From positions 1-39,800 of the forward strand of contig CACWHY010000032.1 of NCBI GenBank assembly GCA_902760805.1: a DNA stretch of 39,800 nucleotides. The letters are read 5' to 3'. The notes under the pieces were generated by a model. The model saw nothing but the letters and a program-made list of their open reading frames with translations, made no database searches and was not told the origin of the DNA. The position numbers and the translations under genes were made by a program. Shown here one piece after another: positions 1 through 39,800 of the stretch. Within the stretch, counting starts at the first letter, position 1. Every line of letters starts with the position of its first letter. Origin of the DNA: Ruminococcus flavefaciens (GTDB taxonomy: Bacteria > Bacillota > Clostridia > Oscillospirales > Ruminococcaceae).

Positions 1-1
1 C

Positions 2-289
2 ATACATTCACTGCGACACCTTCACGCATCGCTCCTGATATTTGAAGGAGTGGACGTAGTTGCAGTGTCAGCAGATATGGGACATAGCATCGTAGGAACG
101 ACCTTGAACCTGTACTCCCATATGTTTCAAGAGGCAAGAACGAGGAACTGTGATGCAATTACTAACGCCCTGTCCTTCAACAATGAACCGATAGAGGAGA
201 GTCAGAACACAGCCGAGAGCGAGGAAGCGGTCGATATTGACGAAGCTGATGACGAGGCAGAGGAAGAAACGATGAGCCTTTCGATGTGA
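2..289 (+). CDS. Tyrosine site-specific integrase, C-terminal fragment (cut by window edge)
   Basis: The frame is open from base 2, so this is the end of a longer gene that starts left of the window; the GTG at base 50 is not a credible start. The visible part holds the end of the tyrosine recombinase catalytic domain: an H-x-L-R-H box near the left edge, then GVDVVAVSADMGHS and, about 17 residues later, LYSHMF with the tyrosine that would attack DNA. This is the arrangement of integrases of Tn916-like elements and phages. The last ~40 residues are very acidic and end in EEETMSLSM. A perfect hairpin follows the stop. The same acidic tail and hairpin occur again, degraded, at 4079-4201. The gene probably moved the island that ends near the tRNA-Glu gene. 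The family call is secure; the type of element cannot be seen. Confidence 0.88.
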   Translation: MHSLRHLHASLLIFEGVDVVAVSADMGHSIVGTTLNLYSHMFQEARTRNCDAITNALSFNNEPIEESQNTAESEEAVDIDEADDEAEEETMSLSM

Positions 290-300
290 GTAAAAAGCAG

Positions 301-328
301 CCGCAGGGAGAATTCTCCCTGCGGTTTA
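301..328 (+). terminator. Terminator after the integrase
   Basis: A perfect 10-bp stem (301-310 with 315-324) with an AATT loop lies 12 bases after the integrase stop. It is followed only by a weak TTTAGT tract. A matching hairpin follows the integrase relic at 4172-4201, which supports this as a unit carried with the integrase 3' end. Confidence 0.7.
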
Positions 329-486
329 GTATTGGAAATTTAGTTGAGACCATCTTCAAAGTGTTATTGGGGAATATTAAAACTTTGTAAAAAGATAAAT
401 CGACCACTGAGTATGGTATAAACGATAGATTGAGAGATTCTGTGCAAGATTTTCGACATTATTCCTGTAATAATAGATTCTACTTG

Positions 487-515
487 TTGAAATAATAACT
501 AAAATGTGTTATAAT
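487..515 (+). promoter_or_regulatory. Promoter of the SIR2-HerA operon
   Basis: TTGAAA at 487-492 and TATAAT at 510-515 are separated by 17 bases, with a TG one base upstream of the -10 (extended -10). Transcription would start near 522, giving a leader of about 94 bases before the SIR2 start codon. The remaining bases 329-486 between the integrase and this promoter are AT-rich and show nothing else I can identify. Confidence 0.75.
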
Positions 516-615
516 TAGTCAAGAAACCCGGCTACAGAGCATGGTAATGACAGTGTATATGCTGGGGACGAGAGTTGTAAAGGTTAATATGTGCGTAATG
601 CGAGGAGGATGAATT

Positions 616-2007
616 ATGGGGAAGAATACTATTAAAGTTCGGGATGATAACGAACCGATTGAATTTGAAAGAATTGATTCGGACAATTCCTTTAAAATGA
701 CTAATGGATTGTCCCTTGAATGGTGCTCAGATGGTATTTTTCATGTTTCTGATTTGAGAAAGCGTGTAGAACCCTGGCTTTCCTCTTTATTCCAATCAGA
801 ACATCTCTCACTTCTGGTAGGTAGCGGTTTGACCACTGCAATTCAATATGCAGCTTGCGGCAGTGCTAATAATGGCATGGGCGAAGTGAAATTGAGTTCA
901 AAGTATGCTACCCAAATTAATTCTAAAGCCATAGAAAGTTCCAAGAAAGCTGGACGTGGAGACACCCCTAATATAGAAGATAAAATACGAGTAATGTGTG
1001 AACTTTTACACGGATTGGAAATAATCGGGAATACAAGTGAAGCTGATGAACTGAGAAATGAATTAAATCAAATAATCGATAATTTCACCAAGAATATTAC
1101 TTTTATTGAGAACCAAATTGCAACTGCTCCAGATGATAAGCGCACCGATGCATTTAATAAACTAACAATGTTTTTGATGAGCTTTGCTAGTAGAACTGGC
1201 ACAAGGGATAGATTGAATATTTTTACTACAAATTATGATAGGTTAATCGAAGCTGGTGCTGATATTGCAGGAATACATTTGATTGATCGTTTTGTAGGCT
1301 CGCTATCGCCAATATTTCGTTCCTCTCGTTTGGATATTGATATGCATTACAATCCTCCGGGTATTCGTGGCGAACCTCGCTATCTGGAAGGTGTTGTTAA
1401 ATTCACAAAGCTACATGGGTCAATTGACTGGATAAATGCAAACAATTACATTCGCAAAATAGGCTTACCATTTGGCGTTGAGGATATTGATCCTTATTTG
1501 AAAGCGCCCGGATTGCCAACCACACCTTCAAAAATTATGATATATCCCAATGCTTCAAAGGATAGAGAAACATCCGAATATCCTTATGTTGAATTGTTTA
1601 GAGATTATGCGGCTTCGATTTGTAGACCTAACAGCACGTTAGTTACTTATGGTTACAGCTTCGGAGATGAGCATATAAATCGTGTTATCAGAGATATGCT
1701 TACTATTCCATCTACTCATTTAGTTGTTATTGCATTTGATGATTCTATGGGACGTATCATGAAATACTATAACGAATGGGGCAGAACAAATCAAATGTCT
1801 TTAATTATCGGTGCGGACATAGCTAATATTGATGCGTTGATAAACTACTATTTACCCAAACCAGCTATTGACAGGACAACTATTCGTATGAATGAGTTGC
1901 TAAAAAAACGTTATGATTCTCCAAAAGAAGAAACAATTTCAAGTAAAAGCAATCCTAAAGACGAAAAAGGAGAGAACATAGATGACCTCACCCATTACAA
2001 ATGCTGA
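616..2007 (+). CDS. SIR2-domain antiphage effector of a SIR2-HerA system
   Basis: A SIR2-fold protein of 463 aa, probably an NAD+ hydrolase that acts when phage infection is sensed. The SIR2 signature is spread out but readable: GSGL at about 69-72 (nucleotide-binding loop), TTNYD at 204-208, KLHGS with the likely catalytic histidine at 265-269, and GYSFGDEHIN at 346-355. A helical insertion of about 100 residues sits between the first two motifs. AGGAGG at 603-608 is 7 bases before the ATG. The next gene, an HerA ATPase, overlaps its end by 26 bases in another frame, so the two are probably translationally coupled. SIR2 plus HerA is a known defence pair in which the two proteins form a large complex and deplete NAD+. 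The base composition is AT-rich and unlike the rest of the window. The family is clear; activity in this strain is inferred. Confidence 0.9.
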   Translation: MGKNTIKVRDDNEPIEFERIDSDNSFKMTNGLSLEWCSDGIFHVSDLRKRVEPWLSSLFQSEHLSLLVGSGLTTAIQYAACGSANNGMGEVKLSSKYATQINSKAIESSKKAGRGDTPNIEDKIRVMCELLHGLEIIGNTSEADELRNELNQIIDNFTKNITFIENQIATAPDDKRTDAFNKLTMFLMSFASRTGTRDRLNIFTTNYDRLIEAGADIAGIHLIDRFVGSLSPIFRSSRLDIDMHYNPPGIRGEPRYLEGVVKFTKLHGSIDWINANNYIRKIGLPFGVEDIDPYLKAPGLPTTPSKIMIYPNASKDRETSEYPYVELFRDYAASICRPNSTLVTYGYSFGDEHINRVIRDMLTIPSTHLVVIAFDDSMGRIMKYYNEWGRTNQMSLIIGADIANIDALINYYLPKPAIDRTTIRMNELLKKRYDSPKEETISSKSNPKDEKGENIDDLTHYKC

Positions 2008-4021
2008 TTCATTAAGAATTGGCAGCGTGGATTTTGTATCGCCTGACGAGATCAAAGTCTTACTTGATATAGAAGCTCCAAATGATGTTGCTTTGAATAC
2101 TGGTTTTCCTCGTCCATTTCCTCGAATAAATGGATATGCCTTGATACCAAATGAGAGTGGTTTCCTTGTTGCACAGATTGAGTGGATAACTATAGAAAGA
2201 TCTCAGTATCCTAAAAGGCAAGGCATACAAGATTTTGGTATAATTGATCTGCCATATCCTTTGCGAAAAATGAGCTTGAATCCGTTGGGAATTCTCAAAG
2301 AAAATGTTAATGAATTGGGTGAATGTACATATGAGTTTTCACGTGGAATAGAATTCTATCCAACCGTTGGTGACCCTGTATTACTACCTACTCAAACTCA
2401 ATTAAAATCAATAGTTGAATCAGGGAGTAATCGTCGAGTTATTATTGGAACAAGTCCTTTAGCCGGCAATGCGCAAGTATCAATAGATCCAGATAGATTA
2501 TTTGGTCGTCATCTTGCAATACTTGGAAATACTGGAGGAGGAAAATCTTGTTCTACCGCAGGAGTGATAAGGTGGTCAATTGAATCAGCACAAAATTATA
2601 ATGATAATACAAATGCAAGATTTATTATACTTGATCCCAACGGAGAATACTCTACGGCTTTTAGAGATATGGAAAACGTTCGGGTATATGGAGTTGAAGA
2701 AGACACTACACGTCAAATCAAACAGCTGAAAATACCACTTTGGTTATGGAATTCTAATGAGTGGGCTTCTATTACGAATGCAAGCTCAAAGACCCAGCGA
2801 CCTACGCTTATCCAAGCATTGCGTACAGTAAGAGACAATATTGATATTTCTTCTATGAATCCATCAAATCAGATGAAGCATTATTTATTGATACTTCAAA
2901 GAATCATTAATATTGAGATATCTAATGGAGTTCCTTATATGGGGGGCGGAAGAACAAAAGGTTTTAAGCAGAGCGTAGAAACATGGAGAGCAGGAATAAC
3001 TACATCTGAACATTATAATGAAATTCAAAATTCAGCTATAGAAGTATTACAAGGAGAATTTGATTCATTTCTTGAATCTAGCACAACAGGTCAAGAGTGG
3101 CCTAAATATACAAAGCCGTCTGTTGAAAAACTTGTGTCCGCTCTAAAATATGCTTACGAGCAGTTTGGAGGAAGAGAGATAGATGCTTTGCCGATAGATG
3201 CGGATATTCCTAGACCATTTAAAGGTGAAGATCTAATGACTAGCATAGAAGCCAATGCGCAGTTGATGGGAACCACTGAATACATAGAAACTCTTTTATT
3301 AAGGATTAGAACACTACTTTCCGATTCAAAATTGAAAAAAATAATTACTGAGGATAAAGATATTACACTTGAAAAATGGATAAATGATTATATATGCTCA
3401 ACTAATTCAACGAAAAATTGCATTACAGTTATAGATCTTTCGCTAATGCCAGCAGAACTGGTTTTTATTATTACTTCTGTAATTGCAAGGTTAACATTAG
3501 AAACATTACAAAGATACAGAAAAGTAAATAATGGAAAAACACTGCCGATTACGCTTGTAATGGAAGAAGCTCACACATTTATAAAAAAATATAGTGATTC
3601 TGAGAATGAAACAGCATCTGAGTTGTGTACAAAAGTTTTTGAAAAAATCGCAAGAGAAGGGCGCAAATTTGGATTGGGCCTGGTTCTATCTTCGCAAAGA
3701 CCCAGTGAACTATCTGCAACTGTACTATCTCAATGTAATAGTTTTTTGCTTCATAGAATAAGTAACGATCGTGATCAAGAACTTGTCAGCCGACTTGTTC
3801 CTGATAATTTAAGAGGTCTTTTGAGAGAGTTGCCATCTCTACCTTCTCAAAATGCAATATTGCTTGGTTGGGCATCAGAATTGCCTGTATTAGTTCGTAT
3901 GAACAATTTAAGAGAAGAACATCGACCAAAATCTGATGATCCCAGTTACTGGCGTTCCTGGACTGAAGAAAAAACAGAAATAAGTTGGAAATCCGTTGCT
4001 GATGACTGGCTTGGCAATTAA
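1982..4021 (+). CDS. HerA-type hexameric DNA translocase ATPase of a SIR2-HerA system
   Basis: HerA/FtsK-superfamily ATPase of 679 aa. The N-terminal ~165 residues form the β-rich HAS-barrel-like region. The RecA-like domain then begins with Walker A GNTGGGKS (182-189), followed by ILDPNGEYS, a feature of HerA proteins. Walker B is VMEEAH near residue 526. A conserved stretch REGRKFGLGLVLSSQRPSE (~558-576) carries the likely arginine finger and sensor residues. A large, poorly conserved helical insertion occupies roughly residues 260-480. The start is supported by a GGAG at about 1969-1972; the ATG lies inside the 3' end of the SIR2 gene, which suggests coupled translation in fixed ratio. In characterised SIR2-HerA systems the ATPase hexamer scaffolds the SIR2 subunits. 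A strong terminator follows immediately, so the pair is a self-contained operon. Confidence 0.92.
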   Translation: MTSPITNADSLRIGSVDFVSPDEIKVLLDIEAPNDVALNTGFPRPFPRINGYALIPNESGFLVAQIEWITIERSQYPKRQGIQDFGIIDLPYPLRKMSLNPLGILKENVNELGECTYEFSRGIEFYPTVGDPVLLPTQTQLKSIVESGSNRRVIIGTSPLAGNAQVSIDPDRLFGRHLAILGNTGGGKSCSTAGVIRWSIESAQNYNDNTNARFIILDPNGEYSTAFRDMENVRVYGVEEDTTRQIKQLKIPLWLWNSNEWASITNASSKTQRPTLIQALRTVRDNIDISSMNPSNQMKHYLLILQRIINIEISNGVPYMGGGRTKGFKQSVETWRAGITTSEHYNEIQNSAIEVLQGEFDSFLESSTTGQEWPKYTKPSVEKLVSALKYAYEQFGGREIDALPIDADIPRPFKGEDLMTSIEANAQLMGTTEYIETLLLRIRTLLSDSKLKKIITEDKDITLEKWINDYICSTNSTKNCITVIDLSLMPAELVFIITSVIARLTLETLQRYRKVNNGKTLPITLVMEEAHTFIKKYSDSENETASELCTKVFEKIAREGRKFGLGLVLSSQRPSELSATVLSQCNSFLLHRISNDRDQELVSRLVPDNLRGLLRELPSLPSQNAILLGWASELPVLVRMNNLREEHRPKSDDPSYWRSWTEEKTEISWKSVADDWLGN

Positions 4022-4038
4022 TTGCAATATACAGTTAT

Positions 4039-4076
4039 AAAGGATGATTGCCCCATTGAAAGTAATCATCCTTTTT
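4039..4076 (+). terminator. Terminator of the SIR2-HerA operon
   Basis: A perfect 11-bp stem (4039-4049 with 4064-4074) with a 14-base loop runs straight into a T tract, 17 bases after the herA-like stop codon. Confidence 0.85.
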
Positions 4077-4078
4077 GG

Positions 4079-4162
4079 TTAAGCATACCGAAGCCAAGCA
4101 CCACAGAAATTGAAAAAGTCGATGACAAGGCGGAAGAAGAAACGACGGGTCTGCCGATGTGA
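4079..4162 (+). pseudogene. Relic of a second integrase 3' end
   Basis: Translated in frame, this stretch ends in VDDKAEEETTGLPM and a TGA. It aligns with the last residues of the integrase at the left edge, which end in ADDEAEEETMSLSM. The identity continues at the DNA level through the stop, the GTAAAAA that follows, and a matching hairpin. No catalytic motif remains, and the upstream sequence is the terminator of the SIR2-HerA operon. It is best read as the leftover tail of a second, related integrase gene, so the defence module lies between two integrase ends. I see no ribosome binding site or start codon for it. Confidence 0.75.
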
Positions 4163-4171
4163 GTAAAAAAA

Positions 4172-4201
4172 CAACTGCAGGGAGGATACTCCCTGCGGTT
4201 G
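4172..4201 (+). terminator. Terminator copy after the integrase relic
   Basis: A 13-bp stem with one T-G wobble (4172-4184 with 4189-4201) and a GATA loop. The core GCAGGGAG...CTCCCTGC is the same as in the hairpin at 301-324, so gene tail and terminator are duplicated together. Confidence 0.7.
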
Positions 4202-4277
4202 TGCGAAAAGTAACACACAGTCCAAGTGGCTGTTTTTGATAATAAGGGGCTGACAAGGGGCTGAGGGCATTTTTGAG

Positions 4278-4320
4278 AAAAGAGAAAACCCACAAACGGC
4301 TATTCTAAGCCATCTGTGGG
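4278..4320 (-). terminator. Terminator of the minus-strand tRNA transcript
   Basis: On the minus strand a 12-base arm (4320-4309) pairs with 4300-4289 with internal mismatches, and TTTTCTCTTTT follows. It lies 13 bases beyond the 3' end of tRNA-Glu. It marks the chromosomal side of the island boundary. Confidence 0.75.
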
Positions 4321-4332
4321 ATTGCTGAATGG

Positions 4333-4404
4333 TGACCCGTACGGGAATTGAACCCATGATTCCGCCGTGAAAGGGCGATGTCTTAACCTCTTGACCAACG
4401 GGCC
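4333..4404 (-). tRNA. tRNA-Glu (TTC)
   Basis: The minus strand folds as a full cloverleaf of 72 bases. The acceptor GGCCCGT pairs with ACGGGTC, the discriminator is A, the anticodon loop is CTTTCAC with TTC, and the T loop contains TTCAATT. CC but not a full CCA is encoded. Its 3' end faces the island, the usual geometry of a tRNA gene used as an integration site, but I could not find a second copy of its 3' end inside the window. Confidence 0.95.
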
Positions 4405-4436
4405 AAAAAGCGTTATCACAATCCTGCGATAACGCT
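4405..4436 (-). terminator. Hairpin between the two tRNAs, terminator-like on the minus strand
   Basis: A perfect 9-bp stem (4436-4428 with 4417-4409) followed on the minus strand by TTTTT lies between tRNA-Met and tRNA-Glu. I see no separate promoter for tRNA-Glu in the remaining few bases, so this may be a partial terminator or a processing signal. Confidence 0.55.
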
Positions 4437-4442
4437 CTGACT

Positions 4443-4519
4443 TGGTAGCGGCAGTAGGATTTGAACCAACGACCAATCGGGTATGAACCGAGTACTCTAG
4501 CCAACTGAGCTATGCCGCC
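4443..4519 (-). tRNA. tRNA-Met (CAT), elongator type, with imperfect stems
   Basis: The minus strand reads as a 77-base tRNA including an encoded CCA. The loop TTCATAC gives anticodon CAT, and the acceptor GGCGGCA with TGCCGCT matches elongator tRNA-Met rather than initiator. Several pairs are weak: 27:43 is C-T, 51:63 is T-T, and 10:25 and 1:72 are G-T. The usual elongator Met has CCAAC where this gene has CCTAC. A consensus promoter lies directly upstream, so it is probably expressed. Confidence 0.88.
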
Positions 4520-4550
4520 ATAAATAATAGTTGCCATCTGTAGCTTAATT

Positions 4551-4579
4551 ATTATACACCATTTCCGGGAAAAAGTCAA
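4551..4579 (-). promoter_or_regulatory. Promoter of the tRNA-Met/tRNA-Glu transcript
   Basis: On the minus strand TTGACT (4579-4574) and TATAAT (4556-4551) are separated by 17 bases, about 32 bases upstream of tRNA-Met. Confidence 0.8.
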
Positions 4580-4683
4580 GGGGAACAGCGGTTTTGCGGA
4601 ATTTTTGTTGATTTGCACAAATATCCAGCTGTGCTCGCCGGCCTTAGGGGTTGAATTTGACCAAGAAGTCCCAACGCTAAATG

Positions 4684-4712
4684 TTGACGCATAGAGAAAA
4701 ATGTGCTATGAT
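4684..4712 (+). promoter_or_regulatory. Promoter of the PNPOx-family gene
   Basis: TTGACG at 4684-4689, a 17-base spacer and TATGAT at 4707-4712, about 33 bases before the start codon. Confidence 0.7.
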
Positions 4713-4744
4713 AAAATAAAAGATCAAAGTTAGGAGCGCTGGAC

Positions 4745-5200
4745 ATGGGAACATTTCAGGAGAAATTGAGCGGCTTTCTGTCAGAGTTTGGCAGGGGCAG
4801 GAAAATGGTGCTGTCCACCACGGAAAACGGCCGAGTGTCGTCGAGAATGATGAGCGTGGTGCGGATAGGCGGCGAATTTTACTTCCAGACCGACCTGAAC
4901 ATGAGGAAATACCGCCAGCTTTCGGCCAACCAAAACGCAGCGCTGTGCATCGACAATATCCAGATCGAGGGGCGGTGCTCGGAGGCAGGGCGGCCGCTGG
5001 AAAACGAGGATTTTTGCCGGGTGTTCCGGGAGTGCTTCAAGGGCTCTTTCGATGCCTATTCTGCCTTGGAGAACGAGCGGCTCTTCGCATTCAGGCCGCT
5101 GTACATCCAGCGCTGGGTCTACGAGGGCGGCCTGCCATACATCGAGAGATTTGACTTAGAGGCTCAGCTTTACAGCTATGAAGAGTACAAGGGAGAGTGA
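4745..5200 (+). CDS. Pyridoxamine 5'-phosphate oxidase-family flavin-binding protein
   Basis: A 151-aa single-domain protein with the split β-barrel pattern of the PNPOx-like superfamily. It has an N-terminal helix, LSTTENGRVSSRMMSVV, EFYFQTDLNMRKYRQLSANQNAALCI, and an RWVYEGG-type C-terminal strand before an acidic tail. Such proteins bind FMN or F420 or haem; the substrate here is not known, and the length is short for a true pyridoxine phosphate oxidase. AGGAG lies 8 bases before the ATG and a promoter lies just upstream. It appears monocistronic, ending at a terminator shared with the convergent peptidase gene. Confidence 0.8.
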   Translation: MGTFQEKLSGFLSEFGRGRKMVLSTTENGRVSSRMMSVVRIGGEFYFQTDLNMRKYRQLSANQNAALCIDNIQIEGRCSEAGRPLENEDFCRVFRECFKGSFDAYSALENERLFAFRPLYIQRWVYEGGLPYIERFDLEAQLYSYEEYKGE

Positions 5201-5240
5201 TGGAGCATAGCTTCTCAGAATGAAGAAAATACCGAAAAAT

Positions 5241-5268
5241 AGCCCCGAGCAGCAGCCCGGGGCTTTTG
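5241..5268. terminator. Bidirectional terminator between convergent genes
   Basis: Stem AGCCCCG (5241-5247) with CGGGGCT (5258-5264). A T-rich tract follows on the plus strand, and AT-rich sequence giving T's on the minus strand precedes it. It can end both the PNPOx-family gene and the M16 peptidase gene. Confidence 0.7.
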
Positions 5269-5270
5269 TT

Positions 5271-8132
5271 TTACAGGGACTTTATCTCAAGGCCGTCACA
5301 GCCTCCAACTGCATCGGCGCTTCCGGCAACGCAAATGCTGCCCTTCTGACCAAGCTCACGGAGAACTCCGCAGAGCTCCAGCAGATCCTCCCTGGTAACT
5401 GACAGGATCTCCTTGCGAAGCTGCTGGCGGTGGGCAAGATCAATGCCGCACATCCAGGCATCGTCCTCGAAGATCCCCAGCTTTCCGGGGGAGCGCAGAG
5501 GCTCGGTATCGGAAACGGTGGAGATCATATACCGGGTCAGGTCCTCGCTGCCGGCGCACCACTCCTCGATCGCATCGGCAATCTTAGCGTAGGCTCCGAG
5601 GGACCTTGCCGGGGAGGGGTCACGGTAGGAGTAGCAGGCGAAATTTCCGCTTGGCTCCACTGCAAGACCGGATCCGTAGGCGCCCCCCTGGACACGGACG
5701 GTGTTCCACAGGTAGTCCAGGCTCAGGATCTTTGCTGCCACAAGGAGAGCACCTGTGCGGCGGCTTGTGTGCCAGCCCTGAGCTGCGTAGGAAACGCTGG
5801 CAGGAATGGCTATACCAAGCCTTTTGGGGAGGGCGGTCTTATACTTTGCGGAGCCCTTTCCGGCCTCGCCCTCAGGCAGGGTGAGCATTGAAAGAATGTC
5901 CGGCTGAGTGTCTGAGGTGATGCTGAGGGTGAGCCGTTTTTTGCAAACGCTCTGGCTGAGAGTGCTGCCGATCAGCTCTGCCAGCTTCTCGCAGCCGGCA
6001 GTTCCCTCCTTGACAAGCTGGTGAACAGCCTCCACGAAGGAGAAGCCTCCCATGGCCTCCCAAGCGGCATTTTTGGCGGAATATTGGGCAAGAGTAGCTC
6101 TCATGCCGATGCGGTGGCCTTCAGCGATGACGGTCTGGCGGTTGGTCTCCTCAGTCTGGAGAAGGATCGTGCGGATCTGCTCTGTGCAGGTGAAGTCGGT
6201 CTCGGTGAGGATCTCGCAGATCAGGTCAGCGGCCTGCTGAGCCTTCTCCTCAAGGGCACTGCATCGCACCACGATCAAGGGCTTGCAGCTCTCACGGTCG
6301 CTGAGCTGTGCGGCAGAGGTCAGGCCGAAGTCCAGCGAGCCTATGTACCGGCGGATCAGCTGCTGGAGCTGTGCAGCGGTGTGGCGCTTCGTGGGCAGCT
6401 GTCCCAGCAGCTCGCTGATAGTGGAAAGCTGGGAGAGCTGCTCCAGCGAGAGCTGAGAAACGTCGAAATACAGGGAGAAATGCAGTATGCCTCTGGTGGG
6501 GACGATGTGGCGGAGAACTGTGATCCCCTCCGCTTCATCGGCCTGTGTGGGAACAGGCTCCGGGTCGGGGGAGATCTCCTCAGGCGACAGCACAGGGATC
6601 GTTGCCCGTGCTTCCTCTGAGTCAGGGACAGCCTGCCACTCCGCCAGCTCCTTGGCGGCCTTTTCAGCGGCAGAACGCTGCTCCGGAGTCATTTCAGCCA
6701 CACGCTTTGCCAGAGAAGCAGCCTCGGCCTCCTCACGGCGCCTTCCCTCCTCCTTGTCTGGAACGGCAGTCACGCAGCACATACCCTCGGGGGAGAAGAT
6801 CTTCCGCAGAAGCTCCTCAAAACCGCTTCCCTTAGCCATTTCACGGATCTGTGCTATGTACTGGCCGAACTCCAGGTCGGTCATGGGGTCGCCGGTGTAG
6901 AACTGGCCGTCCAGCGCCTTTATGCACCGGGTAAGTCCCTGGGGCTCGCCCATATTCTTCATGCGGAACTCCATGCGGTTTATGCAGGCCTCCAGCTCGT
7001 CCTTGTCCAGCCCCTTGTCAGCGAGACCGTTCACGGTGGAGGAGATCAGCTCACGAAGGGCAGGGATCTGCTCCTGGTCAAGATTGCGGACAGTGAGTAT
7101 GAAATAGCTCTGGGAAACGCCGTCCATGGAGCCGCAGTCCACGTCCTGACCCAGACCGGCGTCCAGGATCGCCTTTTTCAGCGGAGCCTCGTTGCTTCCG
7201 GCAAGGTACTCGCTCAGCACTTCGGCGGCCATATCGGTGACGATCTCTGACCAGCTGCCAAGGATCTTGCTCATGGTGAAGAGAGTGCGCTTCTCGGCGG
7301 ACTCATCGGCGCCGATCTCATAGCGGATCACCCTTTCGCCGGAGACAGGCTCCTGAAGAGGGTCAACGGGCAGGTCGGCCAGCTTGCCTTTTCCCGAAAG
7401 ATAGCCGGAAATGAGCTCCAAGGTCTCCTCCAGAGGAACGCTTCCGTCCAGGTAGAAGCAGCAGTTTGAGGGGTGGTAGAAGCGCTTCCAGGTATCCAGA
7501 TAGTGCTCGTAGGTCAGGTCGGGGATATTCTCGGGACGGCCGCCGGAGCAGAATTTTCCGCTGTTATCGGGGAAGAGCAGCTCCCGGAGAGCGTCGTCGA
7601 TGATCTCGTCCACGTCGGTGAAGGCGCCCTTCATCTCGTTGAAAACCACGCCCTTGTAGGAGGGAGTGCCGTCCTCGGCAAACTCCAAGTGCCAGCCCTC
7701 CTGTAGGAAGCACTTGGGGTCGAAACGGATCAGGGGAGCGAAAACTGCGTCCAGATACACCTTGGTCAGGTTGAGGAAGTCCCTGGGATCTCGGCTGGAA
7801 ACAGGATAAACTGTCTTATCCGGGTAGGTCATTGCGTTGAGGAAGGTCTGCATACTGCTCTTGAGCAGGTCAACGAAGGGCTCCTTGAGGGGGAACTTAT
7901 CAGATCCGCAGAGGACGCTGTGTTCAAGTATGTGGAAAACTCCGGTGTGATCCTCAGGGATCGTGCGGAAGGCCACGGCAAAGAGCTTGTTTGAGGCGCC
8001 GTTGTCAAGCCAGCACAGGGGAGCTCCGGTCTCGTTGTGGCGAAGCTCGAAAAGCGTTCCGCCCAGCTCCTTTGAGCTGCGCTCTCGTGTGAGGGTAAAG
8101 CCGAATTTTCCGGCGATTTCGGTGATGTTCAT
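5271..8132 (-). CDS. M16C (PreP/insulinase-type) zinc metallopeptidase
   Basis: A 953-aa cytosolic peptidase of the single-chain M16C group, which degrades peptides inside a closed clamshell. The inverted zinc motif HILEH is at 67-71, with the third ligand Glu near 166 in VVFNEMKGAF. The downstream SSMQTFLNAMTYPDKTVYPVSS (quoted in part: FLNAMTYPDKT) is characteristic of this group. The second half contains the M16C-associated and inactive M16 domains expected for the length. No signal peptide is visible. AAAGGAG precedes the ATG, and the stop codon of the upstream transporter gene lies inside this ribosome-binding region, so the two genes form an operon. The gene is typical in length for the family. 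Confidence 0.93.
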   Translation of the reverse strand: MNITEIAGKFGFTLTRERSSKELGGTLFELRHNETGAPLCWLDNGASNKLFAVAFRTIPEDHTGVFHILEHSVLCGSDKFPLKEPFVDLLKSSMQTFLNAMTYPDKTVYPVSSRDPRDFLNLTKVYLDAVFAPLIRFDPKCFLQEGWHLEFAEDGTPSYKGVVFNEMKGAFTDVDEIIDDALRELLFPDNSGKFCSGGRPENIPDLTYEHYLDTWKRFYHPSNCCFYLDGSVPLEETLELISGYLSGKGKLADLPVDPLQEPVSGERVIRYEIGADESAEKRTLFTMSKILGSWSEIVTDMAAEVLSEYLAGSNEAPLKKAILDAGLGQDVDCGSMDGVSQSYFILTVRNLDQEQIPALRELISSTVNGLADKGLDKDELEACINRMEFRMKNMGEPQGLTRCIKALDGQFYTGDPMTDLEFGQYIAQIREMAKGSGFEELLRKIFSPEGMCCVTAVPDKEEGRRREEAEAASLAKRVAEMTPEQRSAAEKAAKELAEWQAVPDSEEARATIPVLSPEEISPDPEPVPTQADEAEGITVLRHIVPTRGILHFSLYFDVSQLSLEQLSQLSTISELLGQLPTKRHTAAQLQQLIRRYIGSLDFGLTSAAQLSDRESCKPLIVVRCSALEEKAQQAADLICEILTETDFTCTEQIRTILLQTEETNRQTVIAEGHRIGMRATLAQYSAKNAAWEAMGGFSFVEAVHQLVKEGTAGCEKLAELIGSTLSQSVCKKRLTLSITSDTQPDILSMLTLPEGEAGKGSAKYKTALPKRLGIAIPASVSYAAQGWHTSRRTGALLVAAKILSLDYLWNTVRVQGGAYGSGLAVEPSGNFACYSYRDPSPARSLGAYAKIADAIEEWCAGSEDLTRYMISTVSDTEPLRSPGKLGIFEDDAWMCGIDLAHRQQLRKEILSVTREDLLELCGVLRELGQKGSICVAGSADAVGGCDGLEIKSL

Positions 8133-8133
8133 A

Positions 8134-9027
8134 TTATTCTCCTTTGGTAGTATTTTCGGGGGACTTGGCTTTGCTGAGGAGCACGATAGCCGTCAGGATC
8201 AGCAGGATGCCGATAATCTTGGCGATGTCACGGGATTCGCCGTAGAGGGTCATGCCCAGCAGGGCTCCCACCAGCGGCTCCACCGCCACCAGGATAGCGG
8301 CCTTTCCGGACTCCATTTTTGCCAGGCCCCAGGTGTACAGAAAATATGGCAGCACTGTACAGACAACGCCTATCCCAAGGCACAAAAGGGCGGTCTTCCC
8401 GGAGGAAAATGCCAGCCGAGCGGTGTGTGCCGGGCTGCCTATGGGAAGGCTCCCCACAGCGCCGGCGATGAAGGTGAGAGCCGTGACTGTCATGGGGGAG
8501 TATTTGTTCAGTGCAAACCGCCCGAAGATCGTGTAAAGTCCGTAAAACAGGCCGGAAGCCAGTCCTGTCAGCAGCACCGGCAGAGTGAGGCCGCTGCCCT
8601 TTGAGACTCCTGCCGTAAGGAAGCAGCCTGCGAAGGTCAGCCCCAGTGCGGTCAGCTTCATGGCGGTGATCTTCTCCCGGAAGATGACTGCGGAAAGCAG
8701 CATGATGAAGACAGGGGAGGTGTACAGCAGCACCACCGCAACAGATGCCTCAGACTTTATCATCGTGTGGAAATAGCAGACATTGAACAGCACGATGCTG
8801 ACGATGCCTGTTCCTGCGAACATCCACAGATCCCGGGGCTTCACCCGAAGGTCCCGTTTCAGCACAAGTGCGGTCAGCAGGAATATGGGCGCAGCTGTCG
8901 TCATGCGGATCAGCGAGATCTGCATAGGGTCGAAGCCGGCGGCGGACAGGCCTCTGATAAAGAGGCTGATGATCCCCCAAAGGACTCCGGCACCGATCAC
9001 AGCGGCAGCAGGCAGGTGTTTTTTCAT
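8134..9027 (-). CDS. EamA/DMT-family membrane transporter
   Basis: A polytopic membrane protein with ten predicted helices in two EamA repeats; the first begins AAAVIGAGVLWGIISLF, and the second contains FYGLYTIFGRFALNKYS. Members export or import small metabolites such as amino acids; the substrate is unknown. The reading frame extends upstream to a TTG at 9060, but the ATG at 9027 has GGAGG at a proper 8-base spacing and begins with a hydrophobic helix after MKKH. I therefore use 297 aa rather than 308. The stop codon is one base away from the peptidase start codon. A consensus promoter lies about 50 bases upstream. Confidence 0.88.
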   Translation of the reverse strand: MKKHLPAAAVIGAGVLWGIISLFIRGLSAAGFDPMQISLIRMTTAAPIFLLTALVLKRDLRVKPRDLWMFAGTGIVSIVLFNVCYFHTMIKSEASVAVVLLYTSPVFIMLLSAVIFREKITAMKLTALGLTFAGCFLTAGVSKGSGLTLPVLLTGLASGLFYGLYTIFGRFALNKYSPMTVTALTFIAGAVGSLPIGSPAHTARLAFSSGKTALLCLGIGVVCTVLPYFLYTWGLAKMESGKAAILVAVEPLVGALLGMTLYGESRDIAKIIGILLILTAIVLLSKAKSPENTTKGE

Positions 9028-9074
9028 GAAAAAAGCCTCCGATCTGCCCTTTTCGGGCAAGAAAAACTACACTA

Positions 9075-9103
9075 ATTATAGTATAAGCTGGGAAATAAGT
9101 CAA
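9075..9103 (-). promoter_or_regulatory. Promoter of the EamA-peptidase operon
   Basis: Minus-strand TTGACT (9103-9098), a 17-base spacer, TATAAT (9080-9075). A small GCCCGAAAAGGGC hairpin lies in the leader before the ribosome binding site. Confidence 0.78.
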
Positions 9104-9151
9104 TGATTTTTCATAAAAGGCTCCGTGAAGAACGTATTTACGGCGCAAATC

Positions 9152-9180
9152 TTGACATAATCTAATATGTATGATATAAT
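9152..9180 (+). promoter_or_regulatory. Promoter of the polysaccharide operon
   Basis: TTGACA at 9152-9157, exactly 17 bases, TATAAT at 9175-9180: a full consensus vegetative promoter. It is divergent from the promoter of the EamA gene, with about 48 bases between the two -35 boxes. Confidence 0.85.
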
Positions 9181-9234
9181 GAACTGAATATGCTGTTACA
9201 CGGAGTGCGGCAAAAAATAACTTTGGAGGCTAAT

Positions 9235-9756
9235 ATGAGTTACAACAGTCCCGAGATACAGAAATTCCTTGATTCGGCTAAAGAAGAGGCAAAGCGCTCA
9301 TCAGGAAGCGCTGAGCTCATGACCTTCAGCGATTTCTGGGCTGAGAAGTATTCCGCAAACGATCTGAATTTCAGCAAGGGCGTCTTTTTAGGCGATGTGG
9401 CAGCCCTTTCTGAGCGCAGTCAGATAAACTATTACAAGGAGCTGACCTCCTACCACAGAGGTTTTTCTGCTCTGGTGGTGCCGGTCAAGCGGGTCATCAG
9501 AAAGCTGATGGCATTCCTGTTCCTGCCTGTAGTGGCTGAGCAGAACGAGGTCAATCTGGCTGTTTCTAGGCTTTTTACTCAGCTTAGGAGCTATGTCAAC
9601 TGTGACAGCGCTGCTAAAAACGAGCGCTCTGTCAAGGAGCTGGAGCTGGAGCGGAAGGTCCGTGACCAGCAGGGTGCTATCGAACAGCTCAACGCTAAGA
9701 TCGAAGAGCTCTCCGCAAAGCTGGAGGCTATGGAAAAGGGAGGCGACGCTAAATGA
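9235..9756 (+). CDS. Coiled-coil protein heading the polysaccharide operon
   Basis: A 173-aa protein of unknown function. The frame is open to 9190, but the ATG at 9235 has GGAGG at 9225-9229 and is the better start. The N-terminal part is polar (SYNSPEIQKFLDSAKEEA), the middle has a hydrophobic stretch (VKRVIRKLMAFLFLPVV) that could lie on or in the membrane, and the last ~45 residues form a charged coiled coil. Its stop overlaps the start of the first glycosyltransferase by ATGA. By position it is likely a membrane-associated adaptor of the glycosyltransferase complex or a chain-length factor, but there is no recognised motif and I assign no function. Confidence 0.75.
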   Translation: MSYNSPEIQKFLDSAKEEAKRSSGSAELMTFSDFWAEKYSANDLNFSKGVFLGDVAALSERSQINYYKELTSYHRGFSALVVPVKRVIRKLMAFLFLPVVAEQNEVNLAVSRLFTQLRSYVNCDSAAKNERSVKELELERKVRDQQGAIEQLNAKIEELSAKLEAMEKGGDAK

Positions 9757-11270
9757 AGATATATCAGATCCTGGGATCCCTCAGCGCCGGCGATGCGATC
9801 GGCAATGACGCCATCGCTATCAAGCACGTTATCGAGGATATGGACATAAAGACAGCCATTTATGCGCCCTCAGTTTCTCCTAAGATCAAGGAGAGCGGCG
9901 TGTATACCCTCGACACTATGCCTAAGCTCAGCGAGGATGACATCGTGATCTATCACATGGGAAGCGGCTCGCCGATCAATACCATGGTGGCCGATCTTAA
10001 CTGCCGGAAGATCATGCGCTATCACAATATCACTCCCTTCGAGTTTTTCAGCATCGACAGCCCTAAGGCTGCCGAGGACTGCCGCAAGGGTATCGTGGAT
10101 ATGAGGGAAAACCTCCTTGGCAAGTTCACAGCTTACATCGCAGCCTCGCAGTTCAATAAGAAAGATATGATCGACATGGGCTATAAGGAGCGTGACATCG
10201 AGGTCATTCCTATAATCTTCCCCTTCGACGACTATAAGCAGACACCGGACGCACGCATGGTGAAGAAGCTGTCAGACGGCTATACCAACATCGTTTTCGT
10301 GGGAAGGATCGCTCCTAACAAGAAGCATGAGGATCTTATCCGCACATTCGCTTACTATAAAAAGCACATAAACCCCAAGTCCAGACTGATCCTGGCCGGA
10401 AGCCCCAATCCCGACGGCATATACTTCGGGGACCTTCAGGACTACATCAAGAAGCTGGACGTTAAGGACGTGATCTTCCCGGGTCACATCTCATTCCCGG
10501 AGATCCTGGCCATTTACAAGACAGCCCACGTTTTCTTCTGCCTCAGCGAGCATGAGGGCTTCTGTGTGCCGCTGCTGGAGGCAATGACCTTCGATGTGCC
10601 GATCGTGGCCTATGACGCCTGCGCTGTGCCGGAGACCCTTGGCGGATCGGGCATCGTTGTGGACGACAAGGATCCAGTTTTCCTCTCAAAGGTGCTTGAT
10701 GAGATCTGCACCAATGAGGCCATGAGAAAGGCCGTTATCGCTTCTCAGAGAGAGCGCATGAAGGACTTCGCCTATGAGAAGATCAAGGCGCAGCTCCAGG
10801 ATTATCTCCGCAGATTTATGAAAAACTATCCGCCCCTTTCTCCGGACGACCCCAAAAAGACCTACAAGAAGCTCTATGAGCTGACCGAGGATAATATGCA
10901 CAGCGCCGGAAAAACTCTCGACTTTTCCGCAGAGGCTCTCCTGGCCTGCGCCGAGCGTGAGGCAGAGGACACCGATGTTACGGCTCTGCTGAACAAGCCT
11001 TGCTCAGACAGCGAGTTCATAGAGTCCGCATATATCGCATTTTTCAATACGCTTCCCGACAGCGAGGCTCGTCAGATCTGGGAGGAGAGAGCAAGAGACC
11101 TCTCCCGTGCTCAGCTTGCAAAGGCCATAGTGGAGGAGGCTGTTCCCTCTAAGACACGCATGGACAAAGGCACTAAGGTGCGCTTCAACCCCTTTTCAAC
11201 TGTGGTAAGACAGACAGAGACTGAAGAGGTCATTGATGAAGAAGGGGAAGGCGGTGTTCAGCCAGCATGA
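9753..11270 (+). CDS. GT4-family glycosyltransferase with C-terminal DUF4214-like extension
   Basis: A retaining GT-B glycosyltransferase of 505 aa. The GT4 core occupies about residues 1-370. VFVGRIAPNKKHEDLI starts the nucleotide-sugar-binding half, and SEHEGFCVPLLEAM near 264-277 carries the E-x7-E motif that contacts the donor sugar nucleotide. The C-terminal ~130 residues are extra; FIESAYIAFFNTLPDSEARQ resembles DUF4214 helices found at the ends of many surface-glycan enzymes. The ATG overlaps the preceding stop, and the gene's own stop overlaps the next glycosyltransferase start, so the three genes are co-translated. It likely adds a sugar to a lipid-linked surface polysaccharide; donor and linkage cannot be read from sequence. 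Confidence 0.88.
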   Translation: MKIYQILGSLSAGDAIGNDAIAIKHVIEDMDIKTAIYAPSVSPKIKESGVYTLDTMPKLSEDDIVIYHMGSGSPINTMVADLNCRKIMRYHNITPFEFFSIDSPKAAEDCRKGIVDMRENLLGKFTAYIAASQFNKKDMIDMGYKERDIEVIPIIFPFDDYKQTPDARMVKKLSDGYTNIVFVGRIAPNKKHEDLIRTFAYYKKHINPKSRLILAGSPNPDGIYFGDLQDYIKKLDVKDVIFPGHISFPEILAIYKTAHVFFCLSEHEGFCVPLLEAMTFDVPIVAYDACAVPETLGGSGIVVDDKDPVFLSKVLDEICTNEAMRKAVIASQRERMKDFAYEKIKAQLQDYLRRFMKNYPPLSPDDPKKTYKKLYELTEDNMHSAGKTLDFSAEALLACAEREAEDTDVTALLNKPCSDSEFIESAYIAFFNTLPDSEARQIWEERARDLSRAQLAKAIVEEAVPSKTRMDKGTKVRFNPFSTVVRQTETEEVIDEEGEGGVQPA

Positions 11271-13708
11271 AAGCTATCTATATCGATGTGACCAATATCC
11301 CGGAGCTGAAGCGGTATACCGGTATTTCCCGTGTGGTCAGCGAGATCGCTGCCAATATGATCAGCGATCGTGTTGATGTTCGGCTTATCGCTTATTTCCC
11401 GAAAGCTCACGCTTACAGAGCGGTGGACAACGACCGCTTCTTCCTGGCTCTCAACGGCCTTCTGGAGGACAAGCGTGCCTGCTACACCGACACTTATATC
11501 CCCGTGGATCAGCTGGAGAAGGGCTCAGTGTTCTTCGATGCCAACAGCACCTGGCACACCCTGCCTAACAGGAGCTGGCTGCTGCCACGTCTGAAGGCCA
11601 GACAGATCCGTGTTATCCCCCTGATCCACGACATCATCCCTATCCGCTATCCTCAGCACATGGTGGGTCAGACCCTCATGCGCTTTATGGAGTTCCTTAC
11701 AGCTCACCTGACCTACGCCGACGACATCGTGGTCACTACCGAGGCGGTGAAGTCCGATATACAGCAGCTTTGCAGGGAGCTGGATATTCCCGAGAAGCCT
11801 ATCCACAAGATCGGCCTGGGAGCGGATTTCTCCACCGACAAGAGCCGAAACGACGCCGAGGAGGCTATAGACCCGGCTGTTGAGCAGATCTGCGAGGGAC
11901 GGAGATTTATCCTGACCGTGGGAACTGTTGAGCCAAGAAAAAACCAGAAGATCCTGGTGGAGGCCTATGAGAAGCAGCTGGCCAAAATGGACATCGACGT
12001 TATCATCGTGGGTCATATCGGCTGGGAAATGGAGGGACTGCTGAAGCGCATCCAGTCCAACCGCCGTTACAATAAGGGTCTGTACCTGCTCTCCGGAGTA
12101 AATGATGCGACCCTGAATTTCCTCTATAAGAAGGCATTTATGGTGGTTTTTGCCTCCTACATCGAGGGCTATGGACTGCCCACGATCGAGGCACTTATCA
12201 ACGGCGTGCCGATCGCCTGCTCTGACATTCCGGTAATGCGTGAGGTGGGCGGAAGATTTTGCGATTACTTCGACCCGGACAGCTCCGATGAGCTGATCAA
12301 GATCGTCAGCCGCTATGCCAATGACGATGCTGTCTATGCTGAGCAGCGCCGCCTTATCGCTGAGGAGTATCAGCCCCCCAAGTGGAGCGTTACTGCGGGC
12401 AAAATGGAGGCTCTCATGCTGGGCGATGACGACCCGAAGCATTTCGACCACAAGAGCGTCAAGCAAATCGTTTTCCTGTCCGCAAGACCAGACCCGATCC
12501 TGGCAACTCTGCCGTATATCGAGGAATTCATGCCCTTCATCACTGAGCTGGTGGTGTGCTGTCCCGATTTCATGGCGGACTATATGCACAAGCACTACTG
12601 CGGCCGGCTGAAGCTGACCACTATCACCGATGACGAGCTTCTTGCCGGAAGGACACTTCCTCCGGATCACTCCACAAGAAACTTCTTCCTCAGATGCCTT
12701 GCCATGGAGCAGGAGGCTATCGACGACGAGTTCATCATGTGCGACGACGACTACCGTCCCCTTCACCCGATCACCGAGGAGGTCTTCTACAAGGACGGCA
12801 AGTACCGGGGATATTATTTCTCCGACATCAGCAAGTGGCATTACTACGTCCCCAAGCTGTATTCCTACGATTACTGCCACTTCCGCACACTAAAATTCCT
12901 CCGCAGCCACGGCTATCCCACATTCCAGTATTCCTCACATATGCCTCAGCTCATCAACAAGGTGTGGTATAAGGAGCTCATCGCCAGGTACCCTGAGATA
13001 AAGACCAAGGGCTATGACGAGTGGAGCACATATTTCAACTACATCGCCGCTGAGCATAGAGAGCAGTATGAGCCCTGTGAGTACGTCACCCTCTCATGGC
13101 CGAATATCGGCGCTGAGCCCAAGGGCGTTGCTCAGCCGGAATACATCTTCGAGAACTTCTACGCCGAGAATTACGGCTACGGAAGACCCTTCGCCGAATG
13201 TGTAGACCACTTCACCGACCGTGAGGAGGTACTTGAGGACAACCGCACCAAGAAGCTGATCGCTCTTAAATTCAAGGCAGCCTACGATGACGCTCAGAAG
13301 GCTATAAGCGCCTTCGAGAGCGAATACGAGGAGCAGTACGGCGAGCTGCCCTGCGTTGCAGTGAATTTCCCGTCGATAGGCCAGGGAGAGCCCTCACTCA
13401 GTATACCCTGCGAGTACAAAATGAGCAGAAGGCTGCAAAACAAGATAAAGATAGGCGTTTCACGAGGAGAACGTACTGCGGCCAACTTTTATACCGTTAT
13501 GGTGCAGATGTCGGTATGTGACGAAATGGGCATGAGCTACTACAGAAGAACAGCACCCCTTTCGCCAAGACTTGACTACTCCAACATACCCTTCGTCCTG
13601 CCGGAGGAGCTCCCCCAGGACAGAGAGCTCTTCATGAATATCCGTGTTTGGCTGAAAACAGGGGATACCTCCATGGAGAAGAGCTGCCCCATCATCTTCA
13701 CAGACTGA
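11267..13708 (+). CDS. Two-domain glycosyltransferase: GT4 plus Stealth-like domain
   Basis: An 813-aa protein. Residues 1-385 are a GT4 glycosyltransferase with VGTVEPRKNQ and the E-x7-E motif in SYIEGYGLPTIEAL (~296-310). After an acidic linker, residues ~395-640 form a second catalytic-looking domain. It contains FIMCDDDYRPLHP (~489-501), GYYF, SSHMPQ (~553) and YDEWSTYF (~582). This order of an Asp-rich motif, a His-containing motif and a downstream acidic motif resembles Stealth-type sugar-phosphate transferases of capsule synthesis. The resemblance is inferred by eye; a GT-A transferase is the alternative. Residues ~650-813 are a further, unrecognised domain. ATGA overlap with the preceding gene. 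It probably makes a repeating unit of the exported polymer. Confidence 0.8.
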   Translation: MKAIYIDVTNIPELKRYTGISRVVSEIAANMISDRVDVRLIAYFPKAHAYRAVDNDRFFLALNGLLEDKRACYTDTYIPVDQLEKGSVFFDANSTWHTLPNRSWLLPRLKARQIRVIPLIHDIIPIRYPQHMVGQTLMRFMEFLTAHLTYADDIVVTTEAVKSDIQQLCRELDIPEKPIHKIGLGADFSTDKSRNDAEEAIDPAVEQICEGRRFILTVGTVEPRKNQKILVEAYEKQLAKMDIDVIIVGHIGWEMEGLLKRIQSNRRYNKGLYLLSGVNDATLNFLYKKAFMVVFASYIEGYGLPTIEALINGVPIACSDIPVMREVGGRFCDYFDPDSSDELIKIVSRYANDDAVYAEQRRLIAEEYQPPKWSVTAGKMEALMLGDDDPKHFDHKSVKQIVFLSARPDPILATLPYIEEFMPFITELVVCCPDFMADYMHKHYCGRLKLTTITDDELLAGRTLPPDHSTRNFFLRCLAMEQEAIDDEFIMCDDDYRPLHPITEEVFYKDGKYRGYYFSDISKWHYYVPKLYSYDYCHFRTLKFLRSHGYPTFQYSSHMPQLINKVWYKELIARYPEIKTKGYDEWSTYFNYIAAEHREQYEPCEYVTLSWPNIGAEPKGVAQPEYIFENFYAENYGYGRPFAECVDHFTDREEVLEDNRTKKLIALKFKAAYDDAQKAISAFESEYEEQYGELPCVAVNFPSIGQGEPSLSIPCEYKMSRRLQNKIKIGVSRGERTAANFYTVMVQMSVCDEMGMSYYRRTAPLSPRLDYSNIPFVLPEELPQDRELFMNIRVWLKTGDTSMEKSCPIIFTD

Positions 13709-13729
13709 CCCTACGCAAAAGAAAGGACA

Positions 13730-14524
13730 ATGACAATGGTAGAAGCTATCAAGGAACAGATAGTAAATCTGAAACGTCACCAGTTTCTCTTTGAGGAGCT
13801 GGTAAAGCGTGATTTCAAGAAAAAATACAAGCGCACGATCTTAGGTATGCTCTGGAGCCTTATCTCGCCCCTTATGCAGCTCCTGGTAATGAGCATCGTG
13901 TTCACCCACTTCTTCGGCAACCATAAGCCTCACTACACGATCTACCTCTTCGCCGGGAACCTGACTTACTCCTTCTTCAAGGACTCCACCAACGGCGGTA
14001 TGAATTCCCTCATGCAAAACGCCAACATCATCACTAAGATCAACCTTCCAAAGTATATGTTCCTGCTGTCAAAGAACGTGGCCTCGCTGATAAACTTCGG
14101 CCTGACCCTGATCATCTTCTTCGTCTTTGCGGCCTGCGACCATATACCCTTCCACCCAAGATTTTTCATGCTGATATATCCTGTGCTGTGCCTGATCGTG
14201 TTCAATATAGGCTGCGGCTTCATACTTTCGGCGCTCTTCGTTATTTTCAAGGATATACAGTACCTCTACGACATCTTCACCCTTATGCTGATGTACCTGT
14301 CGGCGATCTTCTATTACACTGACAGCTACTCAGAGAGAGTTCAGCAGATCTTCTACGCAAACCCCCTCTACGTTTATATCTCCTATATCCGCCACATAGT
14401 CCTTGACGGCTATATACCGGGAGTTTTGACCCATATCCTGTGCCTTGTGTACGCTGTGGGAGCTCTCGCTATCGGCGCACTGATCTATAAGAGATACAAC
14501 TACAAGTTCATGTACTATATGTAA
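13730..14524 (+). CDS. ABC-2 polysaccharide exporter permease (Wzm/TagG type)
   Basis: An integral membrane permease of about 264 aa with six predicted helices and the amphipathic N-terminal start LVKRDFKKKYKRTILGMLWS, the hallmark of Wzm/TagG permeases. It should move a completed lipid-linked glycan across the membrane with the ATPase encoded next. Two ATGs lie close together: 13730 and 13736. The second has the better spacing from GAAAGGA (13721-13727), so the true protein may be two residues shorter. It lies 21 bases after the glycosyltransferase stop. Confidence 0.92.
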   Translation: MTMVEAIKEQIVNLKRHQFLFEELVKRDFKKKYKRTILGMLWSLISPLMQLLVMSIVFTHFFGNHKPHYTIYLFAGNLTYSFFKDSTNGGMNSLMQNANIITKINLPKYMFLLSKNVASLINFGLTLIIFFVFAACDHIPFHPRFFMLIYPVLCLIVFNIGCGFILSALFVIFKDIQYLYDIFTLMLMYLSAIFYYTDSYSERVQQIFYANPLYVYISYIRHIVLDGYIPGVLTHILCLVYAVGALAIGALIYKRYNYKFMYYM

Positions 14525-14537
14525 GGAGGAGACAGAA

Positions 14538-15278
14538 GTGAAAAAGATCGAGCTGAACGACGTTTCCGTTTCGTATATAGTGGGAGACTTCTCCAACGTC
14601 GGCCTGAAGGACGTTATTATCCAGAAGATCAAGGGCACCTACACTCAGAAGGAGTTTCTTGCTGTGGATCGTGTGAACTTCGCCATTGAAGAGGGCGAGC
14701 TCCTGGGCATAGTCGGCACCAACGGCGCCGGAAAATCCACACTGTGCAAGGTGATCTCAGGCATCATGCGTCCCACCAGCGGCACTATGGCCGTCAGGGG
14801 AAACATCGCCTCTCTCCTGGAGCTGGGCACCGGCTTCGACGGTGACCTGACCGTTAAGGAGAACACCTTCCTCCGTGGCGCTATGCTGGGCTACACAAGA
14901 GAATTCATGAACGATACCTACAAGAGCATCATCGAATTCGCTGAGCTGGAGGAGTTCCAGGACAGAAAATTCTCCCACCTTTCCTCCGGTATGAAGTCAA
15001 GACTGGCCTTCTCCATCGCCTGCCTTGTCAAGCCTGAGATCCTCATCCTGGACGAGGTGCTCTCAGTTGGCGACGGCGGCTTCCGCAAAAAGAGCGAGGA
15101 GAAAATGCTGGAGATCATCAAGGGCGGCGCTACAACGATCCTTGTTTCCCATTCGCTGGCTCAGATCAGAAGAATGGCAACTAAAGTCCTGTGGCTGGAC
15201 AAGGGCAAGCAGATGGCCTTCGGCGAGACCGAGGAGATCTGCGATAAGTACGAGGAATTCCTCAACAAGAAAAAGTGA
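14538..15278 (+). CDS. ABC polysaccharide exporter ATPase (Wzt/TagH type)
   Basis: A 246-aa ATPase. Walker A is GTNGAGKST (~60-68), the signature motif is LSSGMKSRL, Walker B is ILILDEVLSVGD, and the H-loop is VSHS. The GLKDVIIQ segment before the ATPase core is typical of Wzt/TagH proteins. It ends soon after the ATPase domain, so it lacks the C-terminal carbohydrate-binding domain found in some Wzt proteins; recognition of a chain-end cap by this subunit is therefore unlikely. The start is a GTG with AAGGAGGA at 14523-14530. It pairs with the permease just upstream. Confidence 0.93.
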   Translation: MKKIELNDVSVSYIVGDFSNVGLKDVIIQKIKGTYTQKEFLAVDRVNFAIEEGELLGIVGTNGAGKSTLCKVISGIMRPTSGTMAVRGNIASLLELGTGFDGDLTVKENTFLRGAMLGYTREFMNDTYKSIIEFAELEEFQDRKFSHLSSGMKSRLAFSIACLVKPEILILDEVLSVGDGGFRKKSEEKMLEIIKGGATTILVSHSLAQIRRMATKVLWLDKGKQMAFGETEEICDKYEEFLNKKK

Positions 15279-15293
15279 TCTAGGGAGCTTATC

Positions 15294-15920
15294 ATGACTA
15301 AGTATCAAATACTTCTTGCTGTCCACAAGCTGCTGGAGAAGCGCTTCGAGCAGGACAGCGACCGCAGCCAGGGCTTTACCGATTACCTCAGAGCTGTGGA
15401 TCCATATCTTTGGACCGACGGAAAGACCGCCGATCCGGAATACTACGGGGATTTCCTTGAGATCATGGACGAGCTCCATGAGGAGGAGGACTGCTCTCCC
15501 GAGAAGGGCAGAGAGCTGGCCGGAGCCTACCTTGCAAGGCTTTTTGCTGAGGGCGAGGACGTGGGCGAGGTCATGGACGAGGTGAGCCGCTGCTCTGATG
15601 AGGAGTGGAGCCAGATCGTAGGCGAGCTCTCCAAAAACAAGACCGTGAAGTACCGCTGCCCCTGCTGCGGCTGCTTCACTATGGACGAGCCCGAGGGCAG
15701 CTTCGGGATCTGTCCGGTGTGCTTCTGGGAGGACGACCCGGCGCAGAACCGTGACCCTGACCTGGAGGGCGGCGCAAACCGTGTGAGCCTGGAGCAGGCA
15801 AGGGCGAATTTCGCTGAGTTCGGTGCCTGCGATGAGAACGCAGTTCCCTTCGTGAGAGTTCCTACAGCAGAGGAGATAAGCGGTATCGTTCGGCAGCCGG
15901 ACGACTCCGAGGAGGAATAA
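15294..15920 (+). CDS. CPCC-type cysteine-rich protein
   Basis: A 208-aa protein. The C-terminal half has CPCCGCFTM followed by GICPVCFWEDDP, the pattern of the cysteine-rich CPCC family; the four to five cysteines likely bind zinc. It ends with the family-typical NRVSLEQARANFAEFG segment. The N-terminal ~115 residues are helical and acidic and have no match I recognise. AGGGAG precedes the ATG, only 15 bases after the exporter ATPase, so it is the last gene of the polysaccharide transcript. The role is unknown. Confidence 0.82.
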   Translation: MTKYQILLAVHKLLEKRFEQDSDRSQGFTDYLRAVDPYLWTDGKTADPEYYGDFLEIMDELHEEEDCSPEKGRELAGAYLARLFAEGEDVGEVMDEVSRCSDEEWSQIVGELSKNKTVKYRCPCCGCFTMDEPEGSFGICPVCFWEDDPAQNRDPDLEGGANRVSLEQARANFAEFGACDENAVPFVRVPTAEEISGIVRQPDDSEEE

Positions 15921-15927
15921 AAGCCAT

Positions 15928-15955
15928 GGGCGGACAGCTATTGTCCGCCCTTTTT
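15928..15955 (+). terminator. Terminator of the polysaccharide operon
   Basis: Perfect 9-bp stem GGGCGGACA (15928-15936) with TGTCCGCCC (15942-15950), followed by TTTTT. Confidence 0.9.
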
Positions 15956-15984
15956 GTATTTTTCCGCAGCTTTCGGACATAATA
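15955..15984 (+). promoter_or_regulatory. Putative forespore (sigma F/G) promoter of spoVAD-spoVAE
   Basis: TGTATT at 15955-15960 and CATAATA at 15978-15984 are 17 bases apart, close to the sigma G pattern TGAATA/CATACTA. The same region fits the sigma F -10 pattern GGnnAnAnTn as GGACATAATA (15975-15984), with GTATT upstream. It lies 28 bases before the spoVAD start and begins in the T tract of the preceding terminator. The call is based on pattern and on the known forespore expression of spoVA genes. Confidence 0.5.
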
Positions 15985-16011
15985 GCCTTGACGAAAAAAC
16001 GGAGGTGCATT

Positions 16012-17022
16012 ATGGCGAAAATTCTAGCGCAGGGCGTTTTTCAGACGGAGAGCCTGCCCTGTATCGAGAGCTACGGCTCTGTAGTGGGCAAAAAAGAGGG
16101 CGAGGGGCCTCTGGGAGACTGCTTCGACAGGATCGTGGAGGACAGCCACTTCGGACAGGAGACCTGGGAGCAGGCGGAGTCCCGTTTCCAGCTGGAGGCT
16201 GTGAGGATAGCGGCGGCCAAGGGCGGCATCGCCAAGGAGGAGCTGGGCATGATCTGTGCCGGGGACCTGATAAACCAGTGTACCGGCTCAGCCTACGGCC
16301 TCAAGGAGCTGGAGATCCCCTTTCTTGGGCTCTACGGAGCTTGCTCCACCATGGCGGAGGGGCTCATTACGGCGGCGATGTTCATTGAGGGCGGCTTCGG
16401 GGAAAGGGCGGCGGCGGTGACCTCCTCCCACTTCTCCACGGCGGAGCGGCAGTTCCGGTATCCGCTGTCCTACGGCGGCCAGAGGACTCCCACCTCGCAA
16501 TGGACCTGCACAGCGGCAGGGGCGGCCATACTCTCCCGGGAGAAGGGGGCCTGCCAGATCGTTGGAGGCTGCATCGGCAGGATCGCTGACATGGGTATCA
16601 ACGACATCACCAATATGGGAGCTGCCATGGCTCCGGCGGCTGCGGAGACCATAGACCGCTATCTTTCGGCGACTTCCACCTCGCCTGCGGACTACGACCT
16701 GATCGTGACCGGAGATCTGGGGAAGGTGGGCAGCGCTCTTCTGCCGGAGCTGCTCTCGGACAAGGGCGTTGACCTGGGCGGCCGCCATACGGACTGCGGC
16801 GCAATGATCTTCGACGGGGACTCTCAGGACACACACTGCGGAGGATCAGGCTGCGGCTGCTGCGCAAGCGTGCTCTGCGGACATTTTCTGCCAAGGATAG
16901 AGCGTGGAGAGCTGACCAGCATCCTTTTCATCGCCACCGGCGCCCTCATGTCGCCTATGAGCTTGCAGCAGGGCAGCTCTATCCCGGCGATCGCACACCT
17001 TGTCCACATCAAAAGGAGGTAA
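16012..17022 (+). CDS. spoVAD: Stage V sporulation protein AD
   Basis: A 336-aa thiolase-fold protein that binds dipicolinic acid and takes part in loading Ca-DPA into the developing spore and releasing it on germination. Recognisable SpoVAD features are LGLYGACSTMAEGL, SSHFSTAERQFRYP, RTPTSQWTCTAAGA, YDLIVTGDLGKVGS and GCGCCASVL near the end. The frame extends to a TTG at 15988, but GGAGG at 16001-16005 points to the ATG at 16012, which I use. The ribosome binding site of spoVAE overlaps the last codons. The usual upstream partner spoVAC is not in this window; the preceding gene belongs to the polysaccharide operon. Confidence 0.95.
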   Translation: MAKILAQGVFQTESLPCIESYGSVVGKKEGEGPLGDCFDRIVEDSHFGQETWEQAESRFQLEAVRIAAAKGGIAKEELGMICAGDLINQCTGSAYGLKELEIPFLGLYGACSTMAEGLITAAMFIEGGFGERAAAVTSSHFSTAERQFRYPLSYGGQRTPTSQWTCTAAGAAILSREKGACQIVGGCIGRIADMGINDITNMGAAMAPAAAETIDRYLSATSTSPADYDLIVTGDLGKVGSALLPELLSDKGVDLGGRHTDCGAMIFDGDSQDTHCGGSGCGCCASVLCGHFLPRIERGELTSILFIATGALMSPMSLQQGSSIPAIAHLVHIKRR

Positions 17023-17024
17023 CT

Positions 17025-17387
17025 ATGCTGACAGACATCATCAAGGCTTTTTTAGTGGGAGGAGCTCTCTGCGCTGTGGGCCAGCTCCTTATCGACTACA
17101 CCCGGCTGACCCCGGCACGGATCCTCAGCGGATTTGTGGTGGCAGGAGTCATCCTCTCGGCAGTGGGGCTTTACGGGCCCCTTGCAGACTTCGCCGGAGC
17201 CGGAGCAGCTGTCCCTCTCACGGGCTTCGGCCACCTTCTGGCAGAGGGCGTCCGCAAGGCAGTTGCTGAGGACGGCCTGATCGGGATCTTCACCGGAGGA
17301 CTTACGGCGGCTTCGGGCGGCATAGCGGCTGCACTTATAGCCGGCCTTGGAGCAGCGGCTGTTTTTCCCCAAAAGGACAAGACCTAG
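17025..17387 (+). CDS. spoVAE: Stage V sporulation protein AE
   Basis: A 120-aa membrane protein with four hydrophobic segments, of the SpoVAE (AEb) family. Typical features are the start MLTDIIKAFLVGGALCAVGQ, LTPARILSGFVVAG, GFGHLLAEGVRKA and GIFTGGLTAASGGI. It is a subunit of the Ca-dipicolinate channel in the spore inner membrane. AAAGGAGG lies 5 bases before the ATG, and the gap to spoVAD is 2 bases. Confidence 0.95.
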   Translation: MLTDIIKAFLVGGALCAVGQLLIDYTRLTPARILSGFVVAGVILSAVGLYGPLADFAGAGAAVPLTGFGHLLAEGVRKAVAEDGLIGIFTGGLTAASGGIAAALIAGLGAAAVFPQKDKT

Positions 17388-17460
17388 ACCCCTCCGGAGA
17401 ATATCTCGTCCGGCGGCTGCATAAGATTTTTTCAGAAGATCTTGTGAAAGGAAGGCTGCT

Positions 17461-20070
17461 ATGGGACTTACAGAAAAGGAGGCTGCCGCACGGCTGAAGG
17501 AGCACGGCGGCAATACTCTCAGCGAAGGCCGCAGAACAGGGGCTGCGGCCATATTTTTCGGCCAGTTCAAGGACGTCATGGTGATGATCCTGCTGGCGGC
17601 AACGGCTGTATCGGCGGCGCTGGGAGAGATCACCGACGCCGTTACGATCATACTTATCGTGCTGCTCAATGCGGTCCTGGGCTTTATCCAGGAGTTCCGC
17701 ACGGAGCACACCCTCGAAGCTCTGCGGAGCATGACTGCGCCCACGGCCAAGTGCTGGCGTGACGGAAAGCTCCGTGTGATCCCGGCGGCGGAGCTTGTTC
17801 CCGGGGACGTGGTGGAGCTGGAGGCCGGCGACCGTGTGCCTGCTGACTGCGCAATACTAAAGGCGTCGGGATTTTTCGCAGACGAGGCCACTCTCACCGG
17901 CGAGTCTGAGGCTGTGCAGAAGCTGCCGGGAGATCCGCAGGACAGGGACAATTCCCTTAACCGGCCAAATATAGCCTACTCCGGCACATCTGCTGTCAGG
18001 GGGAGCTGCCGGGGAACAGTCATCGCAACGGGCAGGGATACCCAAATGGGGCGGATCTCGGAGATGCTCACAGGGATTGGCCGGGAGATGACTCCTCTGC
18101 AAAAGCGCCTTGCGGAGCTGGGAAAGGTGGTGGCTGTGATCTGCCTGCTGGTATGCGTGGCGGTCTTCGCAGCAGGCGTCCTGCGAGGGGAGGAGGTCTT
18201 CGCCATGCTCATGACCGGTATCACGATCGCTATCGCTGCGATCCCCGAGGGACTTCCGGCCACTGTGACCATAGCTCTGGCGCTGGCGGTGAGCCGGATG
18301 ATGAAGCAGAAGGCTCTTGTCAACAAGCTCCACAGCGTGGAAACTCTGGGCTGCACGTCGGTGATCTGCTCCGATAAGACCGGCACTATCACCGAAAACC
18401 GCATGACTGTGACAGAGCTCCACACAGCGGACAGGGGCTATTCCGTCAGCGGCTCAGGCTACGCAATGACCGGCGGCATCACCGTTCAGGGGGAGCGGTT
18501 TGCGGTGGATATGCGGAAGGAGCCTGCTCTTCGAGAGCTCCTCTGCTGTGGAGTTTTGTGCAGCAGTGCTCAGATCAGCCCCGTTCGTGGGAAAAAGCGC
18601 AGCCGCTGGGAGATCTCCGGCGACCCCACTGAGGCTGCTCTCCTGATCGCCGGAGCAAAGGCCGGAGTCACAAAAAGCTCCCTTGAGGGGAGCTTCCGGC
18701 AGAGAGAGGAACTGCCCTTCGACAGCGAGAACCGCTATATGGCGGTGTTTGGCAGCTCTCCCACCGGTAAGGTCATGTACCTGAAGGGCGCCGGCGAGGT
18801 GATCCTGCCACGGTGCAGCCGGTACCTGAGCGCTTCCGGTCAGGAGCTGCCCATGGACTCACGGATCCGGCAGGAGATCTCCCGAAAAATAGGGGAAATG
18901 TCCGGTAGAGCCCTCCGTGTGCTGGCTCTGGCAAGGGCGGAGTGCCAAAAATTCGCTCCGGAAATGAGCGGCCTGACCTTCCTGGGGCTGGCCGGGATGA
19001 TCGACCCTCCCCGAGAGGAGGCAAAGGAGGCTATCCGCAAGTGCGCTGCGGCCTCGGTGAAGACCGTCATGATCACCGGCGACCACAAGGAAACTGCTGT
19101 GGCAGTTGCAAAAAAAGCAGGCCTTCTCCGTGGGGGAAAGGCCATGACAGGCGCTGAGCTGGACGCTCTCACTGATGAGGAGCTTGACCGCTGTATCGGC
19201 CAGCATACGGTGTTCGCCCGTGTGGAGCCTGCCCACAAGCTGAGGATAGTCCGCAGCTTCAAGCGCCTCGGCCAGATCGTGACCATGACCGGCGACGGGG
19301 TGAACGACGCTCCGGCGATCAAGGAGGCCGACGTGGGAGTTGCCATGGGTCAGACCGGCACCGATGTCACCAAGCAGGCCGCAGACGTGATCCTCCTGGA
19401 CGACAACCTGGCCACGCTGGTGGGGGCGGTGGAGCAGGGGCGGTGCGTTTACGCAAATATCCGCAAATTCGTGCGGTATCTGCTGTCCTGCAACATCGGC
19501 GAGGTGCTGACCATGTTCGTGGGTATCCTCATGGGAATGCCCGTTGTGCTGCTGCCTGTGCAGCTTCTCCTGGTCAACCTGGTGACGGACGGCCTCCCGG
19601 CGATCGCTCTGGGACTGGAGCCCCCTGAGAAGGACATCATGAGCCGTCCGCCAAGGCGCTCGGACGAGGGATTTTTCGCAGGGGGACTTATGGCCAAGAT
19701 CCTTTTTCGGGGAATTTTCATTGGCCTGTCAACTCTGGCATCATTCGCTCTGACCATGCGGTTTGGGGGAAGCCTCTCCGCCGGCAGGACAGCGGCGCTG
19801 ATCACACTGGTGGTCTCACAGCTGATCCACGTTTTTGAGTGCCGCAGCGAGACAAAGGGGATCTTCCGGATCGATCCCTTTGGCAACGTGAAGCTGCTCC
19901 TTGCAGCCCTTTTCAGCGGAGGAGTTTTGGCGGCAGCGGTGATGTTCCCGCCTCTTCAGACCGTGTTCGAGACAGTTGACCTGAGCCGTCAGCAGCTCCT
20001 GACTGCCCTTGGGCTTAGCGCAGCAGTGCCCGTGATCAGCGGAATATTCAGTCCTTCGCCCAAAAAGTGA
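17461..20070 (+). CDS. P-type Ca2+-transporting ATPase (P2 family)
   Basis: An 869-aa cation pump. Motifs in order: TGES (146-149, actuator domain), PEGLP (262-266, ion-binding helix 4), DKTGT with the phosphorylated Asp at 305, the KGAGE nucleotide-binding segment, and GDGVNDAPAIKEADVGVAMG of the hinge. The C-terminal half has NLVTDGLPAIALGLEPPE and four or more further helices. This is the P2A/P2B arrangement of Ca2+ or Mn2+ pumps; Ca2+ export is most likely. It begins 73 bases after spoVAE with AAAGGAAG upstream and no clear terminator between, so it may be read from the same transcript. It is convergent with mazF, 2 bases away, and has no terminator before that gene. Confidence 0.92.
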   Translation: MGLTEKEAAARLKEHGGNTLSEGRRTGAAAIFFGQFKDVMVMILLAATAVSAALGEITDAVTIILIVLLNAVLGFIQEFRTEHTLEALRSMTAPTAKCWRDGKLRVIPAAELVPGDVVELEAGDRVPADCAILKASGFFADEATLTGESEAVQKLPGDPQDRDNSLNRPNIAYSGTSAVRGSCRGTVIATGRDTQMGRISEMLTGIGREMTPLQKRLAELGKVVAVICLLVCVAVFAAGVLRGEEVFAMLMTGITIAIAAIPEGLPATVTIALALAVSRMMKQKALVNKLHSVETLGCTSVICSDKTGTITENRMTVTELHTADRGYSVSGSGYAMTGGITVQGERFAVDMRKEPALRELLCCGVLCSSAQISPVRGKKRSRWEISGDPTEAALLIAGAKAGVTKSSLEGSFRQREELPFDSENRYMAVFGSSPTGKVMYLKGAGEVILPRCSRYLSASGQELPMDSRIRQEISRKIGEMSGRALRVLALARAECQKFAPEMSGLTFLGLAGMIDPPREEAKEAIRKCAAASVKTVMITGDHKETAVAVAKKAGLLRGGKAMTGAELDALTDEELDRCIGQHTVFARVEPAHKLRIVRSFKRLGQIVTMTGDGVNDAPAIKEADVGVAMGQTGTDVTKQAADVILLDDNLATLVGAVEQGRCVYANIRKFVRYLLSCNIGEVLTMFVGILMGMPVVLLPVQLLLVNLVTDGLPAIALGLEPPEKDIMSRPPRRSDEGFFAGGLMAKILFRGIFIGLSTLASFALTMRFGGSLSAGRTAALITLVVSQLIHVFECRSETKGIFRIDPFGNVKLLLAALFSGGVLAAAVMFPPLQTVFETVDLSRQQLLTALGLSAAVPVISGIFSPSPKK

Positions 20071-20072
20071 GC

Positions 20073-20417
20073 TCACATCAGCCCGAAGCTGATCGAGATA
20101 GCGTCGTCCACCTTGCTCATGGCGGAGGTGTCCAGCTCGCCCATTTTGTCCTTTAGGCGGCGCTTGTCGATGGTGCGGATCTGCTCCAGAAGGACGATGC
20201 TGTCACGGGCAAGTCCGCATTTATCGGCCTGGACCTCGATGTGGGTGGGAAGGCGGTTTTTGTCACGCTGGCTGGTGATAGCAGCAGCGATCACCGTAGG
20301 GCTGTGGCGGTTGCCCACGTCGTTCTGAACGATAAGTACCGGCCGGACGCCGCCCTGTTCTGAGCCCACAACGGGGCTTAGGTCTGCGTAATAGATCTCT
20401 CCACGTTTAACTGACAT
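20073..20417 (-). CDS. mazF: MazF/PemK-family endoribonuclease (EndoA type), no antitoxin alongside
   Basis: A 114-aa PemK-fold RNase that would cut mRNA at short sequence motifs. The start MSVKRGEIYYADLSPVVGSE, then GGVRPVLIVQND, TVIAAAITSQ and LPTHIEV are canonical for the EndoA branch. The frame runs on to 20537, but the ATG at 20417 with GGGAG upstream matches the family N terminus, and the extra 40 residues run into repeat DNA. No MazE-like antitoxin frame precedes it; the 5' neighbour is the palindrome array. The partner may be elsewhere, or the gene may be regulated otherwise. Confidence 0.9.
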   Translation of the reverse strand: MSVKRGEIYYADLSPVVGSEQGGVRPVLIVQNDVGNRHSPTVIAAAITSQRDKNRLPTHIEVQADKCGLARDSIVLLEQIRTIDKRRLKDKMGELDTSAMSKVDDAISISFGLM

Positions 20418-20461
20418 AATATCTATCTCCCAAAAAGAAGTTGTACTAGCATTATTCCACA

Positions 20462-20497
20462 CCGGGGCTGAAATATACAGTCCCGGCCTTTTATTAT
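20462..20497 (+). terminator. Possible plus-strand terminator beyond mazF
   Basis: A 9-bp stem with one mismatch (20462-20470 with 20478-20486), then CCTTTTATTATA. It could stop the ATPase transcript after it has run antisense through mazF. It may instead be a diverged member of the palindrome array that begins 80 bases later. Confidence 0.4.
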
Positions 20498-20563
20498 ATG
20501 CGAAGGGGAGATCGTTGGTGCGAGGCCTTTTGGACAACGTATGGAAAACGTATCATTAAACCA

Positions 20564-20702
20564 ATTGTAGGGGAGGCCGCCCTCGGCCTCCCGGCCATTC
20601 CGACAGCATCGGCCGGAATGAATTGTAGGGGACGGCGTCCTCGACGTCCCGGCCGTTTGGAAAATGTGTGCGGAAATGTAGGGGCGGATATTATCCGCCC
20701 GG
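20564..20702 (+). repeat. REP superunit 1: palindromes A, B and C
   Basis: Three REP-like elements, each with the head AATTGTAGGGG or ATGTAGGGG and the tail CCCGG. A (20567-20594) has stem GGGAGGCC/GGCCTCCC. B (20625-20652) has GGGAC/GTCCC with an internal GTC/GAC pair. C (20678-20702) has GGGCGGAT/ATCCGCCC with a 3-base loop. The tetranucleotide GTAG directly before the hairpin is the mark recognised by REP-associated transposases in enterobacteria. Linkers are about 30 bases and are conserved in superunit 2. Confidence 0.88.
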
Positions 20703-20729
20703 CCTTTTGAATGACGTTTCCGAAAACGA

Positions 20730-20873
20730 ATTGTAGGGGAGGCCGCCCTCGGCCTCCCGGATGATCCGACATCATCGGCTGGAACGAATTGTAGGGGACG
20801 GCGTCCTCGACGTCCCGGAGAATCAGACATCATCTGCCGAAACGAATTGTAGGGGCGGATATTATCCGCCCGG
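20730..20873 (+). repeat. REP superunit 2: palindromes A, B and C
   Basis: The same three elements in the same order: A 20733-20760, B 20791-20818, C 20849-20873. A and B repeat at 166 bases from superunit 1, C at 171. The linkers CCGACATCATCGGCTGGAAC and AGACATCATCTGCCGAAAC are diverged copies of each other. Confidence 0.88.
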
Positions 20874-20901
20874 CCGTTCGTTAAAACGTATCGTTTAACG
20901 A

Positions 20902-20950
20902 ATTGTAGGGGAGGCCGCCCTCGGCCTCCCGGCCATTCTCGATGTCCCGG
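20902..20950 (+). repeat. REP superunit 3, partial: palindrome A and a B remnant
   Basis: A at 20905-20932 is intact, 172 bases after the previous A. It is followed by TTCTCGATGTCCCGG (20936-20950), which is the 3' half of a B element with its head lost. Confidence 0.8.
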
Positions 20951-20981
20951 CCTTTGGGACAATCTGTGCGGTAACAACATG

Positions 20982-21009
20982 GTGGGGCGATGTGGGCATC
21001 GCCCCCTAC
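20982..21009 (-). repeat. REP palindrome of a fourth type (D), inverted
   Basis: On the minus strand this starts with GTAGGGGGCGATG and closes with CATCGCCCC around a short loop. It shares the GTAG head but not the stem sequence of types A-C. Confidence 0.75.
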
Positions 21010-21060
21010 GTTTTGTTGTCCGTCAGACCTACGCCTCGCATGGCAAAGAGGAACACCTCC

Positions 21061-21117
21061 TAGAGGGGAGGGGCTAAAATAAAACCGGTGCAAAAGCCGG
21101 TGCGCCCCTCCCCTCTA
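21061..21117. repeat. Nested inverted repeat (14-bp perfect arms)
   Basis: TAGAGGGGAGGGGC (21061-21074) pairs perfectly with 21104-21117. Inside the loop, ACCGG (21084-21088) pairs with CCGGT (21097-21101). GCAAAAGCCGGTGC in the inner hairpin also recurs in inverted form at about 21166-21179. There is no T tract, so this is not a standard terminator. Function unknown. Confidence 0.7.
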
Positions 21118-21230
21118 TACGGTTTTCCTCTCTGCACTCTTCTCTTTTCCCTCACTCCCCACCTGCACCGGCTTTTGACTGTTCTTCGCAGGACCCTTAC
21201 GGGCCTGCTGGGTTTTGATATTCGTTATTG

Positions 21231-21315
21231 CGGGCGGATAATATCCGCCCCTACAATTCGTTTCGGCAGATGATGTCGGAATGGCCGGGAGGCCGAGGGC
21301 GGCCTCCCCTACAAT
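21231..21315 (-). repeat. Inverted REP unit: palindromes A and C
   Basis: On the minus strand, A (21312-21286) comes first, then a linker close to those of superunits 1 and 2, then C (21254-21231). B is missing. Together with the plus-strand units this gives the array opposed ends. Confidence 0.85.
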
Positions 21316-21364
21316 TGTTTCCCCGGTAAAAATGCAAATACGTCCGCCTTCTACGATCATGGAT

Positions 21365-21395
21365 AAAAAAAGAGCCTGCCGAAGCAGACTCTTTT
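21365..21395 (-). terminator. Terminator of the aldolase-family gene
   Basis: On the minus strand AGAGTCTGC (21392-21384) pairs with GCAGGCTCT (21379-21371), with one G-T wobble and a TTCG loop, followed by TTTTTT. Confidence 0.85.
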
Positions 21396-21434
21396 GCCTT
21401 ACCATAATGGTTTTGGGATCTTATCCCATAAGTT

Positions 21435-22409
21435 TCAATCCTGTGCAAGGATCTCCTTGTAGAATTCAGCGTAGTCCTTGCGGCCCTGCTTTGTGAATTC
21501 GATAGCAGTTCTGGGGTGCTGATTGAGGAGACCGGTCATCAGGTACTGGAAGTCATAGCCCCAAACAGCGCCGGCCTCACGGACAGCAGGCATCTGATCC
21601 TCGATGAAGCGGATAACGGGGTAAACGTTGTACTTGGGGTTTTTCAGGAAGCCCAGAAGCAGCTCCATAGCGCAGTTTCCGGCACCACGGCCCATTCCGG
21701 CATAGGTAGCGTCCAGCCAGTCAACTCCGTCGCCGACAGCCTCAATGGTGTTTGCGAAGGCCAGCTGCTGGTTGTTGTGAGCGTGGATGCCCAGCTTCTT
21801 GTTGTACTTCTCGGCAAACTCGTTGTAAAGAGCGGCGATACGGGCGATCTGCTCAGGGTAGAGGGATCCGAAGCTGTCCACGATGTAGATAGCGTCAACA
21901 GGGGACTTGCCCAGCAGCTCCAGAGCCACCTTCAGGTCGGCCTCCTGAGCTGTAGAGATAGCCATGATGTTGCAGCTTACCTCGTAGCCCTTGCTCTTGG
22001 CGTCCTCGATCATGTCGATAGCCGTAGGCATCTGGTGGAGGTAAGTAGCCACACGGATCAGGTCGATGGGGCTCTCTGAGCGGTCGTGGATGTCATTTTT
22101 GTAGTTGCATCTTCCCACGTCAGCCATTACAGCCAGCTTCAGGTCGGTGTTGTTCTCGCCAACGATAGAGCGCACATACTCGTCATCGCAGAACTTGCAG
22201 GGGCCGAACTTGCTCTCATCGAAGAGTTCCTTATCGCCTCTGTAGCCGAATTCCATATAGTCCACGCCAGCACGGAGATTTGCCGTATATAGAGCCTTCA
22301 CGAAGTCATCGGTGAAGTGAAAATCATTTACCAGTCCTCCGTCACGGAGGGTAGCGTCAACGACCTTTATGTCAGGTCTGTAGTCCATGAGCTTTGAGAT
22401 CTCTTTCAT
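21435..22409 (-). CDS. DRE-TIM metallolyase-like (HMGL/aldolase) enzyme
   Basis: A 324-aa TIM-barrel protein of the HMG-CoA lyase/4-hydroxy-2-oxovalerate aldolase/isopropylmalate synthase superfamily. DATLRDGG near the N terminus is the metal- and acid-binding motif of this family, and HAHNNQQLAFAN carries the HxH metal ligands. EFGYRG, YIVDSFGSLYPEQ and GMGRGAGNCAMELLLG are further family segments. It lacks the C-terminal domain of the leucine-pathway synthases, so it is more likely a lyase or aldolase; the substrate is unknown. It has its own consensus promoter and terminator and is monocistronic. Homologues in surface-glycan loci make branched-chain sugar or acid precursors, but the context here does not decide this. 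Confidence 0.85.
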   Translation of the reverse strand: MKEISKLMDYRPDIKVVDATLRDGGLVNDFHFTDDFVKALYTANLRAGVDYMEFGYRGDKELFDESKFGPCKFCDDEYVRSIVGENNTDLKLAVMADVGRCNYKNDIHDRSESPIDLIRVATYLHQMPTAIDMIEDAKSKGYEVSCNIMAISTAQEADLKVALELLGKSPVDAIYIVDSFGSLYPEQIARIAALYNEFAEKYNKKLGIHAHNNQQLAFANTIEAVGDGVDWLDATYAGMGRGAGNCAMELLLGFLKNPKYNVYPVIRFIEDQMPAVREAGAVWGYDFQYLMTGLLNQHPRTAIEFTKQGRKDYAEFYKEILAQD

Positions 22410-22478
22410 TAGATCAGATCCTTTCTAATTTCACGCTTTATACTGTAGCGCTTTAAAGTAAAATCCAACTGTGTATGT

Positions 22479-22507
22479 AGTATAACACATTTATTTCCTT
22501 TTGTCAA
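22479..22507 (-). promoter_or_regulatory. Promoter of the aldolase-family gene
   Basis: Minus-strand TTGACA (22507-22502), 17 bases, TATACT (22484-22479). The leader of about 65 bases contains an AGCGCTTTAAAG palindromic stretch. Confidence 0.82.
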
Positions 22508-22556
22508 TGGTTTTTGCTGAATTTTTTCGCCAATTTCCCCCGCAGCCCTCCCGGGG

Positions 22557-22585
22557 TTGAAAAACTGCCGGTTTTGTGGTATACT
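22557..22585 (+). promoter_or_regulatory. Promoter of the dockerin LRR gene
   Basis: TTGAAA at 22557-22562, 17 bases, TATACT at 22580-22585, about 33 bases before the start codon. Confidence 0.78.
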
Positions 22586-22624
22586 GGTAAAAACGGCTCA
22601 TTGAGCTGATATAGGGAGGATAAC

Positions 22625-24124
22625 ATGGAACTGAAAAAATTTCTTGCGGCGGCTCTTGCCGTCACTGTTATAGGAGGAGCCCTGCCCGTTTCCGCTGCAA
22701 CAGCGGCTGAGGAGATCGGCGACGGCGTAATCATCACCGACGTGTCTACTTCCGGAAAATTCGGCGATATCAGCTGGGAACTGGATCAGCAGACCGGCGT
22801 GCTCACCCTTTCCGGAGAGGGTCCCGTGGCCTATGAGGGATACTCGCCATGGAACGACCTGCACCAGGAAGTGACCTCGATCGTTGTGGAAGAGGGCGTG
22901 ACCTCGCTCCCTGAGAGCGTTTTCAGCCTTTGCTATGCTCAGACTCTCGACCTGCCTTCGACTCTGACTGAGATCCAGGGCGAGGCGCTGGGATTTTTGG
23001 GGCTCATGCCGAAGCTCACTGAGATCCGAGTTGCTGAGGGGAATACGTCCTACACCAGCGTGGACGGAGTGCTTTTCGACAAGGATATGGACACTCTGCT
23101 GAAATACCCGATCCAGAAGGCTGATGAGAGCTACACAGTGCCGGAGGGCGTGAAGACGATCTATGATACAGCCTTCCTTTCACAGCGCTATCTCAAGTCG
23201 GTAACTCTGCCTGAGGGTCTGGAGACCGTCAGCGAGGCGGCCTTCTACAACTGCAAGCAGCTGGAGCAGATCGACTTCCCCGAAAGCGTCACCGAGATCT
23301 GCGGAAATGCCTTCCCGGGAACTCCCTGGCTGGCTGCAAGGCAGGAGGAAGATCCGCTGGTGATCGTGAACGATATACTGGTCAACGGCCTTGCTGCTGA
23401 GGGAGCTGTCATTATCCCTAACGGAGTGCGCCGGATAGCGCCCTTCGCCTTTGAGTTCAACACGAATATCACCGAGGTGTACATTCCCTTATATGTAGAA
23501 AGCATCGGAAAAAGCGCATTCTTCCACTGCTCCGGCCTCAAGAAGCTGGACACTGGCGAGGTGAAGGAGATAGATACCGGTGCATTCTGCGGCTGCTCTG
23601 AGGTCACAGAAGTGACCTTATACAATGCTGAGAAGATCGGCCAGTACGCCTTTGCAGACTGCGAGAAGCTGTGGCTGATCACTATTGAAAATCCTGAGTG
23701 TGAGATCTATGACGACCCTGCCACGATCTGCTACGGCGGAAACGAAAAGGACGGCTACACATTCGGCGGAACGATCAGCGGACTTGAGGGCTCTACAGCT
23801 CTGGATTACGCTAAGAAATACGGCTATAACTATGATGAGATGTTACCCTATGTGATCACTTGCACTGGTGACGCCAACGGCGACGGCAAGGTGGACTTAG
23901 GGGACGCAGTTGCCGTGCTCCAGTACGTTGCTCTTCCGGCAAAGTATTCCCTGGACGAGTATCACCTGAGTGTCGCTGACGTGGTGGACAAGGATACCAG
24001 CGGTGTCAACGGCAAGGACGCCCTTGCCCTGATGATGGTGGACGCAGGACTGATCCTGGATCAGGAATTGCCTGTCACATCGGCAAAATTGGATGAAAAG
24101 CTGGCTGAGCAGCCGGCAGGATGA
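22625..24124 (+). CDS. Secreted BspA-type leucine-rich-repeat protein with C-terminal dockerin
   Basis: A 499-aa exported protein. A signal peptide (MELKKFLAAALAVTVIGGALPVSAATA) covers about the first 30 residues. Residues ~70-395 form BspA-like LRR_5 repeats; LYVESIGKSAFFHCSGLKKL is one example and repeats of AFxxCxxL are visible. Residues ~412-475 are a type I dockerin with two calcium loops, GDANGDGKVDLGD and DKDTSGVNGKD, each followed by a helix (AVAVLQYVA, ALALMMVDAG). Dockerins bind cohesins on scaffoldins, so this protein is probably held in a cellulosome or at the cell surface. It has no catalytic domain. BspA repeats usually mediate protein or glycan binding, so it may be an adhesion component. 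GGAGG lies 5 bases before the ATG. Confidence 0.93.
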   Translation: MELKKFLAAALAVTVIGGALPVSAATAAEEIGDGVIITDVSTSGKFGDISWELDQQTGVLTLSGEGPVAYEGYSPWNDLHQEVTSIVVEEGVTSLPESVFSLCYAQTLDLPSTLTEIQGEALGFLGLMPKLTEIRVAEGNTSYTSVDGVLFDKDMDTLLKYPIQKADESYTVPEGVKTIYDTAFLSQRYLKSVTLPEGLETVSEAAFYNCKQLEQIDFPESVTEICGNAFPGTPWLAARQEEDPLVIVNDILVNGLAAEGAVIIPNGVRRIAPFAFEFNTNITEVYIPLYVESIGKSAFFHCSGLKKLDTGEVKEIDTGAFCGCSEVTEVTLYNAEKIGQYAFADCEKLWLITIENPECEIYDDPATICYGGNEKDGYTFGGTISGLEGSTALDYAKKYGYNYDEMLPYVITCTGDANGDGKVDLGDAVAVLQYVALPAKYSLDEYHLSVADVVDKDTSGVNGKDALALMMVDAGLILDQELPVTSAKLDEKLAEQPAG

Positions 24125-24130
24125 CGAGCT

Positions 24131-24520
24131 TTACCGGGTCCGGTCTTGGACCCGGCATTTTTTTGCCAGGAAGATCCCCAGGAAAATCAGCAGAGCTCCG
24201 GCTGTGTAGCAGATCATGTCTATCCATGAGAAGCTGGTGCCGATAAGCACTCGGAAAAACCTGATGTGACCCAGTCCCAGCAGGTCAACGATGTGGATCC
24301 CTTGCAGGAATTCCACCAAATAGGCGAAAATGAGCACGCCTGCCGCTACCAGATCGTGGTCATACTTTCCGCCGAGAATGATCTGTACAAAGCAGTATAC
24401 CGCCCAAACTACGATCACGTCGCCCATGTAGTTTCGGATAAATCCGCCGTGGAGGAAGAGTGCGATCATTACCTCCACCGCCAGCAAAAGCAGGAATATC
24501 CCCGTATAACGCAGCCTCAT
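24131..24520 (-). CDS. DUF2809-family membrane protein
   Basis: A 129-aa protein with four hydrophobic helices. MRLRYTGIFLLLLAVEVMIALF, FIRNYMGDVIVVWAVYCFVQ and RVLIGTSFSWIDMICYTAGA match the DUF2809 family of small integral membrane proteins of unknown function. Its ATG overlaps the hydF stop as ATGA, so it is translated from the hydF transcript. No link to hydrogenase is known for the family. Confidence 0.85.
   Translation of the reverse strand: MRLRYTGIFLLLLAVEVMIALFLHGGFIRNYMGDVIVVWAVYCFVQIILGGKYDHDLVAAGVLIFAYLVEFLQGIHIVDLLGLGHIRFFRVLIGTSFSWIDMICYTAGALLIFLGIFLAKKCRVQDRTR
24134..24163 (+). terminator. Terminator of the dockerin LRR gene
   Basis: Stem CCGGGTCC (24134-24141) with GGACCCGG (24148-24155), then CATTTTTTT. 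It overlaps the last codons of the convergent DUF2809 gene. Confidence 0.88.
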
Positions 24521-25716
24521 TTGTCCAGCTCCTTTGCCAGATCCGGGAAAATGCTCAGGCTCCGGCGAAGGATCCCGTTCATGGCGGCGATGGCCGTGCC
24601 GTAGTTGGTGAAGGGCACTCCTGCGGCGAGGGTGCGCTTCATGCGTGAGGTCACCTCACGGGCATTCAGCATACAGCCTCCGCAGTGTATCACAAGGGAG
24701 ATCCCAGAGAGGTCCTCGGGGAAGTCTCTTCCGGAGGAAAGCTGGATCTCCAGCGATCTTCCGGTGGTTTTTTTCAGCAGAGCCGGCAGCTTCACGCTTC
24801 CGATGTCGCCGCACTGCCTGTGGTGAGTGCAGCCCTCTGAGATCAGGACGGTGTCGCCTTCCTTCAAGGAGGAAATGGCTGCTGCGCCCCGGACAGCGGT
24901 CTCCAGAAAGCCCTTATATCGAGCCATGAGGATCGAGAATGAGGTCAGGGGAACGCTCTCGGGAACGATCCTGCTGACCATTCCGAAGGCCTGAGAGTCG
25001 GTGATCACCATTTTCGGGGGAGCTGCCAGAGCGGAGAGGGTCTGCTCCAGTTGGTGCTCCTTGGTGAAAAGAGCCATAGCGTCGGCGTCCAGCACGTCAC
25101 GGAGAGTTTGGGTCTGGGGAAGGATCATGCGTCCCTTGGGAGCGGACTGGTCGATCGGGGTCACCAGCACCACCATATCCCCGGGGGAGAGCAGGTCGCC
25201 CACGATCCGGCGCTCCTCCTGAGCCGGAGCCATAGCCGCAAGCCGCTCCTTGAGCTCATGAATGCCCTGACCTGTCCTGGAGCTGACAGAGAGCTGGTTT
25301 TCCCCGGTGATCTGGGGAACAGACAGGTCGGCCTTTGTGAAAACGATGAGGAAGGGTATCTGGTTTTCTTTGAAGAGACCGATCAGCTGGCGGTCGGCCT
25401 CGCCAAGGGGAACTGTACCGTCGGCGGCAAGAACAGCCATGTCGGTCTTGGCAAGGATCTGGCGAGTTTTCTTCACACGGAGCTCACCCAGAGCGCCCTC
25501 GTCGTCAAAGCCGGGGGTGTCGATGATCTCCACGGGACCCAGCGGGAGGAGCTCCATGGCCTTATAGACCGGGTCAGTGGTGGTGCCCTTCACGTCGGAG
25601 ACCACGGAGAGCTCCTGACCGGTGACGGCGTTGACAAGGCTGGATTTTCCGGCATTTCTGCGGCCGAAGAAGCCGATGTGTACCCTCTCGCCGGAGGGCG
25701 TATCGTTAAGGCTCAT
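24517..25716 (-). CDS. hydF: [FeFe]-hydrogenase H-cluster maturation GTPase HydF
   Basis: A 399-aa scaffold protein that carries the H-cluster 2Fe subcluster precursor before it is passed to the hydrogenase. The N-terminal GTPase domain has GRRNAGKSS (P-loop), DTPGFDDEG (G3) and TKAD (G4). The C-terminal domain has the iron-sulphur motif as C-T-H near residue 293 and HCGGC near 343, fitting the family pattern CxH...HCxxC. The frame extends to 25737, but the ATG at 25716 has TAGGAGG at the right distance. hydE, hydG and hydrogenase genes are not in the window. No clear promoter was found in the ~120 bases upstream. Confidence 0.95.
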   Translation of the reverse strand: MSLNDTPSGERVHIGFFGRRNAGKSSLVNAVTGQELSVVSDVKGTTTDPVYKAMELLPLGPVEIIDTPGFDDEGALGELRVKKTRQILAKTDMAVLAADGTVPLGEADRQLIGLFKENQIPFLIVFTKADLSVPQITGENQLSVSSRTGQGIHELKERLAAMAPAQEERRIVGDLLSPGDMVVLVTPIDQSAPKGRMILPQTQTLRDVLDADAMALFTKEHQLEQTLSALAAPPKMVITDSQAFGMVSRIVPESVPLTSFSILMARYKGFLETAVRGAAAISSLKEGDTVLISEGCTHHRQCGDIGSVKLPALLKKTTGRSLEIQLSSGRDFPEDLSGISLVIHCGGCMLNAREVTSRMKRTLAAGVPFTNYGTAIAAMNGILRRSLSIFPDLAKELDK

Positions 25717-25840
25717 AGTGTACCTCCTAAAGATCATAGTAATTGCGTGGTGCAGGGAGCCGCTCGCTCTCTGCCGGAGTCAAGAGACAGAGCCTCTTGC
25801 AGGGTCCGGGACAGAGTCACGGCAGGAGTTTTTCTCTATA

Positions 25841-25871
25841 TAAAAACACACGTCCCCTATGAAAGGGGACG
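25841..25871 (-). terminator. Terminator of ldh
   Basis: On the minus strand the CGTCCCCT/AGGGGACG stem (25871-25864 with 25858-25851) is followed by GTGTGTTTTTA. Confidence 0.8.
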
Positions 25872-25887
25872 CTTTATGCTTTGATGA

Positions 25888-26832
25888 TCAGAATTCGATC
25901 TGGCTGATAACGCTCTTCAGAGCCTTTGCACTTGCCTGGAGCTGTGCGGTCTCCTCCTCAGTGAGAGAAGGGCTGATCTCACGCTCGACGCCGTTGCAGC
26001 CGATAACGCAGGGAAGGCTGAGGCAAACATCATTGATACCGTACTTGTCGTTGATAAGTGTGGAAACGGGGATGATGTTCTTTGCGTCACGAAGGATCGA
26101 GTCGCAGATCTTGTTGACGCTCATTGCAATGGCGTAGAAGGTCGCACCCTTTCTCTTGATGACCTCTGCACCGGCAGTTCTGACCTCGCTGAGGATCTCG
26201 TCCTTGTCGATGTCGGGAGTTTCCTCGTCCTTGCAATACTCATCAGCAGGAACGCCTGCGATGCTGGAAGAGGACCAAGCGATCATGGATGAGTCGCCGT
26301 GCTCGCCAAGAACATTTGCGTGGATGCTGTTGGGGCTCAGACCTGTGTGGTCAGCGATGATAGAGCGCAGACGTGAGGTGTCAAGCGCTGTACCTGAGCC
26401 CAGGACCTGCTTAGGAGTCAGGTCTGTACACTTGAGGATAGTGTATGTAATGATGTCAACGGGGTTGCTGACAACGACGTAAACTGCGTCGGGAGCTGCC
26501 TTAGCGATCTGAGGCATAACGTCCTTGATGATGTTGACGTTGGCCTGAGCAAGATCAAGACGGGTCTGGCCGGGCTTTCTTGCAAGGCCGAGAGTAACGA
26601 TCACTATGTCGGAGCCGGCGGCGTCTTCGTAGGTGCCGTCATAGACCTCGATATTGTGGCCGAAGGAGATGCCCTGACGAATATCCATAGCCTCACCCTT
26701 AGCCTTAGCCTTATTGATGTCGACCAGGACGATGTCTGTGCAGGTGCCGGCTACGGCGAGAGTATATGCAACAGTAGCGCCAACGTTTCCGGCGCCGAGG
26801 ATAGTAATTTTAGTTCCATTTTTTTCTGCCAT
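25888..26832 (-). CDS. ldh: L-lactate dehydrogenase
   Basis: A 314-aa NAD-dependent dehydrogenase that reduces pyruvate to L-lactate and regenerates NAD+ in fermentation. GAGNVG (13-18) is the NAD-binding loop. KPGQTRLDL (~86-94) has Gln at the substrate-specificity position where malate dehydrogenases have Arg. VSNPVD follows, and GEHGDSS carries the catalytic histidine. GGAGG precedes the ATG. It is monocistronic, with promoter and terminator. Confidence 0.95.
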   Translation of the reverse strand: MAEKNGTKITILGAGNVGATVAYTLAVAGTCTDIVLVDINKAKAKGEAMDIRQGISFGHNIEVYDGTYEDAAGSDIVIVTLGLARKPGQTRLDLAQANVNIIKDVMPQIAKAAPDAVYVVVSNPVDIITYTILKCTDLTPKQVLGSGTALDTSRLRSIIADHTGLSPNSIHANVLGEHGDSSMIAWSSSSIAGVPADEYCKDEETPDIDKDEILSEVRTAGAEVIKRKGATFYAIAMSVNKICDSILRDAKNIIPVSTLINDKYGINDVCLSLPCVIGCNGVEREISPSLTEEETAQLQASAKALKSVISQIEF

Positions 26833-26882
26833 GATGATTACCTCCGTTAAGAGTTTGTATATTCCCTATATACTATACTACT

Positions 26883-26910
26883 ATTATAACACATCGGCGC
26901 AAAATATCAA
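26883..26910 (-). promoter_or_regulatory. Promoter of ldh
   Basis: Minus-strand TTGATA (26910-26905), 16 bases, TATAAT (26888-26883). Confidence 0.7.
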
Positions 26911-27007
26911 GGGATAAAGAATGAACATTCCCTAAAATCGTAAAAACATACAGATCAAAGGCGCAATCAACAGAATTTTTTAACTTTAGGGGGCTTTTGG
27001 GGACTGA

Positions 27008-27065
27008 TGAAAATGAATAATATCCGCTAATTAGTGGATATTTTCCGGAAAAATGAATAAATATC
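27008..27065 (+). promoter_or_regulatory. Candidate arginine-repressor operator region upstream of argG
   Basis: Two direct copies of AAAATGAATAATATCC-like sequence (about 27010-27024 and 27050-27065) contain the TGAAT half-site of ARG boxes. Between them is a 24-base near-perfect palindrome (27019-27042), AATATCC-n10-GGATATT with one symmetrical G/T mismatch. The region ends 10 bases before the argG -35 box. Assignment to ArgR is inferred. The rest of the gap 26911-27007 shows nothing I can name. Confidence 0.5.
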
Positions 27066-27074
27066 CAAACCCCC

Positions 27075-27102
27075 TTGACATTCTTTTACAGGGGTGTATA
27101 AT
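27075..27102 (+). promoter_or_regulatory. Promoter of argG
   Basis: TTGACA at 27075-27080, 16 bases, TATAAT at 27097-27102. Transcription would start about 55 bases before the argG start codon. Confidence 0.82.
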
Positions 27103-27122
27103 ATACTTATCGGAAAATTTTT

Positions 27123-27138
27123 ACCGGCTCAGGCCGGT
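27123..27138 (+). promoter_or_regulatory. Leader hairpin before argG
   Basis: ACCGGC-TCAG-GCCGGT, a 6-bp stem with a tetraloop, 12 bases upstream of AAGGAGG. A near-identical hairpin precedes argD at 36601-36616. Confidence 0.55.
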
Positions 27139-27163
27139 CTCATATCCAAGGAGGTAAATCATC

Positions 27164-28393
27164 ATGGCTAAGGAAATCAAAAAGGTGGTCCTCGCTTATT
27201 CTGGCGGACTTGACACTTCTATCATCATCCCGTGGCTGAAGGAAAATTACAACAACTGCGAAGTCATCGCTGTTTCAGGTGACGTAGGACAGGGCACTGA
27301 GCTTGACGGACTTGAGGAAAAGGCTATCAAGACCGGCGCTTCTAAGCTCTACATCGAGGATCTGAAGGAGGAGTTCATCCAGGATTACGTTTATCCTACA
27401 GTTCAGGCCGGCGCTATCTATGAGAACAGATATATGCTGGGCACCTCCTTTGCAAGACCTATCATCGCAAAGCGTATCGCTGAGATCGCTATCAAGGAAG
27501 GCGCTGACGCTATCTGCCACGGCTGCACAGGAAAGGGCAACGACCAGGTACGTTTCGAGCTGGCTATCAAGGCTTTCGCTCCTGATATGGAGATCATCGC
27601 TCCTTGGAGGATCTGGGACATCAAGTCCAGAGATCAGGAGATCGACTACGCTGAGGCTCACAATATCCCTCTGAAGATAAACAGAGAGACAAACTACTCT
27701 AAGGACAAGAACATCTGGCACCTCTCTCATGAGGGTCTGGATCTTGAGGATCCTGCAAACGAGCCGCAGTATGAGAAGCCCGGCTTCCTTGAGATGGGCG
27801 TTTCTCCTATCAACGCTCCTGACAAGCCCACTTACGTTACTATCCACTTCGAGAAGGGTATCCCCACCGCTATCGACGGCAAGGAGATGAACGGCGTTGA
27901 GCTGGTTTCCACACTGAACAAGCTGGGCGGCGAGAACGGTATCGGTCTGGCTGACCTTGTTGAGAACCGTCTTGTTGGTATGAAGTCCAGAGGCGTTTAT
28001 GAGACTCCCGGCGGTGCTATCCTCTACCACGCTCACGAAGTTCTCGAGACTATCACTATCGACAAGGAGACTGCACGCATCAAGCAGTACCTCGGCATCA
28101 AGTTCGCTGACATCGTTTACAACGGCCAGTGGTATACTCCTCTCCGTGAGGCTCTCAGCGCTTTCGTTACTGAGACTCAGAAGAACGTTACAGGCGACGT
28201 TAAGCTGAAGCTCTACAAGGGCAACATCATCAACGCCGGCGTAACTTCTCCCTATACTCTCTATGATGAGGAAGTTGCTACATTCGACGAGGACGACGTT
28301 TACGACCAGAAGGACAGCGCAGGCTTCATCAACCTCTTCGGTCTCCCGATCAAGGTCAAGGCTAAGCTGGATCAGAAGAGAAACAACAAGTGA
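27164..28393 (+). CDS. argG: Argininosuccinate synthase
   Basis: A 409-aa enzyme that joins citrulline and aspartate using [21 protein letters not shown] is the N-type ATP pyrophosphatase loop; [15 protein letters not shown] and APWR..WDIKSR are the substrate-binding regions. The length is normal. AAGGAGG lies 9 bases before the ATG. It has its own promoter and is followed by a strong terminator, so it is at least partly separate from the arg genes downstream. Confidence 0.97.
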
Positions 28394-28446
28394 TCGATCG
28401 TCTTTGGACAGTTCGTTTTTTCGCTTTTCTAAACTGATATGTTATC

Positions 28447-28482
28447 CAGGCAGGGGAGCCTTCTCCTGCCTGTAGCTTTTTT
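28447..28482 (+). terminator. Terminator after argG
   Basis: CAGGCAGG (28447-28454) pairs with CCTGCCTG (28465-28472), extended inward by three pairs, then TAGCTTTTTT. It separates argG from argH. Confidence 0.85.
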
Positions 28483-28486
28483 GGTT

Positions 28487-28575
28487 GTTAGCTGTTAGCT
28501 GTTAGCTATTAGCCGTTAGCAATTAGCTGTTAGCTATTAGCTGTTAGCAATTAGCTATTAGCCATTAGCTATTAG
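28487..28575 (+). repeat. Heptamer tandem array, upstream arm (RTTAGCN x 12)
   Basis: Twelve contiguous 7-base units plus a 5-base end. Units are GTTAGCT, ATTAGCT, ATTAGCC, GTTAGCA and similar, always with TTAGC invariant. It begins 4 bases after the argG terminator T tract and ends 18 bases before the four-helix-bundle gene. Its reverse complement is the pattern of the array at 28934-28982. Confidence 0.92.
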
Positions 28576-28593
28576 TCAACAGGGGGCGATATT

Positions 28594-28953
28594 ATGCAGG
28601 GGTATAAAGAACTATTGGTGTGGCAAAAGGCTATGGAGCTTGTGGAGGAGGTCTACAGGCTTATCCGGTCGATACCGGAAAGCGAGAGATTTGCCCTGAT
28701 CGACCAGATAAGACGTTCAGTGATATCTATTCCCTCAAATATTGCAGAGGGCAGAGGCAGAAATACCGAGAAAGAGTTTGTCAGGTTTCTGAATATTGCT
28801 AATGGCTCTGCATTTGAGCTTGAAACACAGCTCATCATATGTCTTCGTTTGGGCTATCTCAGTGAAGTACAGAGTGAAAAGGCATTTCAGCTTTGCGGCG
28901 AGGTCTGTAAGATGCTCAATTCTCTGATCAAAAAGCTGACAGCTAAAAGCTAA
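28594..28953 (+). CDS. Four-helix-bundle protein, 23S rRNA intervening-sequence family
   Basis: A 119-aa, all-helical protein of the family first seen as ORFs inside 23S rRNA intervening sequences (related in fold to Avd of diversity-generating retroelements). LLVWQKAMELVEEVYRLI, LIDQIRRSVISIPSNIAEG and KEFVRFLNIANGSAFELETQL are the family signatures. The molecular role is unknown; Avd relatives bind nucleic acid. It is not in an rRNA gene here but between argG and argH. It is bracketed by TTAGC-type heptamers upstream and AGCTAA-type heptamers downstream; the last codons and the stop codon (TAA) are part of the downstream array. GGGGGCG precedes the ATG. It looks like a small mobile or inserted unit. 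Confidence 0.9.
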   Translation: MQGYKELLVWQKAMELVEEVYRLIRSIPESERFALIDQIRRSVISIPSNIAEGRGRNTEKEFVRFLNIANGSAFELETQLIICLRLGYLSEVQSEKAFQLCGEVCKMLNSLIKKLTAKS

Positions 28954-28982
28954 AGGCTAACGGCTAAAAGCTAAAAGCTATA
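28934..28982 (+). repeat. Heptamer tandem array, downstream arm (RGCTAAN x 7)
   Basis: Seven 7-base units: AGCTGAC, AGCTAAA twice, GGCTAAC, GGCTAAA, AGCTAAA, AGCTATA. They are complementary to the upstream array, and GGCTAAC is the exact complement of a GTTAGCC-type unit. The first three units encode the end of the four-helix-bundle protein and its stop codon. Confidence 0.9.
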
Positions 28983-29015
28983 AACTCAATAACAAAAGAT
29001 GAAAGGTAAGATACT

Positions 29016-30401
29016 ATGGCAGACATGATGTGGGCAGGAAGGTTTTCCAAGCAGGTGGACGCTGGCGTCAATGCTTTCAACTCTTCCATTGCCTTTGACG
29101 GACGTATGTACCGTCACGATATTCAGGGCAGTATCGCCCACGCCACTATGCTTGGCGAGTGCGGTATAATCCCTCAGGAGGACAGCGCTAAGATCATCGA
29201 GGGCCTCAAGGAGATCCTCAGTGATATAGACTCCGGCGCACTGGAGCTTGACCCCAATGCTGAGGATATCCATATGTTCGTTGAGGCTGAGCTGACAAAG
29301 CGCCTTGGGGACGTTGGAAAAAGGCTCCACACAGCCCGTTCAAGAAACGATCAGGTGGCAGTTGACCTGAGGCTCTACCTCAGGGACGAGATCGCTGAGA
29401 TCATGGCCATGGTCAAGAAACTGGCCGCCGCCCTCATCGAGATGGCAGCTCAGCACACCGAGACCATCATGCCGGGCTACACTCATCTCCAGAGAGCACA
29501 GCCGATAACCTTCGCTCACCACCTTATGGCCTATGTTTGGATGCTGCTGAGGGATCTGGACAGGCTCAGGGACGCTGGCGAGCGCATGAACGTTTGCCCT
29601 CTGGGCTGCGGAGCTCTTGCCGGCACTACCTACCACACCGATAGACAGCGCACCTCAGACCTGCTGGGCTTTTCTGCACCTATGCCCAACAGCCTTGACG
29701 GAGTTTCCGACAGAGATTACTGCGTGGAGCTCTGCTGCGCAATGTCACTGCTGATGACCCACCTTTCACGCTTCTCTGAGGAGATCATCCTCTGGTGCTC
29801 ATGGGAGTTCAAATTCGTGGAGCTGGACGACGCCTTCGCAACAGGCTCCTCCATAATGCCCCAGAAGAAAAACCCCGATGTTACGGAGCTTATCCGTGGC
29901 AAGACCGGAAGAGTCAACGGCGACCTTGTTACTCTGCTGACTATGATGAAGGGACTTCCCCTGGCTTACAACAAGGATATGCAGGAGGACAAGGAGGCTA
30001 TCTTCGACGCTATCGACAACGTGAAGCTCTGCGTCAAGACCTTCACTCCCATGCTGACCACCATGAGAGTGCTCAAGGACAATATGCGAAATGCCGCCGC
30101 CAGAGGCTTCATCAATGCCACAGACTGCGCAGATTACCTGGTGAAGAAGGGTATGCCCTTCCGTGATGCTTACAAGATCACAGGAACTCTCGTTGCTCAG
30201 TGCATCGAGAAGGGACTTACTCTGGAGACCCTGCCCATGGCCGATTACAAGGCAATGACCGAGCTCTTCGATGAGGACGTTTACCAGGCTATCAGCCTTG
30301 AGACCTGCGTTCGTGAGAGAAAGTCCGAGGGCGGTCCTTCACCGGAGGAGGTCACAAAGCAGATCGCTCTTGCTAAGGCACAGCTGGAGAAGTTCGCATG
30401 A
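29016..30401 (+). CDS. argH: Argininosuccinate lyase
   Basis: A 461-aa enzyme that splits argininosuccinate into arginine and fumarate. MWAGRFSKQVD at the start, TARSRNDQV and the fumarase-superfamily signature GSSIMPQKKNP are all present; the serine of that signature is the catalytic base. Normal length. AAAGG lies about 10 bases before the ATG. No obvious promoter was found between the argG terminator and this gene, apart from what may lie in the inserted four-helix-bundle unit. Confidence 0.97.
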   Translation: MADMMWAGRFSKQVDAGVNAFNSSIAFDGRMYRHDIQGSIAHATMLGECGIIPQEDSAKIIEGLKEILSDIDSGALELDPNAEDIHMFVEAELTKRLGDVGKRLHTARSRNDQVAVDLRLYLRDEIAEIMAMVKKLAAALIEMAAQHTETIMPGYTHLQRAQPITFAHHLMAYVWMLLRDLDRLRDAGERMNVCPLGCGALAGTTYHTDRQRTSDLLGFSAPMPNSLDGVSDRDYCVELCCAMSLLMTHLSRFSEEIILWCSWEFKFVELDDAFATGSSIMPQKKNPDVTELIRGKTGRVNGDLVTLLTMMKGLPLAYNKDMQEDKEAIFDAIDNVKLCVKTFTPMLTTMRVLKDNMRNAAARGFINATDCADYLVKKGMPFRDAYKITGTLVAQCIEKGLTLETLPMADYKAMTELFDEDVYQAISLETCVRERKSEGGPSPEEVTKQIALAKAQLEKFA

Positions 30402-30646
30402 ATAAAAAGGAGCTGACCTTCATCATTGGCCTGACCATACTCATGGGAGTTATCTGGATCGCCGGCGAGCTTGTAATGGGACTGTGGATCCCTGTGGTGC
30501 CAAAGGCACACGCATTCTGGCTGACGGGGATCATTGTAGTGACACTGGTGATCAGCGTTTGGCACTCCATGAAGGAGGACGAGAGCGACCGTCAGGATCC
30601 CAAGCGTGCAAAGTACGACCGGAAGACCAGCAAACGGAAAAAGTGA
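30398..30646 (+). CDS. Small two-helix membrane protein, unknown
   Basis: An 82-aa protein with two hydrophobic helices (LTFIIGLTILMGVIWIAGELVMGLW and AFWLTGIIVVTLVISVWHSM, the first quoted only in outline) and a very basic C-terminal tail (KRAKYDRKTSKRKK). It is coupled to argH by an ATGA overlap. No family recognised. The 76 bases after it contain a perfect 14-base palindrome at the stop (TGATCCCGGGATCA) and the argC ribosome binding site. Confidence 0.7.
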   Translation: MNKKELTFIIGLTILMGVIWIAGELVMGLWIPVVPKAHAFWLTGIIVVTLVISVWHSMKEDESDRQDPKRAKYDRKTSKRKK

Positions 30647-30722
30647 TCCCGGGATCATGCTGAAGCGCTCCGCAAGGGGCGTTTCGCTGAAAGATACATC
30701 AACAAAATTGGAGGAATAACAA

Positions 30723-31676
30723 ATGTCAGTTAAGGTTTATATTGACGGGCAGGAGGGTACTACCGGCCTGAAGATCCTCGAGCGCTTCGAGGGCAGAAAT
30801 GATATCGAGCTCATCCGTATCAGTGAGGAGCTCAGAAAGGATCCTGCCGAGAGAGCCCGTCTCATCAACAGCGCAGACTACGTTTTCCTCTGCCTGCCGG
30901 ACGCAGCTTCCATTGAGGCAGTTTCCTTCATCGACAAGGACAACGACCACGTCCGCATTATCGACGCCTCTACTGCTCACCGCACGAATCCCGATTGGGC
31001 TTACGGCTTCCCGGAGCTTTCTGCTGAGCACAGAGCAAAGATCGCAGGCTCCAACAGAGTTGCGGTGCCCGGCTGCTATGCCAGCGGCTTCGCTTCGATC
31101 GTTTATCCTCTTGTTGCAAACGGCGTGATCCCGGCGGATTACCCGGTCTTCGCCTATGCCACATCAGGCTACAGCGGCGCCGGCAAGAAGGCTATCGCTG
31201 TTTATGAGGGCGACGAGAAGCCCTTTGAGTTCAATAGCCCCCGTCAGTACGCTCTTTCTCAGGCTCACAAGCACCTCCCCGAGATGCAGGCTGTTTCCGG
31301 GCTGACCTACAAGCCTATGTTCAACCCCATGGTCTGCGATTACTACAGCGGAATGGTGGTAAGCGTGCCTATACAGACAAGAACTCTCCCCAAGAACTTC
31401 ACTCCTGAGGAGATCCAGAAAATGTACGCAAAGCACTACGCCGGAGCAAAAATGGTTGAGGTGATGCCTCTCATGAGCCCCGACGAGCAGAAGGGCTTCT
31501 TCCTGGCCTCAAATACTCTCAGCGGCCAGAACAAGCTCCAGGTATTCGTTTTCGGAAACAGCGACCAGATCCTGCTCTGCGCCCGTCTTGACAACCTTGG
31601 CAAGGGCGCCAGCGGTGCGGCTGTACAGTGCCTCAACATCATGATGGGTATCGATGAGACCACCGGTCTTGTCTGA
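30723..31676 (+). CDS. argC: N-acetyl-gamma-glutamyl-phosphate reductase (short type)
   Basis: A 317-aa NADPH-dependent reductase, third step of arginine synthesis. VYIDGQEGTTGLKI is the nucleotide-binding start and VPGCYASGF carries the catalytic cysteine. The length and start match the shorter type 2 ArgC rather than the ~345-aa type. GGAGG lies 7 bases before the ATG. Confidence 0.95.
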   Translation: MSVKVYIDGQEGTTGLKILERFEGRNDIELIRISEELRKDPAERARLINSADYVFLCLPDAASIEAVSFIDKDNDHVRIIDASTAHRTNPDWAYGFPELSAEHRAKIAGSNRVAVPGCYASGFASIVYPLVANGVIPADYPVFAYATSGYSGAGKKAIAVYEGDEKPFEFNSPRQYALSQAHKHLPEMQAVSGLTYKPMFNPMVCDYYSGMVVSVPIQTRTLPKNFTPEEIQKMYAKHYAGAKMVEVMPLMSPDEQKGFFLASNTLSGQNKLQVFVFGNSDQILLCARLDNLGKGASGAAVQCLNIMMGIDETTGLV

Positions 31677-31687
31677 GAGGAGGCGCT

Positions 31688-32128
31688 ATGGAGATCCGCA
31701 AAATGACGATCAGCGACTACGACGCTGTTTATGAGCTTTGGATGTCCTGCAAGAATATGGGCTTCAACGACGTGGACGACTCCCGGGAGGGCATCGAGCG
31801 CTTTCTCCGGAGGAACCCCGATACCTGCTTCGTTGCAGTGGACGAGGGCAGGCTCGTTGGAGTCATCCTTGGCGGACACGACGGCAGGCGTGGCTTTATC
31901 CACCATGCAGCCGTTGCAGGGACTCACAGGCGTCAGGGACTCGGCACAAGGCTGGTGCAGGCCTGCCTTGAGGCTATGAAGGCGGAGCAGATCAGCAAGG
32001 TGGCTCTGCTTGTGTTCAAATATAACGATGACGGCAATGCCTTCTGGGAAAAACAGGGCTTCACCGTCAGGGAGGATCTGAACTACCGAAATATGGCTCT
32101 CCGAGAGCTTGTTAGGATAGATACATGA
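31688..32128 (+). CDS. GNAT-family N-acetyltransferase in the arg cluster
   Basis: A 146-aa single-domain acetyltransferase. RRQGLGTRLVQACLE is the acetyl-CoA pyrophosphate loop, and FKYNDDGNAFWEKQGF is the C-terminal family motif, closest to the YpeA-like group. It lies 11 bases after argC with AGGAGG upstream, and its stop overlaps the next start as ATGA. Its place between argC and argJ raises the possibility of a short N-acetylglutamate synthase, but the sequence does not prove the substrate, and ArgJ could already supply that activity. Confidence 0.88.
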   Translation: MEIRKMTISDYDAVYELWMSCKNMGFNDVDDSREGIERFLRRNPDTCFVAVDEGRLVGVILGGHDGRRGFIHHAAVAGTHRRQGLGTRLVQACLEAMKAEQISKVALLVFKYNDDGNAFWEKQGFTVREDLNYRNMALRELVRIDT

Positions 32129-32688
32129 TTGGCGGAGAATGGCCTCGAAGAAAGAGGATCCGCCTTGAAAACCATGACTATTCACAGGATAGTGCGTATT
32201 TTGTTACGGTTTGCACTCACGATCGTCAGCAGCTTTTCGGAATGGGAGAAGCCGTTTTCGTAGGGGCGCACCCATGTGTGCGCCCGCCCACCGGCGCAGA
32301 AGCACTCACGCCGGCTGGAAAGATGGTCGAAAAATGGCTGTATAAGCTGGAAAGCAAGTATCCGGATCATTATATCGATTGCTATGTGATAATGCCAGAT
32401 CATGTTCATTTTATCATTGTTCGCTGCGGCACAGCGGGCGGACACATGGGTCCGCCCCTACCCAATGTTCTTCAGTGGTTCAAAACACAGACTACAAATG
32501 ACTATATTCGTGGTGTGAAGGAAGATACATTTCCGCCGTTCACTGAAAAGGTGTGGCAGCGAAGTTTTTATGAACACATAATAAAAGATCCGCAGGATAT
32601 GCAGGAGATACGCAGATATATTTACGAAAATCCGCTTAAAAAGGCAGCGGAAAAAGAGGAGGAATATCCATGGAACTTAAAAAGATAG
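32125..32688 (+). CDS. REP-associated tyrosine transposase (RAYT, IS200-like Y1 family)
   Basis: A 187-aa HUH single-strand DNA transposase relative. RRKRIRLENHDYSQDSAYFVT is the typical RAYT start (first residues quoted in part); VIMPDHVHF contains the HVH metal-binding pair, FKTQTTNDYIRG carries the catalytic tyrosine, and VWQRSFYEHIIKD is the conserved C-terminal motif. RAYTs cut and join at REP hairpins preceded by GTAG. Two such hairpins lie inside this gene as in-frame codons (32260-32286 and 32435-32461). It is joined to the GNAT gene by ATGA and overlaps argJ by 19 bases, carrying the argJ ribosome binding site in its 3' end. It is intact and could be active or domesticated. Confidence 0.92.
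   Translation: MIGGEWPRRKRIRLENHDYSQDSAYFVTVCTHDRQQLFGMGEAVFVGAHPCVRPPTGAEALTPAGKMVEKWLYKLESKYPDHYIDCYVIMPDHVHFIIVRCGTAGGHMGPPLPNVLQWFKTQTTNDYIRGVKEDTFPPFTEKVWQRSFYEHIIKDPQDMQEIRRYIYENPLKKAAEKEEEYPWNLKR
32260..32286 (+). repeat. REP palindrome inside the RAYT gene, copy 1
   Basis: 27 bases, GTAG followed by an 8-bp stem GGGCGCAC/GTGCGCCC around the loop CCATGT, ending in CCCG. It is exactly nine codons, in frame, encoding VGAHPCVRP in a surface loop region of the RAYT. Confidence 0.9.
32435..32461 (-). repeat. REP palindrome inside the RAYT gene, copy 2, inverted
   Basis: On the minus strand this is identical to copy 1 except at two positions, 10 (C to G) and 21 (G to C), which pair with each other: a compensatory change that keeps the stem. 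It is also 27 bases. In the RAYT it falls after the HVH motif, where the family has a variable loop. Confidence 0.9.
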
Positions 32689-33923
32689 GCAATGTTAAGT
32701 ACATAAACGGCGGTGTTTGCGCCGCTAAGGGCTTTCGTGCAAACGGCGTGCAGTGCGGACTGACTCACGAGGGCGCTATCCCCACTAAGGGCAAGAACGA
32801 CCTGGCTCTCATCGTTTCTGACACTATGTGCAGCGCTGCTGCTGTTTACACCACAAACAAGGTGAAGGGCGCACCGATCCTTGTTACTAAGGATCACATC
32901 TCAGACGGCAAGGCTCAGGCTGTTATCGTGAATTCCGTAAACGCAAATACCTGCAATCCTGACGGCGTTCAGAAGGCTGAGAAGATGTGTCAGCTTGCAG
33001 CAAGCGAGCTCGGTCTGGACGAGAAGGACGTGATCGTTGCTTCTACGGGAGTTATCGGCCAGGTGCTCCCCATTGAGCCCATTGCAGCCGGAATGAAGGG
33101 CCTTGCAGAGGGTCTGACCTACGACGGCAACCCAAGAGCTGTTCAGGCGATCATGACCACCGACACCATGCCCAAGGAGGTAGCTGTTGAGTTCGAGCTG
33201 GGCGGAAAGACCTGCCGTCTGGGCGGAATGCTCAAGGGCAGCGGAATGATCCACCCCAACATGGCTACGACTCTTACCTTCCTGACAACTGACGCTGCCA
33301 TTTCTCCGGAAATGCTCCAGCAGGCTCTGAGCCGTGTGGTAAAGGTCACGCTCAACCGTGTCAGCGTTGACGGAGACACCTCCACCAACGATATGGTATG
33401 CGTAATGGCTTCCGGAGCTGCCGGAAATGCCGAGGTAAACAGCGACGGCGCCGACTATGAGGTCTTCGAGAACGCTCTGTACAACGTCATGCTCAACCTT
33501 GCAAGAATGATGGCTAGGGACGGCGAGGGCGCTACAAAGCTGATCGAGTGCGCTGTTTCGGGAGCTCCCGACGATAAGACTGCCGAGACTGTTGCAAAGT
33601 CGGTCATCACTTCCAGCCTTTTCAAGACCATGATCTTCGGCGAGGACGCCAACGCAGGCCGTATCTACTGCGCTGTGGGCTACGCTGAGGGGGATTTTGA
33701 CATCAGCAAGGTGGATATCGACATTGCATCAAATGCAGGAAATATCGCAGTGGGACGTCAGGGCTGTCTGGTGAAGTTCGATGAGAACAAGGCCAAGAAT
33801 GTGCTTTCCGAGGAAGTTATCCAGGTCATCATCAATATGGGCAGCGGCTCAGGCTCTGCGGTATGCTGGGGCTGTGACCTGACTTATGATTACGTTAAGA
33901 TAAACGGCGACTACCGCTCATGA
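32670..33923 (+). CDS. argJ: Bifunctional glutamate N-acetyltransferase/ornithine acetyltransferase
   Basis: A 417-aa precursor that self-cleaves into two chains. GMLKGSGMIHPNMATTL holds the Ala-Thr cleavage site whose threonine becomes the nucleophile. GVCAAKGFRANGV at the start and VSVDGDTSTND are family signatures. It moves the acetyl group from acetylornithine to glutamate and, in the bifunctional form, also uses acetyl-CoA. GAGGAGG lies 5-7 bases before the ATG, inside the end of the RAYT gene. ATGA overlap with the next gene. Confidence 0.96.
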   Translation: MELKKIGNVKYINGGVCAAKGFRANGVQCGLTHEGAIPTKGKNDLALIVSDTMCSAAAVYTTNKVKGAPILVTKDHISDGKAQAVIVNSVNANTCNPDGVQKAEKMCQLAASELGLDEKDVIVASTGVIGQVLPIEPIAAGMKGLAEGLTYDGNPRAVQAIMTTDTMPKEVAVEFELGGKTCRLGGMLKGSGMIHPNMATTLTFLTTDAAISPEMLQQALSRVVKVTLNRVSVDGDTSTNDMVCVMASGAAGNAEVNSDGADYEVFENALYNVMLNLARMMARDGEGATKLIECAVSGAPDDKTAETVAKSVITSSLFKTMIFGEDANAGRIYCAVGYAEGDFDISKVDIDIASNAGNIAVGRQGCLVKFDENKAKNVLSEEVIQVIINMGSGSGSAVCWGCDLTYDYVKINGDYRS

Positions 33924-34489
33924 GGGCCTTGCAGAGGCTCATCTGGCAGCGGCGCCTGGAAGCAGGGGAGAAGCTCCTGTGGCATGGCGCCGAGGCAAGA
34001 GCCTTCGGCCGCAGCGATCTTCCCATTTGGCCGTTTATAGCGGCAACGGCGCTGCTGGGGTACTTCGTCAGCAAAGACTTCGACTACATCGAGCCCTGGA
34101 GGATATACGGCGGCATCGGCGCTGTCATAATGGGCGCATGGCTCTTTGCGGAGCTGGTGTTCTTCACCGGCATATCCTACTACGCCATTACCGACAGACG
34201 CATAATGGAGAGGTGTCTTTTCCGGGTGACGGAGATACGCCTTTCCGACATCGACTATATCGGAGTTGGCGGCATAATGCGGCACATGAGGGCTCTCCGC
34301 ACGAGCATGGAGCAGGCAAAGGCCGCCGCAGCGGAGGAGCTGGCCGATTTTAGGATACCCGAGCTGCCGGAGGACTTCCCCGAGAATTTCGCAGTTGGAG
34401 CCGGCGATACCGAGATCCAGCTTGCCGTGAAGGACTCCACGGAGCCTGCAAGGATCATCCGAGAAATAATGAGCGGCAAAGAGCCGTAA
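33920..34489 (+). CDS. Membrane protein with PH-like domain, unknown role
   Basis: A 189-aa protein. Two hydrophobic helices (about residues 38-50 and 66-84) follow a basic N-terminal segment. YYAITDRRIMERCLFRVTEIRLSDID (read YYAITDRRIM) resembles bacterial PH-domain proteins of the YdbS/YvbH type. The C-terminal part is Ala- and Glu-rich and helical. ATGA overlap with argJ, and 12 bases to argB. No connection to arginine synthesis is known. Confidence 0.75.
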   Translation: MRALQRLIWQRRLEAGEKLLWHGAEARAFGRSDLPIWPFIAATALLGYFVSKDFDYIEPWRIYGGIGAVIMGAWLFAELVFFTGISYYAITDRRIMERCLFRVTEIRLSDIDYIGVGGIMRHMRALRTSMEQAKAAAAEELADFRIPELPEDFPENFAVGAGDTEIQLAVKDSTEPARIIREIMSGKEP

Positions 34490-34501
34490 AGGAGTAAAAA
34501 A

Positions 34502-35371
34502 ATGGAACAGAATATCTCAAACCGGGATAAATCGCAGGTGCTCATCGACGCCCTGCCCTATATACAGAAGTACAACAACAAGATCCTCGTGGTGAAGTAC
34601 GGCGGAAATGCCATGACCAACGACGAGCTGAAGGACGCTGTTATGAAGGACATCGTGCTGCTTTCCCTCATCGGAGTGAAGGTGGTGCTGGTACACGGCG
34701 GCGGCCCTGAGATCAACGAGATGCTCAAGAAGCTGAACATCGAGAGCAAGTTCATCAACGGCCTGCGCTACACCGACGAGCAGACCATCGACGTGGTGAA
34801 AATGGTGCTGGCTGGCAAGGTCAACAAGGAGCTTGTGCAGCTTCTTGCTCAGCACGACGGAAAGGCTGTTGGCCTTTGCGGAATAGACGGCGAGATGCTC
34901 CTTGCGGAGAAGAAGACCACCGAGGACGGCCAGGATCTTGGCTATGTGGGCGAGATCACTTCCGTCAACACCAAGCCTATCCTTGACGCTCTGGCAAACG
35001 GCAACGTTCCTGTTATCGCAACCGTTGCAACTGACAAGCAGGGCAACACATACAATATCAATGCAGACACAGCTGCTGCCCGTATCGCCGCAGAGCTGGG
35101 CGCAGAAAATCTGATCCTCATGACCGACATCGCCGGCCTTCTGAGAGACAAGGACGACCCCTCGACTCTCATTCCCGAGGTCAATGTCAGCGAGGTGCCC
35201 TTCCTGAAAATGCAGGGTATCATCTCCGGCGGAATGATCCCCAAGATTGACTGCTGCGTGGAGGCTGTCAGACGAGGAGTTGACAGAGCCGTTATCATCG
35301 ACGGAAGAGTTCCCCACTCGATCCTCATCGAGATACTCTCCAGCGAAGGTATCGGCACTCAGTTCAAATGA
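34502..35371 (+). CDS. argB: Acetylglutamate kinase
   Basis: A 289-aa amino acid kinase that phosphorylates N-acetylglutamate. VVKYGGNAM, VLVHGGGPEIN and the C-terminal GGMIPKI segment are present. The N-terminal helix before VVKYGGNAM is long enough for the arginine-sensitive hexameric type, so feedback inhibition by arginine is possible. AAAGGAG precedes the ATG. ATGA overlap with the acyltransferase gene. Confidence 0.96.
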   Translation: MEQNISNRDKSQVLIDALPYIQKYNNKILVVKYGGNAMTNDELKDAVMKDIVLLSLIGVKVVLVHGGGPEINEMLKKLNIESKFINGLRYTDEQTIDVVKMVLAGKVNKELVQLLAQHDGKAVGLCGIDGEMLLAEKKTTEDGQDLGYVGEITSVNTKPILDALANGNVPVIATVATDKQGNTYNINADTAAARIAAELGAENLILMTDIAGLLRDKDDPSTLIPEVNVSEVPFLKMQGIISGGMIPKIDCCVEAVRRGVDRAVIIDGRVPHSILIEILSSEGIGTQFK

Positions 35372-36486
35372 GCAGCACACAGAAGACCGGCAGGAATTAC
35401 TTCATCGACGTGGTGAAGCTGGTGCTGACGGTTTTCGTTTTCATCAATCACACTCTGGATTTCAAGGAGGGCACGGTCTGGCCGGAGCGCTTCCTTTACA
35501 CGGGAGGTCTGGGCTGGATCTGCGTCCACTACTTCTTCGTGATCTCCGGATTTCTCATGGTCATGAGCTTTTTCCGGAGAAAGGGCGAGGAGGTCTCTCC
35601 CGGGAAGTCTACCGCCGGCTTCATCTGGCGGAAATTCAGCAGTATCGGCCTGCAATACTACGCAGCCCTGATCCCGGCGGTGGGAGTGTACCTTTACACG
35701 ATCCGGGACCGGCTGAGCCTGGGGTACCTGAGCAATTTCAGCTTCCACCTGATCCCGGAGCTGCTGCTGATCAACCGTGTGGGCATCGACCCCCTTTACG
35801 TCAACCTTCCTACCTGGTATATCCAGTGTATGCTGATCTGCATGATCCCGCTGTACTGCCTGCTTTGCAGGAACAGCCGGATCTTCCTGAACGTTATCGC
35901 CCCACTGGGAGCGCTGCTGGGACTTTCCTTCATGTTCAGACAGGACAGCATCTTCATCGGCGCCAAGGGACAGGATCTGCTCCTGACCAACGGCCTGATC
36001 CGTGGCTTCACAGGACTGCTTTGCGGCTGCTGCGGATACATTATATATGAGAAGCTGAAAAATGCGGAGCTGACCAAGGCTCAGCGCAGGCTCTTTTCGG
36101 CGGTGGAGATCCTTTTGTACCTGTGGATGTTCACGGGCTGCTTCACCGGTCATGCCGACACCAAGGGACACTTCCTGGCAATGCTGCTGATCCCTCCGGC
36201 GACTGCCCTCACCTTCAGCGGCGTCGGGATCACGGGGAAGCTGTTCACCTGGCAGGGGTTTAGCCGGCTGGGAGGCCTTAGCCTTGCACTTTACCTGAAC
36301 AACTGGTCCGCAAGGCGCATAGTCATGGTATTCTTCCCGGGGATGAGCTGGGCAAGATCCACGGCTTACATGGCAGCCTTCACCCTGGGACTCTGCCTGA
36401 TCTACTGGCTGATCTTAGCAGTTTGCAGAGCTCTTTGGAGAAGAGGACTGAAGGAGATCTTCACCCTAAAGGGCAGATCTGAATAA
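35368..36486 (+). CDS. Acyltransferase 3 family membrane protein
   Basis: A 372-aa protein with about ten transmembrane helices. YFIDVVKLVLTVFVFINHTLDF (read FIDVVKLVLTVFVFINH) contains the catalytic histidine of the family. Such proteins O-acylate surface sugars, peptides or antibiotics at the membrane. ATGA overlap with argB places it in the arg transcript, though its function probably lies in envelope modification. The substrate is unknown. Confidence 0.88.
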   Translation: MSSTQKTGRNYFIDVVKLVLTVFVFINHTLDFKEGTVWPERFLYTGGLGWICVHYFFVISGFLMVMSFFRRKGEEVSPGKSTAGFIWRKFSSIGLQYYAALIPAVGVYLYTIRDRLSLGYLSNFSFHLIPELLLINRVGIDPLYVNLPTWYIQCMLICMIPLYCLLCRNSRIFLNVIAPLGALLGLSFMFRQDSIFIGAKGQDLLLTNGLIRGFTGLLCGCCGYIIYEKLKNAELTKAQRRLFSAVEILLYLWMFTGCFTGHADTKGHFLAMLLIPPATALTFSGVGITGKLFTWQGFSRLGGLSLALYLNNWSARRIVMVFFPGMSWARSTAYMAAFTLGLCLIYWLILAVCRALWRRGLKEIFTLKGRSE

Positions 36487-36535
36487 AAAAATTACTTTGT
36501 AAACGAAAAATTTACGCATTTTGCCTCTCCGGTTA

Positions 36536-36565
36536 TTGATTTAATGACCAAAACAGCGTTATAAT
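36536..36565 (+). promoter_or_regulatory. Internal promoter before argD
   Basis: TTGATT at 36536-36541, 18 bases, TATAAT at 36560-36565. A second TATAAT at 36576-36581 has no good -35 box. A GTAAA...TTTAC inverted repeat (36499-36515) lies just upstream and could be an operator or a weak terminator. Confidence 0.6.
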
Positions 36566-36600
36566 TATAGTGTGGTATAATGCGCAGAGGAGAATGCTGT

Positions 36601-36616
36601 ACCGGCTTGAGCCGGA
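36601..36616 (+). promoter_or_regulatory. Leader hairpin before argD
   Basis: ACCGGC-TTGA-GCCGGA: a 5-bp stem with a tetraloop, 3 bases before AAGGAG. It shares its stem with the argG leader hairpin at 27123-27138. Confidence 0.55.
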
Positions 36617-36632
36617 GATAAGGAGCTATACC

Positions 36633-37811
36633 ATGAGCAAGAGCGAGAATGTTATCAAAAAATTTGACAATAGCGTTATGCACTCCTACGGAAGATATCC
36701 GCTGGTCTTAGAGCACGGCGAGGGAAGAACTGCCTGCGATGAGGACGGCAAGAGATACATCGACTTTGGCAGCGGTATCGGCACGAATAGCCTGGGCTAC
36801 TGTGATGAGGAGTGGGCTGACGCTGTTTGCGCACAGGTGAGAAAGCTCCAGCATAATTCCAACTATTACTATACTTCTGTTCAGGCTGATTTCGCTGAAA
36901 CTCTCTGCAAGTCAACAGGCTACAGCAAGGTCTTCTTCGGAAACAGCGGCGCAGAGGCTAATGAGTGCGCTATCAAGATCGCAAGGAAGTACAGCTTCGA
37001 CAAGTACGGCAAGGGCAGACATACGATCATCACTCTGGTGAATTCCTTCCACGGAAGGACCATCGCTACCCTTTCTGCAACCGGTCAGGAGGTCTTCCAT
37101 AACTACTTTTTCCCCTTCCTGGATGGGTTTGTCAACGTTACCGCCAACGATATCGACGACCTGAAGGCCAAGCTGGATGATACGGTCTGCGCTGTTATGC
37201 TGGAGTATATCCAGGGCGAGGGCGGCGTTAATTCCCTTGATCAGGAGTTCGTGGACGCTGTTTATGAGCTCTGCGGACAGAAGGACGTTCTGGTGATCGC
37301 CGATGAGATACAGACCGGCGTAGGCAGAACAGGAAAGCTCCTTGCAGGCGATTGGTTTGGCAAAAAGGCCGACATTACCACTCTTGCAAAGGGCATTGCC
37401 GGCGGACTTCCCATGGGAGCCTGCCTTGTGAACGAAAAACTCAGCCAGGTGCTCACTCCCGGAACTCACGGCTCTACCTTCGGCGGAAACCCTGTTTCCT
37501 GCGCAGGCGGACTTGTGGTGTTCGGCAGAGTAGCAAACGAGAGCTTCCTCTCCGGCGTTCAGGCAAAGGCGGCCATGATCCGGGAAAAGCTCAGCACCTG
37601 CAATGAGGTGGCCGGCGTCAGCGGTATAGGACTGATGGTGGGCATCTCGCTTAAAACTAAAAAGGCCGGAGATGTGGCGAAGGAGGCTCTTAACAGGGGA
37701 CTTCTCGTTCTTACGGCCAAGGAAAAGGTCAGACTGCTCCCTCCGCTTACCATTACCGAAAGCGAGCTTAGTGAGGGACTAGATATACTAATAGGCATAC
37801 TGGAGGAATAA
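36633..37811 (+). CDS. argD: Acetylornithine aminotransferase
   Basis: A 392-aa class III PLP aminotransferase. FGNSGAEANE binds cofactor phosphate, VIADEIQTGVGRTG contains the PLP-ring aspartate, and TLAKGIAGGLPMGA contains the Schiff-base lysine. The frame extends to 36570, but the ATG at 36633 has AAGGAG 7 bases upstream and gives the usual start; the extra 21 codons would run through the leader hairpin. Confidence 0.95.
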   Translation: MSKSENVIKKFDNSVMHSYGRYPLVLEHGEGRTACDEDGKRYIDFGSGIGTNSLGYCDEEWADAVCAQVRKLQHNSNYYYTSVQADFAETLCKSTGYSKVFFGNSGAEANECAIKIARKYSFDKYGKGRHTIITLVNSFHGRTIATLSATGQEVFHNYFFPFLDGFVNVTANDIDDLKAKLDDTVCAVMLEYIQGEGGVNSLDQEFVDAVYELCGQKDVLVIADEIQTGVGRTGKLLAGDWFGKKADITTLAKGIAGGLPMGACLVNEKLSQVLTPGTHGSTFGGNPVSCAGGLVVFGRVANESFLSGVQAKAAMIREKLSTCNEVAGVSGIGLMVGISLKTKKAGDVAKEALNRGLLVLTAKEKVRLLPPLTITESELSEGLDILIGILEE

Positions 37812-37813
37812 CA

Positions 37814-38284
37814 ATGGAGTTGATGATACACACCAAGGGCAGCAAGTATACAGCTGTGGATAAGAAGGATAGGACTATATATACTGTGAAGAAAAAAGGC
37901 TTCGGAGCACCGAGGTACCTCCTTCTTGATGCCAGCAATTATCAGCTGTACTCCCTTTTGCAGACGGGCGATGACAGAAAGCCTACCTTTAGTCTCACCC
38001 ATAATGAGGCCGGTTTTATAAATCTGACCTGCAAATCGCTGTTCCTGGATCCCACTATCCTGGCCGAGGGAAAGGATGCTGTGTATCAGATTGCCAGCAA
38101 GGATCACAGGGACTTCACCGTGATAAAGGACGGCACAGCTATCGGCACTATCAAGACTCTCCTGACTGTTGCGGGGGATCTTGAGTACGAGGTACAGATC
38201 GATGACAAGTTCTTTGATGACTATATGATACTCTTTGTAGTTGCGGTAGACCGCACCTTCGGCGATATGAATAAATCAAAATAA
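37814..38284 (+). CDS. Small β-rich protein, possibly LURP-one/Tubby-like
   Basis: A 156-aa soluble protein 2 bases after argD. The alternating pattern KYTAVDKKDRTIYTVKKK, PRYLLLDASNYQLYSL and DFTVIKDGTAIGTIKTLL recalls the LURP-one/Tubby C-terminal barrel, in which short strands alternate with charged turns. This is a fold-level guess only. It is followed closely by argF, so it belongs to the same transcript. Confidence 0.65.
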   Translation: MELMIHTKGSKYTAVDKKDRTIYTVKKKGFGAPRYLLLDASNYQLYSLLQTGDDRKPTFSLTHNEAGFINLTCKSLFLDPTILAEGKDAVYQIASKDHRDFTVIKDGTAIGTIKTLLTVAGDLEYEVQIDDKFFDDYMILFVVAVDRTFGDMNKSK

Positions 38285-38305
38285 GTTAATCGAAAGGATA
38301 AGACC

Positions 38306-39211
38306 ATGAAGCACTTACTTAAAATGTTAGATCTCAGCACTGAGGAGATCATTGACATACTCAACCTTGCCGACCAGCTCAAATACGAGCTCAAGCACGG
38401 CATACCACACCCAAGGCTCCAGGGAAAGACCCTGGGAATGATCTTCCAGAAGGCATCTACCCGTACCCGTGTTTCCTTTGAAACAGGTATGTATCAGCTG
38501 GGCGGCTATCCGCTGTTCCTCTCCTCTAACGACCTCCAGATCGGAAGAGGCGAGCCTGTGCAGGATACAGCCCGTGTTCTCTCACGTTACCTCGACGGCA
38601 TCATGATCCGTACCTTCGAGCAGAAGGAGGTAGAGGATCTGGCTCAGTACGGAAATATCCCGATAATCAACGGCCTGACAGACTTCTGTCACCCTTGCCA
38701 GGTGCTGGCTGACCTTATGACTATCCGTGAGTTCAAGGGCAGCTTCGACGGCAAGAAGATGTGCTTTATCGGTGACGGAAACAATATGGCGAACTCCCTG
38801 ATCGTTGGCTGCCTGAAGGTGGGCATGGAAGTTGCTATAGCTTGTCCTGACGACTATCAGCCCCCCAAGGAGATCCTGGATTTCGCAGCAGGCTACGGCG
38901 ATAAGTTCACAATGACAAACGTGCCTCTTGAGGCTGCTAAGGACTGCGATGTGCTGATCACCGATGTTTGGGCCTCAATGGGACAGGAAGGCGAGGCCGA
39001 GAAGCGCCGCAAGGCATTCGCAGGCTATCAGATCAACGACGAGCTCATGGCTGTGGCTAAGCCCGATGCGATGGTGCTCCACTGCTTGCCGGCTCACCGT
39101 GAGGAGGAGATCACAGAGAAGGTCTTCGAGGCTCACGCAAACGAGATCTTTGAGGAGGCTGAAAACCGCCTCCACGCTCAGAAGGCTGTTATGGTCAAGC
39201 TGATGGCGTAA
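38306..39211 (+). CDS. argF: Ornithine carbamoyltransferase
   Basis: A 301-aa enzyme that makes citrulline from ornithine and carbamoyl phosphate. KASTRTRVSFE is the carbamoyl-phosphate-binding loop, HPCQVLAD is the second, and HCLPAHR is the ornithine-binding motif. Normal length. GAAAGGA precedes the ATG. It is the last arg gene, followed by a terminator. Confidence 0.97.
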   Translation: MKHLLKMLDLSTEEIIDILNLADQLKYELKHGIPHPRLQGKTLGMIFQKASTRTRVSFETGMYQLGGYPLFLSSNDLQIGRGEPVQDTARVLSRYLDGIMIRTFEQKEVEDLAQYGNIPIINGLTDFCHPCQVLADLMTIREFKGSFDGKKMCFIGDGNNMANSLIVGCLKVGMEVAIACPDDYQPPKEILDFAAGYGDKFTMTNVPLEAAKDCDVLITDVWASMGQEGEAEKRRKAFAGYQINDELMAVAKPDAMVLHCLPAHREEEITEKVFEAHANEIFEEAENRLHAQKAVMVKLMA

Positions 39212-39218
39212 GTACATA

Positions 39219-39247
39219 AGCGGACAGTGAAGAGCTGTCCGCTTTTT
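39219..39247 (+). terminator. Terminator of the arg cluster
   Basis: Perfect stem AGCGGACA (39219-39226) with TGTCCGCT (39236-39243), then TTTTT. Confidence 0.88.
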
Positions 39248-39269
39248 CTAAATAGAAAGGAAGAAAAAT

Positions 39270-39638
39270 ATGCTTGAAACGATCCTGGGCGGAGTTGGAG
39301 CGGCGGCGCTGGCAGTGGGCCTTGTGCTGGCGGCGAGGGCGCTGATCTTTATGAACTCCGGGGAAAAGACGGTGGCGGAGGTGGTCTCCTGCACCAAAAG
39401 CCAGAAGGGCTGGTATGCCCCGAAGGTGAGGTATACGGCTTCCGGCATGGAAGTGGAGGCTGTTTCGGCGGTGGAATTCGCCAATGAGATAAAGTCAGGG
39501 GAGCAGCGCCTCATTATATATAATAAAAAGCAGCCGGAGAGCTTTCGTTTTGCGGACTCATTTCGGACGAATTTGGTGGGATATGGGCTGTTAGCTCTCA
39601 TAGGAGCGCTGTTTGTGGCGAGATTTTGGATCTTCTAG
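39270..39638 (+). CDS. DUF3592-like small membrane protein
   Basis: A 122-aa protein with one hydrophobic helix at each end (GGVGAAALAVGLVLAARAL and LVGYGLLALIGALFVARFWIF) and a β-rich middle, TVAEVVSCTKSQKGWYAPKV. This is the layout of DUF3592 proteins, whose function is unknown. GAAAGGAAG precedes the ATG. It follows the arg terminator and has no clear promoter of its own. Confidence 0.72.
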   Translation: MLETILGGVGAAALAVGLVLAARALIFMNSGEKTVAEVVSCTKSQKGWYAPKVRYTASGMEVEAVSAVEFANEIKSGEQRLIIYNKKQPESFRFADSFRTNLVGYGLLALIGALFVARFWIF

Positions 39639-39683
39639 GACAATTTGTACAAATATCTCGATAAATAAACATGAAAGTTTGAG

Positions 39684-39712
39684 TTGACAAATAGGAAAAA
39701 GGGTGATATAAT
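39684..39712 (+). promoter_or_regulatory. Strong promoter at the right edge
   Basis: TTGACA at 39684-39689, exactly 17 bases, TATAAT at 39707-39712: full consensus, as expected for a stable-RNA operon. Confidence 0.85.
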
Positions 39713-39800
39713 AATTAAGTCGCCTGATGAGGACGACGAAAACAGCACCTTGAAAACAGAACAATGCAAGAAAAAGTAACGACCCTTGAGATTCCTTTTT
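39713..39800 (+). other. Probable leader of an rRNA (or tRNA) operon
   Basis: No reading frame with a ribosome binding site follows the promoter. CACCTTGAAAACAGAACA (39747-39764) and AAAAAGTAACGACC resemble the boxA-like segments found in Firmicutes rRNA operon leaders and 16S-23S spacers. The mature RNA would start beyond the window. Confidence 0.5.

Follow-up and report, generated by a model that had tools for sequence, protein, structure and literature searches.

A RAYT gene of Ruminococcus flavefaciens carries, as part of its own coding sequence, two inverted GTAG-tagged REP hairpins, one on either side of the codons for the HUH motif. The gene lies in the window, the stretch of 39,800 nucleotides analysed here, which comes from a genome of 2.73 Mb. 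The pair has a set polarity, is conserved as nucleic acid, changes in concert and matches REPs dispersed in the same genome. From these comparisons we infer the function of the pair: the gene probably codes for a HUH/Tyr single-strand endonuclease, with an inverted pair of the enzyme's own cognate REPs built into the coding sequence and kept so that the two stay matched. The pair bears on the role of RAYTs in their hosts and on the way in which a RAYT recognises its REP family.

The RAYT gene, its hairpins and its locus

Two matches bear out the assignment of the gene as a RAYT in the preliminary description. The window ORF matches NF047646 with an E value of 1.4e-20 and 73.7 bits, which is under the family cut-off of 80, and a profile built from 14 relatives has TnpArep 4er8 as its top match (E = 1.5e-10). 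The protein belongs to the TnpAREP Y1/HUH transposase family and has the TnpAREP fold. The HUH and tyrosine residues (His93, His95 and Tyr165) are intact, and the presumed catalytic role of Tyr165 was assigned from the Y-motif column in Table 1 of PMC6006769. An AlphaFold model of the window RAYT (58 sequences) has a pLDDT of 83.4. The first hairpin (L1) falls in a low-confidence loop between the strand at residues 23–31 and the helix at 63–78, and the second (L2) falls between the strand at 93–100 and the helix at 112–132, which places the two on either side of the HUH strand.

In each hairpin GTAG is followed by a perfect stem of 8 bp that closes a 6-base loop, and a G trails the stem. L1 and L2 differ only at positions 10 and 21, and these two bases pair with each other, C-G in one hairpin and G-C in the other. 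The inverted, in-frame pair with one compensatory exchange was thus described exactly, and its placement in two tolerant loops is backed by the surface loops of the model and by the occupancy of these loops in homologues. The equation of 27 bases with nine codons holds for length and for L1, which starts on a codon boundary, but L2 starts at codon position 2 (32435 − 32125 = 310). Chance palindromes were rejected as a source: the 135 complete RAYT ORFs of the sample contain 186 GTAGG hairpins with a score of 7.4 or more, compared with a mean of 0.8 after codon shuffling within each ORF. No clear conserved cleavage dinucleotide was found beside the hairpins; GTAG is mostly preceded by T and the stem mostly followed by G.

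Table 1. Features of the RAYT locus, in positions of the window
Feature	Position	Strand	Sequence or remark
GNAT gene, 5′ of RAYT	31688..32128	+	stop overlaps RAYT start (ATGA)
RAYT (TnpAREP) gene, 187 aa	32125..32688	+	window
L1, first REP hairpin; encodes VGAHPCVRP, residues 46–54	32260..32286	+	GTAGGGGCGCACCCATGTGTGCGCCCG
HUH motif DHVH, residues 92–95, between both hairpins	32398..32409	+	H93, H95 invariant in 58 RAYTs
L2, second REP hairpin, inverted; overlaps residues 104–113	32435..32461	-	GTAGGGGCGGACCCATGTGTCCGCCCG
Presumed catalytic Tyr165 (YIYENP)	32617..32619	+	Y165 invariant in 58 RAYTs
argJ, 3′ of RAYT	32670..33923	+	start overlaps RAYT 3′ end

A RAYT is present at the argJ locus in the window and in its syntenic relative L034, whose contig recurs as L036 in G097, a genome listed in the same genus. 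Among 30 argJ loci fetched in the genus, the window's own is the only one with a RAYT, and GNAT is followed directly by argJ with no RAYT between them at L236, L237, L238 and L247. The simplest reading is an insertion of the RAYT in the common ancestor of the window and L034. The ribosome-binding site of argJ lies inside the 3′ end of the RAYT gene, and the last RAYT codons serve as argJ leader and start (32640–32690). RAYT genes tend to begin at, or a little downstream of, the stop codon of a preceding ORF on the same strand: in 77 of the 122 genes with an assigned start, the upstream ORF ends within −60 to +14 of the RAYT start, with peaks at −1 (14 genes), +1 (13) and +4 (7). The overlap at 32125–32128 in the window is an example, as are L002, L143 and others. 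Translational coupling and a preferred insertion place at stop codons are both possible.

Occurrence and polarity in relatives

Relatives were sought in 100 genus genomes, 45 of which gave a match, in 247 family genomes, where 21 did, and in 341 genomes from the class, where 70 did. From the listed matches 148 loci were fetched, two of them repeats of own loci; the remaining listed matches include many fragments and some lower-ranked class matches that look full length. Of 151 RAYT ORFs, 16 were dropped before counting as incomplete, which left 135, and L036 was left out of nonredundant counts. Of these 135 ORFs, 102 have a hairpin in both loops and 7 in neither, while 20 are occupied at the second loop alone and 6 at the first alone; the collecting profile includes hairpin-coded residues and so favours hairpin-bearing genes, and the genes and genomes counted are not independent. 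The preliminary description proposed checking whether the two loops always hold GTAG hairpins; the 102 genes do, and the other 33 have one or none. The arrangement is less unusual than was assumed, since besides the 102 relatives all three RAYTs of the window genome have the pair. In the two further RAYTs of that genome, which are 38–39% identical to the window RAYT, the same two loops are occupied by an inverted pair whose stems are different.

The polarity of the hairpins relative to the HUH motif is nearly invariant, with a plus-oriented hairpin before the motif and a minus-oriented one after it. Without L036, hairpins in the first loop or N-terminus are plus-oriented in 108 of 109 cases (minus in 1), and those in the second loop are minus-oriented in 121 of 125 (plus in 4). 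The median L1-L2 span in the 101 genes with a pair is 203 nt, and that of the window is 202 bp. GTAGG hairpins lie within 600 bp outside six of the seven hairpin-free RAYTs; L082 has none. L035 is a RAYT with 42% identity and no internal hairpins, and the window's L2 hairpin is found base for base 100 bp downstream of it as part of an inverted pair whose partner lies at 226 bp.

The two-loop form seems to be mostly a feature of the class, presumably Clostridia, because it is rare outside the class: a wider phylum sample together with plasmid and viral loci has it in 3 of 22 complete RAYTs. Homologues outside the phylum were few (six plasmid records and two loci on viral contigs), and a Chloroflexota plasmid RAYT (L254) has REPs outside the gene only. 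Two RAYT ORFs of one genome, G1023, have 359 and 278 aa (L283 and L289) and carry three REP hairpins between the domain halves.

Conservation and concerted change of the hairpins as nucleic acid

The stems exceed what codon constraint predicts. The stem score over 202 loops is 0.926 per base pair, compared with −0.033 for synonymous recodings, and the recoding null expects 0.45 of 202 stems; observed stems were scored at their best geometry and the null at that fixed geometry, which favours the observed. Pairs in this analysis and in the compensation, arm and tree analyses below had passed the hairpin score, which leaves decayed pairs under-represented. L050, L058 and L061 have a decayed second hairpin, and the first two of these three also have in-frame stops. 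Between the window and its orthologue L034, 50 of 52 hairpin bases are kept and both changes fall in unpaired loops. Outside the hairpins 325 of 491 bases (66%) are kept, and 58 of 93 synonymous third positions.

Differences between L1 and L2 of the same gene affect 31 stem pairs in 23 genes. In 23 of these stem pairs both sides have changed and still pair; the C-G/G-C exchange noticed in the window is one case of this general pattern. The others are 4 wobbles and 4 scored as broken, and 3 of the broken ones are at position 7, which is unpaired in both copies. A long-range L1-L2 duplex as the conserved unit is disfavoured, since the differing pairs break the duplex and the local stems hold. 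The recoding null, the orthologue comparison and the compensated pairs agree with the earlier proposal that the hairpins are kept for structure.

The two hairpins of a gene change together. Stem arms within one gene differ at 0.30 of 8 bases, and in 78 of 101 genes they are identical. Arms of different genes differ at 3.2–3.4 bases at 35–55% core identity, at 0.9–1.2 at 65–75% and at 0.3–0.4 at 75–85%. On a FastTree tree, with changes placed by simple parsimony and arbitrary ties, 41 branches show a change in both arms, and on 36 of these each arm changes at two or more positions; L1 alone changes on 11 branches and L2 alone on 11.

Mismatches were used to ask which strand is kept, with all non-Watson-Crick pairs treated alike and counted in the REP sense. 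The 121 L2 hairpins (73 perfect) have 24 G.T, 0 A.C and 27 other non-pairs, and the 107 L1 hairpins (65 perfect) have 15 G.T, 2 A.C and 27 other non-pairs. Because the mRNA is complementary to the REP-sense strand at L2, each G.T pair there corresponds to A.C in the transcript. REPs lying outside RAYT genes have 20 G.T to 4 A.C, and because they share the excess, the L2 signature may come from the REP pool and not from selection in the gene. Judged from these sequences, the signature favours REP-sense single-stranded DNA, whether retained by the gene or brought in from the pool, over an mRNA fold. TnpAREP is described as recognising REPs strand-specifically, with the inverse not processed (PMC8266576), and this specificity fits the REP-sense signature.

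Two alternatives place the selection on the protein or on the transcript. Selection on the loop peptides, with the stems following from the codons, is favoured by the peptides themselves: most first-loop ones read VG.. and most second-loop ones end in PT. However, synonymous recoding fails to yield stems and so rejects codon constraint as their source. Among 101 genes, L1 is read in two phases (95 and 6, and never in the phase with TAG in frame) and L2 in three (85, 13 and 3), and the L1 loop is of low confidence in the model; constraint by the peptides is very improbable. Self-regulation through the mRNA, in which the RAYT binds the hairpins in its own transcript or the hairpins attenuate or stabilise translation, draws on hairpins that are transcribed and perfect, and on the many RAYT starts near or overlapping an upstream ORF, where expression may be coupled. 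Against this stand the L2 wobbles, which would be A.C mismatches in the mRNA, and the local stems that hold where a long-range duplex is broken. This makes regulation at the mRNA quite unlikely, and the earlier suggestion that the gene's mRNA is a ligand of its product is unsupported.

Dispersed REPs and the origin of the pair

For two hairpin types, dispersed copies in the 100 genus genomes were compared between genomes with and without a matching RAYT; the p values of this comparison ignore kinship between genomes. Genomes with a matching RAYT hold a median of 18 further copies of one type (10 genomes, range 1–28) and 16 of the other (5 genomes, range 1–53). In genomes that lack a typed matching RAYT the median is 0; even so, 20 of 90 and 19 of 95 such genomes have copies, up to 51 and 23, which counts against the explanation by cognate pairs. 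The highest T1 count, 51 copies in G044, comes from such a genome, although only part of the RAYTs were typed. Genomes without any RAYT match account for 7 of 367 and 4 of 224 copies of the two types. Loop bases of dispersed copies agree with those of the RAYT, being ATC in G097 and mostly TG or TT plus T/C in G033 and G012.

GTAG REPs are both associated with the window RAYT and dispersed, with 2 in the gene and 17 further copies in its genome; G097 has 20 copies of the same type. Every one of these dispersed copies has the L2 form; the L1 form occurs in both genomes only inside the gene, so L1 is not a donor there. By contrast, the L143 RAYT has dispersed copies of both its hairpin variants in G097, among them four close pairs of the two. 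Hairpin density is 2.44 per kb in RAYTs (185 in 75,735 nt), 0.069 in other long ORFs (20 in 291,183) and 0.754 in the remaining flanks (73 in 96,813).

The dispersed copies do not in general follow a regular REPIN layout; the majority belong to arrays in which several families are mixed. In C8, C10 and C18 of the window genome and in many G097 contigs, REP families are interleaved at steps of ~40–60 bp, and several of these arrays adjoin contig ends. One REP family, GTAGGGGACGGCGTCCTCGACGTCCC (L038, L057, L131, L133 and others), retains a G.A mismatch at position 7 of the stem, in the dispersed copies as well as in both loops. It resembles the internal stem mismatch of E. coli REPs.

The hairpins may instead be passive passengers, REPs that landed in permissive ancestral loops and are refreshed by gene conversion or template switching, either between the two or from the REP pool, while being useless to the gene. 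Ordinary genes are known to contain REPs (PMC3733652), the insertions are judged probably neutral in PMC6006769, flanking REPs share the G.T bias, and one reading phase dominates, as inheritance predicts. This account has to accommodate a hairpin density that exceeds the one in other long ORFs 35-fold and pairs that persist across 35–55% core identity. The REPs near hairpin-free RAYTs also speak against it, as do 9 of the 20 L2-only genes (L075, L096, L104, L109, L112, L149, L150, L152 and L180), which have a plus-oriented GTAGG hairpin within 150 bp outside. Passive passengers are an unlikely reading.

In the preferred explanation, an inverted pair of cognate REPs kept for matching, either strand of the gene, when single-stranded, would display one REP-sense GTAG hairpin, and the RAYT would recognise this hairpin on its own gene through putative binding. 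The pair would be kept because enzyme and substrate need matching and joint inheritance. The gene would then be a permanent, perhaps donor, copy of the REP, and binding to its own gene could limit RAYT activity. Besides the copies in genomes without a typed matching RAYT, three observations count against this explanation: the rarity of the two-loop form outside the class, the lack of dispersed copies of the window's L1 variant, and the G.T excess that flanking REPs share. A further-reaching possibility, put forward tentatively, is that a RAYT gene is an enzyme gene plus its obligate substrate, in which the pair co-evolves with specificity and self-action rewrites both hairpins together. If true, the DNA specificity of a RAYT could be read from its own coding sequence. 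The gene would label its own substrate, and the 41 first-loop arm types in 101 genes would be natural enzyme-substrate pairs. The hairpins form a second code over the protein code that synonymous recoding can remove.

GTAG-tagged hairpins, inverted pairs and a cognate RAYT are shared with REPtrons and REPINs (PMC3116915, PMC3733652, PMC8266576). In those systems REPs flank the RAYT or are dispersed, whereas here the two hairpins bracket the HUH-coding stretch of the gene itself; as in REPINs the window pair is inverted, but its dispersed copies are mostly in mixed arrays. Rickettsia palindromic elements are likewise palindromic repeats read in frame in protein genes, but they hit unrelated genes (PMC3733652), and here it is the gene for the REP's own enzyme that hosts them. 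In the text passages of open-licence papers that were searched, the one report found of internal REPs in RAYTs is PMC6006769, and two-loop polarity around the HUH motif, concerted change, the copy-number tie and the strand signature were not found.

That report (2018, BMC Genomics) describes in-frame REPs inside tnpAREP genes of subclass 2.4 besides flanking ones, a combination that the RAYT described here shares. In its account of the subclass, insertions lie generally between HuH and Y, are likely neutral and occur mainly in Cyanobacteria and Bacteroidetes. L2 of the window lies between HUH (92–95) and Tyr165 in the same way. Unlike subclass 2.4 as described there, the Ruminococcus relatives have a fixed inverted pair around the HUH motif that changes in concert and is matched to dispersed REPs. 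The subclass motifs are NH[IFV]H, WQ and YIxNNP, compared with DHVH, WQ and YIYENP in the window, and many relatives of the window RAYT have NH[IV]H and NNP.
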